Of a stretch of DNA of 64,000 nucleotides, positions 1 to 64,000 are shown piece by piece. The stretch covers positions 1 through 64,000 of the forward strand of contig NZ_RQYT01000009.1 in assembly GCF_003932785.1 (NCBI RefSeq), in the 5' to 3' direction. The notes beneath the pieces are model-generated. The model searched no databases and was not told the DNA's origin. It saw only the letters and a list, made by a program, of their open reading frames with translations. The stretch comes from Arachnia propionica. Lineage in GTDB: Bacteria > Actinomycetota > Actinomycetes > Propionibacteriales > Propionibacteriaceae. A program made the position numbers and the translations under genes. The first letter of the stretch is position 1, and each line of letters begins with the position of its first letter.

Positions 1-24
1 AGGGTTCGCTGGGAGGGTTGCGGA

Positions 25-74
25 GGTCTCGACACGGACGGCTCGCGAGGCTCGCGGTCCGGCTCGACCAGCGG
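25..74 (+). repeat. Palindromic intergenic repeat, copy A
   Basis: The unit opens with GGTCTCGACACG and closes with CTCGACCAGCGG, with an internal self-complementary segment (GGAC...GTCC around CGCGAGGCTCGCG). Three further copies lie within the next 280 bases. The stretch 1-484 holds no convincing gene: only these repeats and the leader of the next gene. The architecture resembles repetitive extragenic palindromes found in several actinobacterial genomes (from memory, not searched). Confidence 0.75.
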
Positions 75-148
75 CGAAGCAGCGCGGCGAACTCCTGCGA
101 CGGCGACCGCCAGTTGACTCCCGTCGCGGGGTCGAAGGTTCCCTTTCC

Positions 149-192
149 CCGCTGGTCGAGCTGAGGGCGCGGCGCGCCCGATAGTCGAGACC
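149..192 (-). repeat. Palindromic intergenic repeat, copy B (inverted)
   Basis: Read on the minus strand it begins GGTCTCGACT and ends GCTCGACCAGCGG, the same borders as copy A. Its core is different and rich in GCGC. Opposite orientation next to copy A means the two could pair with each other as well as fold individually. Confidence 0.7.
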
Positions 193-221
193 CGGTGAGG
201 ATTCGCAGGAACCGTCGCGGA

Positions 222-261
222 GGTCTCGACACGAGGCCTTCGGCCTCGGCTCGACCACCGG
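222..261 (+). repeat. Palindromic intergenic repeat, copy C
   Basis: It has the GGTCTCGACACG border and CTCGACCACCGG end. The core is a perfect short hairpin, CGAGGCC-TTC-GGCCTCG. Borders are conserved while the core differs from copies A and B, which is typical of families whose ends are recognised and whose centre only needs to fold. Confidence 0.7.
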
Positions 262-299
262 AGGGAGGGTGCCCTCGGGCTTCAGGATGTGGTTGCGGT

Positions 300-348
300 G
301 GTCCTACACGGACGGCTCGCGATGCTCGCGGTCCGGCTCGACCAACGG
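300..348 (+). repeat. Palindromic intergenic repeat, copy D (degenerate 5' border)
   Basis: The core is nearly identical to copy A (GGACGGCTCGCGA...GCTCGCGGTCC). The left border has decayed to GGTCCTACACG and the right border reads CTCGACCAACGG. Copies A and D therefore look like recent duplicates separated by point changes. Confidence 0.65.
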
Positions 349-484
349 ACGAGGAGCGACCTGGATTCCCATGACGCATCGCCCTGCCACCTCGTCCCCA
401 CCAGCCCCTGGGTCCGAACTGCTCTGGACAACAGGGTGGGAGGTGTGAGTAACATCTGGTGTCCCCAAAAGTGAAGGATTGTCC

Positions 485-1216
485 ATGACCCAGCCCCCCA
501 CCCCCCAGCCCGGGCAGCCGTTCGATCCCAACCAGATCCCGACGGATCCGCAGCAGGCCGCTGCGTGGGCTCAGCAGCAGCAGGCAGCCGCATGGCAGCA
601 GCACGCCGCGTGGCAGCAGCAGGCCGCTCAGCAGGCCGCCCAGGAAGCGCAGGAGGAGGCCCACCAGGAGTACCTCGAGCAGCAGGCAGCCGCCGCCAAG
701 GGACCCGCCTTCGGAGGCGTCCGCGGCATCATCAGCCTCGTCGTCGGCCTCGTCGTCGTGGGTGCTTCCGCCTTCGGGATCTGGAAGCACTTCCAGACCA
801 CTCAAAGCTTGAAGGCGGGCAACTGCATCATCATCGAGGGCAAGGACAACGACAACGTCGAGCCCAAGACGGTGGAGTGCGGCAAGGAAGACTTCTCCTG
901 GAAGGTCACGTCCGTCGAGTCCTCCCAGAACGCCTGCGCCGCGGACACTTACACAGGCATCACCTTCGGTCAGAAGGGCCGTAGGGCTCGGCCCGCAGAC
1001 CAGAAGTTCGCCTGCCTGGTGCCACTGTTCAAGGAGGGCAAGTGCTACGTCGAGGAGCCAACGACAGTCAACGGGTTCTCCGTGGGTTCCTGCGCAACCG
1101 GTGAGATCAAGGTCAACAAGGTCATCGAGGACGCGTCTGCCGTCTGTGAGGTGCCCGAGCAGACCCACAACATGCCGAGCGTGAACCTGACCTACTGCCT
1201 CGAAGAGGTCGCCTGA
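485..1216 (+). CDS. Membrane-anchored protein with Cys-rich extracytoplasmic domain
   Basis: The product has 243 residues. The first 75 or so are rich in Gln, Ala and Pro with repeated W-Q-Q-Q patterns. One transmembrane helix follows at about residues 81-100. The remaining 140 residues contain eight cysteines, suggesting disulfides outside the cell. The layout resembles LppU/SCO3897-like actinobacterial proteins, but the function is unknown. The ATG at 485 is chosen over an in-frame TTG at 479 because GAAGGA at 472-477 sits 7 bases before the ATG but only 1 base before the TTG. A strong hairpin follows the stop, so the gene looks monocistronic. Confidence 0.85.
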   Translation: MTQPPTPQPGQPFDPNQIPTDPQQAAAWAQQQQAAAWQQHAAWQQQAAQQAAQEAQEEAHQEYLEQQAAAAKGPAFGGVRGIISLVVGLVVVGASAFGIWKHFQTTQSLKAGNCIIIEGKDNDNVEPKTVECGKEDFSWKVTSVESSQNACAADTYTGITFGQKGRRARPADQKFACLVPLFKEGKCYVEEPTTVNGFSVGSCATGEIKVNKVIEDASAVCEVPEQTHNMPSVNLTYCLEEVA

Positions 1217-1228
1217 CAGATCTCTTCG

Positions 1229-1260
1229 ATGGTCGGGGCCGAGCAATCGGTCCCGACCAT
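1229..1260 (+). terminator. Hairpin terminator after the Cys-rich membrane protein
   Basis: The stem ATGGTCGGG pairs with CCCGACCAT, and an inner CCGA/TCGG stem closes a GCAA tetraloop. It lies 13 bases after the stop codon and before uvrB. There is no long T-run, as is usual for high-GC actinobacteria. Confidence 0.7.
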
Positions 1261-1291
1261 TGTCGTTCCCGGCGGAGTAGGGTGAGAGCCG

Positions 1292-3331
1292 ATGAGACCC
1301 CTTGATGAACTGCGCCGTCAGGTCGCCCCCCTCGAGGTTCACGCCGACTTCGAGCCCTCCGGCGACCAGCCGACAGCGATCGCGGAACTGGAACGTCGTC
1401 TCCGCGCCGGGGAGCAGGACGTCGTGCTGCTGGGCGCCACCGGCACCGGCAAGACCGCCACGATCGCCTGGCTGGCGGAACGGTTGCAGCGTCCCGTCCT
1501 CGTGATGCAACCCAACAAGACCCTGGCGGCCCAGTTCGCCAACGAGCTGCGGCAGTTCTTCCCCGACAACGCCGTCGAGTACTTCGTCTCCTACTACGAC
1601 TACTACCAGCCGGAGGCCTACGTCCCGCAGACGGACACCTACATCGAGAAGGACTCCTCCCTCAACGAGGAGGTGGAACGGCTCCGACACTCCGCCACCA
1701 GCTCCCTGCTGACCCGCCGCGACTGCATCGTCGTGGCCACCGTCTCCGCCATCTACGGCCTGGGCACCCCGGCCGAGTACCTCGACCAGCGGATCACGCT
1801 GCGCGTCGGCCAGGAGCACGACCGCTCCACCCTGCTGCGTCACCTCGTCGACATCCAGTACAACCGCAACGACCTGTCGAATGACCGCGGCACGTTCCGG
1901 GTGCGCGGTGACACCCTGGAGATCTACCCGATGTACGAGGAGAACGCGGTGCGCGTCGAGTTCTTCGGGGATGAGATCGAACGGATCACCACCCTCGTCC
2001 CCCTCACCGGCGAGGTCGTCCGCGACGAGAAGGAGATCTACGTCTTCCCGGCCACGCACTACTCCGCCGGAAGTGAGCGGATGGAACGCGCCATCGCCGG
2101 GATCGAGGAGGAACTCGTCACCCGTTTGGCCGACCTCGAGGCCCAGGGGAAGCTGTTGGAGGCCCAGCGGCTGCGGATGCGCACCAGCTACGACATCGAG
2201 ATGATGCGGCAGATCGGCACCTGCTCCGGTATCGAGAACTACTCCCGCCACATCGACGGTCGCCCCGCGGGATCGGCCCCGGCCTGCCTGCTGGACTACT
2301 TCCCGGAGGACTTCCTCCTCGTCGTGGACGAGTCCCACGTCACCATCCCGCAGATCGGTGGCATGTACGAGGGCGACGCCTCCCGCAAACGCACCCTCGT
2401 GGAGCACGGCTTCCGTCTCCCCTCGGCCCTCGACAACCGGCCCCTGAAGTTCGACGAGTTCGTCGAGCGGATCGGCCAGACCGTGTACCTGTCGGCCACG
2501 CCGGGACCCTACGAGCTGGAACGCAGCCGGGGCTTCGTCGAGCAGATCATCCGACCCACCGGCCTCGTCGACCCGGAGATCATCCTGAAACCCACCAGGG
2601 GCCAGATCGACGACCTCCTCGCCGAGATCCGGATCCGCGCCGAGCGCGACGAACGGGTGCTGGTCACCACCCTGACGAAGAAGATGGCGGAGGACCTCAC
2701 CGACCACCTCATGTCGGCGGGCATCCGGACCCGGTACCTCCACTCCGACATCGACACCATCCGACGCGTGGAATTGCTGCGGGAACTCCGGCTGGGCGAG
2801 TACGACGTCCTGGTCGGGATCAACCTGCTCCGGGAGGGACTCGACCTGCCCGAGGTGTCCCTCGTCGCGATCCTCGACGCGGACAAGGAGGGCTTCCTGC
2901 GTTCCGAACGGTCCCTCATCCAGACCATCGGCCGCGCCGCCCGGAACGTCTCCGGCCAGGTGCACATGTACGCGGACCGGATCACCCCGTCGATGGCGGC
3001 GGCCATCGACGAGACGAACCGTCGCCGCGAGCGGCAGGTGGCCTGGAACACCGCCCACGGCATCGACCCGCAGCCACTACGGAAACGGATCGCCGACATC
3101 ACCGACATGCTGGACCGCGAGGACGCCGACACCGCTGGACTCCTCGAGGGAAGGGAATCCCGGCGGGCCGGGAATCTTCCCGAGCAGGAGCTCACCCAGC
3201 TCATCGAGGACCTCACCGCCCAGATGCATCAGGCGGCCGCGGAGCTGCAGTTCGAGATGGCGGCCCGGCACCGTGACGAGATCGCCGAGCTGAAGAAGGA
3301 GCTCCGGCAGATGATCGAGGCCAACAAGTAG
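1292..3331 (+). CDS. uvrB: UvrABC excinuclease subunit B
   Basis: Damage-loading ATPase of nucleotide excision repair: it receives the lesion from UvrA and recruits UvrC. At 679 residues it has normal family length. Visible motifs are the Walker A GATGTGKT at 48-55, the beta-hairpin region [10 protein letters not shown] at 101-110 that clamps DNA, the DESH helicase motif near 345, helicase motifs V and VI ([12 protein letters not shown] and QTIGRAARN), and a C-terminal UVR coiled coil (residues about 634-672) that binds UvrC. The leader has a GGGTGAG ribosome-binding site just before the ATG. No LexA-type box was recognised in the short upstream gap. Confidence 0.97.
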
Positions 3332-3393
3332 TTCTTCCCGGGGACGGGAGCCGGTATGCTGTCCCGGCCCGTGCCCGTTGCCGAGAGGATCCG

Positions 3394-3945
3394 ATGAGCG
3401 AGACCAACTCCCCCGAACTGGCCCCCCGCCAGTTCTCCAGCACCCTGGCCGCACTGCTGTTCGCCTCCCGCTGGCTGCAGGCCCCCCTGTACCTGGGGCT
3501 GGTCGGCGCCCAGCTGCTCTACGTGTACACGTTCATGAAGGAACTGTGGCACATGGCCTCCCACGTCAACAGCCTCACCGAGGCGAACATGATGTTGGCG
3601 GTGCTGGGGCTGGTCGACGTGGTGATGGTTGCGAACCTGCTCATCATGGTCATCGTTGGCGGCTATGAGACCTTCGTGTCCCGGGTCAACCTGCAGGATC
3701 ACCCCGACCAGCCGGAATGGCTCAGCCACGTCAACAGCAACGTGCTCAAGGTCAAGCTGGCCATGGCGATCATCGGCATCTCGTCGGTGCACCTGCTCAA
3801 GACCTTCGTCGAGGCGAAGTCCTACTACGACAAGATGGGCGGCGAGGCCACCTGGCTGCTCCTCATGCAGACCCTCATCCACATGGCCTTCATCCTGTCG
3901 GCGATGGGTCTGTCCTGGATCGACCAGAAGTCCCGGAACCACTGA
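3394..3945 (+). CDS. UPF0114/YqhA (TIGR00645) family integral membrane protein
   Basis: The protein has 183 residues and about four hydrophobic segments: near 22-45, 65-95, 115-135 and 150-172. The sequence pattern (SRWLQAPLYLGL, then GGYETFVSRV) is that of the UPF0114 family, a conserved inner-membrane family of unknown function. The ribosome-binding site is GAGAGGA before the ATG. It converges with coaE and their coding regions overlap by 56 bases. A 13-bp hairpin just after its stop sits inside the 3' part of coaE. Confidence 0.88.
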   Translation: MSETNSPELAPRQFSSTLAALLFASRWLQAPLYLGLVGAQLLYVYTFMKELWHMASHVNSLTEANMMLAVLGLVDVVMVANLLIMVIVGGYETFVSRVNLQDHPDQPEWLSHVNSNVLKVKLAMAIIGISSVHLLKTFVEAKSYYDKMGGEATWLLLMQTLIHMAFILSAMGLSWIDQKSRNH

Positions 3946-4519
3946 GCTCCTGCCACAGGGCCCGTACCTGCGCCATCGTCGCGGGTACGGGCCCTGAGCT
4001 GTCGATGACGCGGGTGGCGGCGCGCAGCCGCTCCTCGCGCTTCGCCTGCGAGGCGATCCGCCGCATCGCCTCGTCCCGCTCGTAGCCGTTGCGGCGCATG
4101 AGCCGCGCGATCTGCTGCTCGACGGTGGTGTCGACGACGACGACCTCGTCGAAGCTGTCCACCTGCCCGGTCTCGACGAGCAGGGGGATGACGTGCACGA
4201 CGATGGCCCCCGGCGGGGCCGACCTCTCGAGTTCCCGCGCCCGCTCCCTCACCCGGGGATGAATGATGGCGTTGAGGTCGGCGCGCGCCCGGTCGTCGGA
4301 GAAGACGATTCTGCCCAGGGCTGCCCGGTCGAGGGTGCCGTCGGGGGCAAGGACCCCCACTCCGAAACGGGCCACGACCTCGCGGAGTCCCGGGGTCCCG
4401 AGGGCGACGACGTCGCGCGCCAGCACATCGGCGTCGATGATGTGGGCCCCGAGGCGCTCCAGTTCGCGGGCCACCGTCGACTTGCCGGAGGCGATTCCAC
4501 CTGTCAACCCGATTCGCAC
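3890..4519 (-). CDS. coaE: Dephospho-CoA kinase
   Basis: Final step of coenzyme A synthesis: ATP-dependent phosphorylation of the ribose 3'-OH of dephospho-CoA in the cytosol. The 209 residues include the P-loop GLTGGIASGKST at 4-15, DADVLARD near 30, a conserved HP(R/V) segment in the lid region, and VVVDTTVEQQIARLMRRNG. The last 20 or so residues (Ser/Gly/Pro-rich) extend past the family core and overlap the convergent UPF0114 gene. The GTG start is favoured because it is the only start ahead of the P-loop. It has no separate Shine-Dalgarno, and a TACCCT box ends 6 bases upstream, so it is probably leaderless. Confidence 0.95.
   Translation of the reverse strand: MRIGLTGGIASGKSTVARELERLGAHIIDADVLARDVVALGTPGLREVVARFGVGVLAPDGTLDRAALGRIVFSDDRARADLNAIIHPRVRERARELERSAPPGAIVVHVIPLLVETGQVDSFDEVVVVDTTVEQQIARLMRRNGYERDEAMRRIASQAKREERLRAATRVIDSSGPVPATMAQVRALWQELSGSGTSGRSRTDPSPTG
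3956..3996. terminator. Bidirectional hairpin within the 3' end of coaE
   Basis: CAGGGCCCGTACC pairs perfectly over 13 bases with GGTACGGGCCCTG across a 15-base loop. It lies 10 bases after the UPF0114 stop and within the last third of coaE, which reads the other way. It can end the plus-strand transcript while being translated as part of coaE. Confidence 0.65.
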
Positions 4520-4525
4520 CTTCTC

Positions 4526-4553
4526 AGGGTAGCGTCAGCGCTAGGCTGAACAA
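4526..4553 (-). promoter_or_regulatory. Predicted coaE promoter (leaderless)
   Basis: On the minus strand TTGTTC and TACCCT are separated by 16 bases. The TACCCT ends 6 bases before the GTG start, placing the transcription start at or next to the start codon. The same TTGT(C/T)C-16-TACCCT arrangement precedes the sortase gene at 11751. Confidence 0.45.
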
Positions 4554-4575
4554 CGGATCGGAGGAAGGGGTCCTC

Positions 4576-5691
4576 ATGTCACCAGCCACGACGGCTCTGA
4601 ACGACCTGCACACCGAGCTCGGTGCCCGTCTCGTGGACTTCGCTGGATGGGAGCTGCCGGTCAGTTTCGCCGGCGTCATTCCCGAACACCTGCACACGCG
4701 CGAGTCGGCCTCACTGTTCGATGTCAGCCACATGGGGCAGGTGCTGCTCCGTGCCGACTCCGGCGATCTCGGCGACGCGGCCACCGCCCTGGAACGACTC
4801 ACGCCCGCCAGCGTGCTGGGTCTGAAACCGTGGCGGCAACGCTACGGGCTGTTCACCGACCCCGCCGGCGGGGTGCTGGACGACTTCATGTTCTCCCACC
4901 ACGGCGAGCACCTGTACCTCGTGGTCAACGCCGCCCGCACCGAGCATGACCTCGCGCTGCTCCGCACCCTGGCCGGGGTGAGCGTGGAGCACGTGACCGA
5001 CCGGGCGTTGCTGGCCCTGCAGGGTCCCCGCGCCGAGGAGGCCCTCGCCGCCCTCGTCCCGGAGGTGGCGGAGCTGGTGTTCATGGATTCCCGCATCCTG
5101 CCGTGGCGGGACGTCGAGCTGTGGATCAGCCGTTCCGGGTACACCGGCGAGGACGGTTTCGAGATCTCGGTGCCCAACGCCTGGGCCGAGCCCTTGGCCC
5201 GCGCCCTGCTCGCCATGGACCAGGTCGCCCCCGCCGGGCTCGGCGCGCGGGACTCGCTCCGACTGGAGGCGGGGATGCCACTCTACGGCCACGACCTGAC
5301 CCCCGAGATCACCCCCGCCCAAGCGGGGCTCGGTTGGGCGATCCCGAAGGTTCGTCGACGGGGCGGCTCCCGGGAGGGCGGGTTCCCCGGGGCTGAGGTG
5401 ATCCTGCCCGAGCTCGAGGCCGGGCCGTCCCGGCTCCGGATGGGGCTGCGTCCCGAGGGCCGCGCCGTGCTGCGGGAGGGCACCCCGATCTTCGCCGGGC
5501 CGGACGCGACCCAACCCGTCGCGACGATCACCTCCGGCGGCTTCGGCCCCACCGTCGGCGGCCCCATCGCCATGGCGATGCTGCCGGGCGCCCCCTCCCC
5601 CGGCGAGGTGCTCCAGGCCGAGGTGCGGGGCCGTCGCGTTCCCGTGACCGTCACCGAACCACCCTTCGTCCCCCATTCCTACAAACGTTGA
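4576..5691 (+). CDS. gcvT: Glycine cleavage system T protein (aminomethyltransferase)
   Basis: Transfers the methylene group from the aminomethyl-lipoyl arm of GcvH to tetrahydrofolate, releasing ammonia. The 371 residues match the family. Motifs include the N-terminal FAGWELPVSF, FDVSHMGQ, the folate-site SRSGYTGEDGFEI, and GARDSLRLEAGMPLYGHDL. The ribosome-binding site GGAGGAAGG is strong. It is the first gene of a gcvT-gcvH-gcvP operon. The leader between coaE and gcvT is only 56 bases, too short for a tandem glycine riboswitch. Confidence 0.97.
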   Translation: MSPATTALNDLHTELGARLVDFAGWELPVSFAGVIPEHLHTRESASLFDVSHMGQVLLRADSGDLGDAATALERLTPASVLGLKPWRQRYGLFTDPAGGVLDDFMFSHHGEHLYLVVNAARTEHDLALLRTLAGVSVEHVTDRALLALQGPRAEEALAALVPEVAELVFMDSRILPWRDVELWISRSGYTGEDGFEISVPNAWAEPLARALLAMDQVAPAGLGARDSLRLEAGMPLYGHDLTPEITPAQAGLGWAIPKVRRRGGSREGGFPGAEVILPELEAGPSRLRMGLRPEGRAVLREGTPIFAGPDATQPVATITSGGFGPTVGGPIAMAMLPGAPSPGEVLQAEVRGRRVPVTVTEPPFVPHSYKR

Positions 5692-5701
5692 GGAGGCAAA
5701 G

Positions 5702-6060
5702 ATGCTGAAGTACACGAAGGAACACGAGTGGCTGCGGATCGAGGGCAACGAGGTCACCGTCGGCCTCACCCCCCACGCCACCAAGGAACTCCAGGACATC
5801 GTCTACATCGAACTCCCCGAGCTCGACGTCGAGGTGACCCGGGGTGAGGAACTGGTGGTGCTCGACTCCACGAAGGCCACCTTCGGCATCAACGCCCCCG
5901 CCGACGGGGTGGTGACGGCCGTCAATCAGGCGGTGACCGACGACCCGGAGTCGGTGATCGCCGATCCCGAGGGATCGTGGTTCTTCACCATGACCGTCAC
6001 GGACCCGGCCGTGCTGGACGAGTACCTGGACGCCCAGGCCTACGAGGCGCTGATCGGCTG

Positions 6061-6061
<1 letters not shown>
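5702..6061 (+). CDS. gcvH: Glycine cleavage system H protein (lipoyl carrier)
   Basis: Small lipoylated shuttle protein of the glycine cleavage complex, 119 residues. The lipoyl-accepting lysine is Lys58 in the DSTKATFGI segment, followed by the family's NAPADG turn. N- and C-terminal motifs (KYTKEHEWL and GSWFFTMTV) are typical. It starts 10 bases after gcvT with GAGGAGG as ribosome-binding site, and its TGA overlaps the gcvP ATG by one base. Confidence 0.97.
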
Positions 6062-8889
<2,828 letters not shown>

Positions 8890-8893
8890 GAAC

Positions 8894-8930
8894 ACGACAG
8901 GGCTCCCACATCATGTGGGAGCCCTGTCGT
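8894..8930. terminator. Bidirectional terminator between gcvP and a convergent gene
   Basis: ACGACAGGGCTCCCACAT pairs with ATGTGGGAGCCCTGTCGT, an almost uninterrupted 17-18 bp inverted repeat. It lies between the gcvP stop and the convergent stop at 8937, so it can serve both directions. Confidence 0.8.
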
Positions 8931-8936
8931 CGTCCA

Positions 8937-9233
8937 TCAACTGCGGCGGAACTCTTCCTCTGAGACTGGTAGCAGCGGCTTCCAGACCGAGACACCTGGC
9001 CGGGCGGCAGCAGCCTGCGCGAGGGAGATGACCAAGGCAATGATGAAAGCCAACAACCAGACCTCGAGCATGGTCACCGCGAGTGGCAACTGCTTGAACC
9101 AGCCGACCAGCAGGGAGGAGATGAAGGCCGCGGGCTGATAGACGGCCGTGGCGAACATGAACCGCCGCCCAAAGGTCTCGGGCCATACCATTCTCTGTTT
9201 CCTCACTGAATCCACGTCCCTACTCACCTGCAC
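8937..9233 (-). CDS. Small two-helix membrane protein, unknown
   Basis: Not recognised. The 98-residue product has two hydrophobic segments, about 35-47 and 52-75, and a basic N-terminus. The GTG start at 9233 overlaps the end of the upstream secreted-protein gene by 10 bases; a second GTG at 9227 overlaps that gene's TGA and is an equally possible start. The overlap implies translational coupling. Base composition is well below the genome average (about 52-58% GC by eye), shared with its partner. By position it could be an immunity, export or modification partner of the secreted peptide, but nothing in the sequence proves that. Confidence 0.65.
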   Translation of the reverse strand: MQVSRDVDSVRKQRMVWPETFGRRFMFATAVYQPAAFISSLLVGWFKQLPLAVTMLEVWLLAFIIALVISLAQAAAARPGVSVWKPLLPVSEEEFRRS

Positions 9234-9850
9234 GCATCATTCCAGTTAATGGGAAAGAGAACTGATGAACCTGCGCTACAAGCCAAAGCCCACAACCCGG
9301 CGGGCCAGCAAACCATACCTGTTCCCAGCGCAAATGCATAGGCCGCCACATAGGCTTGCCAGCAATCATATCCGTAACGAGGGAGGCGCTTCAGCGGCAT
9401 GGCCCCCAAACTGCCGTAACCCGTTGACAAGGAAACTCGCTCAACCACCGGCTCACCCTCTCCTTCAACGAGAGCGAGTTGAACCTGGCCATCAACCTCC
9501 GTCAACTCGAAGTGTTTCCCCTCGGTGTTTCGCACCAAATCCTCAATGTCAGCCTCAGTGAGTGTTGCCGCGTAATAGCTCAGCAACTTGCCATCTGGAC
9601 TCAGCTGCTGTAGTAGATCTCGAAAAGCCGGTGCACGATCGAGGCGCTCGATGCCGTCAGCTATCGCTTCGTCACCGACCTTCTTGACCACTGACGCCAC
9701 ATGGCTTCCCCTTTGACTCACTTGCACCATGGCTGTCCTTCGTGCCTCTTCCGAATCATGGTCGGTCGGGTTAGACAACGCTGACGCGGTCGCACCACCC
9801 CCCAGGGCCATGGTGACTGAAACGAGGAGAGTAACAACTCGGGAACGCAT
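9224..9850 (-). CDS. Secreted protein with hydrophobic four-cysteine C-terminal tail, unknown
   Basis: Not recognised. The 208 residues begin with a signal peptide (MRSR, hydrophobic run, then ATASALS, cleavage likely near residue 24). A charged helical middle region (about 35-145) follows. The C-terminal 46 residues are hydrophobic and Trp-rich with Cys163, Cys181, Cys191 and Cys207. This pre-region plus compact hydrophobic Cys tail resembles the organisation of secreted peptide-toxin precursors such as SdpC, but I see no clear sequence match. The ribosome-binding site GGAGGTGA at 9859-9866 is a perfect anti-16S match, 8 bases before the ATG. GC is clearly lower than in flanking genes. Confidence 0.75.
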   Translation of the reverse strand: MRSRVVTLLVSVTMALGGGATASALSNPTDHDSEEARRTAMVQVSQRGSHVASVVKKVGDEAIADGIERLDRAPAFRDLLQQLSPDGKLLSYYAATLTEADIEDLVRNTEGKHFELTEVDGQVQLALVEGEGEPVVERVSLSTGYGSLGAMPLKRLPRYGYDCWQAYVAAYAFALGTGMVCWPAGLWALACSAGSSVLFPINWNDACR

Positions 9851-10061
9851 CGCAAAATCACCTCCATGTGACTACCCCTCCAAGATAGGGGTTTGAATCC
9901 ACGGTAACAGCGCCCCACCACCTCGGCAACCTCCGAAGAGAAAATTAGCTTAAAGTTAGCAGAGCAGACGGCACCATCTCTGCGCGGAGGCGGACGTTCG
10001 CCCGGCGGACCATGGCCTTCGGGAGTGAACACCCCCCAGCAGGGGTTTGTCTCTTGGAACT

Positions 10062-10100
10062 CTCTGAGGCCCTGTCCCACCAGGGAACAGGGCCTCAGAG
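10062..10100 (-). terminator. rpsA terminator
   Basis: CTCTGAGGCCCTGT pairs with ACAGGGCCTCAGAG over 14 bases around an 11-base loop, 22 bases after the rpsA stop. It separates rpsA from the secreted-protein gene that follows on the same strand. The region 9851-10061 otherwise holds only that gene's leader, including a small CCCCT/AGGGG hairpin at 9875-9891. Confidence 0.8.
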
Positions 10101-10121
10101 GAGTGTGATTGCTGTGTCGGA

Positions 10122-11573
10122 TCAGCTGTTGCCGCCGGTCAGCTTGTCGCGCAGCGCCTGCAGGGCCTCGTCGGAGGCCAAGGAGCCCTCAGTCGGCTCG
10201 ACGGAGGTGGAAGCGTAGCCGGTGCCGGCCTCCGTCGCAGCCTGACGCTCGGCCTCGGCGGCCTCGGCCACCTGACGCTTGTGGGCCTCCCAGCGCGCCT
10301 GCGCCTCGGCGTACTGCTGCTCCCAAGCGGCCTGCTGCTCCTCGTAGCCGGGCTTCCACTCGTTGGTCTCCGGATCGAAGCCCTCGGGGTAGATGTAGTT
10401 GCCCTGCTCGTCGTAGCTGTCAGCCATGCCGTAGAGGGAGGCGTCGAACTCGTCGGCGGCGACGTCCAGACCCTCGTTCGCCTGCTTGAGCGACAGGGAG
10501 ACGCGGCGACGCTCGAGGTCGATGTCGATGACCTTGACCATGACGTCGTCGCCGACGGAGACCACCTGCTCGGGGATCTCGACGTGACGCTCGGCAAGCT
10601 CGGAGACGTGGACCAGACCCTCGATGCCGTCGCCCACCCGGACGAACGCACCGAACGGCACCAGCTTGGTGACCTTGCCGGGCACGATCTGACCGATCTG
10701 GTGCAGCCGCGCGAAGGTCTGCCACGGATCCTCCTGGGTCGCCTTCAGCGACAGGGACACGCGCTCGCGATCCATGTCGACCTCGAGGACCTCGACGGTG
10801 ACCGGGGTGCCGACCTCGACGACCTCGTTCGGGTGGTCGATGTGCTTCCAGGACAGCTCGGAGACGTGGACCAGGCCGTCGACACCGCCGAGATCGACGA
10901 AGGCGCCGAAGTTGACGATGGAGGAGACGACACCCTTGCGGATCTGGCCCTTCTGCAGCTGGTTGAGGAAGGTCTGGCGGACCTCGGACTGGGTCTGCTC
11001 AAGCCAGGCGCGGCGGGACAGGACCACGTTGTTGCGGTTCTTGTCCAGCTCGATGATCTTCGCCTCGAGCTCCATCCCGACGTAGGGCTGGAGGTCACGA
11101 ACGCGACGCATCTCGACGAGGGATGCGGGCAGGAAGCCACGCAGACCGATGTCGACGATGAGGCCACCCTTGACGACCTCGATGACGGAGCCGGAGACCA
11201 CGCCGTCCTCTTCCTTGATCTTCTCGATCGTGCCCCAGGCGCGCTCGTACTGGGCGCGCTTCTTGGACAGGATGAGGCGACCCTCCTTGTCCTCCTTCTG
11301 CTGGACCAGGGCCTCGATCTCGTCGCCGACCTGGACCACGTCGAACGGATCGACGTCGTGCTTGATGGAGAGTTCCTTGGAGGGGATGACGCCTTCGGTC
11401 TTGTAACCGATGTCGAGCAGGACCTCGTCCCGATCGACCTTGACGACGGTACCGGAGACGATGTCGCCGTCATTGAAGTACTTGATGGTGGCGTCAACGG
11501 CGGCCAGGAAGGCTTCCGGAGTGCCGAAATCGTCGACCACGACGGTCGAAGCCTCAGTGGAGGAGGAGGACAT
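10122..11573 (-). CDS. rpsA: 30S ribosomal protein S1
   Basis: RNA-binding ribosomal protein that helps mRNA docking. It has 483 residues, the actinobacterial length. Four S1 (OB-fold) repeats can be read: near 35-105, 122-190, 207-275 and 292-362, each ending in a V(S/L)LS(L/R)-type strand; repeats 3 and 4 carry FGAFV and HVSELS/HVSELA. The last 110 residues are acidic, Gln- and Ala-rich and lack the extra repeats of the longer proteobacterial protein. The gene has a long leader and its own terminator, so it is a single transcription unit. Confidence 0.97.
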   Translation of the reverse strand: MSSSSTEASTVVVDDFGTPEAFLAAVDATIKYFNDGDIVSGTVVKVDRDEVLLDIGYKTEGVIPSKELSIKHDVDPFDVVQVGDEIEALVQQKEDKEGRLILSKKRAQYERAWGTIEKIKEEDGVVSGSVIEVVKGGLIVDIGLRGFLPASLVEMRRVRDLQPYVGMELEAKIIELDKNRNNVVLSRRAWLEQTQSEVRQTFLNQLQKGQIRKGVVSSIVNFGAFVDLGGVDGLVHVSELSWKHIDHPNEVVEVGTPVTVEVLEVDMDRERVSLSLKATQEDPWQTFARLHQIGQIVPGKVTKLVPFGAFVRVGDGIEGLVHVSELAERHVEIPEQVVSVGDDVMVKVIDIDLERRRVSLSLKQANEGLDVAADEFDASLYGMADSYDEQGNYIYPEGFDPETNEWKPGYEEQQAAWEQQYAEAQARWEAHKRQVAEAAEAERQAATEAGTGYASTSVEPTEGSLASDEALQALRDKLTGGNS

Positions 11574-11685
11574 GTAGTAGGGCTTTCACAATGGAACGTG
11601 GGACCCTGCGCCCTGTCCGATCCCGCGGGGCTCGGACGCGCCAGCCCTCCTCGGTCCAAGGGCAGGCAGGCCACAGTTGCCAACC

Positions 11686-11715
11686 ACCCTATATTCCGCA
11701 CCCGCGGGCGGTCAA
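11686..11715 (-). promoter_or_regulatory. Predicted rpsA promoter
   Basis: TTGACC and TAGGGT are separated by 18 bases on the minus strand. This leaves an untranslated leader of roughly 100 bases before rpsA, room for autoregulation as known for S1 in other bacteria, though no specific structure was identified. Confidence 0.5.
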
Positions 11716-11750
11716 ACATCGTCCAAACGTTCACCAAGAGCAAGCGAGGT

Positions 11751-11778
11751 TTGTCCACCGGGCGTCTACTACTACCCT
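11751..11778 (+). promoter_or_regulatory. Predicted sortase promoter (leaderless)
   Basis: TTGTCC and TACCCT are 16 bases apart. The TACCCT ends 7 bases before the GTG at 11786, and there is no Shine-Dalgarno sequence in between, so transcription and translation probably start together. Confidence 0.45.
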
Positions 11779-11785
11779 AGGTCGC

Positions 11786-12502
11786 GTGAATCTCGCCGAA
11801 GCCCTCAAGAACCGCAAGGTCCAGATCGGAGTGGCGCTCGTCGCGGTGGCGCTGGCCGTCGCGCTCGCCCTCCTGTTCATCTTCCAGAACAACTCGTCCT
11901 CAACCTCCCCCGCCCCGTCGGCCAGCGCCAGCCCGACGGCCAGCGACGGAGCCTCCCCGGACTCGACCACCCCGGATGCCCCCGCGGAGTCGTCCCCCGC
12001 CGCCACCGAGTGCTCGCCGCTGGATGAGCTCGGGTTCATTCCGGTCCGCTACACCATCGAACGGCTGGGGGTGGAGGCCGACGTCCTGTCCCTCGGTCTC
12101 GACGAGGACAACTTCATCGCCGCACCGCCGAAGAACCAGCCCCAGTCCGCCTCGTGGTGGAACGGTGGCCCCGCCCCCGGCTCCGCCCTGGGCCAGGTCG
12201 TGATGTCGATCCACACCTACCAGAACGGTGGCGCCGTCGGGAACCAGCTCTACGCCGACGGGAAGAGCGCGCTGCAGCCCGGCGACGTCCTCAAGCTCTG
12301 GGACGCGGCAGGCCGCATGGGCTGCTACGAGTACGTCGCCGACGAGAAGATCATGGTCTCCGATTTCGACCCCGACTCGGATGTCCTGGTCCGCCTCGAG
12401 GGTGATCCCAGCCTGGCCATCGTCATCTGCTGGGACCACAACAAGGACACCGATGAGTGGGACTCCCGCATCTTCTTCCGCTTCAAGCCGGTGACCGCCT
12501 GA
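11786..12502 (+). CDS. Sortase family protein, membrane anchored
   Basis: Transpeptidase-type protein of 238 residues. An N-terminal membrane anchor (about 12-36) is followed by a Ser/Pro/Ala linker (37-75) and a sortase domain. Candidate catalytic residues are His143 in SIHTYQNGG, Cys215 in VICWDHN and Arg228 or Arg232 in DSRIFFRF. The organisation is that of the class E/F sortases of Actinobacteria. An open frame extends upstream to 11591, but those residues are low-complexity and lie over the rpsA promoter, so GTG 11786 is preferred. No sortase substrate with LPxTG is visible in the window. It converges with polA. Confidence 0.82.
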   Translation: MNLAEALKNRKVQIGVALVAVALAVALALLFIFQNNSSSTSPAPSASASPTASDGASPDSTTPDAPAESSPAATECSPLDELGFIPVRYTIERLGVEADVLSLGLDEDNFIAAPPKNQPQSASWWNGGPAPGSALGQVVMSIHTYQNGGAVGNQLYADGKSALQPGDVLKLWDAAGRMGCYEYVADEKIMVSDFDPDSDVLVRLEGDPSLAIVICWDHNKDTDEWDSRIFFRFKPVTA

Positions 12503-12529
12503 CGCAGGGCGATCCGGGCCACGCCGCCC

Positions 12530-15202
12530 TCAGTGGGCGGCGGTGAACCAGGAGTCCCCCACCCCGACGGACACCGCCAAGGGCACCGCCAGATCCATGG
12601 CGGTGCCCATTTCATTGCGCACCAGATCCTCCACGGCATCGCGTTCCCCGGGGGCGATCTCCAGGACGAGCTCGTCGTGGACCTGCAGCAGCATCCGGCT
12701 CCTGAGATCCGCGGTGGCGAGAGCACGCTCCACCCCCAGCATCGCGAGCTTGATGATGTCGGCCGCGGATCCCTGGATCGGGGAGTTGAGTGCGGCCCGC
12801 TCCGCCATCTCACGGCGTTGCCGGTTCGTGGAGTCCAGGTCGGGCAGGAGACGACGACGTCCCAGCAGGGTCTCGGTGTAGCCGACCCGGCTGGCCTGGG
12901 CGACGACATCGGCGAGGTAGCGCTTCACACCACCCACTCGGGAGAAGTAGTCGTCCATGAGGGTCTTCGCCTCCGCCGTGGAGATACCCAGCTGGGCGGA
13001 CAGGCCGTAGGCGGACAGGCCGTAGGCCAGCCCGTAGTTCATGGCCTTGATCCGGGCGCGCATCTCCGGGGTGACGGCCCCCGGCTCGACCCGGAACACC
13101 GTCGCCGCCATCTCGGCGTGGAAGTCCCGGCCCGAGGCGAAGGCCGCGATGAGGTCCTCGTCCCCGCTGCAATGCGCCATGAGCCGCATCTCGATCTGCG
13201 AGTAGTCGGCGCTCATGAGGGACTCGAAACCCTGGCCCGGGACGAAGGCCGTCCGGATCCTGCGGCCGAGTTCGGTCCGGATCGGGATGTTCTGCAGGTT
13301 CGGATCCAGGGAGGACAGCCGTCCCGTGGCCGCGATGGTCTGGGCGTAGGTGGTGTGGATGCGCCCGTCGTCGCCGATCGCACTGAGCAGGGTGTCGACG
13401 GTCTGACGCAGCTTGATCCGGTCCCGGTGGGCCAGCAGCGCGGCCAGGAACGGGTGCTCGGTCCTGGCGTACAGCGACTCCAGCGCCTCCGCGTCGGTGG
13501 TCCATCCCGTCTTGGTCCGCTTGGTCCTCGGCATGTCCAGCTCCTCGAACAGCACCGTCTGGAGCTGCTTCGGGGAGCCGAGGTTCACCTCGTGACCGAT
13601 GGCGTCGAACGCGGCCTGCTGTGCCGCCGAGACCGCGTCGTCGAACTCCCGACGCAGCCCCGTCAGCACCTCCTCGTCGACGGCGATGCCGTGCCGCTCG
13701 CAGCGCGCCAGGCTCACCTGGAGGGGAAGCTCCAGGGTGCGCATCAGCTCACCCGCCGGCTGCGTGTCCAGCTCCGGCCCCAGCTCCGCCGCCAGTTCGA
13801 GGATGGCCCTGGCGCGGAGCATGGCCTCCCGCGCGACGGCACCGTCGTCCTCGTCGAAGAGGGACTGCTGCGGCTGAGCGGCCTCGGCGACCAGTTCCCG
13901 CCCCAGGTGGCGTTGCACCAGGTCCGCCAGCTCCTGGCCCCTGACATCGGGGCGCAGGAGATAGGCCGCGAGAGCGACGTCCATGGTCACCCCGGCCAGC
14001 TCCCAGCCCCGCGCCCGCAGGGCCAGCAGCGGCCCCTTGCCGTCATGGACGATCTTCTGGCGCTGCTCGTCGGCGAGCCACGCGGCGAGGGCCTGCTCGT
14101 CGTCGGGGCTCAGCCCGGCGCAGTCCACCCACGCCGCGGCCGACTCCCCCGCGGCCAGGGCGAGACCCTGGAGATCCCCGGTCCCCGACCCCCACGACCC
14201 CACGAAGGCGATCGCCGTGGCGGCATCGGTGTGCTCGTCGAGCCAGGCCCGGACCTCCCCGGGACCGAGTTCGCTCCCCTCCATCGAGAAGGCCGGTTGC
14301 CCGGAGCTCTCCCCGTCCGCGCCGGCCGCACCGCCGTACAGCTCGGCCAGCCGATCCCTCAGCTTGCGGAACTCGAGGGCGGCGAACAGCTGCGTGATGG
14401 CCTCCCGGTCCCAGTCCTGCCGGGCCATCGCGTCGAGCCCCACCGGCAGTTCGAGGTCCCGCACCAGGTGGTTGAGCCTCCGGTTGCGCCGGACGTCCTC
14501 GAGGTGGGTCCGCAGCGACTCCCCCGCCTTGCCGGGCACCTGCTCGGCGCGGGCCAGGATGTTGTCCAGCCCGTCGTAGGTGGTGATCCACTTCGCGGCG
14601 GTCTTCGGCCCCACCCCCGGCACCCCGGGCAGGTTGTCGCTCGTCTCACCGACCAGGGCCGCGAGTTCCGGGTACCGCTGCGGCGGCACCCCGTACTTCT
14701 CCTCGACGGCGGCGGGGGTCATCCTCATCAGGTCGCTGACCCCCTTGCGCGGGTACAGCACGGTCACGGCATCGGTCACGAGCTGCAGCGCGTCGCGATC
14801 CCCCGACGAGATGAGGACCTGGTAGCCCTCCCCCCCGGCCCGGGTGGCGAGGGTCGCGATGATGTCGTCGGCCTCGTAGCCGGGCAACTCCACGTGGACG
14901 ATGCGCAGCCCGTCGAGCACCTCCTTGATGAGCTCCACCTGCCCGCGGAACTCGACCGGGGAGGCGCTCCGGGTGGCCTTGTACTCCGGGTAGGACTCGT
15001 TGCGGAACGACTCCCTGCCGACGTCGAAGGCGACCGCCACGTGGGTGGGTTGCTCGGCGGTGAGCAGGCCGATGAGCATCGAGACGAACCCGTGGACCGC
15101 GTTCGTGTGCTGCCCCGTCGAGGTGGTGAAGTTCTCCGGGGGCAGCCCGAAGAACGCCCGATAGGCCATGGAATGTCCGTCGATGAGCAGCAGTCGGTTC
15201 AC
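12530..15202 (-). CDS. polA: DNA polymerase I
   Basis: Repair and Okazaki-fragment polymerase of 890 residues. It has the N-terminal 5'-3' exonuclease domain (LLLIDGHSMAYRAFF at the start, SGDRDALQLVTD, VPGVGPKTAAKW), a central degenerate 3'-5' exonuclease-like region without the catalytic DxE set, and the polymerase domain with motif A DYSQIEMRL, motif B KAMNYGLAYGLSAYGLS and motif C VHDELVLEI. The frame opens further upstream to 15250, but GTG 15202 matches the family N-terminus. A TAGATT box 7 bases before it and no Shine-Dalgarno suggest a leaderless mRNA. It is divergent from the thioesterase gene. Confidence 0.96.
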   Translation of the reverse strand: MNRLLLIDGHSMAYRAFFGLPPENFTTSTGQHTNAVHGFVSMLIGLLTAEQPTHVAVAFDVGRESFRNESYPEYKATRSASPVEFRGQVELIKEVLDGLRIVHVELPGYEADDIIATLATRAGGEGYQVLISSGDRDALQLVTDAVTVLYPRKGVSDLMRMTPAAVEEKYGVPPQRYPELAALVGETSDNLPGVPGVGPKTAAKWITTYDGLDNILARAEQVPGKAGESLRTHLEDVRRNRRLNHLVRDLELPVGLDAMARQDWDREAITQLFAALEFRKLRDRLAELYGGAAGADGESSGQPAFSMEGSELGPGEVRAWLDEHTDAATAIAFVGSWGSGTGDLQGLALAAGESAAAWVDCAGLSPDDEQALAAWLADEQRQKIVHDGKGPLLALRARGWELAGVTMDVALAAYLLRPDVRGQELADLVQRHLGRELVAEAAQPQQSLFDEDDGAVAREAMLRARAILELAAELGPELDTQPAGELMRTLELPLQVSLARCERHGIAVDEEVLTGLRREFDDAVSAAQQAAFDAIGHEVNLGSPKQLQTVLFEELDMPRTKRTKTGWTTDAEALESLYARTEHPFLAALLAHRDRIKLRQTVDTLLSAIGDDGRIHTTYAQTIAATGRLSSLDPNLQNIPIRTELGRRIRTAFVPGQGFESLMSADYSQIEMRLMAHCSGDEDLIAAFASGRDFHAEMAATVFRVEPGAVTPEMRARIKAMNYGLAYGLSAYGLSAQLGISTAEAKTLMDDYFSRVGGVKRYLADVVAQASRVGYTETLLGRRRLLPDLDSTNRQRREMAERAALNSPIQGSAADIIKLAMLGVERALATADLRSRMLLQVHDELVLEIAPGERDAVEDLVRNEMGTAMDLAVPLAVSVGVGDSWFTAAH

Positions 15203-15209
15203 AGGCCCC

Positions 15210-15215
15210 AATCTA
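15210..15215 (-). promoter_or_regulatory. Predicted polA -10 box (leaderless)
   Basis: TAGATT ends 7 bases upstream of the GTG start of polA. No good -35 box is visible. The divergent thioesterase gene may use an overlapping TACTGT at 15214-15219 on the other strand. Confidence 0.35.
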
Positions 15216-15234
15216 CTGTGCGAGACTGACCGCC

Positions 15235-15651
15235 ATGACGATCCCGACACCCGCGGCTGAGTTGCACGAGCGGCTGGACCTCCAGGTCTTGGAGGCCGAT
15301 GCGCACCGCGTGGTGGGCGTGATGCCGGTCGAGGGGAATCGGCAACCGGCCGGGCTTCTCCACGGCGGAGCGACGGCGGCCATGGTCGAGGGCCTCGCCT
15401 CGATCGGCGCCTGGTGCGCCGCCCAGCCGGACCGGCAACCCGTCGGGGTGGACCTCAACGTGACCCATCTCGCCGCCGTCCGCTCCGGTACGGTGACGGG
15501 GGTCGCGACCGCGGTGCGGATCGGCACCGGTTCGGCGGTCTACACCGTGGTGGTCACCGACGAGCACGACCACACCGTCGCGCTCGGCCGGATGACCCTC
15601 AGGCTGCTGCCCCGACGGGACGGGCTCAGCCCTTCTTCTTGTGCGAGATGA
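15235..15651 (+). CDS. Hotdog-fold thioesterase (PaaI/YbdB-like)
   Basis: Predicted acyl-CoA thioesterase of 138 residues. The hotdog signature is visible: GLLHGGATAAMVEGLASIGAW at about 40-60 with the HGG turn, then VGVDLNVTHLAAVRSGTVTG. The substrate is unknown. The last 26 coding bases overlap the convergent pdtaR gene, so the final residues (RRDGLSPSSCAR) are probably not functionally important. Confidence 0.85.
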   Translation: MTIPTPAAELHERLDLQVLEADAHRVVGVMPVEGNRQPAGLLHGGATAAMVEGLASIGAWCAAQPDRQPVGVDLNVTHLAAVRSGTVTGVATAVRIGTGSAVYTVVVTDEHDHTVALGRMTLRLLPRRDGLSPSSCAR

Positions 15652-16213
15652 CGCCCTCCGCGACCTCACGCATCGACTTGCGCAGGTCCATGGCCGTCTT
15701 CTGGATCCACCGGAAGGCCTCCGGCTCGGAGAGCCCCAGCCCTTCCTGCAGCATGCCCTTGGCCTGGTCGATGATCTTGCGGGACTCGAACCGGTCCTCC
15801 AGGTTGGCCAGTTCCTCCTCGATCGCCTTGATCTCGGCGAACCGCCCCATGGCGATCTCGATGGCGGGCACCACGTCGGACGCGTCGAACGGCTTGACGA
15901 CGTAGGCCATCGCCCCGGCGTCGCGGGCACGCTCCACGAGGTCCCGTTGACTGAAGGCCGTCAACATCACGATGGGCGCGATGCGCTCCTCCGCGATGGT
16001 CTCGGCCGCGGTGATGCCGTCGAGTTTGGGCATCTTCACGTCCATGATGATGAGATCGGGTTCGAGCTCACGCGCCAGCTTCACAGCCTCCTCGCCGTCC
16101 GCTGCCTGTCCGATCACCTCGAATCCCTCGTCGGTGAGGAGCTCGACCAGGTCGAGGCGAATCAGCGCCTCGTCCTCTGCGACGAGCACCTTGGTCGGCC
16201 GGGTCTGGCCCAT
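15626..16213 (-). CDS. pdtaR: ANTAR-domain response regulator (PdtaR type)
   Basis: Two-component output protein of 195 residues. A receiver domain spans about 7-125, with acidic pocket Glu13-Asp14, phosphoacceptor Asp58 in LIIMDVKMP and a conserved Lys in VVKPFD. A C-terminal ANTAR domain (about 130-187) carries IIDQAKGMLQEGLGLSEPEAFRW. ANTAR domains bind paired hairpins in RNA and relieve termination. The ATG at 16213 is chosen over the TTG at 16219 because GGAG lies 7 bases before the ATG. The cognate PdtaS histidine kinase is not in this window. Confidence 0.93.
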   Translation of the reverse strand: MGQTRPTKVLVAEDEALIRLDLVELLTDEGFEVIGQAADGEEAVKLARELEPDLIIMDVKMPKLDGITAAETIAEERIAPIVMLTAFSQRDLVERARDAGAMAYVVKPFDASDVVPAIEIAMGRFAEIKAIEEELANLEDRFESRKIIDQAKGMLQEGLGLSEPEAFRWIQKTAMDLRKSMREVAEGVISHKKKG

Positions 16214-16383
16214 GTCCAAGCTCCAATCTCCGCTCCGGGTACCATCAGGTCACGATGGGGAATCTTCGGGAGAATCCTAGCGCGCGTGACGAGGCCAGAC
16301 CCCGACGCGCCGACGCATACCCCCCTTTCGGCCAAAGGTTTGGGTGCACCGGCACCTCGTCCTGTGGCACAATGAGCCCCGTT

Positions 16384-16466
16384 GCCCGGCTGGCGGAATG
16401 GTAGACGCGGTTGACTCAAAATCAACTGACCACACGGTCGTAGGGGTTCAAGTCCCCTGCCGGGTA
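16384..16466 (+). tRNA. tRNA-Leu (anticodon CAA)
   Basis: A full cloverleaf of 83 bases with a long variable arm (class II). The acceptor GCCCGGC pairs with GCCGGGT, giving one G-U at the end. The anticodon stem TTGA/TCAA holds the loop CTCAAAA with anticodon CAA, reading UUG. The T arm is GGGG-TTCAAGT-CCCC. CCA is not encoded. Confidence 0.96.
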
Positions 16467-16503
16467 CGAGGGGGGGTCCATGGCGCCTCCCATTGGTGGC
16501 ACT

Positions 16504-17364
16504 ATGTCAACCATGCGATTTCTCTCCATCCAGTCCTCGGTGAGCTATGGCCATGTGGGCAACTCCGCCGCGGTGTTCCCCCTGCAACGCATCGGCGTCG
16601 AGGTCATGCCGGTGTACACGGTCTGTTTCTCGAACCACACCGGCTACGGCGCCTGGCGTGGTCCGATGCTGCGCGGGAGCGACATCCGCGACATCGTCAC
16701 GGGAATCGAGGAGCGCGGCGGCCTGGCCGGTGTCGACGCCGTGCTGTCCGGCTACCAGGGCGGCAACGACATCGGCGACGCCATCCTGGACGCCGTCGCC
16801 GCCGTGAAGCGTCACAGCCCCGACGCGATCTACGCCTGCGACCCGGTGCTCGGCAACGCGCGTTCGGGCTGTTTCGTCGCCCCGGAGGTGCAGAACCTCA
16901 TCCGCGACCGGGTCGTGGGTCGGGCCGACCTCATCACGCCGAACCAGTTCGAGCTGGGCTTCGTCACCGACACCACCCCCCGGGACCTCGACTCCACCCT
17001 CGACGCGGTGGACAAGGCGTTCAGCATCGGCCCATCCACGGTGCTCGTCACCTCCGTCGAACTCCCCGAGAACGGTGAGGAGAGGCTCTCGATGATCGCG
17101 GCCCGCGCCGACGAGGCCTGGCTCATCACCACACCTCGACTGCCCATGAAGTACAACGGCTCCGGCGACGTCACCGCGGCCCTGTTCACTGCGCACCTGC
17201 TCGGTACGGGTTCGCTGTCCGAGGCCCTGGAGCGGACGACCTCGAGCGTGTTCGGGATGCTGGAACGGACTCTGGCGGCGGGAACCCGGGAGTTGCAGCT
17301 CATCGCTGCTCAGGACTCCTTCGCGGCCCCTGCATTGCAGTTCAGGGCGGAACGGATCCGCTGA
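16504..17364 (+). CDS. pdxY: Pyridoxal kinase
   Basis: Salvage enzyme phosphorylating pyridoxal (and related vitamers) to PLP, of the ribokinase-like fold. The 286 residues contain the N-terminal SIQSSVSYGHVGNSAAVFPLQ, the substrate loop SNHTGYG, DPVLGN, LITPNQFEL, and the catalytic anion-hole motif NGSGD. In-frame starts exist at 16480, 16504 and 16513; 16504 is preferred for the GGTGG 6 bases upstream, but this is not certain. It follows the tRNA by 37 bases and converges with the MFS gene, overlapping it by 23 bases. Confidence 0.92.
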   Translation: MSTMRFLSIQSSVSYGHVGNSAAVFPLQRIGVEVMPVYTVCFSNHTGYGAWRGPMLRGSDIRDIVTGIEERGGLAGVDAVLSGYQGGNDIGDAILDAVAAVKRHSPDAIYACDPVLGNARSGCFVAPEVQNLIRDRVVGRADLITPNQFELGFVTDTTPRDLDSTLDAVDKAFSIGPSTVLVTSVELPENGEERLSMIAARADEAWLITTPRLPMKYNGSGDVTAALFTAHLLGTGSLSEALERTTSSVFGMLERTLAAGTRELQLIAAQDSFAAPALQFRAERIR

Positions 17365-18706
17365 AGGCCTCCCGTCCCCGCCAGAAGGGACCGGTGGCGA
17401 CGGGAAGGACCCCGACCAGGCACAGGGCGACCCCGATGGCCATGGTCGGGGCGATCCCCAGCCAGCCCGCCAGCGTGCCACCCAGGAAGGCCGCGAGCGG
17501 CACGACCCCCCACACCACGAAACGCACACTCGCGTTGGTACGTCCCAGCAGACCCGCGGGGGTGATGCGCTGGCGGTAACTCACCTGGGCGATGTTGTAC
17601 TGCAGCATGAAGACGCTGCCCAGGACGCTGTGGACGGCCATGATCGCCAGAGCGGCCCGCCCACCGACCACGGCCGCCAGCGGTTGCAGCACGAGCAGCA
17701 GCGCCGCCCCCGTCACGCCGATGACGATCATCCGGCCCTCGCCGATGCGCCGTGACATCCGTCTGCTGGCGATCGCCCCGACGAGACCGCCGACCCCGCC
17801 CAGGCCGAACAGCAGGCCCATGACCTCGGGCCCGAAACCGAGATGCCGGAGGATGAGGACCGCCAACGGCGTCCCCACCATCGTCTGGCCGAGGTTGAAC
17901 AGGCACGACGTGGCCACGATCCGCCGGAGCCGATCGTCCCCGAAGACCCACGCCAGTCCCTCCCGGATGGCGGCCCCAACCGGCGGACGATGCCCCTTGG
18001 GCGTGGGACGCTCGCCGTCCCTGGTGCGCAGCAGGGCCACGAATGAGCCACAGATCCCGGTGACGGTCGCCAGGAGCGCCAGCGGAGCCGCCAGGAGCGC
18101 GACGAGCCAGCCAGCGACGGCCGGCCCCACGATCCGTGACAGCTGCTGGCTGGCCTCAAGCCTGGCGTTCGCCTCAGGGATCCGCAGGGGACCCACGAGG
18201 GCGGGCACGTAGCTCTGGTAGGAGACGTCGAAGAACACCGAGCCGACGCCCAGCAGGAACGAGATGACGTAGAGGTGGGGCAGTTCGAGCCGGCCGAGGA
18301 AGAACAGGACGGGGACGAGGACCAGCAGCAGCGCGCTGACACCGTCGGCGGCGAGCATGACGCGACGCTTGCGCAGCCCGTCGATCCAGGCCCCGGCGGG
18401 CAGGCCGATGAGCAGGAACGCGAGGACGGACGTCGCCCGCAGGTAGCCCACCTCGGCCTCGGTGGCCCCCAGGGTCAGGATCGCCAGGGTGGACATCGCC
18501 ACAGGGGTGATCTGGGAACCGAACTGGTTCAGCGCCTGCCCGCCCCAGAACGTCAGGAAGTTGCGGTCCCGCCACAGACTGGGGGACGCGACCGACGGGG
18601 GAGGCCCCGCAGGACCTCCCCCGTCGCCGTGTTCAGGATCAGAGATCGATCTCGCCCTTGACCTTGACCTTGTGGACCCGCAGGTTGTTGGTCTTGCCGG
18701 GAACAC
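17342..18706 (-). CDS. MFS transporter (start uncertain)
   Basis: Major facilitator of the MFS_3/DHA3-like type with about 12 membrane segments; substrate unknown. The conserved part begins at SLWRDRNFLTFWGGQALNQFGSQ and includes the loop GLRKRRVMLAADG between helices 2 and 3. The given GTG at 18706 lies within pyk and adds about 43 residues of Arg/Pro/Gly-rich sequence that look unlike an MFS N-terminus. No ATG, GTG or TTG lies between it and the conserved region. A CTG at 18577 is one alternative. The pyk terminator hairpin falls inside this stretch. It is downstream of pyk on the same strand. Confidence 0.8.
   Translation of the reverse strand: MFPARPTTCGSTRSRSRARSISDPEHGDGGGPAGPPPSVASPSLWRDRNFLTFWGGQALNQFGSQITPVAMSTLAILTLGATEAEVGYLRATSVLAFLLIGLPAGAWIDGLRKRRVMLAADGVSALLLVLVPVLFFLGRLELPHLYVISFLLGVGSVFFDVSYQSYVPALVGPLRIPEANARLEASQQLSRIVGPAVAGWLVALLAAPLALLATVTGICGSFVALLRTRDGERPTPKGHRPPVGAAIREGLAWVFGDDRLRRIVATSCLFNLGQTMVGTPLAVLILRHLGFGPEVMGLLFGLGGVGGLVGAIASRRMSRRIGEGRMIVIGVTGAALLLVLQPLAAVVGGRAALAIMAVHSVLGSVFMLQYNIAQVSYRQRITPAGLLGRTNASVRFVVWGVVPLAAFLGGTLAGWLGIAPTMAIGVALCLVGVLPVATGPFWRGREAFSGSVPP
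18594..18625 (-). terminator. pyk terminator
   Basis: GACGGGGGAGG pairs with CCTCCCCCGTC over 11 bases around a 10-base loop, 13 bases past the pyk stop. If the MFS gene really starts at 18706 the hairpin would lie in its coding region. Confidence 0.65.
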
Positions 18707-20069
18707 CCATCGGGGATCCCGACAGGATGACGATGCGTTCGCCGACCTCGATCATGCCTCGCTCCCGCAGGTACGAGTCGACGGTGTCAACCATCTGCTC
18801 CTGCACGGTGAAGTTCGGCGTGATGTGGGTCTCCACACCCCAGGTGAGGGTCATGTTCTGCTGGGTGGTCTTCTCGGGGGAGAAGACGAGCAGCGGAATG
18901 GAGGGACGCAGCCTGGAGAGACGGCGGGCCGTGTCACCCGACTTGGTGAACGCCACCAGGTAGCGGGCACCCACCCGCTGGGCCACCTCGACGGCGGCCT
19001 TGGCCAGGACACCACCAGTGGTGTGGGGGTCCCACTCGATCGCATTGATCTCGGCATGCCCCTCCCGTTCCGTGTTCTCCACGATCCGGGCCATGGTCTG
19101 CACCGTGATGACCGGGTAGTCACCGACCGAGGTCTCACCGGAGAGCATGACCGCATCGGCACCATCGAGAATGGCGTTGGCGACGTCCGAGGCCTCCGCG
19201 CGGGTCGGGCGCGGGGCGGAGATCATCGACTCCAGCATCTGGGTGGCGACGATGACCGGCTTGGCCCACTTGCGGGCGGCGCGGATGATCTTCTTCTGAA
19301 CCAGCGGCACCTCCTCCAGCGGGAGCTCCACGCCGAGGTCGCCACGGGCCACCATGAAGGCGTCGAAGGCGTCGATGATGTCCTGGAGGTTCGAGATCGC
19401 CTGCGGCTTCTCCAGCTTCGCGATGACGGGCAGGCGACGCCCCACCTCGTCCATGATCTCGTGGACCCGCTTGATGTCGTCGCCGGTGCGAACGAAGGAC
19501 AGGGCCACCATGTCGATGTCCTTGGTGAGCGCCCAGCGCAGGTCACGCTCGTCCTTCTCGCTCATGGCGGGCACGGAGACCGCCACACCCGGCAGGTTGA
19601 TGCCCTTGTTGTTCGACACCGTCCCGGCCACCATGACCTCGCACACAACATCGGTGTCGCTCACCTGGACGGCACGCAGACCGACCTTGCCGTCGTCGAT
19701 GAGGATGTGGTCGCCGGGCTTGACGTCCCCCGGCAGGCCCTTGAAGGTCGTGGAGCAACGCTCCTTGTCCCCAAGGATGTCCTCGATGGTGATCGTGAAG
19801 CGGTCGCCGCGTTCCAGGAAGTACTTCTGGTCCCCGGCGAACTTGCCGAGACGGATCTTGGGGCCCTGGAGGTCGGCCAGGACGGCGACCGTGCGCCCGG
19901 TGATCAACGCGGCCTCACGGACGGCGTTGAGGCGACCCTCGTGCTCGTCGTAGTCGCCGTGGCTCATGTTGAGGCGGGCGACGTTCATGCCCGCGTTGAT
20001 GAGTTCGACCAACCGGTCGGTGGTGTTCGCGGACGGACCCAGGGTACAAACGATCTTAGCTCTACGCAC
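18639..20069 (-). CDS. pyk: Pyruvate kinase
   Basis: Glycolytic enzyme that makes ATP and pyruvate from phosphoenolpyruvate. The 476 residues have the usual barrel with a B-domain inserted after ADLQGPKIRLG, the catalytic-site LEKPQAISNL, MVARGDLGVELP, and the active-site segment ASDVANAILDGADAVMLSGET, followed by the C-terminal effector domain. The GTG start puts RRAKIVCTLGPS at the N-terminus, as in the family. There is no Shine-Dalgarno, and a TAGGCT box ends 6 bases upstream, so it is likely leaderless. Confidence 0.97.
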   Translation of the reverse strand: MRRAKIVCTLGPSANTTDRLVELINAGMNVARLNMSHGDYDEHEGRLNAVREAALITGRTVAVLADLQGPKIRLGKFAGDQKYFLERGDRFTITIEDILGDKERCSTTFKGLPGDVKPGDHILIDDGKVGLRAVQVSDTDVVCEVMVAGTVSNNKGINLPGVAVSVPAMSEKDERDLRWALTKDIDMVALSFVRTGDDIKRVHEIMDEVGRRLPVIAKLEKPQAISNLQDIIDAFDAFMVARGDLGVELPLEEVPLVQKKIIRAARKWAKPVIVATQMLESMISAPRPTRAEASDVANAILDGADAVMLSGETSVGDYPVITVQTMARIVENTEREGHAEINAIEWDPHTTGGVLAKAAVEVAQRVGARYLVAFTKSGDTARRLSRLRPSIPLLVFSPEKTTQQNMTLTWGVETHITPNFTVQEQMVDTVDSYLRERGMIEVGERIVILSGSPMGVPGKTNNLRVHKVKVKGEIDL

Positions 20070-20075
20070 GGCTAC

Positions 20076-20081
20076 AGCCTA
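20076..20081 (-). promoter_or_regulatory. Predicted pyk -10 box (leaderless)
   Basis: TAGGCT ends 6 bases before the GTG start codon of pyk. The -35 region does not match consensus. It lies in the 34-base gap after the rluD-like gene. Confidence 0.35.
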
Positions 20082-20103
20082 TCGCGAAGATGCTGGGGCA
20101 CGC

Positions 20104-21024
20104 CTAGTCGTGGCGCACGACACGCAATGCGTTCGCAAGGTCGTCGGGCAGCGGCGACTCGAAGGTGACCCAATCCCCCTCGACCGGGTGCTGGAATCCG
20201 AGCTGGACCGCGTGGAGCCATTGCCGTTCCAGCCCCAGCCGGGCCGCCAACTGCGGGTCGCACCCGTACAGCGGGTCGCCGCAGCAGGGGTGTCCGATGG
20301 CCGCCATGTGCACCCGGATCTGGTGGGTGCGCCCCGTCTCCAGGTCGATCTCGAGGAGGGTGGCGGCACGGTGGGCCTCCAGGGCCGTGTAATGGGTGAT
20401 GCTGTGCCTGCCCCCCTCCACGATGGCCATCTTCCACTCGTGTCCGGGATGCCTGCCGATGGGGGCGTCGATCGTGCCGACGAACGGATCGGGGTGTCCC
20501 TGCACCAGCGCCTGGTAGGTCTTCTCGACCGCCTTGTCCCGGAACGCCTGCTTGAGCACCGAGTAGGCCCGCTCCGACCGGGCGAGGACCATGAGGCCGG
20601 AGGTGCCGACATCCAGTCGGGACACCACGCCCTGGCGTTCGGGAGCCCCCGACGTCGCCACCGAGATCCCGGCTGCGGCGAGGTGCTCCGTCACCGAGGG
20701 ACCGTCCCACCCCAGGCTGGGATGGGCGGCGACCCCGGGAGGCTTGTCCACCACGACGATGTCACGGTCCTGATGGATGACGGTGAGCCCGTCGGCGAGC
20801 CGCGGCTGCACGACGACGTGGTCGGGTCGGGGTTCCGCGACGAGTTCCAGGAGCGCGCCCGCCGTCACCCCCTGGGAGGCCTTGGCGACTGGCCGGCCGT
20901 CGAGGAGCACTCCCCCGGCCGCGATGAGCTCGCCCACCCTGGACCGGCTGTACCCCGACATCCGGGCCAGGGCGACGTCGACTCGCTCGCCGTCCAGGGG
21001 GTCAGGCACGAGCAGGACACTCAT
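20104..21024 (-). CDS. rluD: RluA-family 23S rRNA pseudouridine synthase (RluD-like)
   Basis: Isomerises uridine to pseudouridine in rRNA. It has 306 residues: an N-terminal S4 RNA-binding domain (about 12-60, SRSRVGELIAAGGVLLDG), then the catalytic domain with DKPPGVAAHPS and the catalytic Asp in RLDVGTSG (the usual form is RLDKDTSG), then GRTHQIRVHMAAIGHPCCGDPLYG. Its ATG overlaps the lspA stop by 4 bases (ATGA), so it is translationally coupled. RluD is the most likely member, but the exact target cannot be read from the sequence. Confidence 0.88.
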   Translation of the reverse strand: MSVLLVPDPLDGERVDVALARMSGYSRSRVGELIAAGGVLLDGRPVAKASQGVTAGALLELVAEPRPDHVVVQPRLADGLTVIHQDRDIVVVDKPPGVAAHPSLGWDGPSVTEHLAAAGISVATSGAPERQGVVSRLDVGTSGLMVLARSERAYSVLKQAFRDKAVEKTYQALVQGHPDPFVGTIDAPIGRHPGHEWKMAIVEGGRHSITHYTALEAHRAATLLEIDLETGRTHQIRVHMAAIGHPCCGDPLYGCDPQLAARLGLERQWLHAVQLGFQHPVEGDWVTFESPLPDDLANALRVVRHD

Positions 21025-21521
21025 CGGGCCTCCTCGGCCTCCTCCTCCTTGGCGGCCGGTGCCCGCAACGAGGAGAGGATGAGCAGGCCCGCCGCGACCG
21101 TGATGCAGATGTCGGCGATGTTGAAGATCGCGAAATGGGGCAGCTGGATGAAGTCGACCACGTGTCCCTGCAGCACGCCGGGGGGACGCAGCAGTCGATC
21201 GTGGAGGTTGCCCGAGATGCCCGCCATGAGCAGGCCGAGCAGCAGCGCGTGGAAGACGGTGCGAACCCGGGGCAGCCCCACGACGAGGCAGGCGATCATC
21301 GCGGCCATGGCGAAGATGCTCAACGCGACCGTGAAGGACGTGCCCAGTCCGAACGCCGCCCCGGGGTTGAACACCAGGGTGAAACGCAGCACCGTGCCCA
21401 CGACCTCGTGGGGCACTCCCGGGGTGAGGGAGTGCAGCACCTGGACCTTCGTCGCCTGATCGATCCCCAACCCCACCAGCCAGACACCCACAGCCAGCAG
21501 GACGAGGGGGCGGCGGGTCAG
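21021..21521 (-). CDS. lspA: Lipoprotein signal peptidase (signal peptidase II), probable CTG start
   Basis: Membrane aspartic protease that cleaves prolipoprotein signal peptides. With the start proposed here it has 166 residues and four membrane helices. The catalytic pair is visible in GISGNLHDR and FNIADICI. No ATG, GTG or TTG exists between the end of the upstream gene and the first helix. A CTG at 21521 overlaps the upstream TGA as CTGA, and GGGAGG lies 7 bases before it, exactly where a Shine-Dalgarno should be. The next GTG would remove part of helix 1. Longer open frames read through the upstream gene and are not credible. Confidence 0.85.
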   Translation of the reverse strand: MTRRPLVLLAVGVWLVGLGIDQATKVQVLHSLTPGVPHEVVGTVLRFTLVFNPGAAFGLGTSFTVALSIFAMAAMIACLVVGLPRVRTVFHALLLGLLMAGISGNLHDRLLRPPGVLQGHVVDFIQLPHFAIFNIADICITVAAGLLILSSLRAPAAKEEEAEEAR

Positions 21522-21946
21522 CGTCGTTCCTCCCTCTGCTTGCAGGTGACGCACAGGGTGGCCCTCGGGAAGGCCTGCAACCGGCCCTTGCCGATCGGCT
21601 CCCCGCAGATCTCGCACAGCCCGTAGTTGCCCTCGTCGAAGAGGTGCAGGGCCAGCCGCGCCTGATCCGCCATCTCCCGGGCGTTCTGCGCCAGGGAGAG
21701 CTCCTGGTCCCGCTCGAAGTTCGACGAACCGACGTCGGCGGGATCCCGCCCGGCGCCGTCGTTGCCGTGCAGCAGCAGGTCGCTCAGCTCCTGATCCGAG
21801 GCAGCGACCTTCTTCTCAAGGCGTTCCAACTCGTCGACCAGGTCCTCACGCTGTTCCCTGATCTCCTCGTCGGTCCAGGGCGATTCGCCGTCCCGGATGG
21901 GCAGCGACTTCGGAGCCTCCGGCTCCTCAGCTGTCGTGGTTGCCAT
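21518..21946 (-). CDS. DksA/TraR-type C4 zinc-finger protein
   Basis: The 142-residue product has a helical coiled-coil region (about 25-75, EIREQREDLVDELERLEKKV) and a C-terminal four-cysteine zinc finger, CEIC...CVTC, near residues 110-135. This is the RNA-polymerase-binding DksA/TraR/YteA-like family; actinobacterial versions are poorly characterised. The ATG at 21946 has AAGGA 5 bases before it. The frame stays open upstream to 22300, but that part overlaps wag31 in another frame. It begins the operon with lspA and rluD. Confidence 0.85.
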   Translation of the reverse strand: MATTTAEEPEAPKSLPIRDGESPWTDEEIREQREDLVDELERLEKKVAASDQELSDLLLHGNDGAGRDPADVGSSNFERDQELSLAQNAREMADQARLALHLFDEGNYGLCEICGEPIGKGRLQAFPRATLCVTCKQREERR

Positions 21947-21968
21947 GATGATCCTTGAATTCAGAAAG

Positions 21969-22003
21969 ACTGTCCGGTGGAGACTACACCTCCACCGGAC
22001 AGT
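21969..22003 (-). terminator. wag31 terminator
   Basis: ACTGTCCGGTGGAG pairs with CTCCACCGGACAGT, a 14-bp stem with a 7-base loop, 17 bases after the wag31 stop. It separates wag31 from the zinc-finger/lspA/rluD operon. Confidence 0.8.
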
Positions 22004-22019
22004 GTTCCACGGTTGACGC

Positions 22020-22967
22020 TCAGGCCCGGAGATCCTGGTTCGCCAGCGCGTCGAGACGCGGGGTGCGGGAACGCTCGGCCAGCTCCGGGACGTCGAGCGG
22101 CTCGGGCAGGTCGCGGTCGAGACCCTCGAGGTGACGTCCGACGTAGTTGCGGAGGTTGTCACGGTACGTGGCCTCGAAGCCGCGCAGGGCCGCCACCTTG
22201 CGGGTGAGGATGGCCTGCTCGCGCTCCAGCTCGGCGAAGAGCTCGGCACGACGACGGTCGGCCTCGCCGTTGACGCGCTCCGCCCGCTCCCGGGCCTCAC
22301 GAGCCATCTGCTCGGCGTTCACGCGGGCCTCCGACTCCACCCGGTCGGCCTTGGTCCGCGCGTCGATGGTGATCTCGGAGGCCTGACGCTTGGCCTCGTC
22401 GAGCTTGCGCTGGGCCTCCGTGTTGGCCTCCTCCACGAGCTTCTCGGCCTGCTCGGTGGCCAGCGAGACGAGCCTCACGACGGCCGGGGTGGCCTCCTCG
22501 CGCGTCGCGACGGTGAGGGTCTCGGCCTTGCCGGAGATCTGGCTCACCTGCGCGGTGCGCGCCTCGTCCAGCTCGCGACGGAGCCGGTCGTTCTCGGAAC
22601 GCAGGCGCTGGTTGTCCTGGGACAGCTGCTGCACCCGGCCGTCGTCGGAGACCGGCAGCGGTGTCATGACCTGGGTCTGGTTCTGGGCGTTGGTCACCTC
22701 GGCGCGCAGGCGGTCGACCTCGGCGCGCAGCGACTCGATCTCCTGGTCCTTGACGGCGATCGTCCGATCGTCGAACCCCGGGGCGACACTCGAGTTGCGG
22801 GCCGCCTCCGCCTCGCGGCGCAGGACCTCACGCTCGTTCTCGAACTGGGCGAAGGACTCCTCCACCTTGTCGATGAAGGTGTCGACATCCCCCACTTCGT
22901 AACCGGTGGCCCCCCGCCGTGCCATCCGGAATCGGACTCGTCGAACCTCTTCCAGGGTCAGGCTCAT
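22020..22967 (-). CDS. wag31: DivIVA/Wag31 polar growth protein
   Basis: Coiled-coil scaffold that marks curved membrane at poles and septum and directs cell-wall growth in Actinobacteria. The 315 residues open with the DivIVA lipid-binding domain (MSLTLEEVRRVRF, then YEVGDVDTFIDKVEESF), followed by a central coiled coil (about 40-120) and a long Arg/Glu/Ala-rich second coiled coil (about 140-265). The ATG at 22967 is preferred to 22973 because GGAG lies 6 bases before it. A CCCAATG/CATTGGG hairpin (22997-23018) lies in the leader. It is followed by its own strong terminator. Confidence 0.94.
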   Translation of the reverse strand: MSLTLEEVRRVRFRMARRGATGYEVGDVDTFIDKVEESFAQFENEREVLRREAEAARNSSVAPGFDDRTIAVKDQEIESLRAEVDRLRAEVTNAQNQTQVMTPLPVSDDGRVQQLSQDNQRLRSENDRLRRELDEARTAQVSQISGKAETLTVATREEATPAVVRLVSLATEQAEKLVEEANTEAQRKLDEAKRQASEITIDARTKADRVESEARVNAEQMAREARERAERVNGEADRRRAELFAELEREQAILTRKVAALRGFEATYRDNLRNYVGRHLEGLDRDLPEPLDVPELAERSRTPRLDALANQDLRA

Positions 22968-23086
22968 TCTCATCTCCCAGTTCGTAGAAACTCAGACCCA
23001 ATGCTGAGAAACATTGGGGTTGGCGTTCAGGTTACTCTAATGTTCGCGTACGTCCAACGTGAGTTCAAGGGGGAATCGGCGGGAAA

Positions 23087-23371
23087 TCACACCGGGAGGA
23101 GCACCACGAGCCAGATCAACCCTTGAACCGCCAAGAAGAGGACGAGAACCGCGAGATCGAGGGACACCCCTCCCAGCCGCACCGGCTTGATGTGACGCTG
23201 GAGGAGGCGGATCGGCGGATCCGTCACGAAGTAGATGCCCTCGACCAGGACGAGCACCGGACCGCGCGGGGTCCACTGCGGTGCCAAGAGGGGAACCCAG
23301 GAGAGCAGCACCCGTCCCAACAGGACGAGCAGGTAGACCCTCAGCAGCCAGATCAGGATGAGCGAGATCAC
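23087..23371 (-). CDS. YggT family membrane protein
   Basis: A 94-residue protein with two long hydrophobic stretches, about 1-30 and 68-94. The conserved segment SWVPLLAP...G...VTDPPIRLLQRHIKP matches YggT (PF02325). It sits between sepF and wag31 as in most Actinobacteria and Firmicutes, which suggests a membrane or division role. It starts 4 bases after the sepF stop. Confidence 0.92.
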   Translation of the reverse strand: MISLILIWLLRVYLLVLLGRVLLSWVPLLAPQWTPRGPVLVLVEGIYFVTDPPIRLLQRHIKPVRLGGVSLDLAVLVLFLAVQGLIWLVVLLPV

Positions 23372-23375
23372 AGGC

Positions 23376-23858
23376 TCAGCTCTGGTTGAAGAACCCGCCG
23401 GTGGCGAGACGTTCCTTGTCCTCGGGGCCCACCACGAGGTTGTGCGGGCACAGCAGGAACACCTGGCTGGAGACCCGCTCGATGTTGCCCCTCAGCCCGA
23501 AGATCAGCCCGGCGGCGAAGTCCACGAGCCGCTTGTCCTCACCGGGCTCCATGTCGGACAGGTTCATGATGACGGGGATGCCGTCGCGGAAGTTCTCCCC
23601 GATGGCGCGCGCCTCGTTGTAGCTGCGCGGACGGACGTTGACGATACGGCTGATGTCGGCCACCTCCGGGGCACTGGCAACTTCCTGGACCACGGGTTCG
23701 GGACGACGGTGGGTCGAGCGCGGAGCAGGCTTCACCTCGGAGGGTTCGTACTCCTCGTACTCCTCGGCCACGTACTCCTCGGAGAGCTCGTCCCTGGCGT
23801 CGTTGTAACGACCGTCCTCGACGATTCCCATCCACTCGGCAATCTTTCGAACGCCCAC
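23376..23858 (-). CDS. sepF: Cell division protein SepF
   Basis: Membrane-binding FtsZ anchor. The 160 residues have the N-terminal amphipathic helix (VRKIAEWMGI), an acidic/Pro linker with many Glu-Tyr pairs, and the C-terminal SepF core from about 70 (IVNVRPRSYNEA, IPVIMNLSDM, DFAAGLIFGLRGNIERVSSQVFLLCP). In bacteria without FtsA, as here, SepF ties FtsZ to the membrane. The GTG start has GGAGGGTGAC just before it. Confidence 0.95.
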   Translation of the reverse strand: MGVRKIAEWMGIVEDGRYNDARDELSEEYVAEEYEEYEPSEVKPAPRSTHRRPEPVVQEVASAPEVADISRIVNVRPRSYNEARAIGENFRDGIPVIMNLSDMEPGEDKRLVDFAAGLIFGLRGNIERVSSQVFLLCPHNLVVGPEDKERLATGGFFNQS

Positions 23859-23937
23859 TTGTCACCCTCCTCGTGTGTGAGGACGAGCCTACCCGCAAGC
23901 GCCGACGGGTCCGGGCTTTGCCCGGCCCGACACGCCG

Positions 23938-25077
23938 TCACTTCATGAAGTCGGGCACGTCCAGCTCGTCGTCGTCCACGACGGGGGCGGGACGGGGCTG
24001 GGGTTCCACGCGCACCGAAGGCATCGGCGCCGCGTGCGGCGGGGCCGTCCGGACGGGCGGGACGACCGGAGGGGCGGGGCTCCGTTGGCTGCGGGTGTGC
24101 TCCACCCTGGGCAGCCGCGTCTGGGGCGTGCCGCCGTCGAATCCGGCCGCGATGACCGTGACGCGGACCTCGTCCCCGAGGGCGTCGTCGATGACGGTGC
24201 CGAAGATGATGTTCGCCTCGTCGTGGGCGGCCTCCTCGATGAGCTGGGCCGCGGCCGAGACCTCGAACAGGCCCAGATCGGAGCCACCCGCGATCGACAG
24301 CAGGACCCCGTGCGCCCCGTCGATGCTGGCCTCAAGGAGCGGCGAGCTGATGGCCATCTCGGCCGCCGCCCTCGCCCGATCCTCACCACGGGCGGACCCG
24401 ATGCCCATGAGGGCCGAGCCCGCCTGGCTCATGATGGACTTCACATCCGCGAAGTCGAGGTTGATGAGGCCGGGCGTGGTGATGAGGTCCGTGATGCCGG
24501 AGACGCCCTGCATGAGCACCTGATCGGCCTGCTTGAACGCGTCCAGGATGGCGACCTGGTGATCGGTCATCTGCAGCAGTTTGTCGTTGGGGATGACGAT
24601 GAGGGTGTCGACCTCCTCGCGGAGCTGCTCGATACCCGAGTCCGCCTGGGTGGCGCGGCGCCGCCCCTCGAAGGAGAACGGGCGGGTGACCACACCGATG
24701 GTGAGGGCGCCGAGGGATCGCGCGATCTTGGCGACGATGGGCGCGGCCCCCGTGCCCGTGCCGCCGCCCTCGCCCGCGGTCACGAAGATCATGTCGGCAC
24801 CCTTGAGGGCGTCCTCGATCTCCTCCGCGTGCTCCTCCGCGGCCTGGCGTCCCTTGGACGGGTCGGCTCCCGCGCCCAGCCCGCGGGTCGACTCGCGACC
24901 GATGTCGAGCTTCACGTCGGCATCCGACATCAGCAGCGCCTGGGCGTCGGTGTTCACGGCGATGAACTCCACCCCGCGCAGCCCAGCCTCAATCATCCGG
25001 TTGACGGCATTGACGCCGCCGCCGCCGACACCGACGACCTTGATCACTGCCAGGTAATTCTGAGATGCGCTTGCCAT
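23938..25077 (-). CDS. ftsZ: Cell division protein FtsZ
   Basis: Tubulin-like GTPase that forms the Z-ring. The 379 residues include the GTP-binding signature GGGTGTG at 104-110, the T3/T4 region NTDAQAL, the synergy T7 loop NLDFADVKS near 208, and a C-terminal tail ending [12 protein letters not shown], the conserved peptide that binds SepF and FtsW in Actinobacteria. The ATG at 25077 gives the family N-terminus [16 protein letters not shown]; a GTG at 25095 would add six residues. pgeF and yggS, which usually lie between ftsZ and sepF, are missing: the gap is 79 bases. Confidence 0.97.
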
Positions 25078-25110
25078 GGGACCGCCATTCCTCACTTAGT
25101 AGTCGAAAGT

Positions 25111-25140
25111 AGGCTAGGCGGCGTTTCCTCCTTGTTCCAA
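25111..25140 (-). promoter_or_regulatory. Predicted ftsZ promoter
   Basis: On the minus strand TTGGAA and TAGCCT are 18 bases apart. The box lies between the intergenic hairpin and ftsZ. An inverted repeat TTGTT-GG-AACAA (25132-25143) overlaps the -35 box and could be an operator. Confidence 0.4.
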
Positions 25141-25154
25141 CAACCATGCCGATT

Positions 25155-25197
25155 GGAGCCGAAATCACCTCAACCCAAGGTTGAGGGTTTGGGCTCC
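25155..25197 (-). terminator. Hairpin between ftsQ and ftsZ
   Basis: An inner 8-bp stem CCTCAACC/GGTTGAGG with a 3-base loop is flanked by an outer GGAGCC/GGCTCC pair. It starts just after the ftsQ stop. It may end or attenuate the long dcw transcript so that ftsZ is driven mainly by its own promoter. Confidence 0.5.
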
Positions 25198-25205
25198 GGG
25201 CGTCG

Positions 25206-25928
25206 TCAGCGCGTTGTGGGTGCGCCGGGCGCGGACACGTCGTAGACGGTGGCCTCGACCTGCAGGAGCACCGACAGGACCTGGCCCTTGACCTCGGACT
25301 GGTCCGCGCTGCCCCAGACGACGGTGTCACCGTCGTCGAGTCTGATCTCGATCTGGTCCACGGCCTGGGCCCGCACCAGGGTGATGCGCTCCCCCAGCAC
25401 CGGGGCGGCGGTGGCGATGACCGTCGCGACATCCCCCAGGAGACGCTGGTCGGGCTCGCCCTCGACCTGGGCGATGACGGAGCCGGGCGGCACCTCGCCA
25501 CCCTCGTGGAAGACCACCCCCTCCTCATCCACCCATCGCAGGACGTCGCCGTCGGTCCACGCGTAGGCCAGCTGGCGCTCCGTCACGGTGATGTCCACCG
25601 CGTGGGGGAACCGCCGCCCCACTTCGACCGAGCGCACCGCGGGCATGGCCGCGACACGGTCCCGCACCGCGCTGAGGTCCTGGGTGGCCAGCGGACGCCC
25701 CAGCTCCACCCCGGCGGTCTCGAGGACCTGTTCCTCGGTGAGCAGCGAGGTTCCTGAGACGGTGACCTCCTTCGTCGCGAAGACCGACGAGAACCCGAGC
25801 AGCCAGGTCGCCGTGCCCGCCAGGAGCAGCACCAGGACGACGAGGCCCACCACGATCGACCTCGTGAGCCGTCGCCGGCGACGCCTGGCCTGGCGGGCGG
25901 AGGCGAACTCGCCCGGGGTGGCACTCAC
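25206..25928 (-). CDS. ftsQ: Cell division protein FtsQ
   Basis: Single-pass divisome protein that links FtsL/FtsB to the septal synthase. The 240 residues have an Arg-rich cytoplasmic start (about 1-22, QARRRRRRLTR), one membrane helix (24-46), then a POTRA domain (about 50-120, VFATKEVTVSGTSLLT, RRFPHAVDITVTERQLAYAW) and the FtsQ beta domain. The ATG overlaps the murC stop by 4 bases. The length is short but normal for the phylum. Confidence 0.93.
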   Translation of the reverse strand: MSATPGEFASARQARRRRRRLTRSIVVGLVVLVLLLAGTATWLLGFSSVFATKEVTVSGTSLLTEEQVLETAGVELGRPLATQDLSAVRDRVAAMPAVRSVEVGRRFPHAVDITVTERQLAYAWTDGDVLRWVDEEGVVFHEGGEVPPGSVIAQVEGEPDQRLLGDVATVIATAAPVLGERITLVRAQAVDQIEIRLDDGDTVVWGSADQSEVKGQVLSVLLQVEATVYDVSAPGAPTTR

Positions 25929-27376
25929 CTGGCCTCGGCCTCCGGCCGCTGCGCGAGGAGCGGCGCCAGCAACGGGCCGACGATCGTCACATCACCGCAC
26001 CCGAGGGTGATGATGAGGTCACCGGGTCGTGCGATCTCGTTGAGGGCGTCGGGAAGGTCGTACTTCTCCACGACGTAGACCACCTCGCGGGCGCCGTGCC
26101 GCTTCGCCGCCTCGACCACCAGCTCGCCGGTCACGCCCGGGATCGGATCCTCACGGGCCCCGCAGACGTCATTGATGACCGCGATGTCGGCCAGCGTCAT
26201 GACCTCGCCGAACTCGTCGGCGAAGTCGACCGTCCGGGAGTAGAGATGGGGCTGGAAGCACGCGATGAGCCGTCCGGGCAGACCGGTGGCCTCGTTGCCC
26301 GCCTCCGTGGCACGGCGTGCGGCCGTGAGCGCGGCCCGGATCTCCGTCGGGTGGTGGGCGTAGTCGTCGTAGACCCTGATCCCGGCGGTGTCCGTGATGA
26401 GCTGGAACCGTCGCAGCGTCCCCTCGAACCGCCCCAGCGCCTCCACGGCGGCGTCGTGGCCGAGCCCGAGGATCCTGCCGACCGCGTAGGCGGCAGACGC
26501 GTTGGCGAGGTTGTGGTTGCCGGGGACCTGCAGCGTGATCGGGCCGGAGTCGTCCCCGTGGGTGAGGGTGGCGGTCACCCCGTTGCCCGCCGGGCGGACA
26601 TCGGTGATCCGGACGTCGGCGTCGTCGGCCTCGCCGTAACGGATGACCTGACGCCCCTCGGCCGCGAGCTCGTCCGCGAGGGCACGGGAGCCCGGATCGT
26701 CGACGTTGATGACGACCCACTTCACGCAGGATTGCGTGGCGAAGTCCCTGAACCCGCGGGCATAGGCCTCGGGGGTGCCCCAGTTGACCAGGTGATCCGC
26801 CTCGATGTTGGTGATGACCGCGATCTCGGTCGGGTACTGCAGGAAGGAGCCGTCCGACTCGTCGGCCTCGACGACGAAGGCCTCACCCTGACCGATGGCG
26901 GAGCTCGCCCCCGTGGTGGACAGGGGGCCCCCGATGACGTAGCTCGGGTCCGCCCCGGCCTCGCTGAGCATGATCGCCGTCATCGCCGTGGTCGTGGTCT
27001 TGCCGTGGGTACCCGCGACGGACACGCCACGCTTGCCGACCATGAGCGCGGCCAGGGCGGCGGAGCGGTGCCACACCCGAAGCCCCCGGCGTCGGGCCTC
27101 CATGAGTTCGGGGTTGTCCTCGCGGATCGCGGACGAGATCACCACCGTCCGCGCGTCACCGAGCTGGGCGGCGTCATGGCCGACGTGACACGTGATCCCC
27201 GCGCGACGCAGCGACGCGAGCGTGGACGAGTCGGAACGATCGGAGCCACTCGTGGGGACCCCCAGGTCCGCGTAGAGGTGGGCGATGCCGCTCATCCCCG
27301 AGCCACCGATCGCGATGAAGTGAACGGGGCCCACCTCGGTGGCGGGGATGACCTCGATCGGGTTCAGGAGGGTCAC
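25925..27376 (-). CDS. murC: UDP-N-acetylmuramate--L-alanine ligase
   Basis: First Mur ligase: adds the first amino acid to UDP-MurNAc using ATP. The 483 residues carry all three domains. Motifs include FIAIGGSGMSGIA, the P-loop AGTHGKTTTT, EADESDGSF, ITNIEADH, NHNLANASAAYAV, DDYAHHPTEI and the C-terminal domain with IAVINDVCGARE. Comparison with the neighbouring murD is useful: here every ATP-site motif is intact. The ATG overlaps the murG stop by 4 bases. Confidence 0.97.
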   Translation of the reverse strand: MTLLNPIEVIPATEVGPVHFIAIGGSGMSGIAHLYADLGVPTSGSDRSDSSTLASLRRAGITCHVGHDAAQLGDARTVVISSAIREDNPELMEARRRGLRVWHRSAALAALMVGKRGVSVAGTHGKTTTTAMTAIMLSEAGADPSYVIGGPLSTTGASSAIGQGEAFVVEADESDGSFLQYPTEIAVITNIEADHLVNWGTPEAYARGFRDFATQSCVKWVVINVDDPGSRALADELAAEGRQVIRYGEADDADVRITDVRPAGNGVTATLTHGDDSGPITLQVPGNHNLANASAAYAVGRILGLGHDAAVEALGRFEGTLRRFQLITDTAGIRVYDDYAHHPTEIRAALTAARRATEAGNEATGLPGRLIACFQPHLYSRTVDFADEFGEVMTLADIAVINDVCGAREDPIPGVTGELVVEAAKRHGAREVVYVVEKYDLPDALNEIARPGDLIITLGCGDVTIVGPLLAPLLAQRPEAEAR

Positions 27377-28470
27377 TTTTCCTCTTCTCTACGAATGGAC
27401 TGGAGTGCCTGGCGCGCGAGGACGTCGGCGGCGTCAGCCGGCGAGTGCGGGCGGGCCAGGTCACCCATGCGGGCGAGTTCGTCGGGATCGGTGATCCTGG
27501 GGACGATCACCTCGACGAGTCTAGCGGGGGTGAGCTCCGCTTCAGGGAGCATGACGCCGGCACCGTCGGCGACCAGCCCGGCCGCGTTCCGCGCCTGCTC
27601 ACCGTTGCCCCACGGCAGGGGGATGAACACGACGGGCAGCCCGAGGACCGCGGTCTCCATGACGGTGCCCGCACCGGCCCGACCCACCATGAGGTCGGCC
27701 GCCCGGTAGGCCTCGATCATCGCGTCGACGTAGGCGACGGGGACGTAGCGCCCACCCGAGGGGTCCTCGATGACGACGTCCGCGTCGGTGAAGTTCTTGC
27801 CGCCGAGGACGTGGAGGATCTGGATCCCCCGGGAGAGCAGTTCCGGCACCGCCTCCCGCAGCGCCTCGTTGATCGCCCTGGCCCCCTGCGAGCCGCCGCT
27901 GACCAGCAGGGTGGGGCGGCTCGGGTCGAGCCCGAACCGGGCGCTGGCCTCCTCACGGGTGAGCGTCGGTGCCGTGATGGAACGGTTCATGGGCATCCCG
28001 ATCCGCACACCGCCACGGATCTCGGTCTCGGGGAAGGTGTACCCGGTGAAACTCGCGAAACGCGCAGCCACCTTGTTCGCGATCCCGACCACCCGGTTCG
28101 CCTCGTGGACGCACACCGGCACCCGGAGGGTCCGGGCGGCCAGGTACGCGGGAATCGAGACGTAACCGCCGAAACCGACGAGGACCTGCGCCCGGGTGCG
28201 CCGCAGGATCGCCCGGGCCTCGCGCACGGACTGCAGCAGGTTCCAGGGCAGCTTCACCAGGTCCAGGTTGAGTTTCCGGGGCATCGGCACCGGCCGGATG
28301 AGTTCCAGCGTCAACCCGGCCTGCGGGATGACGCGGGTCTCGAGCCCCTTGGCCGTGCCGATGCAGGTGATCTCGACCCCCGGGTCGAGCTCCTGCAGGG
28401 CCTGCGCCGTCGCGATGAGGGGGGAGGTGTGCCCGGCGGTCCCACCGCCGGCGAGGACGACCCGGCTCAC
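27373..28470 (-). CDS. murG: Lipid II synthase (MurG GlcNAc transferase)
   Basis: Transfers GlcNAc from UDP-GlcNAc to lipid I on the inner membrane face. The 365 residues show the glycine-rich N-terminal loop VLAGGGTAGHTSP, GFGGYVSIPA, HEANRVVGIANK, SGGSQGARAINE and the UDP-GlcNAc site GRAGAGTVMETAVLGLP...GNGEQARNA. The GTG at 28470 overlaps the ftsW stop (GTGA). A longer frame reading through ftsW to 29274 is spurious. Confidence 0.96.
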   Translation of the reverse strand: MSRVVLAGGGTAGHTSPLIATAQALQELDPGVEITCIGTAKGLETRVIPQAGLTLELIRPVPMPRKLNLDLVKLPWNLLQSVREARAILRRTRAQVLVGFGGYVSIPAYLAARTLRVPVCVHEANRVVGIANKVAARFASFTGYTFPETEIRGGVRIGMPMNRSITAPTLTREEASARFGLDPSRPTLLVSGGSQGARAINEALREAVPELLSRGIQILHVLGGKNFTDADVVIEDPSGGRYVPVAYVDAMIEAYRAADLMVGRAGAGTVMETAVLGLPVVFIPLPWGNGEQARNAAGLVADGAGVMLPEAELTPARLVEVIVPRITDPDELARMGDLARPHSPADAADVLARQALQSIRREEEK

Positions 28471-29696
28471 GAGTCCGACCCCGCGGCCAGGACGCTGGTC
28501 ATGCGCGGACCGGATGCGCGTTTGCGACTCGCCAGATAGGCACGTGCCCGGGGTGTGTTCCGGGCACAGGCGAGCAGGACGCCGATGGCCATGAGATTGG
28601 CCATGAGAGCGGAGCCCCCGGAGGAGATGAAGGGGAGCGGGACACCGAGCACGGGGAGCAGATTCATGACCACCATGATGTTGACGAGGGCTTGCAGCAG
28701 GAACCAGCTGGTGATTCCCGCCGCCACGAGACGATTGAACATCCTGTCGGATTGGAGGGCCACCTGGAAACCGCTGCGCGCGAGAAGAGCGAACAGCCCC
28801 AGCACGAGCAGCACCCCGAACAGCCCCAGCTCCTCCCCCAGCACGGCGAAGACGAAGTCGGTGTGGGCCCCCTCCTTGAGCCCACCCCACTTCTGCTTGC
28901 TGGCGCCCAGCCCCAGGCCCCACCAGCCGCCGGAGGCCAGCGCGTAGAGGGCCGCCATCGGCTGGGAGGCGAGGTCCGTGTTGCTCTGGGGGTCGAAGAA
29001 GATCATGAACCGGGCCATCCGGTTGGGGGATCCCATCACGAGCACGACCACGATGCCGATGACCGCCAGCACGGCCGGGGCGAGGAACCTCAGTGGGGCA
29101 CCGACGAAGAAGACGAGACAGAAGATGATGGCACCGAAGACGAGCCCCGTCCCAAGGTCCTTGCCCGCCAGGATCAGCACGAGCAGCGTCAACGCTCCCG
29201 GGGCGAAGGGGACGAACAGGTCCCACGGGTTGTGGAGCTTCGTCCGGTTGCGGTGGTAGACGGAGGCCCCCCACACGACGAGCCCGAGCTTCGCGAACTC
29301 CGAGGGCTGGATGGTGAGCAGGGTCCCGATCCGGATCCAGTTCCGGTTGCCGTAGATCTCGAATCCCAGCGGGGTCTGGACGAGGATGAGGCCCACGCAG
29401 GCGACGAGCCAGCCGACGTTGCCCAGCCGCCTCAGGAGGTCGGGACTCATCCGGCTGAGCGGCACCAGGAGCACGAGGGCCACCACGAGGAAGATCAACT
29501 GCCGGATCACGAAGTAGTACGGCGACTCCCCCTGCGCCAGGGCGATCACGGCACTCGAGGAGAGCACCATCATCGTCCCGATGGCCGTCAGGATCACGGT
29601 GGAGAAGATGATGAGGTGATGATCGGCCATGGGCGATCGGGCGAAACTCCTGACGAAGGAGTCCGCCGGGCGCGCGGCCACGGTCGTGCTGGACAT
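28467..29696 (-). CDS. ftsW: Septal peptidoglycan polymerase FtsW
   Basis: SEDS-family glycosyltransferase that polymerises lipid II with FtsI. The 409 residues have about ten membrane helices. Typical segments are MVLSSSAVIAL in helix 1, RNWIRIGTLLTIQPSEFAKL, LAGKDLGTGLVF, GGWWGLGLGASKQKWGGLKEGAHTDFVFAVLGEELG and PLPFISSGGSAL. It is separated from the murD-like gene by 111 bases, the only real gap in the run from rsmH to ftsQ. Confidence 0.96.
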   Translation of the reverse strand: MSSTTVAARPADSFVRSFARSPMADHHLIIFSTVILTAIGTMMVLSSSAVIALAQGESPYYFVIRQLIFLVVALVLLVPLSRMSPDLLRRLGNVGWLVACVGLILVQTPLGFEIYGNRNWIRIGTLLTIQPSEFAKLGLVVWGASVYHRNRTKLHNPWDLFVPFAPGALTLLVLILAGKDLGTGLVFGAIIFCLVFFVGAPLRFLAPAVLAVIGIVVVLVMGSPNRMARFMIFFDPQSNTDLASQPMAALYALASGGWWGLGLGASKQKWGGLKEGAHTDFVFAVLGEELGLFGVLLVLGLFALLARSGFQVALQSDRMFNRLVAAGITSWFLLQALVNIMVVMNLLPVLGVPLPFISSGGSALMANLMAIGVLLACARNTPRARAYLASRKRASGPRMTSVLAAGSDS

Positions 29697-29807
29697 CTCA
29701 CTCCTCGGACGCGGAAGGGGAAGACGGACGGCCGGCGCCCGCGTGCCATCCTTCCTCCATGGTCGTGGCTACGGGGGCGATTGGGGCGGAGATCGGCCGC
29801 GTGTCGG

Positions 29808-30734
29808 TCAATCCGTGGTCGAGCCGAGCAGTCCCGAGCGGATGGCCTGCGCGGGAGTCCCGACCCCGCGGGCCAGTGCCGCCGCCGCGCAGACGATCCC
29901 GACCCGGCCCGCCGCGTCGTCGACCTTCGCGAGTTCCAGGGCGGATCGTTGCCGCTGGGCGACGAAGGCCCGGTCGACGATGAGGTCATCGACCACGCCA
30001 ACCATCGAGACGGCGGGGATGCCGGTGGTGAACCCGACGGCGCGCGCCCCCTCCGTGACCTCGGCCTCCTCGACCATCCGTTCCGTGGCGGGGTCCTCCA
30101 CGTTGTAGACGCAGAAGTTCGTGACCCGCTCGTAGACCGTCGCCAGGTCGTCGGCACGCTCCCCGGCATCGAGCACCGCGGCGGAGTGGAGGGCGAGGGT
30201 CTCCACCCCCTGCAGTTGGTCGGCGGAGAGTTCCACCACGAGGACGTCCGACGGGGCGTCGTCAAGCACCGCCTCGACCACGGGACGACCGCGCGAACCG
30301 GCCTCGGCCACCCGCATCCCGGCGGCACGGAGCATGGCGCCGACCAGCCGCACCACCTCGACCCGCTCCGGCGAGCCGGTGACCCCGAGCCACGGGACAA
30401 GAGGGCGCTCCTGCTGAAGTCGCCAGGCAAGCTCCACCTCACTCCACACCGGCACCCCGAGTTCCGCCGCCCGCACGGCCAGGGGGGCGGAACGGTCCCA
30501 GCCGGTGGAGAGCACCAGCACGTCCGTCCCCTCCGGCAGGGCGGCGGTGGCCCCCTCCCCCAGTCGCACGTCGACGTCGAGGGTGCCCAGCATGGCGGCC
30601 GGTTCCGTGAGGTTCGGGTCGTCGTCGAGGACCGTGACCTCCGCACCGAGCAGGACAAGCGCATCGGCGGCTGCCAGCCCGGAGCGCCCGAGACCGGCGA
30701 CGACCGCGCGCCTGCCGTCGAGGCGCGCACTCAC
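29808..30734 (-). CDS. murD: MurD-like protein: truncated, P-loop and C-terminal domain missing
   Basis: It occupies the murD slot and is homologous over its length, but only 308 residues remain against about 450 for a working UDP-MurNAc-L-Ala:D-Glu ligase. Domain 1 (about 5-100) is recognisable, with VVAGLGRSGLAAADAL and LSTGWDRSAPL. In domain 2 the P-loop TGTNGK(T/S)T has become TGSPERVE (119-126), losing the ATP-binding Lys. The NVTEDHMDRY-type motif is now DAGERADDLATV, losing the His. ELS at 168-170 survives. Domain 3 is absent. GTG 30734 overlaps the mraY TGA by 4 bases. Reading frame and GC-rich third positions are intact, so it looks maintained. It cannot be expected to catalyse the ligation. 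Confidence 0.85.
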   Translation of the reverse strand: MSARLDGRRAVVAGLGRSGLAAADALVLLGAEVTVLDDDPNLTEPAAMLGTLDVDVRLGEGATAALPEGTDVLVLSTGWDRSAPLAVRAAELGVPVWSEVELAWRLQQERPLVPWLGVTGSPERVEVVRLVGAMLRAAGMRVAEAGSRGRPVVEAVLDDAPSDVLVVELSADQLQGVETLALHSAAVLDAGERADDLATVYERVTNFCVYNVEDPATERMVEEAEVTEGARAVGFTTGIPAVSMVGVVDDLIVDRAFVAQRQRSALELAKVDDAAGRVGIVCAAAALARGVGTPAQAIRSGLLGSTTD

Positions 30735-31801
30735 TGCCCCGCCACCCATTCGGTGTAGAAGATGCCGACGGCGCTGGCGACGCACAGACCACAGATGATC
30801 CAGAACCGGATGACCACCGTCACCTCGGCCCAGCCCAACAGCTCGAAATGGTGGTGGATGGGCGACATCTTGAAGATGCGCTTACCCTTCGTGAGCTTGA
30901 AGTAGCCGACCTGCAGGGCGACCGAACCGGCCTCCATGACGAAGAGGAAGCCCATGACGACGAGCAGGAGTTCGGTGCGGGTGAGGATCGACATCCCGGC
31001 CAGCGCCGCACCGATCGCCATCGAGCCGGTGTCCCCCATGAAGATCTTCGCGGGTTTGGCGTTCCACCACAGGAAGCCGAAGCACGCGCCCGCCATCGCG
31101 AAGGCGACCACGGCGAGGTCGTAGGGGTCCCGGACCTCGTAGCAGAGGGGACCGGAGCTGGAGCTGCGACCACACCACTGGTTGAACTGCCAGATGTTGA
31201 CCAGGGTGAGGGCAGCGAAGACGAGCGTGGCGCTGCCCGCCAGCAACCCGTCCAGACCATCGGTGAGGTTCGTGGCGTTCGGCCAGGCCATGAGCAGGAA
31301 GACGATCCACAGCACCGCGAGGAAGAAAGGCAGGTGCAGCCACGGGATGTCCCGCAGGAAGGAGATGAACTGGGAGGCTGGGCGCAGACCGCGTTCATCC
31401 GGGAAGTTGAGGGCCAGCACCGCGAAGGTGCCGCCGATGAGGAACTGGCCGACGAGCTTGCCCCGGGCCGTGAGACCCAACGAGCGCTCCTTCGAGATCT
31501 TGGCCCAGTCGTCGAGGAAGCCGAGGAAGCCCATCGCCGCGGTCACCCCGATCAGCAGCAGCCCGGAGACCGTCACCGGTTGCCACAGGATGAGATGGGC
31601 GAGGAAGTACCCCACCACGACGGCGCCGACGATGACGACCCCACCCATCGTGGGGGTGCCGCGCTTGGTCAGGTGCTCCTGGGGGCCGTCGTCGCGGATG
31701 AACTGGCCGTACTGCCGTCGGATGAGGAACGTGATGAACCTCGGGGTGACCAGGAGGCTGATGAGCAGCGCCAACCCACCCGCGAGCAGGATCGTCTTCA
31801 T
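30731..31801 (-). CDS. mraY: Phospho-MurNAc-pentapeptide transferase
   Basis: Makes lipid I by moving phospho-MurNAc-pentapeptide to undecaprenyl phosphate. The 356 residues have about ten helices. Signature parts are GTPTMGGVVIV, the Asp pair FLDDWAKISKERSLGL, LTDGLDGLL and the loop KIFMGDTGSMAIG with HHHFELLGW near the C-terminus. The ATG overlaps the murF stop by 4 bases. Confidence 0.97.
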   Translation of the reverse strand: MKTILLAGGLALLISLLVTPRFITFLIRRQYGQFIRDDGPQEHLTKRGTPTMGGVVIVGAVVVGYFLAHLILWQPVTVSGLLLIGVTAAMGFLGFLDDWAKISKERSLGLTARGKLVGQFLIGGTFAVLALNFPDERGLRPASQFISFLRDIPWLHLPFFLAVLWIVFLLMAWPNATNLTDGLDGLLAGSATLVFAALTLVNIWQFNQWCGRSSSSGPLCYEVRDPYDLAVVAFAMAGACFGFLWWNAKPAKIFMGDTGSMAIGAALAGMSILTRTELLLVVMGFLFVMEAGSVALQVGYFKLTKGKRIFKMSPIHHHFELLGWAEVTVVIRFWIICGLCVASAVGIFYTEWVAGQ

Positions 31802-33231
31802 GGCTTCTCCTCCCCCACCGCAGCGGCGACCTCGGCGGCGACCCGCTCCAGGCCGATCCCCCGGGATCCCTTGACCAGCAGCACGTCACCGGGGGCGAGT
31901 GTCAGGGCGCAGGCCTCCTCACGGCTGCTGCACCGGGCGGCGACCCCGGCCGCGGAGGCCGCCGTCACGACCGCCTCGGCGTGCTCCCCCACCGCCAGGA
32001 TCTCGTCCACGCGAAGGTCCGCGGCCAGCTCACCGACGGCCGCGTGCAGGGTGTCCGACAGGGGGCCGAGCTCCAGCATGTCCCCGAGGACCGCGATGAG
32101 CCTGGCCCCGGGGTGGCGTTGCCGCTGCACCGCGACCAGCTCGCTGGCCGTCCGGAGCGCCGCTGCCATCGAGTCGGGGTTGGCGTTGTAGGCGTCGTTG
32201 AGGACCAGGCGGTCCTCGGCGAGCCGCAGCAGCTCCATCCGCCAGCTGGAACGGGGCTGGGCGGCGGAGAGCCTCTCGGCCGCGAGGGCGACGGGCATCC
32301 CGACGCACACCGCCGCGGCGGCGGCGGCGAGCGCGTTGCTCACCTGGTGCCGACCGATGACCTGGAGATCGACGGGGGCCTCCTCGGTGCGCCCCTCGCG
32401 GGTCACGCGCAGGGTGAAGGAGGCCTGCGAGGTGGGGCCGCAACGCACGTCCCGGGCGCCGACCTGCATCGCACCGTCGGGAAGGTCCCCCTCCCCGAAC
32501 CAGACGAGACGCGCCCTCGTCCGACTCGCCATGCCGCGGCACGCGGGATCTTCGCCGTTGAGAACGGCCCAGCCCTCGGGGGCGAGGGCGGCGATGATCT
32601 CGGACTTGGCGGCGGCCGTCTGCTCGATGCCGCCGAACTCCCCCACGTGGGCGGTGCCGATGTTGAGCACCACCCCCACGTCGAGCCCGACCAGGGACGT
32701 GAGCCAGTCGATGTGACCGATGCCCCGCGCCCCCATCTCCGAGACGAGGAAACGCGTGGTGGGCCCCACCCGGCAGGCCGTCACGGGAACGCCGATCTCG
32801 TTGTTCTGGCTGCCCACGGGGGCCACGGTCCCCCCGAGCCCCTCGAGCAGCTGGGCGAGCAGGTCCTTCGTCGAGGTCTTCCCGGAGGAGCCGGTCACGC
32901 CCAGGCTGACCATGCCCGCTGCCCGGGCCTCACGCACCACGCCCCTGGCCAACCAGGACAGGCCCTTGACGGTGTCCTCGACGAGGAGGTGCGGCACCGG
33001 GGCATCCGTGACCCGCGTCGCCAGGATCGCGGCGGCGCCCGACTGCACCGCGGTCGGCGCGAAGTCGTGGCCATCCACCCGCTCACCCGGAATCGCGACG
33101 AACAGGGAGCCGGGGGTCACGTGCCGGCTGTCCAGGATGACGTCCGGCCCGACCTCGACATCATCGCCGAAGACCTCAACGGGAGCCGGCTGCATGAGCT
33201 CGACCAGTTCGCTGAGCCGCCTGGCCCTCAT
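31798..33231 (-). CDS. murF: UDP-MurNAc-tripeptide--D-Ala-D-Ala ligase
   Basis: Completes the pentapeptide by adding D-Ala-D-Ala. The 477 residues have the P-loop GVTGSSGKTSTKDLL, NIGTAHVGEFGG, the Lys in AAAKSEI, LNDAYNANPDSM and the C-terminal domain with AVLGDMLELG and LVKGSRGIGLERV. All catalytic motifs are present. The ATG overlaps the murE stop by 4 bases. Confidence 0.97.
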   Translation of the reverse strand: MRARRLSELVELMQPAPVEVFGDDVEVGPDVILDSRHVTPGSLFVAIPGERVDGHDFAPTAVQSGAAAILATRVTDAPVPHLLVEDTVKGLSWLARGVVREARAAGMVSLGVTGSSGKTSTKDLLAQLLEGLGGTVAPVGSQNNEIGVPVTACRVGPTTRFLVSEMGARGIGHIDWLTSLVGLDVGVVLNIGTAHVGEFGGIEQTAAAKSEIIAALAPEGWAVLNGEDPACRGMASRTRARLVWFGEGDLPDGAMQVGARDVRCGPTSQASFTLRVTREGRTEEAPVDLQVIGRHQVSNALAAAAAAVCVGMPVALAAERLSAAQPRSSWRMELLRLAEDRLVLNDAYNANPDSMAAALRTASELVAVQRQRHPGARLIAVLGDMLELGPLSDTLHAAVGELAADLRVDEILAVGEHAEAVVTAASAAGVAARCSSREEACALTLAPGDVLLVKGSRGIGLERVAAEVAAAVGEEKP

Positions 33232-34745
33232 CGATCACGTCCTTCCGTCTGGCGCCAGACATCCTGAGCCACCAGTGCATCGTCGAAGGGGTGAACCCGG
33301 CCCTGGATCTCCTGGCCACGTTCGTGTCCCTTTCCGAGGATGGCAACCACACTACCGTCACCGGCCGTGGTAAGGGCGAACTCGATGGCGCGGCGCCGGT
33401 CGTCCACCTCGTGGACACGAGCCCTGAGGCCATGGGAACCGCTCAACATCTGTGCGCGGATCTCGTCGGGGGGCTCGGTCCGGGGGTTGTCATCCGTGAC
33501 GACGAGGACGTCGCTCAGCTCCGCCGCGGCCCGCCCCATGAGTGGGCGTTTGACCTTGTCCCGGTCCCCGCCGCACCCGAGCACCGTCACGACCCGCGGG
33601 AATCCCTGGAGGGCCTCCAGGGTCGCGGACACGGCCTGCGGGGTGTGCGCGAAGTCGACGACGACGGTGGGGGCGCCGTCGGGGAGGTCCAGCACCTGCA
33701 TCCGTCCCGGGACCTGCGCGTGGCGCAGTCCCTCGAGGATGACCTCCGGGTCGATGGCGGCGCGGTGCGCCATGGTGAAGGCGATGGCCGCGTCGATCAT
33801 GTTGTGCCAGCCCGGCATGGCGAGTTCCAGCGGGAACCGACCCGCCGGGGTGTCGAGCACCGCACGCCCGCCCAGGGGATGGACGGGCTCGAAGGCGCTG
33901 AGGCGATGGTCGGCGTCCCGGGTCGTGCCGACGGTGTGGACGGGCAGGCCGTGCCCCCGGCACCGACGGGCCACCTCGACGCCCCGCTCGTCGTCGACCC
34001 AGACGACCGCCTGCCGCACCCGCTCCGGGCTGAACAGGGACGCCTTGGCCTCGAAGTACTCCTCGAGGCTCGCGTGGAAGTCGAGATGGTCGCGCCCCAG
34101 GTTGAGGAAGGCCGCCACGTCGAAGGTGAGGGAATCGACCCTGGCCAGGGCCATGGCGTGACTGGAGACCTCGAGCGCGACGCTGTCCACGCCGGCCTCC
34201 AGATAGCGGGCGAGGAGGCCCTGCAGGTCCGGGGCGTCGGGGGTCGTGACCGTCGCCCGCTCCGCCTCCAGGGTGTCCCCGTCCAGCCGGAACCCGAGGG
34301 TGCCCACCGTGCCCACCCGGTCACCCCGGGCACGCAGGATGGACTCGAGCAGGGCCACGGTGGTGGTCTTCCCGTTGGTCCCGGTCACCCCGAACAGCCG
34401 GAGCCGGTCCCCGGGGCGCCCGAACACCCGGGCGCTGATCTCGGCCGCGTCCGCGCGCAGTCGCCCGCTCACCAGGACCGGGACGTCGATCTCCCCGACC
34501 ATGTCCCGGCCCTCGGCGTCGGTGAGGATCGCCGCCGCGCCCGAGGCCACGGCCTGCCGGGCGAAGCGCGCACCGTGGGTGCGGGCGCCCGGCAACGCGA
34601 CGTAGATCTCGCCCGGCCGGACCAGCCGCGAGTCGATCCGCACCCCGGAGACCGGGGTCGGCACACTCGGGCCGACGAGCCCGAGCCCGGCGACGACCTC
34701 CGCAAGAGGCGTCCCGAGCACGTGACGGGGTCGCAACGTACTCAT
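33228..34745 (-). CDS. murE: UDP-MurNAc-dipeptide--diaminopimelate ligase
   Basis: Adds the third residue of the stem peptide. The 505 residues contain the P-loop GVTGTNGKTTTVALL, VALEVSSHAMALARV, NLGRDHLDFH, the Lys of YFEAKASLF and the substrate-choice motif DNPRTE, whose Arg is associated with diaminopimelate rather than lysine. It overlaps ftsI and murF by 4 bases each. Confidence 0.96.
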   Translation of the reverse strand: MSTLRPRHVLGTPLAEVVAGLGLVGPSVPTPVSGVRIDSRLVRPGEIYVALPGARTHGARFARQAVASGAAAILTDAEGRDMVGEIDVPVLVSGRLRADAAEISARVFGRPGDRLRLFGVTGTNGKTTTVALLESILRARGDRVGTVGTLGFRLDGDTLEAERATVTTPDAPDLQGLLARYLEAGVDSVALEVSSHAMALARVDSLTFDVAAFLNLGRDHLDFHASLEEYFEAKASLFSPERVRQAVVWVDDERGVEVARRCRGHGLPVHTVGTTRDADHRLSAFEPVHPLGGRAVLDTPAGRFPLELAMPGWHNMIDAAIAFTMAHRAAIDPEVILEGLRHAQVPGRMQVLDLPDGAPTVVVDFAHTPQAVSATLEALQGFPRVVTVLGCGGDRDKVKRPLMGRAAAELSDVLVVTDDNPRTEPPDEIRAQMLSGSHGLRARVHEVDDRRRAIEFALTTAGDGSVVAILGKGHERGQEIQGRVHPFDDALVAQDVWRQTEGRDR

Positions 34746-36727
34746 TCCCAGGTCAGCGGCTCGTTGCGGGCCGGCGTGGTCGACGGCAGGACGTTGTACC
34801 GCGGCAGCGACATCTGGAGGATGCTGTTCACCACCGGCAGGGCCAGCTGGCTGCCGAGGTTGCCGTTGGTCGGGCGGTCCAGCACCACGTAGACGAGGAT
34901 CTGCGGGTTCTCCGCCGGGGCGACACCGACGAACGACGCCGTGTAGCCGTTGTAGCAGCGGCAGTTCGCGTCGTAACGCTGCGCCGTGCCCGACTTCCCC
35001 GCCGTGCGGTACCCGGGGATGGCCCGTTCCCCGTCACCCACGCCGGTGATGACGGACTCCATCATCTCCACCACCATCGACGAGGCCTCCTTCGAGATCA
35101 CCCGACGTGAGGTCGGCTCGGCGAGGGCGATGGGGGTGCCGTCGGCCTGCGACGCGGACCGCAGCACGTGCGGCTGGTGGTAGACCCCACCGTTGACCGC
35201 CGCGGACAGGGCGCCCGCCATCTGCACCGCGGACACGGAGAGCCCCTGCCCGAAGGAGATCTGGTCCCTCGTGTAGTCCGCCATGTCCGGTGCGGGCAGC
35301 TGCCCGGCCGTCTCGGCGGGCAACCCGGATCCCGGCTTCGAGCCGAGACCGAACTCGGTGAGGTACGAGTGCAGCTTGTCCTTGTCGAGCTGACGGGCCA
35401 GCTGGATCGTGCCGATGTTGGAGGACTGGGCGACGACCCCCCGGGCCGTCAGCTGGATGGTGCCGTGCTCGAAGGAGTCCGACACGTACCCGCCGCCCGA
35501 GGCGATCCGGCTCGGCACCGTGAGCTGGGTGTCGGGCGTGACGAGTCCGGAATCCGCGAGGGCCGCCATGGTGAGGACCTTCTGCGTCGAGCCCGGCTCG
35601 TAGGCGGCGCTGACGGCACGGTTGCCAAGGTCGCTGACGTCGGCGTCGCCCGGCTTGGAGGAGTCGAAGCTCGGCGCGTTCGCCAGCGCCAGGATCTCCC
35701 CGTTGTTGACGTTCATCACGAGCGCGACGCCCGTGGCGGCGCCCGACTGCCGGATGCTCTCCGCCAACCGCTGCTCCGCGAACCACTGGAGGTCGGCATC
35801 GAGGGTCAGCGTGTAGGAGTTGCCGTTGACGGGTGGGGTCAGCACGTTGGTGCCGAGCGGGATGCGTCCGTACGTGGAGCGGTCGTAGACCTCGGAACCG
35901 ACGGTTCCCGCCAGCTCCTGGTCGAGGGACCCCTCGAGACCCGTCATCCCCGTGCCCTCGCCGTTGACGAAGCCGATGACGTTGCTGGCCAGCGTGCGGC
36001 TGGGGTAGGTCCGGATCGGATCGGGTTCCGCGTAGAGCCCGTACCAGCGGCGCTTGCCGTCGCCGTCGATGCCCTTGCGCATGTCGGCCTCGATGCGCAT
36101 CCACGTCGCGGCGGGGACCTTGCGCGCCACGACCTCGTACCGCGAGTTCTCCTTGAGCAGGATCTCGAGGTACTCCTCTTCGGAGCCACCGAGGTGGGTG
36201 GCGAGGATCTTGGCCACGGCGGCCGGGGCCGCCTCGGCCTCCTGCTGCTTCTTCTCGCTCATCGCGTAGCGCTTGTCGGCGCCGTTGGTCTGCACCTGGT
36301 CGGGGTCGACGGTCACCCTCATCGCGGCCTCGGCCCCGGCGAGGACGACCCCATTGCGGTCGACGAGGTAGCCCCGCTCGGGCAGGAGGTCACGGGTGTT
36401 CTGCATCTTCGCGGCCGCCTCGGCGGCGAAGGCCTGCGAGTCGAAGGCCTGGAGCTGGACGGCCCGCACCACACAGCCCATGAGCATCACGGTCAGGGCC
36501 AGCATGAACACGCGGATCCGGAACCGGGACCGCCCCACGGGCAGGTGGACGCCCTTCCGGTAGCGACGGCCACGGTTGCGTGCCGGTGAGGTCCTGGAGG
36601 TGCCACGCGCGGTGTCACGACGCGGAGCGGGTCGGGTCCCCCGGGACGAGGCCCCGCGGGCCTCCCCGGGGCGCGGACCACCCGATGGGCGACGACGGGG
36701 CGTCTCCCGCCCCTTCCCGGCGCTCAT
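34742..36727 (-). CDS. ftsI: Septal transpeptidase FtsI (PBP3-type, class B)
   Basis: Cross-links septal peptidoglycan together with FtsW. The 661 residues start with a long Arg/Pro/Gly-rich cytoplasmic tail (about 1-68), then one membrane helix (70-90), the pedestal domain, and the penicillin-binding domain with SxxK (GSTQK), SxN (SSNIG) and the KTG-type triad in AGKSGTAQRY. The extended basic N-terminus is usual in Actinobacteria. Its first 4 bases overlap the ftsL stop. Confidence 0.96.
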   Translation of the reverse strand: MSAGKGRETPRRRPSGGPRPGEARGASSRGTRPAPRRDTARGTSRTSPARNRGRRYRKGVHLPVGRSRFRIRVFMLALTVMLMGCVVRAVQLQAFDSQAFAAEAAAKMQNTRDLLPERGYLVDRNGVVLAGAEAAMRVTVDPDQVQTNGADKRYAMSEKKQQEAEAAPAAVAKILATHLGGSEEEYLEILLKENSRYEVVARKVPAATWMRIEADMRKGIDGDGKRRWYGLYAEPDPIRTYPSRTLASNVIGFVNGEGTGMTGLEGSLDQELAGTVGSEVYDRSTYGRIPLGTNVLTPPVNGNSYTLTLDADLQWFAEQRLAESIRQSGAATGVALVMNVNNGEILALANAPSFDSSKPGDADVSDLGNRAVSAAYEPGSTQKVLTMAALADSGLVTPDTQLTVPSRIASGGGYVSDSFEHGTIQLTARGVVAQSSNIGTIQLARQLDKDKLHSYLTEFGLGSKPGSGLPAETAGQLPAPDMADYTRDQISFGQGLSVSAVQMAGALSAAVNGGVYHQPHVLRSASQADGTPIALAEPTSRRVISKEASSMVVEMMESVITGVGDGERAIPGYRTAGKSGTAQRYDANCRCYNGYTASFVGVAPAENPQILVYVVLDRPTNGNLGSQLALPVVNSILQMSLPRYNVLPSTTPARNEPLTWE

Positions 36728-37203
36728 GCCTCCCCCGTCGTGTTCTCGGCCCCGGCGTCGGGCGCCGTGGGCAGCGGATCGGCGGGCACGTTGCGCGTGA
36801 TGTACGGCGCCTCGTCGCCCTTCACGGGCCGGGGCTCCCCGAGGAGTGTCCCCGTCGACAGGTCGACGAAGGCCGGGAACGGGTTGGGCACCATCCCGAG
36901 CTGCGCGGCGCGCAGCGCCAGGGACCCGGGGCTCGCCACCTGCTGGAGCTCGCTGGTGAGCTCCGCCTCCTCGTAGGACAACGCGGTGGCCTCCTTCCGC
37001 AGGGCCGAGAGTTCACGCGACTGGGCGCCCACCTGGGTGGTGATGATCATGACCGCGGCCATGCCCACCACCACGAGGCCTGCCAGGATGAGCAGGAAAC
37101 CGAAAGTGGACACGCTGGACGGGGCCGCGGCGATACGCAGGCGGCCGCGAGGGACCGGGGTCGGCTCGATGACGACGTCCCGGTCGAGGATGGTGGTGCT
37201 CAC
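36724..37203 (-). CDS. ftsL: FtsL-like divisome membrane protein
   Basis: A 159-residue bitopic protein: cytoplasmic start (1-32), one helix (about 34-56), then a short coiled coil (ELSALRKEATALSYEEAELTSELQQV) and a Pro/Ala-rich tail. Sequence similarity among FtsL proteins is low. Assignment rests on this architecture, the NPFPAFV motif typical of actinobacterial versions, and the position between rsmH and ftsI. Confidence 0.85.
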   Translation of the reverse strand: MSTTILDRDVVIEPTPVPRGRLRIAAAPSSVSTFGFLLILAGLVVVGMAAVMIITTQVGAQSRELSALRKEATALSYEEAELTSELQQVASPGSLALRAAQLGMVPNPFPAFVDLSTGTLLGEPRPVKGDEAPYITRNVPADPLPTAPDAGAENTTGEA

Positions 37204-38153
37204 GCTGCCTCCTTGATCCGTTGGGCTGCGCGGAGTCGGGCCGACGCCGCGCGTGGGTTGTTCTCGATCTCCTCCTGGCCGGGCCTCTCGGCTCCCCGGG
37301 TGAGGAGCTGGAGTTCCGGCCGAAGGTGTTCCGGCACCACCGGCATGTCGCGGGGTGCCCGGTCGCTGGCCAGATCGGCGAGGGCCTGCTTGACCTGGCG
37401 GTCCTCCAGGGAGTGGTAGGCCAGTACCGCGATCCGGCCCTGCACCCGAAGCGATCCGATCGCCGCGGGCAGGAACCGCGCCAGCCCCCGCATCTCGTCG
37501 TTGACCTCGATGCGCAGCGCCTGGAAGGTCCGCTTGGCCGGATGCCCTCCGCTGTGCCGGGCAGCTGCGGGGATGGCCGCCGCGATCACGTCGACGAGGC
37601 GGGCCGAGGTGGTGAACGGCTGCCGGTCACGTTCCGCGACGATGGCCGTCGCGATGCGGTCGGCGAAGCGTTCCTCCCCGTAGCGCCGGAGGATCCGTGC
37701 GATGTCGGCGGCGCTCCACGAGTTGAGGATGTCAGCGGCCGTCACCCCGCCGTCCGGATCCATGCGCATGTCGAGCGGCGAGTCGACGCGGTAGGCGAAG
37801 CCACGCTCCGCCCGATCGATCTGGAGGGAGCTCAGCCCGAGGTCCGCGAGGACGGCATCCGCTCCAGCGATGCCCAGCCCGGCGAGGACCTCCTCGATCT
37901 CGTCGTGGACCGCCCGCACGAGGACGGCACGTTCGGCGAGATCCCCCAGGCGCTCCCGGGCCACCTCCAGGGCGTCAGGGTCCCTGTCGATGCCGACGAG
38001 CCTGGCCTGAGGTGCCGCCTCGAGCACGGCGCGGGCGTGGCCGGCCAGCCCGAGGGTGCAGTCCACGTAGACCGATCCCGGACGACTCAGGGCGGGGGCC
38101 AGCAACTCGACGATCCGCGTCACCATGACGGGGTCGTGCACATCCGTGAACAT
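37200..38153 (-). CDS. rsmH: 16S rRNA (cytosine-1402-N4) methyltransferase
   Basis: Methylates C1402 in the ribosomal P-site region. The 317 residues have the N-terminal HDPVMV, SAM-binding DCTLGLAGHARAVLE, DLGLSSLQID, and late motifs AVLAYHSLEDRQVKQ and NNPRAASARLRAAQR. The ATG at 38153 has a good GGAAGGGAGG 8 bases upstream and matches the family start; a frame open to 38216 would add an unlikely extension. Confidence 0.96.
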   Translation of the reverse strand: MFTDVHDPVMVTRIVELLAPALSRPGSVYVDCTLGLAGHARAVLEAAPQARLVGIDRDPDALEVARERLGDLAERAVLVRAVHDEIEEVLAGLGIAGADAVLADLGLSSLQIDRAERGFAYRVDSPLDMRMDPDGGVTAADILNSWSAADIARILRRYGEERFADRIATAIVAERDRQPFTTSARLVDVIAAAIPAAARHSGGHPAKRTFQALRIEVNDEMRGLARFLPAAIGSLRVQGRIAVLAYHSLEDRQVKQALADLASDRAPRDMPVVPEHLRPELQLLTRGAERPGQEEIENNPRAASARLRAAQRIKEAA

Positions 38154-38262
38154 CGTTGCGGCCCTCCCTTCCGACTCGTTTCCCCAAGCTCCCACCCGTG
38201 ACAGGGGTTCCTTCACCGGAATCGCACCTGGCCTCGGGGAAGTAAGGCCAGGGTCGGCCCCG

Positions 38263-38280
38263 GTGACGGACCTCCGTCAC
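38263..38280 (-). terminator. Weak hairpin between mraZ and rsmH
   Basis: GTGACGGA and TCCGTCAC form an inverted repeat directly after the mraZ stop. The loop is very tight, so only 6-7 pairs may form. It could attenuate rather than terminate, as mraZ and rsmH are normally cotranscribed. Confidence 0.35.
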
Positions 38281-38288
38281 GGGTCGGG

Positions 38289-38723
38289 TCACTGCCCCAG
38301 ATGGGACAGCAGTTCTGCGTCGAGTTCCGCGAAGCCGGATTCCTGCTCCGCCTGGTACTCGGCCCAGACAGTGGCGTCCCAGATCTCAGCGCGGTTCATC
38401 GCGCCGATCACCACGACGTCGCGGTCCAGACCGGCATAGGCGCGCAGGATCGGTGGGATCGTGATGCGCCCCTGCTTGTCCGGAACCTCGAAGCTGGCCC
38501 CCGCCGTCAGCATGCGCTGGTAGTCGCGGACCTGCTTCAACGTGGAGGGTGCGGCACTGACCGGGGCCATGAGGGCCTCGAACGTGTCCTTCGGGTAGAT
38601 GGCCAGCGCCCGCTCCTGCGTGCGTGTGACCACGAGGCCCTCCTCCAGGGCCTCTCGGAACTTCGCGGGCAGGATCAGGCGACCCTTCTCGTCCAGCTTG
38701 GGCGTGTGGGTCCCAAGGAACAT
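38289..38723 (-). CDS. mraZ: Transcriptional regulator MraZ
   Basis: AbrB-like DNA-binding repressor of the dcw cluster. The 144 residues contain two SpoVT/AbrB-type repeats: [22 protein letters not shown] near 3-25 and [21 protein letters not shown] near 75-100. The ATG at 38723 has GGGGGTGACC before it and matches the normal family length of about 143; longer frames run into its own promoter. The operator array lies 29 bases upstream. Confidence 0.95.
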
Positions 38724-38751
38724 CCAGGTCACCCCCTTCCCGCAAAATCCC

Positions 38752-38808
38752 CTCCACTTTGCTCCACTGGCCCCCACAATACCCCACTTCGCTCCACTGA
38801 CACTCCAC
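38752..38808 (-). promoter_or_regulatory. MraZ operator array with embedded promoter
   Basis: On the minus strand the hexamer GTGG(A/G)G occurs six times, at 38752-38757, 38762-38767, 38772-38777, 38782-38787, 38792-38797 and 38803-38808. Five are at exact 10-bp spacing, one helical turn, and the sixth is offset by 11. A TATTGT box at 38776-38781 with GTGTCA 16 bases before it is a possible promoter inside the array, so bound MraZ would block RNA polymerase. Known MraZ boxes are direct repeats with similar G-rich cores and spacing. Confidence 0.8.
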
Positions 38809-38934
38809 ACGCGGTGTGTCCCCGAGGATCTCCCGGCGGTTTCACGCGGTCAGGAACGCATGCGATTCGCGCCTCTTGACGTGACCTCATAGGCTTCATT
38901 GGCGTTGAGACGTCCCGGATCTGCGAGGAGAGGC

Positions 38935-39906
38935 ATGACCCAGCCACCAACCACAGCCATGACTCCAGGCGAGGCGGCGGACCTCGCGCACCGCATCGAA
39001 CGGGCCATGGGTCAGGTGATCGTCGGCAAGCCGGAACAGATCCGTATGGCGGTCATCGCGCTGCTCGCGAAGGGGCACCTCCTTCTCGAGGACGTGCCCG
39101 GGGTGGGCAAGACGGTCCTCGCGAAGGCACTGGGGCGAGCCGTGGACGGCCACGTCACCCGCATCCAGTTCACGCCCGATCTGCTCCCGAGCGACGTGAC
39201 GGGCGTGTCGGTGTTCAACCAGGCGACCCGGGAGTTCGAGTTCAAGCCGGGCGGCATCTTCGCCAACGTCGTACTGGGGGACGAGATCAACCGCGCATCG
39301 CCGAAGACCCAGTCGGCACTGCTCGAGGCGATGGCGGAGGGGCAGGTGTCCGCCGACGGGCGCACCTACCGCCTCACGGAGCCGTTCATGGTCGTCGCCA
39401 CCCAGAACCCCATCGAGATGGAGGGCACCTACCCCCTCCCGGAGGCCCAACGGGACCGCTTCATGGCGAGGATCGAGATGGGCTACCCGCCGCACGACTC
39501 GGAGGTGGCGATGCTCCAGGCCGCGGCCGCCGGGGACAGCCTCGGCTCCGTGACCCCCGTCGCCTCGATCGCCCAGGTGCGCGACGCGATCCGCGCGATG
39601 GAGGACGTGTACCTCGCACCCGTGGTCAACGACTACATCGTGCGTCTCATCGAGGCCACCCGGAACCATCCGGAGCTACGTCTCGGGGCGAGCCCCCGCG
39701 CCTGCGTCCATCTCATGCGCGCCTCCCGCGTCGCCGCTGCCCTGGCCCGACGCGACTACGTGGTGCCGGAGGACGTCCAGCAACTCGCCGTTCCGGTACT
39801 CGCCCACCGGGTCCTGCTCACCGTGGACGCCCAGGTGGCCCGGCAGAGCAACGAGACCGTCATCCGCCAGATCGCCGACTCCGTCCCCCGCCCTCACCGG
39901 AGCTGA
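38935..39906 (+). CDS. MoxR family AAA+ ATPase
   Basis: MoxR proteins are chaperone-like ATPases that work with DUF58/VWA partners. The 323 residues show Walker A in LEDVPGVGKTVLAKAL, Walker B and pore segment VVLGDEINRASPKTQSALLEAM, sensor 1 ATQNPIEMEGTYPLPEAQRDRF and the C-terminal lid. The ATG at 38935 is preceded by GAGGAGAGG. It is divergent from mraZ and heads a tight operon with DUF58 and transglutaminase genes. Confidence 0.93.
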   Translation: MTQPPTTAMTPGEAADLAHRIERAMGQVIVGKPEQIRMAVIALLAKGHLLLEDVPGVGKTVLAKALGRAVDGHVTRIQFTPDLLPSDVTGVSVFNQATREFEFKPGGIFANVVLGDEINRASPKTQSALLEAMAEGQVSADGRTYRLTEPFMVVATQNPIEMEGTYPLPEAQRDRFMARIEMGYPPHDSEVAMLQAAAAGDSLGSVTPVASIAQVRDAIRAMEDVYLAPVVNDYIVRLIEATRNHPELRLGASPRACVHLMRASRVAAALARRDYVVPEDVQQLAVPVLAHRVLLTVDAQVARQSNETVIRQIADSVPRPHRS

Positions 39907-39907
39907 C

Positions 39908-41155
39908 ATGGGCTTCCGCTCCGGCTTGACGGCAAGGGGGTGGACGCTCCTCATCGTGGGGGCAGCCATCGCAGCCGCGGCCAGCTACATCGGCGAACCC
40001 GACCTCGCCTGGGTGGGGGTGTTCCTCGCCGCCATTCCGCTGTGCGGTCTGCTCGCCGTGTTCCTCCTGTCGCCCCGCCTGACCCTCGAGCGTTCCGTCG
40101 TCCCGAGCTCGGTGGCGATCGGCGAACCGGCACGGGCCCGCCTCGCCGTGTCGAATTCGCGACGTTTCAGCTTCTCGAACCTGAGTTTCCGGGACGGTAC
40201 ACCAAGAACACTCGGTCCCGATGCCCGGTTCGAACTGTTGAAAGGGATCACCGTCTGGCGTCAGGTCGCCGGCTACGACGTGCCCACCCTGATGCGGGGA
40301 CACTTCCCCCTCGGCCCCCTCACGGCCCGCAACCACGACCCCCTGAACACGGCGTGGCGGCAGCGGCGGATCCCCGGCGACCCCGCGTGGCTCCGGGTGA
40401 CCCCCGAGGTCTGGCCGATCTCACTACCCCGGTCCGGCCGGTCGGTCGGCTCCTCGGGTGAGGCCACGCCGCAACGGGTGGGGCAGGCCGGGATGGACGA
40501 CGTCCTGGTCCGGGAGTACCAGCACGGCGACGGTCTGCGTCGTGTTCACTGGCGGATGACCGCCAAACGGGGCGAGCTCATGGTCAGGCTGGAGGAACAA
40601 CCATGGGACCCGGCCTTGACGGTGCTGATCGACACCCGGGATCAGGCCCACCTCGGCTCGGGTCGCGACTCGAGCCTCGAATGGGGCATCTCCTTCGGCA
40701 CCTCCGTGGCCAACGCGTTGCTCGCCGAACGGCTGCGCGTCGCCGTCGTGGGTGCCGACGGCACGGTCTTCCGTCCGCTGCGCGGCGAGGGCTCCTCGGG
40801 GCGGGAACGTCTGATGGCGGCCATGACCGATGTGTCGGCCTCCGGCCGCTCCTCCCTCGAGGACTGCCTGGCCGACCCCGACGCCCTGAGCATCGCCCAG
40901 TCGGTCGTGGCCTGCCTCGGGGTCCTCACCGCACGGGACGCCGCCGCGCTCGTTGCGGCAACGATCGGGTTGGCCCAGTGCGACGCCCTCGTGCCCGACG
41001 CTGAGGCGTTCTCCCTGCCCCCCGATCGGGCCGCCGCCCACGACGAGGCCTGTCGCCTGTTGTCGAGCACCGGTTGGAACCTCGCCCCCTACGGCCCCAC
41101 CACCAAGGTGCCTCAGGCGTGGCAACTGCTCATGGCAAGGAGGGAGGCCCTGTGA
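39908..41155 (+). CDS. DUF58 domain membrane protein
   Basis: The 415 residues begin with two membrane helices (about 12-28 and 33-52). The DUF58 signature VREYQHGDGLRRVHWRMTAKRGELMVRL lies near 200. The C-terminal part has a VWA-like beginning (LTVLIDTRDQ) but is degenerate. The gene starts 2 bases after moxR; MoxR-DUF58-transglutaminase triads are common in Actinobacteria, function unresolved. Confidence 0.92.
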   Translation: MGFRSGLTARGWTLLIVGAAIAAAASYIGEPDLAWVGVFLAAIPLCGLLAVFLLSPRLTLERSVVPSSVAIGEPARARLAVSNSRRFSFSNLSFRDGTPRTLGPDARFELLKGITVWRQVAGYDVPTLMRGHFPLGPLTARNHDPLNTAWRQRRIPGDPAWLRVTPEVWPISLPRSGRSVGSSGEATPQRVGQAGMDDVLVREYQHGDGLRRVHWRMTAKRGELMVRLEEQPWDPALTVLIDTRDQAHLGSGRDSSLEWGISFGTSVANALLAERLRVAVVGADGTVFRPLRGEGSSGRERLMAAMTDVSASGRSSLEDCLADPDALSIAQSVVACLGVLTARDAAALVAATIGLAQCDALVPDAEAFSLPPDRAAAHDEACRLLSSTGWNLAPYGPTTKVPQAWQLLMARREAL

Positions 41156-43317
41156 GAACGACCCGCTCGTTTCTGCTGCCCCTGACCATCTCACTCGCCG
41201 TGCTGGTGTCCCTGTTCCCCATCGACCCGCTGGTCGAGGGACCGGTGGTGACCCTGGACACCGTGCTCCTCCTCCTGGTTCCCGGGCTGCTGGGCAGCGT
41301 CCTCGCCCTCGTCGGCCTGGGGCGGGTGCTCTCGGTGCTCCTCACCTCCCTCGCCTGCGTCGCCGTGCTGGCATGGCGTGGCCTGGCGTTGGCGCCGGGA
41401 CATGCCCCCACCCACGCGTGGGCCGGCCTGACGGGGGACGGTGCCCGAGCCCTCGCCGAGGCGACGCTGCCCATACCCATCGCACCCGGGATCACGTGGC
41501 TGCTGCTCATGCTCGCCGCCACGAGCTGGATCCTCACCACGACCTTCGCCGAGGCATTGGAGCAGCCCGGGTGGGCCATCGCCTCGCTCGCCCTGCCCTT
41601 CGGGATCGCCGCCGTCGTGCAGCCCGAGGAGGTTGCCCTCGATCTGTTCCTCGGCGTCGCAGCAGGCTACGTGGCTGTGCTCCTCGCCGCCCCACGCCCC
41701 GTGTCCCCCGGATTCGAGGGGTCCCGTTGGCTGGTGGGGGCCGTCTCCGCCGGGCTCGCCGTGGCCCTCGCCGTCGCCGTGGCAACCTTCCTCCCCATGG
41801 GTGAGAAGCAGCCCTGGCGCTCGAATCTCAACGAGGCCCCCATCGAACTGGGGGACCCCACCGTTGATCTGGAGGAGAACCTGCATCGTCCGGACCCCGT
41901 GGACGTGCTGCGCTACACCTCCAGTGACGGCGCACCCCACTATCTGCGCACCACCGCGATGACGAGGATCACGACCAACGGTGCGCAGCTCGACTCGATG
42001 CGGCTGCGTTCCGGGGACCTGGCCGGGGCCTACGACTTCCCCGGAACGAAGGTCGACCTCTCGATCTCCATGGCCTTTCCCTCCCAGTACCTGCCGGTCC
42101 CGTTCTCGCCCGAGCAGTTCCGGGCTGACGGGAAGTGGGGCTGGGACCCGGACACGCTCGCCGTCGTCGCGACCGGGCAGGAAGGGGCGCGACAGAGCCA
42201 GCGGCTGGACTACACGGTGACCTCGGTGATCCCCCAGCACGACGCCGCGACCATCGCCGCCGCGAAGGCGGGGAAGAGCCCCGACGGGGAACGCAGCCTC
42301 GAGGTTCCCCAGGACGTCCCCGCCCGAGTCGCCGACCTGCTCGCCGAGATCACCAAGGGCGCGGAGACGGACGGCCAGAAGGCCCTCGCCCTGGTGGAGT
42401 TCTTCCAGTCCGATCAATTCACCTACACGCTCGAGGCCCCCGGTTCATCCAGCACCAGCGCCCTGGCCGATTTCCTCCTCAACGAGCGAGCGGGGTACTG
42501 CATCCATTTCTCGATCAGCATGGCCCTCCTCTCGCGCATGTCCGGCATCCCGGCCCGGGTCGCGGTCGGATTCACCGGGGGAACCGCTGACGGCAACGGT
42601 TTCCGGGTGACGACGGACAACATGCACGCCTGGCCCGAGCTGTACTTCGAGGGCCTGGGGTGGGTACCCTTCGAGCCAACCAAGTCCTACGGCGGCGGCA
42701 GCAGCGGGGAGGGCAACCAGCCCGCACCGCCCCCGTCCACCGAATCCGCCGCCCCCACCACGCCGGAGGCGACCCCGAGTCCCTCACCGGAGCCAACCCC
42801 CACGGCCGAGGCGAGCCCGGAGCCCAGCCCCTCCGGGCAGCCGGGTGCCAGCGACGACCAGCCGGGGCCCGCCGACGGGAGCTCGGGCAGCCCGTGGTTC
42901 TGGCCGGTGGTCGGCCTCCTCGGGCTCCTCGTCCTCGCCGTCCTCCCGGCGGTCATCAGGTGGGCCCGCGGCTGGTGGCGGCTCCGACCCTCCCGCGCCG
43001 GGGCGGACCTGGCCTCCGCCGCGTGGCGGGAGTTGCGGGACACCTTCACCGATGCCGGACTCCCCTGGGAGCCCGGATCGCCCGGGGCAGCGGCGGCCAC
43101 CATGGCCGCGGGCCTCGGGAGGGAGGCGGCGACGGACCTGAGGCTGGTCGCCGATCTCGTGGAACGCACCCTCTACGCACAACAGGCCCCGGACCCGGGC
43201 GAACTGCCGAGCGCAACGCGTCGGGCACGGCGCCTGATCCTGGGCGGACTGCCGCCGACCCAACGCTGGTCGGCACGCCTGCTACCCCGCTCGCTCATCC
43301 GCCCGCGACGGAGGTGA
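41152..43317 (+). CDS. TgpA-type transglutaminase-like membrane protein
   Basis: The 721 residues have an N-terminal block of five or six helices (about 5-230), an extracytoplasmic transglutaminase core with Cys450 in GYCIHF, His492 in NMHAWPE and Glu508 in WVPFEPT in place of the usual Asp, then a Pro/Thr/Ser/Glu linker (about 515-580), one more helix and a cytoplasmic DUF4129-like end. The C-H-acidic triad implies an active protease or transglutaminase. GTG 41152 overlaps the DUF58 stop as GTGA; an open frame to 41074 is not used. Confidence 0.9.
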   Translation: MRTTRSFLLPLTISLAVLVSLFPIDPLVEGPVVTLDTVLLLLVPGLLGSVLALVGLGRVLSVLLTSLACVAVLAWRGLALAPGHAPTHAWAGLTGDGARALAEATLPIPIAPGITWLLLMLAATSWILTTTFAEALEQPGWAIASLALPFGIAAVVQPEEVALDLFLGVAAGYVAVLLAAPRPVSPGFEGSRWLVGAVSAGLAVALAVAVATFLPMGEKQPWRSNLNEAPIELGDPTVDLEENLHRPDPVDVLRYTSSDGAPHYLRTTAMTRITTNGAQLDSMRLRSGDLAGAYDFPGTKVDLSISMAFPSQYLPVPFSPEQFRADGKWGWDPDTLAVVATGQEGARQSQRLDYTVTSVIPQHDAATIAAAKAGKSPDGERSLEVPQDVPARVADLLAEITKGAETDGQKALALVEFFQSDQFTYTLEAPGSSSTSALADFLLNERAGYCIHFSISMALLSRMSGIPARVAVGFTGGTADGNGFRVTTDNMHAWPELYFEGLGWVPFEPTKSYGGGSSGEGNQPAPPPSTESAAPTTPEATPSPSPEPTPTAEASPEPSPSGQPGASDDQPGPADGSSGSPWFWPVVGLLGLLVLAVLPAVIRWARGWWRLRPSRAGADLASAAWRELRDTFTDAGLPWEPGSPGAAAATMAAGLGREAATDLRLVADLVERTLYAQQAPDPGELPSATRRARRLILGGLPPTQRWSARLLPRSLIRPRRR

Positions 43318-43388
43318 TGGGCGGCGGGATCGCCGCCTACAATGGAGTTCCCAGGGATTGACCGGTCCCGGCACGAAGGAGGGTGTGG

Positions 43389-43778
43389 ATGGCTCTGTCC
43401 GAGCAGGAACAGCGACGTCTCGAGCAGCTGGAGGCCTCCCTCATGGAGGAGGATCCCCAACTGGCCGACACCCTCCGCGGCGTTCCTCAGTACAAGGTTC
43501 AGAAGCGCCGGGCGACCCTGGCGGTCCTCGGGTTCGTCGCGGGTCTGACAGCCCTCGTGGTCGGGATCCAGATACACCCGGCCGTCTCGGTGATCGGCTT
43601 CGTGCTCATGCTGGCCTCCGCGATCGTGGGCCTCAGCGCCTGGACGAGGATCTCGGAGGACGGTGTCCCCGCCGATCACGGTCACGCACCTCGCCCGGTG
43701 AAGCCGCAGTCGACCAGCGATTTCATGGAGAAGCTCGAGGAGAGGTGGCGCCGCCGCCAGCAGGGCGAGGATCGCTGA
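43389..43778 (+). CDS. DUF3040 family small membrane protein
   Basis: A 129-residue protein starting MALSEQEQRRLEQLEASLMEEDP, the hallmark of DUF3040. Two adjacent membrane helices lie near 40-82, followed by a polar tail. The ATG at 43389 is preferred over GTG 43383 because GGAGGG lies 5 bases before it. Family function is unknown; it is often near division and cell-envelope genes in Actinobacteria. Confidence 0.9.
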   Translation: MALSEQEQRRLEQLEASLMEEDPQLADTLRGVPQYKVQKRRATLAVLGFVAGLTALVVGIQIHPAVSVIGFVLMLASAIVGLSAWTRISEDGVPADHGHAPRPVKPQSTSDFMEKLEERWRRRQQGEDR

Positions 43779-43832
43779 ACCTCCCCGGTGTCGTGGGCCG
43801 ATACAGTTGACCCGCGACACGAAGGAGGCACG

Positions 43833-45083
43833 ATGGGCGATCCCCACCAGGTCATCGACCGACACCGGCTGGACAATGGTCTCGAGCTGGCGGTGATGCC
43901 GGATCCCCGCTCCCCCGCCGTCGCGATCAACCTCAGCTTCGTCGTCGGCTCCGTCGACGAGGATCCCCACGCCACCGGCTTCGCCCACCTCTTCGAACAC
44001 CTCATGTTCCAGGGATCCGCGCAGGTCGCCCCGGGGGAACACATGGCGACGATCGAGTCGCTGGGCGGCTCCATCAACGCCTACACCTCCTCGGACCGCA
44101 CCGTCTACCACGAGACCGTCCCACCGGGGGCGCTGGAGCTGGCCCTGTGGCTGGAGGCGGACCGGATGCGCAGCCTCGACATCTCCCGGACCAACCTCGA
44201 CGCGCAACGCGACGTCGTCGCCCAGGAGAAGGCCCAGCGCTACGACAACCGCCCCTACGGCGACCTGCTGGAACTGCTCGTGGCCCAGCACTTCCCCGCG
44301 TCACACCCCTACGGTCACCTCCCGATCGGCTCGATGGCGCATCTGGCCGAGGCCGATCTCGCGGATGTGACGGCGTTCCATGAGCGCTGGTACCGCCCGT
44401 CGAACGCGAAACTCGTCATCTGCGGTGGCGTCACCACCCGGGCGGCCGTGGACCTGGTGGAGCGGCACTTCGGCGACATCGAGGACGTGGCCGTGCCGGA
44501 ACGCGGTGCGCTGCCGGACCCCGAGCCACGCCCGACCCGGCGGGTGGTCCGGGGGCAGGTGCCGCACCCGCTGGTGTTCACCTCGTGGCTCGGCCCCCGC
44601 GCCGACGAGCCGTCACACCTCGCACTCGACCTCGGGCTGGGCATCCTCGGGGACGGTCAGGCGTCCCGACTCCATCGCCGCCTGGTCAAGGAACGCGCCG
44701 TCGCGCAGGAGACCCACACCTTCCTGCTCTCGAACCTGCGCGGCGCCTCCCTCGCCGTGATTCAGGCACGCCCCGCCGAGGGCAAGGACCCGGACGAAGT
44801 CACGGCGGCCCTCGAGGAGGAGCTGGTCTCCTTCAACGGTCCCGACGCCCAGGAGCTCGACAGGGCCAGGGCCAGGGCCGAGCGGGACTGGCTCGAGGAA
44901 CTCGCCACCGTGGCGGGGCGGGCCGCCGTCGCGGCCGACGCCTGGCTGACCCACGGGGACCCCGAACGGATGAACTCCCATCTCGACGAGGTGTCCGCCA
45001 TCCGCGAGCAGGACATCGCCGAGGCCGTCGCGGCCAGAACCGGCGCCGGTCTGCTCCACTACCTTCCCGAGGAGTCGAAGTGA
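43833..45083 (+). CDS. M16 family zinc metallopeptidase (catalytic subunit)
   Basis: Pitrilysin/processing-peptidase family, 416 residues. The inverted zinc motif HLFEH occupies residues 52-56, and the third ligand Glu lies in the QRDVVAQEKAQRYDNRPYG segment about 75 residues further. The ATG at 43833 follows GAAGGAGG. The next gene encodes a second M16 protein without the zinc motif, so the two probably form one heterodimeric enzyme of unknown substrate. Confidence 0.92.
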   Translation: MGDPHQVIDRHRLDNGLELAVMPDPRSPAVAINLSFVVGSVDEDPHATGFAHLFEHLMFQGSAQVAPGEHMATIESLGGSINAYTSSDRTVYHETVPPGALELALWLEADRMRSLDISRTNLDAQRDVVAQEKAQRYDNRPYGDLLELLVAQHFPASHPYGHLPIGSMAHLAEADLADVTAFHERWYRPSNAKLVICGGVTTRAAVDLVERHFGDIEDVAVPERGALPDPEPRPTRRVVRGQVPHPLVFTSWLGPRADEPSHLALDLGLGILGDGQASRLHRRLVKERAVAQETHTFLLSNLRGASLAVIQARPAEGKDPDEVTAALEEELVSFNGPDAQELDRARARAERDWLEELATVAGRAAVAADAWLTHGDPERMNSHLDEVSAIREQDIAEAVAARTGAGLLHYLPEESK

Positions 45084-46402
45084 GCCGACCCGCCGTCACC
45101 GACCCGTCCCCCTGGCAGTTCCCCCTGCCCCACGAGACCCGGCTGGACAACGGTCTGCGCCTGTGGCGCATCCACCTGCCGGGGCAACGACTCGTCGCCG
45201 CCGAACTCGTGCTCCCGGCGCCCGTCGCAATGGAGGACCGCCGCCTGGAGGGGGTCGCCGCCGTCGCCCTGCACGCCGCGGACGAGGCGACCCGATCCCA
45301 CCCGGACGTCATCGAGCAGCTCGAGTTGCAGGGGGCGGCACTCGGCGGGTCCACCGGCTGGCACCACACGCACCTGTCGCTCAGCGTCCCGGCACGGCGG
45401 CTGCCCACCGCACTGCGGCTGTTCGCGGAGGTGGTGATGGAGCCCGCCTACGACGACGATGCCGTCGCCCATCACGTCGAGGCCCTGGATGCGGCGTGGC
45501 GACAGCGCATGGCAGCGCCCGCAGGTCGCGCACCGCAGCAGCTCCGCGCCGCCCTGTTCGGGCCGGAGTGCCGGGAGGGACGCGAACTCACGGGGACCGC
45601 CGACACCCTCGCCGCGATCCGACCCGACGACGTGGTCGCCTGGCATGCCCGCCACTGGCACCCCGCGGGAGCCACGCTGGTCGTCGCGGGCGATCTGGAG
45701 GACCTCGACGACACCTCCCTGCTCTCCCCCTTCGAGCGGTGGCACCCCGGCGTCCCGACCGAGACACCGGAACCGAGCGCACGGGACCGGGGAGGCTGCG
45801 TGGTCGTGGACCATCCGGGGGCCGCACAGACCGTCATCCGCGCGGCCCAGTTCACGCCCGGCCGCCACGATCCCTCGTGGCCGGCGCTGAAACTCGGCGG
45901 GCACGCCATGGCGGGGGCGTTCTCCTCCCGACTCAACCTGGAGCTGCGTGAACGTCGCGGCTTCACCTACGGCGTCTCCGGCGGCGTGGCGCCCCGCCGG
46001 CACGGCGGCTGGTTCACCGTCGCCGCGGCCGTGGCCAACGAGAGCGCCGCGGAGTGCATCAGCCTGCTGCACCAACACCTGGCCCTTCCGGAGGACCTCA
46101 CCGCCGAGGAGGTGGCGGACTGCGCCCGTTTCCTCGTCCAGGTGGCTCCGCTCAGCTACGAGACGGCCGGTGACATCGCCCACCAGAGCGCGGTCCTGGC
46201 AGCCGCCGAGGAGCACCCGCGTTTCGTCAACGAGGTGAACGCCCGCTACGCCACCACATCGGCCGCCGAGGCCTCGGAGACCTGGCGGCGCCTCATCAGC
46301 CCGGAACGGCTGACCGTGGTGCTCGTCGGGCCGGCCGAGCAGCTCAGCCGGGACCTGGAGCGGGCGGGCATCGCCCACGAGGTGATGCCCGCCACCCCCT
46401 GA
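45080..46402 (+). CDS. M16 family peptidase partner, zinc motif absent
   Basis: The 440-residue protein aligns in architecture with M16 peptidases (N-terminal TRLDNGLRLW, C-terminal LRERRGFTYGVSGG with the Arg/Tyr pair used for substrate binding), but HxxEH is missing; the corresponding stretch reads LHAADEATRSH. Such partners supply the substrate-binding half of the dimer. GTG 45080 overlaps the upstream TGA by 4 bases. It ends 7 bases from the convergent UPF0182 gene, leaving no room for a dedicated terminator. Confidence 0.9.
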   Translation: MSRPAVTDPSPWQFPLPHETRLDNGLRLWRIHLPGQRLVAAELVLPAPVAMEDRRLEGVAAVALHAADEATRSHPDVIEQLELQGAALGGSTGWHHTHLSLSVPARRLPTALRLFAEVVMEPAYDDDAVAHHVEALDAAWRQRMAAPAGRAPQQLRAALFGPECREGRELTGTADTLAAIRPDDVVAWHARHWHPAGATLVVAGDLEDLDDTSLLSPFERWHPGVPTETPEPSARDRGGCVVVDHPGAAQTVIRAAQFTPGRHDPSWPALKLGGHAMAGAFSSRLNLELRERRGFTYGVSGGVAPRRHGGWFTVAAAVANESAAECISLLHQHLALPEDLTAEEVADCARFLVQVAPLSYETAGDIAHQSAVLAAAEEHPRFVNEVNARYATTSAAEASETWRRLISPERLTVVLVGPAEQLSRDLERAGIAHEVMPATP

Positions 46403-46409
46403 GGGACTC

Positions 46410-49277
46410 CTACTCCTGCTCGAGCAGGGTGAGCGCCTCCTCGGCCTTCTGCTTGGCCTCCTGGTTCAGCCGCTGGTACCCGGCGAGGTCACCCGCCCGC
46501 AGTGCCTCATCCGCGGCGGCGTGCTTGTCGACGGCCTCCTTGACCAGTTCCTTGGCCCGTTCCGCCGGCGGCTGGGCCGATGGGACGGTGCCCTGGCTCG
46601 GGGTCTGACCCTCGACGGGCTGCTCACCCGTCGCGGCGCCCGCGTCGCCCTGGAACACCTGGTCGAGGGCGGCCTGGAGGGTGTCGCCGATTCCGACGTG
46701 CTCGCCGAACCGGACCACGACGAACCGCAGGGCGGGATAGCCGCCGCTGGTCTCACTCGTCTGCGTGTAGATGGGCTGCACGTACATGAGCCCGCCGCCC
46801 ACGGGCAGGGTCAGCAGGTTGCCGTAGATCGCCCTGGCATTGCCCTGCCGGTTGAACGGGAGCAGCCGGTCCGCGACCGTCTCATTCGTGGAGATGGCGT
46901 TGTAGGTCTGCCCCGGTCCGGGGATCTGCTTGGCATCCGACAGCTTGAGCGCCCGCAGCTTCCCGTAGTCGGGGCTCGTCGCGTCGGCGTTGACGGCCAG
47001 GTACACCGACAGGTTCTCGCGCCCCCTCGGGACGAAGACCGTGGTGTTGGAGTAGTAGGCCTGGTCGTCGCCCGGCCACTTGATGGTGAGGAAGTACGGG
47101 GGCTCCTTGGTGCCCTGCTGCCCACCGTGGACGGGGTCCGACGGGACCTCCCAGATGTCCGACTGCTGGAAGAAGGTGTAGGGGTTCGTCGTGTGGTAGA
47201 GCCCCATCACCTGGCGCTGGACCTTGAACAGGTCCTGCGGGTACCGCAGGTGGGCCATGAGCTCCGGTGAGATCTCGGACTTCGGGGTGATGAGTCCCGG
47301 GTACACCTTCGACCAGGTCTTGAGGATCGGGTCCTCCTCGTCCCAGCCGTAGAGCGTGACGGTGCCGTCGTAGGCGTCAACGGTCGCCTTGACGGAGTTG
47401 CGCACGTAGTTGACCTGGGTGCCCCGCACCAGCTGGTTGCCGGTCGTGCGGGTGTCCCGGATCACGCTGGTCCAGTCAACCCGTGAGGAGTTCGGGAAGT
47501 CCGCACTCGTGGTGTAGGCGTCGATGATCCACACGATCCGACCGTTGACCGCGCTCGGGTAGGGGTCGGAGTCGACGGTGAGGAACGGGGCGACCTGGCG
47601 CACCCGTTCGACGGGGACCCGGTCGTGGAGCAACCGGGAGTCGGAGTTGACACGCTCGGACAGCAACAGGTTGACGTCCCCGAAGCGGATCGCGAACGCC
47701 GCCTTGTTGATGAAGTTCCCGATGGGGACCCCACCGGCTCCGGTGTAGGTGTACTTCGTCTCGGTGTGTCCCTCGCCACCGCCGGGGGTGTCGAGCTCGA
47801 CGGGGTCCATCGACTCCGGGGCACCGGCGATCACCCAGTGGGTGGACTCCTCCCCGAAGTAGATCCGGGGCTGGTCGATGCCCAGCAGCCCCTCGGTGGG
47901 GATGCCGCCGGAGAAGAAGGTCGGCTCGCCGTTGGACTCACGCCGGTTGCCGTAGGCGGCCACCATCCCGTACCCGTGGGTGTAGACGGTGTGCTTGTTG
48001 TTCCACGTGTTGCCGGCCTCGACCACGTCGAGATCCAGTTCACGGGCAGCGACCACGGCATCCGTCTCCCGCCCCTCGATGGCGTAGCGGTCGACGTCGA
48101 GGGTGGTCGGGAACCGGTAGTAGCCCCGGACCTGCTGCAGCTGTTCGAAGGTCTGCGCGATGACGGCCGGATCCATCAGACGGATGGCGGGCAGGGACTC
48201 CGCGTCCTGACGCAGCTGGCCCGCGCTCACCGTCGTGACCGCCTCGTAGTCGGTGATCTCGACGTCGTCGATGCCGAAGGCGTCCCGGGTGGCGGCGATG
48301 TTGTTGGCGATCCAGGGCCGTTCCAGATCGGGCTCGTTGGGCTTGACCACGAAGCTGTGGATCACCCACGGGTAGACCGAGGAGACGATGAGCGACGACA
48401 CCACGAGCAGACCGACGGAGACCCCGGGGATGCTCCAGCGCACCTTGACCGCGTTGTAGAAGCAGAGCAGGGCGCAGATGATGGCGATGCAGGCGATGAT
48501 GAGGCTGGCCGGGATCCGCGCGGTGGCGTCGGTGTAGTTGACGCCCGTGAACAGGCTGTTCTGCGTGGTGAGGAAGCCGTACCGGTCGAGGAACATCGAG
48601 ATGCCGTAGAGCAGCAGGGCGACCCCCAGCAGCACGGAGACCTGCTGCTGGGCGGGTTTGCCCGCCCGAAGGTTCCCGGAGCCGCGGAAGGCGGCCGCGT
48701 TGATGGACCCGGTCAGGAAGTGCACCATGAGCGCCCCCACGAGCGCCGCGACGACGACGAGGGTGAGGAACGAGATGACGAAGCGCCACCAGGGCAGGTG
48801 GAAGACGTAGAAGGAGGCGTCCAGTCCGAACACCGCGTCCTTCGACCCGAACTCCGTTGCACGGATCCAGGCGAGGAACGTCTGGTCCTGCCCGGAGGCG
48901 AACGCCCCGCCGAGGGCCACGCCGACCAGCGCCGGCACGAGCATCATGATCCGGGAGCGACGATCCAGGTTGTCCCGGAGCTGGATGAGGAACTCGGAGT
49001 CCAGGTTGCTGCGTCTGATCGGTGGCCGGAGCCGGTAGGCCAGGGTCATCGACGCGAAGACCGCCGCCCCCATGAGCAGGCCGAACACGACGAACAGCCC
49101 GACCCGGGCCGTCAGCTGGGTGACGAAGACCGTGGTCGCGGAGACGCTGCGGAACCACAGGAAGTCGGTCCAGAAGCGGGCAGCCAGTGCGGCGACGAGG
49201 GCCAGCACGCCCAGGATCCCGACCGTGATGATGAGGGGACTGCGGCGGGGGGCCTCCAGGGCCTCAGCAGCCATCAT
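46410..49277 (-). CDS. UPF0182 family large membrane protein
   Basis: The 955 residues begin with seven hydrophobic helices (about 17-330, from PLIITVGILGVLALVAAL to LLVVSSLIVSSVYPWVI). A large extracytoplasmic region follows (about 340-900, with WNNKHTVYTHGYGMVAA, ALDQVFQG), then a Gln/Pro/Ala-rich linker and an Ala/Glu/Lys coiled-coil tail. This is the UPF0182 family (COG1615), widespread in Actinobacteria, function unknown. The ATG overlaps the upstream stop by 4 bases. Confidence 0.93.
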   Translation of the reverse strand: MMAAEALEAPRRSPLIITVGILGVLALVAALAARFWTDFLWFRSVSATTVFVTQLTARVGLFVVFGLLMGAAVFASMTLAYRLRPPIRRSNLDSEFLIQLRDNLDRRSRIMMLVPALVGVALGGAFASGQDQTFLAWIRATEFGSKDAVFGLDASFYVFHLPWWRFVISFLTLVVVAALVGALMVHFLTGSINAAAFRGSGNLRAGKPAQQQVSVLLGVALLLYGISMFLDRYGFLTTQNSLFTGVNYTDATARIPASLIIACIAIICALLCFYNAVKVRWSIPGVSVGLLVVSSLIVSSVYPWVIHSFVVKPNEPDLERPWIANNIAATRDAFGIDDVEITDYEAVTTVSAGQLRQDAESLPAIRLMDPAVIAQTFEQLQQVRGYYRFPTTLDVDRYAIEGRETDAVVAARELDLDVVEAGNTWNNKHTVYTHGYGMVAAYGNRRESNGEPTFFSGGIPTEGLLGIDQPRIYFGEESTHWVIAGAPESMDPVELDTPGGGEGHTETKYTYTGAGGVPIGNFINKAAFAIRFGDVNLLLSERVNSDSRLLHDRVPVERVRQVAPFLTVDSDPYPSAVNGRIVWIIDAYTTSADFPNSSRVDWTSVIRDTRTTGNQLVRGTQVNYVRNSVKATVDAYDGTVTLYGWDEEDPILKTWSKVYPGLITPKSEISPELMAHLRYPQDLFKVQRQVMGLYHTTNPYTFFQQSDIWEVPSDPVHGGQQGTKEPPYFLTIKWPGDDQAYYSNTTVFVPRGRENLSVYLAVNADATSPDYGKLRALKLSDAKQIPGPGQTYNAISTNETVADRLLPFNRQGNARAIYGNLLTLPVGGGLMYVQPIYTQTSETSGGYPALRFVVVRFGEHVGIGDTLQAALDQVFQGDAGAATGEQPVEGQTPSQGTVPSAQPPAERAKELVKEAVDKHAAADEALRAGDLAGYQRLNQEAKQKAEEALTLLEQE

Positions 49278-49795
49278 GCCTCCTTGCTCAGGGTGGAGAG
49301 GAGCGCGTCGGCCAGTCCGGGGACCAGGTCCTCGGCACCGAGCAGATCCTCGGGGTTGGACACGAGCCGGGCCAGGCCATGCCTGGTCCCGTCACGCAGG
49401 ACACCGACGACGAAACGCACATCGGTGCGCGCCGGGTGGGAGTTGACGAAGTCGACGGCCTTGTCGTCGTCCTCCGGGATCTCCCCCTCGAACTCGGGGG
49501 GGAGCAGGGCGCGTTCCATGGCGAGCGCACAGCCCAGCACCGTGTCCGGCCAGGAGATGCGCTGCAGCCGCTCGAACAGGTCGTCACCGACGGTGAACTC
49601 GTCCTGTTCGATGGCGGTCAGGGAGTCCGGCGCGGTCTGCGCGACCCTGTCCCGCAGCTGTGGTTCGAGTTCGAGCAGCGCCCCCGTCTCCACGAGGGCG
49701 AAGAGGCGGGCTGGCTGGTCCCAGCCGAGCTGGGAGACGTGACGTTCGATCTCCGCGAGGGCGGCCAGCAATCGGCTCTGGTCTTTCTCACTCAC
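49274..49795 (-). CDS. PPA1309-family protein
   Basis: Soluble 173-residue protein without membrane segments. The sequence (AALAEIERHVSQLGWDQPARLFALVETGAL, ISWPDTVLGCALAMERALLPP, VGVLRDGTRHGLARL) matches my memory of the PPA1309 family, named after a Cutibacterium acnes gene and found between UPF0182 and PDZ-protease genes. No function is known. It overlaps both neighbours, so the three genes form one operon. Confidence 0.8.
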   Translation of the reverse strand: MSEKDQSRLLAALAEIERHVSQLGWDQPARLFALVETGALLELEPQLRDRVAQTAPDSLTAIEQDEFTVGDDLFERLQRISWPDTVLGCALAMERALLPPEFEGEIPEDDDKAVDFVNSHPARTDVRFVVGVLRDGTRHGLARLVSNPEDLLGAEDLVPGLADALLSTLSKEA

Positions 49796-50828
49796 AGGTG
49801 GGAACCTCCTCGTTGGGTTTGCCTTCCTCCAGCATCTGGAGCGCCGCGATGGCGTCCTTCAGCGTCGAGACGGGGATGAGGCGCAACGACGTCCGCAGTC
49901 CCCCGAGGTCGGCGCAGTTCGTCCGGGGCAGCAGGAAGACCTTCGCCCCGGCCTTCTCCGCCCCCTTGATCTTCTCCCGGACACCACCGATGGCAGAGAC
50001 CTTGCCCGCCGCGTCGATCGCTCCGGTTCCCGCGACGACCGAGCCCTCCGTGAGCACGCCGTCGCTGATGCGGTCGTAGACGGCGAGCGCGAAGACGAGC
50101 CCTGCCGACGGGCCGACGATGTCCGGGTCGATGCGGTAGTTCACCGTCGGCGCGTACCGGTAGCCGATGCTGGTGGTGATGCCGACGCTCGCGGCACCGT
50201 CCGCCCCGGCGACCGCCGTGACGGTCACGTTGGTGACCTCACCGCCGCGGATCACCCGGAACACGATCGGGTCGCCGACGTTGCGGCGGCGCACGGCGTC
50301 GCGCACCGCCTCCGCCTTCGACACGTCCTCGTTGTCGATCGCCTCGATGAGGTCACCCGGCTCCAGGACCCCGTGGGAGGGGCCGGACAGCACGACCCCC
50401 GAGACCATGGGCATCGCCGTCACCGCCTGACCCGCCGCCCTCAGCGCGGCGACCGTGGCGTTGACCCGGGAGGTGTCCATCATCGCGACGGCCTCGCTCT
50501 GGACCTCCTCGTTCGACTTGCCCGCCGGGTAGACGACATCCCGCGGCAGGGCGTCGGAGTCCTCGACCAGATGGGCGATGAGGGCCTCGGGCAGGCTGAC
50601 GCTGGAGTCGACGCGGCTGGTGGAGACGGTGGTCATGAGCAGCGTGCCGCCACTCGAACTCGTCGGCAGCCCCGAGATCTCGATGAGGGGGCCATCGCTG
50701 GTCGAGCTCAGCACGTCGACGGTCTGTCCGGGACGCCACGTGACGAAGGGAACGGGGGTCAGCACGATCGCGACGGCCAACATGACGAACAGCACCGAGG
50801 ACACCACCGCGACCAGATTGCGCGACAC
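49788..50828 (-). CDS. PDZ and Lon-type protease, YlbL family
   Basis: The 346-residue protein has an N-terminal membrane helix (about 6-28), a PDZ domain (about 130-200, GVLEPGDLIEAIDNEDV) and a C-terminal S16 Lon-type protease domain with the catalytic Ser in DIVGPSAGLVF and Lys in IDAAGKVSAIGGVREKIKGAEKAGA. There is no ATPase domain. The protease is expected to face outside. GTG 50828 has AAGGGGG upstream; the frame open to 50924 has no start signal. Confidence 0.92.
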   Translation of the reverse strand: MSRNLVAVVSSVLFVMLAVAIVLTPVPFVTWRPGQTVDVLSSTSDGPLIEISGLPTSSSGGTLLMTTVSTSRVDSSVSLPEALIAHLVEDSDALPRDVVYPAGKSNEEVQSEAVAMMDTSRVNATVAALRAAGQAVTAMPMVSGVVLSGPSHGVLEPGDLIEAIDNEDVSKAEAVRDAVRRRNVGDPIVFRVIRGGEVTNVTVTAVAGADGAASVGITTSIGYRYAPTVNYRIDPDIVGPSAGLVFALAVYDRISDGVLTEGSVVAGTGAIDAAGKVSAIGGVREKIKGAEKAGAKVFLLPRTNCADLGGLRTSLRLIPVSTLKDAIAALQMLEEGKPNEEVPTCE

Positions 50829-50955
50829 ACCATCCCCCTTCCTCGTTGCCCTGTGGGTGTGGGAAAGCGTACCAAGCCCGCCAGCACACGATCTGACGCG
50901 ATCTCTTGGTGCCATGAGGTTCAATGGATGTCTGAGTCATCGTGAAAGGGGCGTC

Positions 50956-52254
50956 ATGACCACTCCAGGAGGTTTCGACTTCGAGCAGCTCCGCCGGATG
51001 CTGGAGCAGCTCGGCCTTGAGGCCGACAACCTCAACCTGGCCGATCTGATGGGGCGGATGCAGCACCTGCAGGCGGCCGGAGGAATCGGCTTCACCCCTG
51101 CGGACCAGGACCCGGACGCGGCCTGGCGCACCACCATCACGCGCGCCATCAACGCGACCCGGGAGCTGGGCCCGGACCCGGAGCACTCGGCACAGGAGAA
51201 ACTCGCCATCGCGGATGCGGAACGGCTGGCCCAGTCCTGGCTGGACCCGGTGACGTCGTTCAGCGCGGCCGGCGTGCCGCCCCTGACGCTGCGGCGCAGC
51301 GAATGGCTCCTGGCCACCTCCGAGGGCTGGCGCAAGCTCGTCGAGCCCATCATCGAGGGCCTGGCCGTGGCGCTCCAGCGCGGGGCCGGGGACCCGACCG
51401 ATCCGGAGCTGCAGGGCCTGAGCGCCATGCTGGCCCCCATGATGCGCACCGCCGCCTCCCTGGTGTACCGGGAGCGTCTCGGCAGGGTGCTGGCCGCCGT
51501 GGCCGCGTCGACCCTCACCGGCTCGGAGATCGGCATCCGGCTCGCTACCGGCTCCCAGGCGACGATCCTCCCCATCAACGTCGCGGAGTTCACCCGCGAC
51601 CTCGACCTCCCCGAGGGCGACGTGGTGCTCCACCTGCTGCTGCGCGAGGCGGCCCGGCAGCGCCTGTTCGACTCGGTGGGCTGGCTGACCCCGCAGCTCG
51701 AGGCCCTCCTCGCGCACTTCGCCCGGGAGATCCACATCGACTTCGAGGCCCTGACGGAGCAGCTGCACCCCGCCATGGAGGAGATGAACCTGGAGGAGAT
51801 CGTCGCCGTGAGCGAACAGGTGCAGCGTTCGTTCTTCAAGCCAGCCTCCACCCCCACGCAGCTGGAGATCCTCGGGCGGCTCGAGGTCCTGCTGGCCCTC
51901 ATCGAGGGCTGGGTGGACCATGTCGTGGCGAGCGCCGCCCAGCACATGCCGACGGCCCCGCAGCTGGCCGAGGTGGTGCGTCGCCGCCGGGCCTCCGGCG
52001 GCCCGATCCGGGACGTGTTCAAGGATCTCCTCGGGTTGGAGCTCCACCCGAGGCTCGTACGCGACGCCGAGAACCTGTGGGCCTCGCAGGAGCACGCCCA
52101 CGGCCCGGAGGCCCGCGACGCGATCTGGCGCCATCCCGATCTGTTGCCGACCGCGAAGCACCTCGCGGATCCCCTGTCCTACGTCCATCCCGATCACCGG
52201 ACGGATGACGAGGGTGACCTCGACGCGGAGCTGCGCAGGCTGTTGGGGGATTGA
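50956..52254 (+). CDS. DUF2342 zincin-like protein, metal motif lost
   Basis: The 432-residue protein belongs to the DUF2342/TIGR03624 family, often labelled zinc-dependent metalloprotease. Recognisable parts are the Gly/Phe-rich start, DAERLAQSWLDPVT, RRSEWLLATSEGWRKLVEPI, and the long Arg/Leu region QLEILGRLEVLLALIEGWVDHVV near 305. In the expected metal site (HExxH-like) the sequence is REAAR at 230-234: neither His is present. The fold is probably conserved without catalysis. The ATG follows GAAAGGGGCG. A weak G6/C6 stem spans the stop. Confidence 0.85.
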   Translation: MTTPGGFDFEQLRRMLEQLGLEADNLNLADLMGRMQHLQAAGGIGFTPADQDPDAAWRTTITRAINATRELGPDPEHSAQEKLAIADAERLAQSWLDPVTSFSAAGVPPLTLRRSEWLLATSEGWRKLVEPIIEGLAVALQRGAGDPTDPELQGLSAMLAPMMRTAASLVYRERLGRVLAAVAASTLTGSEIGIRLATGSQATILPINVAEFTRDLDLPEGDVVLHLLLREAARQRLFDSVGWLTPQLEALLAHFAREIHIDFEALTEQLHPAMEEMNLEEIVAVSEQVQRSFFKPASTPTQLEILGRLEVLLALIEGWVDHVVASAAQHMPTAPQLAEVVRRRRASGGPIRDVFKDLLGLELHPRLVRDAENLWASQEHAHGPEARDAIWRHPDLLPTAKHLADPLSYVHPDHRTDDEGDLDAELRRLLGD

Positions 52255-52355
52255 TCCCTCCCCCTTGACGGGGACCCCCTCGACAGGATTGACTATGTGC
52301 AGGTCCTCATCCGGGCCGGCACGCAGGGGAAGGCGAGCCACCGGATGGGGACCTC

Positions 52356-54395
52356 TCACGTCGAGGCCGAGAGATGCCCCCGGATGACGTCCAGCACTGC
52401 ATCGCCGTACCGGTCCACCTTCACCGCCCCGATGCCCGGGAGCCTGAGCAGCCCGGCCCGGTCAGTCGGCACCGCCTCGGCGATGGCCTGGAGGGTGGCG
52501 TCCGTGAACACCACGAAGGCGGGCTGTGAGGCCGCCTTCGCCGTCTCCAGCCGCCACTGCTTCAGCACCGCCAGGAGCTCCTCGTCGTAGGGGGCCTCAC
52601 AGTCGTGGTGGCGTCCCAGCTTGCGTTCCGCCGCGTCGTGGAGCTGCCCCTCACACACCGAGCAGGTGCGCGAACGCAGACTTCTCCTCGGCTTCGGGTC
52701 CTCCCGGGTCGCGGGTGTGGCCGCGCCCGGCACCAGATTGGTGAGGAACCTCGACCGGGTGCCACGCCCCCTGGCCGGGGAGGTGGGCCAGGACAAGCGC
52801 AGCCGCTTGCGGGCCCGGGTGACGGCGACGTGCAGGAGCCGCCGCTCCTCCGACAGCGCCGGCTCCTCCTGGCTCAGGGCGAAGGGCACCATGCCCTCCC
52901 GCACCCCGACGACGGCGACGGCGTCCCATTCCAGGCCCTTCGCGGCGTGCATGGTGGCGAGCGTGACCACGCTCGTCGTCGGCGGTGTCTCGAGGCTCAT
53001 GTGCTCGGCGAGCCAGGCACCGAACTCGGGGCCGCTCCAGTCGGGATCGGCGGTCTCCTGGTCGCGGATCATGTGCACCAGCGCCGAGACCGATTCCCAG
53101 CGCTCCCGCTGCGCCCCCATGCCCGTGGGCGCCTCCTCCTGCCAGCGGATCGCGGCGAGCACGAGGTCGAGGAGTTGCCGGGGCGTCGCGGTGGGGCGTT
53201 CGGTGACGAGTCGTTGCAGCCGCGTGACGACGTCGCGAACCTCGGGACGCTCCCAGAACCGATCGGTGCCCTTGACCTGGTAGGGGATCCGTTCCGCGTC
53301 GAGCGCCGCCTCGAGCACGGGCGACTGCGCGTTGATGCGGTAGAGGACGGCGCACTCCCCCCACGGCACCCCCTCCTCTCGACGCTCCCGCAACCACGCG
53401 ACCACCGCCTGCGCCTCGTCCTCCTCCGTCCCCTCGGCCACGAACTCGGGTGGAGTCCCGGGCCCGTGCGTCGCACGCAGGTCCGCCGATCCCCGGTGGC
53501 GACGAACGACCCGGTTCGCCAGGTCGACGATGGTCCCGCTGGAGCGGTAGTTGCGGACGAGGCGCACGGTCCTGGCGCCGTCGTGCTCCCGGGCGAAGCC
53601 GAGCAGGAAATCGGCCCGCGCCCCCGCGAAACCGTGGATGGCCTGCTGGGGGTCGCCGACGACGCAGATGTCGGGGCGGCCGTCGACCCACTGGGAGATG
53701 AGGCGGTGCTGGATGGCCGAGACGTCCTGGTACTCGTCGACCACGAAGTGGCGGTAGGTGGTGCGGATCTGCTCCGCGACGGCCGGGTGCTCCGCGATCA
53801 TGGACGCGGCGCAGAGCAGGATGTCGTCGAAGTCCACCACGCCCGCCGCCGATTTCACGTTCTCGTAGCCCATCATCACCTGGGCGACGCGCTCGGGTTC
53901 CACCCCCGCCACCTCGCGCCCCCGCGCCAGCTCCGGGTACCGGGCGGGCGGGACGTTGCTCGACTTCGCCCACCCGATCTCGGCGGCGAGGTCGCGCACG
54001 AGCGCGGTCTCGGAGTTCCCGAGCACCTGGTTGGTGGCCCTGGCCACGAGCGCGAAGGCGTTGTCGGCGACGGCGGGGAACTCCGAGCCGTAGGCCCTCG
54101 GCCAGAAGTATCGGCACTGGCTGAGGGCGGCCGCATGGATGGTGCGTGCGGTCACCCGACGCACCCCGAGCCCCGCGAGTCGGGTCTTGAGTTCCCCCGC
54201 GGCCCGGGTGGTGAAGGTCACGGCGAGGGTGGCGTTGGCGGCATAGCGACCCTCCCGGACGGCGTGGGCGACGCGATGGGTGATGGCCCGGGTCTTTCCC
54301 GTCCCGGCCCCGGCCAGCACGGCGAGGGGGGCGTCCAGCAGTGTCGCGACCTGGCGCTGTTCCGGGTCGAGCGCGTCGAGGATCGGATCGTTCAT
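52356..54395 (-). CDS. uvrD2: ATP-dependent DNA helicase UvrD2
   Basis: Superfamily 1 helicase of 679 residues. It has Walker A GAGTGKT at 29-35, Walker B VVDEYQDVS, GDPQQAIHGFAGA, LVRNYRSSG, TMHAAKGLEWDAV and VAVTRARKRL. After the helicase core come a C4-type zinc region (CSVCEGQLHDAAERKLGRHHDC near 575-596) and a C-terminal HRDC domain, the arrangement of actinobacterial UvrD2. The ATG at 54395 overlaps the upstream PH-protein stop by 4 bases; an open frame to 55580 is a shadow of the PH genes. Confidence 0.94.
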   Translation of the reverse strand: MNDPILDALDPEQRQVATLLDAPLAVLAGAGTGKTRAITHRVAHAVREGRYAANATLAVTFTTRAAGELKTRLAGLGVRRVTARTIHAAALSQCRYFWPRAYGSEFPAVADNAFALVARATNQVLGNSETALVRDLAAEIGWAKSSNVPPARYPELARGREVAGVEPERVAQVMMGYENVKSAAGVVDFDDILLCAASMIAEHPAVAEQIRTTYRHFVVDEYQDVSAIQHRLISQWVDGRPDICVVGDPQQAIHGFAGARADFLLGFAREHDGARTVRLVRNYRSSGTIVDLANRVVRRHRGSADLRATHGPGTPPEFVAEGTEEDEAQAVVAWLRERREEGVPWGECAVLYRINAQSPVLEAALDAERIPYQVKGTDRFWERPEVRDVVTRLQRLVTERPTATPRQLLDLVLAAIRWQEEAPTGMGAQRERWESVSALVHMIRDQETADPDWSGPEFGAWLAEHMSLETPPTTSVVTLATMHAAKGLEWDAVAVVGVREGMVPFALSQEEPALSEERRLLHVAVTRARKRLRLSWPTSPARGRGTRSRFLTNLVPGAATPATREDPKPRRSLRSRTCSVCEGQLHDAAERKLGRHHDCEAPYDEELLAVLKQWRLETAKAASQPAFVVFTDATLQAIAEAVPTDRAGLLRLPGIGAVKVDRYGDAVLDVIRGHLSAST

Positions 54396-55846
54396 GCCGT
54401 CGGCCTCTCCGCGGCCAGGAGCCGTCGCCGGACCCGCTCGACGTCCTCGGCCGTGGCCCGGAGAGTCCAGTGACGTTCGGGACTTCCGGTGTAGGTGCTG
54501 AACCAGGCGCCGACGAGGCGGCCCGCCACGTGGCTCGCCCCGACCGCGTGGACGGATCCGAGGCGCACCGTGGTGGTCTTCTCCCCCACGAGATCGCGCC
54601 GCACCACGACGATGTCCTTCGCCTTGTCGATGTGGAAGCGCGTGAAGAAACGGCCGAGGATCAGCAGGGGAACCGCCCAGGCCAGGGCCAGGGCGAGCGC
54701 GATCCCCCATCCGGACGGGCGGACGAGCCACATCACGACACCCGTGACGACGAGGGGCAGCGAGACGAGGAGCAGCTTCCCGAGCGAGGCGAGGACGCGG
54801 GAACGCGGCTCCACCAGGGAACCCGAGGGGGTGATGTCGGCGAAGTGTTCGTGGGCGATGGCCTCGACCGTGGCTATCGGCAGGGTCGGCAGCACGGTGT
54901 TGGTCTCCGTCTCGAGGTCCTGATCGCGGGTGAGCACCCCGAGCCGGGCGCGACCGAGGATCCGTTCCACGAGGTTCCGGTGCACGACGAGGCCACGCAC
55001 GGCCGCCGGGTCGAACCGACGGTCCTTGCGTTCGATGAGTCCGTAGGTGGTCACCAACCGCCCGCCCACGATGCGGACGTGGAAGTCGTTGAACTTCACG
55101 ACGGTGGAGACGAGCCCGACGGCCAGGGCCGCGACGAGGACCGCAGTCACTTTGCCCCAGACCGGCACGCCGTCGAACACGGAGAGGTAGCCGTCGAGGA
55201 CGGGAAGGTCGTCGACGAACTCCCACAGCGAGATCAGGCCGCCGGCTCCCAGGAGCAGGATCTGGCCCCGCACCAGGGCCATGACGACCAGGTCGGCGAC
55301 GCTCGCCCGATAGATGGGGACGATCTCCTCGCGTGGCTCTGTCGGCGCTGCGCCACCCGGAACATCCGGGGAGGGCTCCTCGACCGCCACCGGGGTGGCG
55401 GGCTGCTCGACAGCGACTCCCCCGGCCCGCTGCTGGATCTCGGCGAGGAGGGCGGCATCCACCCCGGCGAAGGTGATCCCGCCGGTGGAGCCTCCCTCCT
55501 GGGTGAGGTGGACCTCGTGGAGCCCCAGGAGTCGCTGACCCCAGTGCTGGGTGACGTCGACAGCGGTCATGGCGTCCCACGCCATGGTCCGCACCGAACG
55601 GGTGAACACCCCGGAGCGTCGTTCCACCCCGTTGGGCAGGAACCGGAACCGGGTGAAGTACCAGCTGAAGGGGTGGGAGACCAGCTGGAGGGCAAGGAGC
55701 GCGAGCAGGACCCAGGAGAACCTCGAGACGAGGCTGTCGGGGGTCTGCGATCCGACAGCCAGCAGGATGACGAGAGCCAAGGTCTGCCCCGCGTCCTTGA
55801 ACAGACTCGCCAGGATGCTGCGCGCTGGGCAGCGGAAGGAGTTCAC
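54392..55846 (-). CDS. PH-domain (bPH2/YdbT-like) membrane protein, larger subunit
   Basis: The 484 residues contain two or three bacterial PH domains separated by membrane helix pairs: helices near 20-60, PH (about 70-130, RFLPNGVERRSGVFTRSVRTMAWD), helices near 195-260, PH (VRIVGGRLVTTYGLIERKDRRF), helices near 365-400, and a final PH (FHIDKAKDIVVVRRDLVGEKTTTV). The GTG at 55846 overlaps the preceding gene's stop (GTGA). Such pairs are membrane proteins of unknown function. Confidence 0.87.
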   Translation of the reverse strand: MNSFRCPARSILASLFKDAGQTLALVILLAVGSQTPDSLVSRFSWVLLALLALQLVSHPFSWYFTRFRFLPNGVERRSGVFTRSVRTMAWDAMTAVDVTQHWGQRLLGLHEVHLTQEGGSTGGITFAGVDAALLAEIQQRAGGVAVEQPATPVAVEEPSPDVPGGAAPTEPREEIVPIYRASVADLVVMALVRGQILLLGAGGLISLWEFVDDLPVLDGYLSVFDGVPVWGKVTAVLVAALAVGLVSTVVKFNDFHVRIVGGRLVTTYGLIERKDRRFDPAAVRGLVVHRNLVERILGRARLGVLTRDQDLETETNTVLPTLPIATVEAIAHEHFADITPSGSLVEPRSRVLASLGKLLLVSLPLVVTGVVMWLVRPSGWGIALALALAWAVPLLILGRFFTRFHIDKAKDIVVVRRDLVGEKTTTVRLGSVHAVGASHVAGRLVGAWFSTYTGSPERHWTLRATAEDVERVRRRLLAAERPTA

Positions 55847-56301
55847 CGCTCCTCCCGTTCTGCCGCCTCGAGGATGAGGACCCGCAGCCGTTCCGCCTCG
55901 TCGGGGTGGACGGACCCGATCTCGTGCTCGCCCACCACCTGGTGGACGGTGACCGTGGCGAGGTTGAACCGGCGCTGGATCGGCCCCTCCGTCACCACGG
56001 CGTTGAGGATCTTCGGGGTGGCGATGGTGACGGTCCTGAGCAGGAGGCGGCCCTGGGTGATGAACACCTCCCGGTCGTTCACCCGGTACCCGTGGTTGCG
56101 GAACCTGAGCGGGATCAGGATGAGCTGGACGACGGTGAGGACCACGATGCCCGCCGGGACGAGGAGCCACCACGTCGACCAACCGAACCACAGGACGGCC
56201 GCGACGCCCGCCACCGTCGTCACGACCCCCCAGAGGAGGTTCGACACCAACCAGTAGGCTCGGGTGGGGGCGGGAAGTCTCGTCAGATCACCTTGGGTCA
56301 T
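55843..56301 (-). CDS. PH-domain (bPH2/YdbS-like) membrane protein, smaller subunit
   Basis: The 152-residue product has two adjacent helices (about 16-62) and one bPH2 domain (about 65-150, YRVNDREVFITQGRLLLRTVTIA, VVGEHEIGSVHPDEAE). It corresponds to the YdbS-type partner of the larger protein encoded immediately downstream and heads an operon continuing into uvrD2. Confidence 0.88.
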   Translation of the reverse strand: MTQGDLTRLPAPTRAYWLVSNLLWGVVTTVAGVAAVLWFGWSTWWLLVPAGIVVLTVVQLILIPLRFRNHGYRVNDREVFITQGRLLLRTVTIATPKILNAVVTEGPIQRRFNLATVTVHQVVGEHEIGSVHPDEAERLRVLILEAAEREER

Positions 56302-56597
56302 CCTGTGTCCTCTCCGAACGCAGCGTGTGGCTGGGGCGCGGTCATCGCCTCAACACTATGCCCTCCCACCGACAACCGGCGGTTGTGACAACCTCTGAGA
56401 GGGCGCGCGGATAGGCGAATCCACTGCGGTCGCCCCGGTGACCCCCTGACTTCGTTGTCCTCCTCGAACGCACAATCCAGTGCGCTCCTCGTCGTCCGCC
56501 TTGCCATGAGGCCACCGTGACGATCCTCGTCACGATCCCCCCATCCGCGTACCCTCTAAGCTGGGCGCGTCGGTGGACCTGGAAGGGTGGTGGCACG
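56302..56597 (+). other. Intergenic region between divergent operons
   Basis: About 296 bases with no convincing gene. It must hold divergent promoters for the PH-protein operon and the GNAT-recCBD operon. I see a TACCCT box at about 56552-56557 without a clear -35, and an 8-bp inverted repeat CGTGACGA/TCGTCACG at 56516-56534 that may be an operator or simply chance. Confidence 0.5.
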
Positions 56598-57515
56598 ATG
56601 GACGCGCCGGGGATGGAGCAGCTGCAGCGGCTGACCGAGGAACACAATCGTTGGCTGCACGAGCTGGACCCGCTGGCCGGGCCGGTCGAGGTACCCGCCG
56701 GCGACCGCTGGGTCTCCGTCGGACCAGAACTCGTCGGCTCCTGGCAGGTCAGCCACACCGATCCGCGCGCCCCCTACGCCCTCTGGGCCCCCGATGTGGT
56801 GGAGAACCTCACCTTCCGCTCCTCCTCCCTGCCCACCACCGAGGCCTTCGCCGAGCTCCTCGCGGCGTGGCTGAGCGCCAGGGAGCCCCTCGAGGCCCGC
56901 CTCGGGGTCAACGTCCCCGCCATGGCGACGACCCTCATCCCCGCGCTGCTCGCCCACGGGTTCCACCCCACGACCAGCGCCGCGGTGCGGACCGTCAAGG
57001 ATGAGCCGATCCCCGTGCCGGACCCGCACGTCCGGGTCCGCGACGCCCGCCCGGGTGATCGTGACACGATGCTGGACCTGCTGGAGGAGATGCACGTCGC
57101 GGAGCTGCCGTTCGGGGCGACGATGGGGCGTCCCGACCCCCGCGACCTCCTCGGGGTCTACGTCGACGAGGCCCTGTCGCGTCCCGGCTGGAGCTGGCTG
57201 GCCCTGAGCGACGACCGGCCGGTCGGGCTGCTCACGCTCAATCCCCCGCAGGACTCGGAGTGGGCGGCGCCCCTCGTGTCGATCCGGCCGGTGGCGTACC
57301 TCGGTTTCGCCGCGGTGACCGCGGCCACCCGGGGCTCCGGGGTGGGACGGGCGCTCGTCGCCCACGCCATGTCCCGGGCCGCCGGGGCCGGGTGCGCCGC
57401 CGTCGTGCTCGACCACGCCTCCTTGTCGCCGCTGTCCTCGCCGTTCTGGCACCGGCAGGGTTTTCGGCCGTTGTGGAGTCGCTGGGCCCGTCCGGACAGC
57501 CTCGGCGGCCGATGA
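56598..57515 (+). CDS. GNAT family acetyltransferase
   Basis: The 305 residues hold an N-terminal region of unknown role (about 1-130) and a C-terminal GNAT domain (about 140-295) with the acetyl-CoA-binding turn TRGSGVGRALVAHAM and HRQGFRPLWSRW at the end. The substrate is unknown. The ATG at 56598 is preceded by GGTGG; the frame is open upstream to 56517. recC follows after 1 base, so it is cotranscribed with recCBD, an unusual companion. Confidence 0.86.
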   Translation: MDAPGMEQLQRLTEEHNRWLHELDPLAGPVEVPAGDRWVSVGPELVGSWQVSHTDPRAPYALWAPDVVENLTFRSSSLPTTEAFAELLAAWLSAREPLEARLGVNVPAMATTLIPALLAHGFHPTTSAAVRTVKDEPIPVPDPHVRVRDARPGDRDTMLDLLEEMHVAELPFGATMGRPDPRDLLGVYVDEALSRPGWSWLALSDDRPVGLLTLNPPQDSEWAAPLVSIRPVAYLGFAAVTAATRGSGVGRALVAHAMSRAAGAGCAAVVLDHASLSPLSSPFWHRQGFRPLWSRWARPDSLGGR

Positions 57516-57516
57516 G

Positions 57517-60411
57517 ATGGCGACGCTGCGACGGCACACCGCGGCCCGATGGGACGACCTGATCGACGGCCTCGCGGCCTGGGCGCGGGATCTGGGGCTG
57601 GGGGTCCTCGACCGGGCCCGGGTCATCGTGCCCTCCCCGGCCGTCGGACGGCTCGCAGGTCAGGCGTTGGCCGGGCGACTCGGCATCCTGGCCGGGATCG
57701 TCTTCGTCACCCCGGAGGAGTGGCGGATCGAGCGGGAACGCAGCCTGGGCGACGGGGAGTCCTCGCCGTGGCGGGGCCGTGCCCTGCACCTCGCGGTCTG
57801 GGAGGCGCTGCAGGATCCCGCGCTCCTGGGTGAGCACCGTGCCCTGGCCGCGCACCTGGCTGACGGGCGCATCCTGGAGGCGTCCCGACGCATCGCCCGG
57901 GTCCTGGCCGTCCACGTCGAGCATCGCCTGGATCTCGTGGCGGGCTGGTTGAGTGATCCCGATCCCGCCGGCCTGCCCGAGCACCTCGCCTGGCTTCCCG
58001 AGCTGTTCGTCCGGGTCAGCGAGCTCCTTGAATGGGATCCCGTGGAGGAGTTCGAGCGGTTGCGCAGTGAACTGCCCCAGCTCGAGGACCTCCCCACCGC
58101 CATGCTGTTGTGTCCCGACCTCTCCCCCACCACCGAGTTGCTGCTCGCCGCCGGTCCCGCGGACGTCGTCGACTTCGAGCTCGACGGCACCGCCCGGCCG
58201 ACGAGTGTCACGTGGCTGGGATCGCACGGCCCGCAGCGGCAGGTCGAGCTGGTCCGCGACGAGCTGTGTCACCTGCTCGCCGCGCATCCGGAGCTGGAGC
58301 CCCGCGACATCCTCCTCGTCGTCGACGACCCGGCGGCTTGGTGGCCGGCCCTCACCGCCGCCCTCGCGCCGACGAGCGGCGGCGCCACCCGGCCCCATCC
58401 CGGACGCTCCCTGCGCCTGCAGCGTCCCCCCGCCGCCCGGGAGCCCAACCCGGTGCTGGCGCTGGTGGCCGAGGCGACGCGGCTGGCGGAGTCGCGCGTC
58501 GAGGCCTCGACCGCGCTCGACCTGCTGGGCCGGGCACCGCTGCGGCACCGCTGGTCGCTGCCGGAGCGCCCGGAGTTGGCGGAGCTGCTGGCGCGGGCCG
58601 GGGTCCGGTGGGGTCTGGATGCGCAGCACCGGGCCGCGCACGGACTGCCGGGGGTGACCCAGAACACCCTGGCGCGGGGACTGGACCGGCTGCTGGCGGG
58701 GATCACCCTCGCCCCCGACAGCCTCGCCCTGCCCATCGCGGGCGCGGAGGGAGTGACCTCACCCCAGCTGGAGGTGATCGGGGCGCTGACGGAGCTGTAC
58801 TCGCGGCTGCGTCGCCACTCGCTCGACTCCGAGGCGGCAACGGTGCCGACGTGGGTGCAGCGCTCCCTCGGGCTCATCACGGGGACGATGTCCCTGCCCC
58901 GGGACGAGGAGTGGTTGCTGGAGGAGGCCACGACCCGGCTGGCCGCGCTGGCCCGGGAGACCACCCTCAGCCCCGTCGTCGTCACCGCCGCCCAGTTCGC
59001 CCGCCTCGTCGACGAGCTGGCCGCCCGGCCCAGCGCCCGCCCCGTCGTGGGGAACGGCGGGATGACCGTCGCCACCCCTGAGGAGGTTCCGGGCGCGGGT
59101 TTCAAGGTCGTGGCCCTGCTCGGACTCGATGACCCACCGGCTGCCGCCATGCCCGACGTCCCCGACCCGGCCCAGCTCCCCGACGCCCGGGAGGCGTGGT
59201 TCACCGCGTTGCTGGCCTCCGCCCGGGGCGCCGAGCACCTCGTCGTGACCCACCAGGCGCGGAGCAGCGTCACGGGGGACCCGCTCGAGGCGCCGACGGT
59301 GCTGGATCGCCTGGCGAGGTCGCTCGACCTCGCCCCCGATGTCCGGCAGGGCACGGCGACACCCCATGCCGCGGCGAACTTCCGGGGCCCGCGGCCGAGT
59401 TTCGACGCGCAGGCTCTGGCGGCGGCGCGACTCCAGGCCGATCGCGCCGTCAAGGCGCCGACGGCGTGCACCCGGCGGCGCCGCTCGGTCCTGGCCCTGC
59501 CGGAGTTGCCGTCCTCGCCCCGGGTGACGGTGGAGGAGGTGGCCCGGTTCCTCAAGGATCCCGCCCTGGCCTTCCTGAGGGAACGGGCGGGGATCCGTCC
59601 TCTCACCCCGGAGGATCCCAGCGACGACCTCGCCCTGACCGTCTCCGGACTCGACGCGTGGGGGGTCCGCTCCCGGCTGCTCGCCGCCGCCCGGGCGGGC
59701 GAACCCCCGTGGGATGCGGCCAGGGCGGAACAGCGTCGTGAACTCCTCCCGATCGGTCAGCTCGGCCGTTCCGGTCTGGAGGCGGATCTGGAACTCATCG
59801 GGGCGCTGTGGTTGCAGGCGCGGGACGACTGGGAGGCCCCGGTCACGGATCACCCCGTCTCCGTCGAGGTTGGGGGGACGCGCCTCGTCGGGCAGGTGCG
59901 GCTGCGTGGGGACCAGATCGTGGTGATGACCCCGAGCCAACCGCCCGGCCCCTTGTTCGAGCCCTGGGTCCAGATCCTGGCCCTGGCCGCGTCGGGGAGA
60001 TACGCCCGGGCCCGGATCCACCACCTGCGGCAGGACTTCGGTCGTTCACACACCCAGGTGACGACGCTGGAGGTCCCCCCGAACGCCGCTGAGGTGCTGG
60101 GGTGGCTGGTTCGCGGGACGGTCCTGTCCCGGTCGCGGTTGGTTCCGGTCCCCGCCGGCCCTGCGCGGGAACTCGTCCAGGGCCTGCGAACGGGCAGACC
60201 TGCCCCGGAGGCCTGGTCCCGTCCCGTCGACGCATACGACTCCCCCTGGGCGTGGCGTCCCGGACACTGGGAGCACTTCTACGACCAGACCGCGGACCAG
60301 CTGTGGGTGGACCCACCCCAACCCGAGGACCCGCCCGGCGACGACCGGTTCGGCTCCTTCGGGCGATGGGCCTTCGCACTCCACGCCCCCCTCCTGGAGG
60401 CCACACGATGA
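57517..60411 (+). CDS. recC: RecBCD subunit gamma (RecC-like)
   Basis: A 964-residue protein of the RecC family: a catalytically inactive helicase-like and nuclease-like fold that splits DNA strands and recognises Chi in the complex. RecC proteins diverge strongly, and assignment rests on the length, partial signals (QRQVELVRDELCHLL near 245, FKVVALLGLDD near 530, DDRFGSFGRWAFALHAPLL at the end) and its position before recB. No Walker A motif is visible, as expected. Confidence 0.87.
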   Translation: MATLRRHTAARWDDLIDGLAAWARDLGLGVLDRARVIVPSPAVGRLAGQALAGRLGILAGIVFVTPEEWRIERERSLGDGESSPWRGRALHLAVWEALQDPALLGEHRALAAHLADGRILEASRRIARVLAVHVEHRLDLVAGWLSDPDPAGLPEHLAWLPELFVRVSELLEWDPVEEFERLRSELPQLEDLPTAMLLCPDLSPTTELLLAAGPADVVDFELDGTARPTSVTWLGSHGPQRQVELVRDELCHLLAAHPELEPRDILLVVDDPAAWWPALTAALAPTSGGATRPHPGRSLRLQRPPAAREPNPVLALVAEATRLAESRVEASTALDLLGRAPLRHRWSLPERPELAELLARAGVRWGLDAQHRAAHGLPGVTQNTLARGLDRLLAGITLAPDSLALPIAGAEGVTSPQLEVIGALTELYSRLRRHSLDSEAATVPTWVQRSLGLITGTMSLPRDEEWLLEEATTRLAALARETTLSPVVVTAAQFARLVDELAARPSARPVVGNGGMTVATPEEVPGAGFKVVALLGLDDPPAAAMPDVPDPAQLPDAREAWFTALLASARGAEHLVVTHQARSSVTGDPLEAPTVLDRLARSLDLAPDVRQGTATPHAAANFRGPRPSFDAQALAAARLQADRAVKAPTACTRRRRSVLALPELPSSPRVTVEEVARFLKDPALAFLRERAGIRPLTPEDPSDDLALTVSGLDAWGVRSRLLAAARAGEPPWDAARAEQRRELLPIGQLGRSGLEADLELIGALWLQARDDWEAPVTDHPVSVEVGGTRLVGQVRLRGDQIVVMTPSQPPGPLFEPWVQILALAASGRYARARIHHLRQDFGRSHTQVTTLEVPPNAAEVLGWLVRGTVLSRSRLVPVPAGPARELVQGLRTGRPAPEAWSRPVDAYDSPWAWRPGHWEHFYDQTADQLWVDPPQPEDPPGDDRFGSFGRWAFALHAPLLEATR

Positions 60412-63400
60412 TCTTCGACATCACGGGCGACCTGCCCGACGGTTCCCTGCTGCTGGAGGCCAGCGCGGGCACGGGCAAGACCTGGACGATCGCCGGCCTG
60501 GCGGCGCGCCTCATCGCCGAGTACGACGTGCCCATCCGGCAGCTGCTGGTCATCACGTTCAGCAAGGCGGCCGCCTCAGAACTCCGCGGCCGCCTCCACC
60601 GTCGCCTGGTCTCCGTCGCTTCGGAGATCGAAAGGGCCAGGACGGGGACGACGCCGAGCGACCCGGTCGCCGCGCTGCTCGCGTCGTCGATGCCCGAGGT
60701 CGCCGTGACGCGGCTCCGGCGAGCCCTCGACGAGTTCGACTCCGCCACCGTCGCCACCATCCACTCGTTCTGCCAGGAGCAGCTGCGCTCCCTCGGGGTG
60801 CTGGGTGACTGGGACGGGGAGGAGGTTGCCGCGGATCTGCGCCGCCTCGTCACGCAGTGCGCCACCGACGAGTACCTGCGCCGGTACCGCGACCTGCAGG
60901 TGCCGCCGTTGGAGGCCAGACGTGCCCTCACGGTCGCGCAGGTCGCGGCCCCCTCCCGGCTGGGGCTGGTCTCCGACGACCGTGAGGCCCTGTCCTTCCA
61001 CGAGGCGGTCCGCGACGACTTCGATCGACGGCGGCGCGAGCAGCGGCTGCTGTCCTTCGACGATCTGCCCCGCCGGCTGCGGCACCTCGTCACGGACTCG
61101 CCCGTCGCGGATCTGGTCCGAGCCGAGTTGGCCCGTCGCTTCCCCTTCGTCCTCGTGGACGAGTTCCAGGACACCGATCCCGACCAGTGGGAGATCCTCA
61201 AGCGATGCTTCGTCGAACGCGACGACGCCAGCGTCATCCTCATCGGCGATCCCAAGCAGTCGATCTACGGGTTCCGCAGCGCCGACCTGGGCTGCTACCT
61301 GGAGGCCGCCCGCCTCATGCCGCGACGAACCCTCGGCGCGAACCACCGCAGCGAGCCCGGCATCGTCAACGGGGTGAGGGAGCTGTTCGGGGACGTGGAG
61401 GTCGGCCCCGGGATCCGGGTGGAACCCGTGGATGCGGCCCGGGACGGGGCACTCGGAGCCCTGGAACTGCCCGACGATCCCGGCGCCCGGGTGTGGATCC
61501 GCGGCATGGCAGCCGAGCAGGGGGAACAGAGCGAGAAGGTGGTCACGGCCGATGTCGTCGCCCACGTGAAGGCCCTGCTCAGCCACGGCACCCTCCGGCA
61601 CGACGACACCACCCGCCCGCTGGGCCCCTCGGACATCGCCGTGCTGACCCGCACCCGCGGCCGGGCCGTCCAGCTCGTCCACGCCCTCCAGGCAGCCGGG
61701 GTCCCAGCCACCTTCCTGGGCGGCGGTTCCGTGCTCCGATCCCCCGCGGTCAGGGACTGGGGCGCGGTGCTGGCCGCCGTTGCCCAGCCGACGCGCAGCC
61801 GCATCCTCGAGGCCTCGCTCGGCGACCTGCTCGGGGTGCGCCTGGGCGACCTCCTGGCCGCCCAGGACGAGTCCCCGGCCTCGCAGCGCATCCACGAGCT
61901 GGCCGCCCGGTTCGCCGCCGGTGGGGTCGCGGGTCTGGTGGGGGCGGCCCTCGACGGGGCGGCGTCCCGCCTGGTGACCCTCGGGGACGGGGAGCGACGC
62001 CTGAGCGACCTCCGTCAGATCGGCGACCTCCTCCTGACGAGCCGGGCCGGCACCGTCGCCGACCTTCAGGCCCACCTCGAGGACCTCACCGGCCTGGACG
62101 ACGTCCCGGAGCGACTCGCGAGCGACCTCCCCGCGGTGAGGGTCAGCACGATGCACGGGGCGAAGGGGCTGGAGTACCCGGTCGTGCTGCTCCCCCAGGT
62201 CAGCGTCACCGAGGTGAACCTCAGGGGGGCGATCCCGTATGTGGACCCCTCCGGGACGCGGGTGCTCCACGTCGGCTCCCGGCCGGGGGCAAGGGATCCC
62301 CTCACCGACGTGGTGCGCGGCCAGGCCCGCGAGGAGGAGCTGCGGCTGCTGTACGTCGGCCTGACCCGTGCCAGGCACCTCGCGATCGCCTGGCACGTCA
62401 TGGATCGTCGCGCCGGTTCGGGACCCCTGACGGCCCTGCTGTGCCGCGACCGGTCGGCAACGGGTCTCGCCCGTGAGTACCACCGGTACCCCGGCAGGTT
62501 CCCCTTCGACCCGGGGCTGGTACACACCTCCTCCGCCAGGAGCGCTCCCTGGACCGCACCGCAGTGGGAGCCCCCGACCGCACCGGATGAACCGTTGCAG
62601 GCCTCCGTTTTCGGCCGCGACATCGACCCGGACTGGCGTCGCACCTCCTACTCGGGGTTGACGGCCCCCCTCCACGAGCTGGCGGGAGATGAGCCCGACC
62701 TGGATCTCATCCCCGCCGAGCTGACCGGCCCCCTGGCCACCCCATCGCCCATGAACGGGCTGCCCGCGGGGGCGCGGTTCGGCACCGTCGTGCACGAGGT
62801 GCTGGAGGCCGTGGACTGGGCGCGACACGAGGAACACCTCCCGGTGCTGGTGCAGGAACGGGCCGCCGGGCTCGGATTGGATCCGGACCGGTCGACGCAG
62901 CTGGCCGCGGCCCTGTCGGGGGTGGTCACCACCCCGCTCGGGGACCTGTTCGACGGGGCCCTGGCTGACCTGCCGGTCGCGTCGCGGCTGCCGGAGCTGG
63001 ACTTCGACCTGCCGCTCGGCGATCGGGGGGCGGCGCGCACCGTCGCCGACCTGGCCGAGGCCATGGCCGCCCACCTTCCCGCCGACGACCCGCTGGTGGA
63101 GTATCCGGCACGGCTGCTCGCCACCGATGTGGCCGTGTCGCGGTTGACCGGGATGCTCACCGGGTCCATCGACGCGGTGCTGCAGTTGCCGAACGGCGCC
63201 TTCCTCGTGGTGGACTACAAGACCAACCGGGTTCCCACCCTCCCGGACCAGGAGCTGATGGTGGGTCACTACTCGCGCGCCTCGATGGCCCAGGCGATGA
63301 TGCAGGCCCACTACCCGTTGCAGGCGCTGCTGTACTGCGCGGCACTGCACCGCTACCTGACGTGGCGGCTCCCCGGCTACTCGCCGGAGACCCACCTGGG

Positions 63401-63545
63401 TGGGGTGGGTTATCTCTTCGTACGGGGCATGATCGGCCCTGAAACCCCGGTCGTGGCCGGCCACCGGACGGGGGTCTTCGCGTGGCATCCGCCCGCGGAG
63501 CTGAGCGTCGCGGTCTCCGATGTGCTGGGGGGCGGTCATGGCTGA
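60408..63545 (+). CDS. recB: RecBCD subunit beta (RecB helicase-nuclease)
   Basis: The 1045-residue subunit unwinds and degrades duplex ends. Walker A is ASAGTGKT at 18-25, and Walker B is VLVDEFQDTDPDQWE. Further helicase motifs are GDPKQSIYGFR, TMHGAKGLEYPVVLL and YVGLTRARHLAI. The C-terminal nuclease domain is intact: GTVVHEVLEAVDW, GSIDAVLQLPNG and Asp936-Tyr-Lys938 in VVDYKTNR. The ATG at 60408 overlaps the recC stop (ATGA); the longer frame upstream is within recC. Confidence 0.94.
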   Translation: MIFDITGDLPDGSLLLEASAGTGKTWTIAGLAARLIAEYDVPIRQLLVITFSKAAASELRGRLHRRLVSVASEIERARTGTTPSDPVAALLASSMPEVAVTRLRRALDEFDSATVATIHSFCQEQLRSLGVLGDWDGEEVAADLRRLVTQCATDEYLRRYRDLQVPPLEARRALTVAQVAAPSRLGLVSDDREALSFHEAVRDDFDRRRREQRLLSFDDLPRRLRHLVTDSPVADLVRAELARRFPFVLVDEFQDTDPDQWEILKRCFVERDDASVILIGDPKQSIYGFRSADLGCYLEAARLMPRRTLGANHRSEPGIVNGVRELFGDVEVGPGIRVEPVDAARDGALGALELPDDPGARVWIRGMAAEQGEQSEKVVTADVVAHVKALLSHGTLRHDDTTRPLGPSDIAVLTRTRGRAVQLVHALQAAGVPATFLGGGSVLRSPAVRDWGAVLAAVAQPTRSRILEASLGDLLGVRLGDLLAAQDESPASQRIHELAARFAAGGVAGLVGAALDGAASRLVTLGDGERRLSDLRQIGDLLLTSRAGTVADLQAHLEDLTGLDDVPERLASDLPAVRVSTMHGAKGLEYPVVLLPQVSVTEVNLRGAIPYVDPSGTRVLHVGSRPGARDPLTDVVRGQAREEELRLLYVGLTRARHLAIAWHVMDRRAGSGPLTALLCRDRSATGLAREYHRYPGRFPFDPGLVHTSSARSAPWTAPQWEPPTAPDEPLQASVFGRDIDPDWRRTSYSGLTAPLHELAGDEPDLDLIPAELTGPLATPSPMNGLPAGARFGTVVHEVLEAVDWARHEEHLPVLVQERAAGLGLDPDRSTQLAAALSGVVTTPLGDLFDGALADLPVASRLPELDFDLPLGDRGAARTVADLAEAMAAHLPADDPLVEYPARLLATDVAVSRLTGMLTGSIDAVLQLPNGAFLVVDYKTNRVPTLPDQELMVGHYSRASMAQAMMQAHYPLQALLYCAALHRYLTWRLPGYSPETHLGGVGYLFVRGMIGPETPVVAGHRTGVFAWHPPAELSVAVSDVLGGGHG

Positions 63546-64000
63546 GTTCGAGATCCCGGTGGCGGCCACCGGCATTCTGCGCGACTTCGCGGCGGCGGGG
63601 ATGATCGGGCTCGCCGACTTCCACCTGGCGCGACGGATGGCGGCGTACTGCGGGGAGCAGGACGAGTCGGTGCTGCTGGCGCTGGCCCTCACGGCTCGCG
63701 AGCTGCGCCTGGGCTCGCTCTGCCTCGACCTCACCACCGCCGCCGACCTCGTCGTGCCGGGGGCCGTGGACGACGGTTCCGTCACCGAGGCGGCGGAACT
63801 GCCCTGGCCGGAGCCAGGCGCATGGATGACGGCGGTCGCTGCCTCCCCCGCCGTGGCGACCAGCCCCGAGCAGGACCGTCCGTTCCGGCTGGAGGGGAAC
63901 CTGCTCTACCTGGCGCGGTGCCACGCGGAGGAGCGGCTGGTGGAGCAGCGGCTGCGTCACCGCAGCGAGCTCGACCCGCCCCCAGCCCCGCCGGAACTCG
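63538..64000 (+). CDS. recD: RecBCD subunit alpha (RecD), 5' part only
   Basis: The frame starts at ATG 63538, overlaps the recB stop by 8 bases and runs off the window after 154 residues. The visible part is the N-terminal RecD domain: FHLARRMAAYCGEQDESVLLALALTARELRLGSLCLDL, then PFRLEGNLLYLARCHAEERLVEQRL, which in RecD precedes the helicase core. The ATPase motifs lie beyond the window. Confidence 0.85.
   Translation, partial: MAEFEIPVAATGILRDFAAAGMIGLADFHLARRMAAYCGEQDESVLLALALTARELRLGSLCLDLTTAADLVVPGAVDDGSVTEAAELPWPEPGAWMTAVAASPAVATSPEQDRPFRLEGNLLYLARCHAEERLVEQRLRHRSELDPPPAPPEL

Follow-up and report, generated by a model that had tools for sequence, protein, structure and literature searches.

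A two-domain MurD pseudoenzyme in the dcw cluster of Arachnia propionica, arisen repeatedly in Propionibacteriales with MurL and maintained by selection

The mraY-ftsW interval of the window

The window, the whole stretch of 64,000 nucleotides of Arachnia propionica that was analyzed (contig NZ_RQYT01000009.1), contains a dcw cluster in which mraY (30731..31801; TIGR00445, 310 bits against a cut-off of 192) and ftsW (28467..29696; TIGR02614, 352 bits against a cut-off of 337.5) enclose, at the murD position, the gene of a two-domain MurD pseudoenzyme (29808..30734). All window features described here lie on the minus strand. The gene encodes 308 aa, has a TGA stop, and begins with a GTG codon that overlaps the end of mraY in the sequence GTGA. 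The protein combines the fold of MurD domains 1 and 2 with the dcw position, and its score against the MurD equivalog model TIGR01087 is 98.2 bits, below the cut-off of 211.95.

The P-loop is degenerate and reads TGSPERVE at residues 119–126 (30357..30380, counted from the sequence). About 14 residues of domain 2 that would contain the DH motif (Asp182-His183) are deleted, at a site that the alignment places approximately at 30150..30170. The position of Glu157 is still a glutamate (VVELS). Residues 221–268 (29931..30074, also counted from the sequence) form a segment of domain 2 that is nearly invariant among truncated copies of the gene. Domain 3 is missing, as the protein stops at the domain 2/3 boundary (stop codon and last seven residues, 29808..29831), and the 111-bp spacer up to ftsW (29697..29807), the former place of domain 3, gave no clear remnant when compared with that domain (best E 2.5). 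An earlier note on this DNA had described the 308-codon ORF, the TGSPERVE motif and the loss of the DH motif and of domain 3, and both re-reading and alignment bear it out. Structure prediction yielded a confident fold model, which may lean towards MurD because its alignment of 38 rows includes just two forms known to be truncated, L082 and the window protein itself. An assembly or frameshift artefact was rejected, the same form being found in three species of the genus, that of the window included, and in 26 further genomes.

MurD2 and MurL in the same genome

The earlier note had predicted either another MurD or a route through L-Glu, and had proposed searching the genome for a full-length MurD. 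In the genome of the window (99.99% complete) a single MurD-family match exceeds the cut-off, a full-length, MurD2-like gene on contig C113, and it adjoins a gene for a MurL-like protein of 455 aa, which bears out the prediction. The genes beside this pair we take to be pncB, clpS, rph and rdgB, which is presumably the usual neighborhood of murI. The MurL-like protein scored 335 bits over residues 43–454 against NF041275, a model named for Xanthomonadales with a cut-off of 700, and matched an annotated Xanthomonas murL at 43.5%; MurL had no match in Pfam and none in a PDB sequence search. A search of the same genome for MurI (glutamate racemase) found none. MurI above cut-off was likewise found in none of the 34 MurL-positive genomes tested (G765 was left out of this search), versus all eight MurL-negative controls; four of the 34 had matches of 26–29 bits, far below the cut-off of 146.65.

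In all six MurD2 sequences aligned, the position of Lys348 is Arg, and in four of the six, including that of the window genome, the position of Asp182 is Glu. These two positions are named as L-Glu determinants of MurD2 in the available part of PMC8788868. The MurL-MurD2-like pair, the L-Glu determinants and the lack of MurI are the features shared with the pathway described there for Xanthomonas and rare actinobacteria, and they make it very probable that the organism obtains its D-Glu through the MurD2/MurL route. The active site and domain 3 of the window protein were then most likely lost because another pathway performs the chemistry of MurD.

Occurrence of the truncated form

MurL was searched in 198 genomes of the same family (7 positive), in 341 Nocardioidaceae-like genomes (31 positive, 3 weak) and in 393 genomes of the class (20 positive); G536 and G745, being the same genome, were counted once. 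Among the 539 genomes of the two families, 35 have a clear MurL, and the canonical domain 3 of MurD is missing in 31 of these 35. The mraY-ftsW interval was readable in 34 of them; in the 35th, G861, mraY was not found. In 29 of the 34 loci an open frame encodes a two-domain MurD, four loci hold a full-length MurD (all in one clade) and one is frame-broken, that of G765, whose assembly is 70% complete and whose own MurL is broken too. The frame is thus open in 29 of the 30 loci that are not full-length, and outright removal of murD was seen in none of the 34 loci read in this order. The control loci were full-length throughout (mraY-ftsW interval; 16/16 MurL-negative and 3/3 weak-MurL genomes), and so was MurD in each of the 27 MurL-negative loci of the same family that were printed, with an unusual C-terminal end in G076.

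Beyond the loci read, the state of MurD was judged by a search with domain 3 alone. In the family of the window, the matches were no more than weak in all seven MurL-positive genomes (E 1e-8 to 6e-12) and strong (E <= 3.7e-20) in 187 of the 191 MurL-negative ones; the remaining four, without a match, are drafts 59–91% complete. In the second family, domain 3 was missing in 24 and present in four of the 28 clear MurL-positive genomes, and it was found in 3/3 weak-MurL and 301/310 MurL-negative genomes. The other nine MurL-negative genomes, drafts 57–93% complete, gave one weak match and eight none.

The full-length exceptions are a Nocardioidaceae-like clade (L218, L223, L224 and L227 of G690, G693, G746 and G655) that has MurL and MurD2, no MurI, and a catalytic-looking dcw MurD, with a dN/dS of 0.03 in both pairs tested. 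This is perhaps the state just before truncation. Two further genomes (G673 and G751; L205 and L206) have remote MurL-like proteins (about 29% identity), no adjoining MurD2 and a full-length MurD; these MurL-like proteins probably have a different function.

The two-domain form was found in none of 16 MurL-positive genomes examined from other orders. Nine of these have no MurD between mraY and ftsW, three have a full-length MurD, two only a domain-3 piece, and two murL-murD2 in the place of murD. The role of the remnant is therefore not needed in all actinobacteria; the need is either specific to the order of the window or met otherwise in the other orders. The domain-3 pieces (L171 and L172 of G405 and G323) are ORFs of 135 aa that match the domain 3 end of MurD, the opposite remnant to that of the window. 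In L166 and L169 (G161 and G297) the replacing genes murL and murD2 lie within the dcw cluster itself.

Recurrence

The tree of MraY and FtsW, two genes of the same cluster, was computed with IQ-TREE (quick) on 73 rows; G765 and G076 were excluded from it and from the site table described below. On this tree, 13 changes are required to explain the truncated state, and starred branches force 12 of them. A single ancient truncation in one clade was rejected (AU p 4e-51 for mraY and ftsW, a value that speaks for these two neighboring genes). Of 13 independent pairs with a contrast in MurL, 12 show the matching difference in truncation, none the opposite and one no difference (p 0.0005).

A FastTree of MurD itself places truncated copies from different genera, and from both families, together. 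Many truncated Nocardioidaceae-like copies are joined there, and those of G000, G036 and G857 join other long-branch truncated copies, among them one pair from the other family. Because the best full-length matches of the window protein are congeneric (63–64%), we read this grouping as long-branch attraction, and the truncated murD alone may have been transferred between some lineages. Truncation is parallel, in about a dozen lineages, rather than inherited once. Four truncated copies have partly intact P-loops (G716 TGTHGKTT, G662 TGTKGKTT, G050 TGTHGRTT and G648 TGSDGTTT), and therefore domain 3 seems to go first.

Residues lost and kept

The site table compares 29 truncated copies with 40 full-length MurDs, and the site names used (Lys115 of the P-loop, Asn138 and the metal-binding Glu157, His183 and Lys198) follow what we take to be the numbering of E. 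coli MurD. The P-loop reads TGTNGKTT in 40/40 of the full-length relatives. Among the 29 truncated copies Lys115 survives in two, Lys198 in none, Asn138 in four, His183 in three and Glu157 in six, one of which is the window's. Gln162 is present in 29/29 and Ser71 in 20/29.

Identity among the truncated copies reaches 93% or more in 62 columns. These are densest at reference residues 235–282 (22 of 48), and 46 of them are found beyond domain 1, at positions past reference residue 95. The stretch around this dense segment, reference residues 222–294, is 73 residues long at the median in truncated and full-length copies alike; E. coli MurD has 60 residues there and six MurD2s have 39–59. A set of 70 full-length MurDs, retrieved for their similarity to the window protein and by record title mostly from other actinobacterial families, largely conserves the domain-2 segment too. 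The segment could be needed for folding only.

Measured from reference residue 321, the domain 2/3 boundary, the C-terminal end follows after 2–8 residues in 26 of the 29 copies and after 14 (G716), 15 (G021) and 35 (G889) residues in the other three. Clear scraps of domain 3 (E <= 3e-8) remain in four of the 29 spacers (G050, G716, G662 and G767) and weak ones (E 0.001) in two more. Such decayed scraps beside conserved domains 1 and 2 provide an internal control: the part that is not needed decays, and domains 1 and 2 do not. A moved or split gene was rejected, since the remnants in those four spacers are partial and the domain-3 query gave nothing stronger than weak matches in those four genomes. 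In G036 the spacer 3' of the truncated murD is about 400 bp long (L100:2432-2820) and contains repeated words similar to GGGACCAC, possibly an inserted repeat element.

Selection on the truncated gene

Pairwise maximum-likelihood codon models were applied to 15 sister pairs of truncated genes. Because dS was saturated in nine of the 15 and near zero in one, we relied on five pairs from four clades. Their dN/dS values are 0.07, 0.05, 0.03, 0.05 and 0.03, at dS of 0.48–1.61, with likelihood-ratio values of 103–260 against a dN/dS of 1. The values for ftsW in the same five pairs are 0.03–0.10, and those of full-length MurD pairs with dS < 2 over the same residues are 0.01–0.05. The constraint acts on the protein, since synonymous change is no less free in the conserved segment than outside it. 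The truncated MurD is maintained by purifying selection, and simple decay, for which the earlier note had named a dN/dS near 1 and stop codons in relatives as the signs, was rejected.

Discussion

The window protein shares its descent, its place between mraY and ftsW and the fold of domains 1 and 2 with ordinary MurD. It differs in that domain 3 is gone and that its score falls below the MurD cut-off; the equivalents of the P-loop Lys, Lys198, His183 and Glu157, too, are missing in most of the 29 truncated copies. We consider it rather probable that the protein is a MurD-derived pseudoenzyme which, after a takeover by MurD2 and MurL, has been selected for non-catalytic docking with products of the dcw cluster. 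According to this explanation, a lineage would gain MurD2, which ligates L-Glu, together with MurL, which epimerizes L-Glu to D-Glu in the peptide, and both MurI and the catalysis of MurD would then be unnecessary. Domain 3 would probably be lost first, and the P-loop and metal-binding residues afterwards. Domains 1 and 2, including the lengthened domain-2 segment, would be retained by selection for a non-catalytic function, which may be to dock in a membrane-side complex with MraY, MurG, FtsW or other divisome proteins and so hold the Mur relay together. MurD2, being shorter in the domain-2 segment, presumably could not fill this role. The lack of the two-domain form in the 16 MurL-positive genomes of other orders, the four full-length loci of one clade and the frame-broken locus of G765 speak against the explanation.

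Such docking fits what is known of active Mur ligases. In mycobacteria the Mur synthetases have FtsW, FtsQ, FtsZ, Wag31, SepF, PknA and PknB as interaction partners, as far as the available part of PMC3605390 describes them, and MurD of Thermotoga binds MurG and MreB (cited in the available part of PMC6420597, where MurG appears as a scaffold). The ligases for which these two accounts propose or report docking to MurG, MreB and division proteins are active enzymes, whereas the present protein has lost its catalytic part, with the remainder preserved. The scaffold that the earlier note had offered as one role for the remnant is, judged from sequence, plausible.

Several other explanations have to be weighed. 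The remnant might serve the new pathway as a subunit or regulator, binding MurD2 or MurL or sensing UDP-MurNAc-L-Ala. It goes with MurL, the 13 of 539 genomes without a clear MurL or a clear domain 3 all being incomplete drafts, and Gln162 and, mostly, Ser71 are kept. However, Asn138 and His183, which contact UMA, are mostly gone, and for this reason a UDP-MurNAc-peptide binder, another suggestion of the earlier note, is disfavored as well. Thirteen of the 16 MurL-positive genomes of other orders also do without an N-terminal MurD in the dcw cluster, and the kept segment is largely conserved in full-length MurDs too, so that we regard a subunit or regulator as unlikely. A role in cis, in which the ORF is kept just for translational coupling from mraY to ftsW or against polarity, would agree with the stop-start overlap with mraY, seen in six out of eight truncated genes inspected at their starts, and with the gene never having been removed outright in this order. 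Any open frame would suffice for it, though, and the amino acids are under selection while synonymous sites diverge in the five pairs; the ends of the proteins coincide with a domain boundary, and MurL-positive genomes of other orders often lack the remnant. We give such a role little weight.

The domain-1 residues Gly14 and Gly19 and their neighbors are conserved, and there are weak matches to NAD-domain Pfam families, as would be expected if the Rossmann-like domain 1 had acquired a new, ATP-independent enzymatic activity. But this region is equally conserved in ordinary MurD and most of the best-conserved columns lie outside domain 1, which makes a new activity very improbable. Lost catalytic sites, the frame-broken copy of G765 and the decaying domain-3 remnants are what a neutral relic in slow decay would show as well; against the dN/dS and likelihood-ratio values of the five pairs, the open frames and the confident fold model, we attach hardly any credence to it.

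Returning to the docking explanation, retention of the remnant in many lineages suggests a further function of MurD besides catalysis. A broader proposal would be that MurD of actinobacteria moonlights and that Propionibacteriales cannot do without its non-catalytic half, the two-domain form having been carved out repeatedly after MurL and MurD2 had taken over the chemistry and exposing, in the lengthened domain-2 segment, a docking module of the peptidoglycan precursor complex; for this we see the balance as even.

Pseudoenzymes and the MurD2/MurL route are already known. The available part of PMC8788868 does not mention a retained truncated MurD in the dcw cluster, unlike what is seen here, and the actinobacterial genera it names (Micromonospora, Actinoplanes, Verrucosispora and Salinispora) are from neither of the two families studied. 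We found no report of a retained two-domain or truncated MurD in the open-licence literature, which does not imply its absence from print; the available parts of PMC5808125 and PMC6736417 hold nothing on it. It has long been asked whether Mur ligases and partners on the membrane side assemble into a physical complex, and as long as catalysis is essential the question is difficult to address. In these bacteria the two have been separated by nature, as about a dozen lineages dropped catalysis and retained the remainder. A non-catalytic function of MurD becomes testable in them by simple deletion, and the conserved segment is the surface to probe.

Additional observations

In G021 and G495, murF was not found between pbp2 and mraY (L135:5396-8390 and L160:5377-8074), where the spacing is too small for it; murE was not found in the L135 interval either, which is too small to fit murE and murF. 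Eight Nocardioidaceae-like genomes have a second full-length MraY-like gene (52–55% to the window MraY; for example L255, L256 and L257), with no visible relation to the truncated MurD. ABC-transporter-like genes lie near this second gene in G690 and G759.
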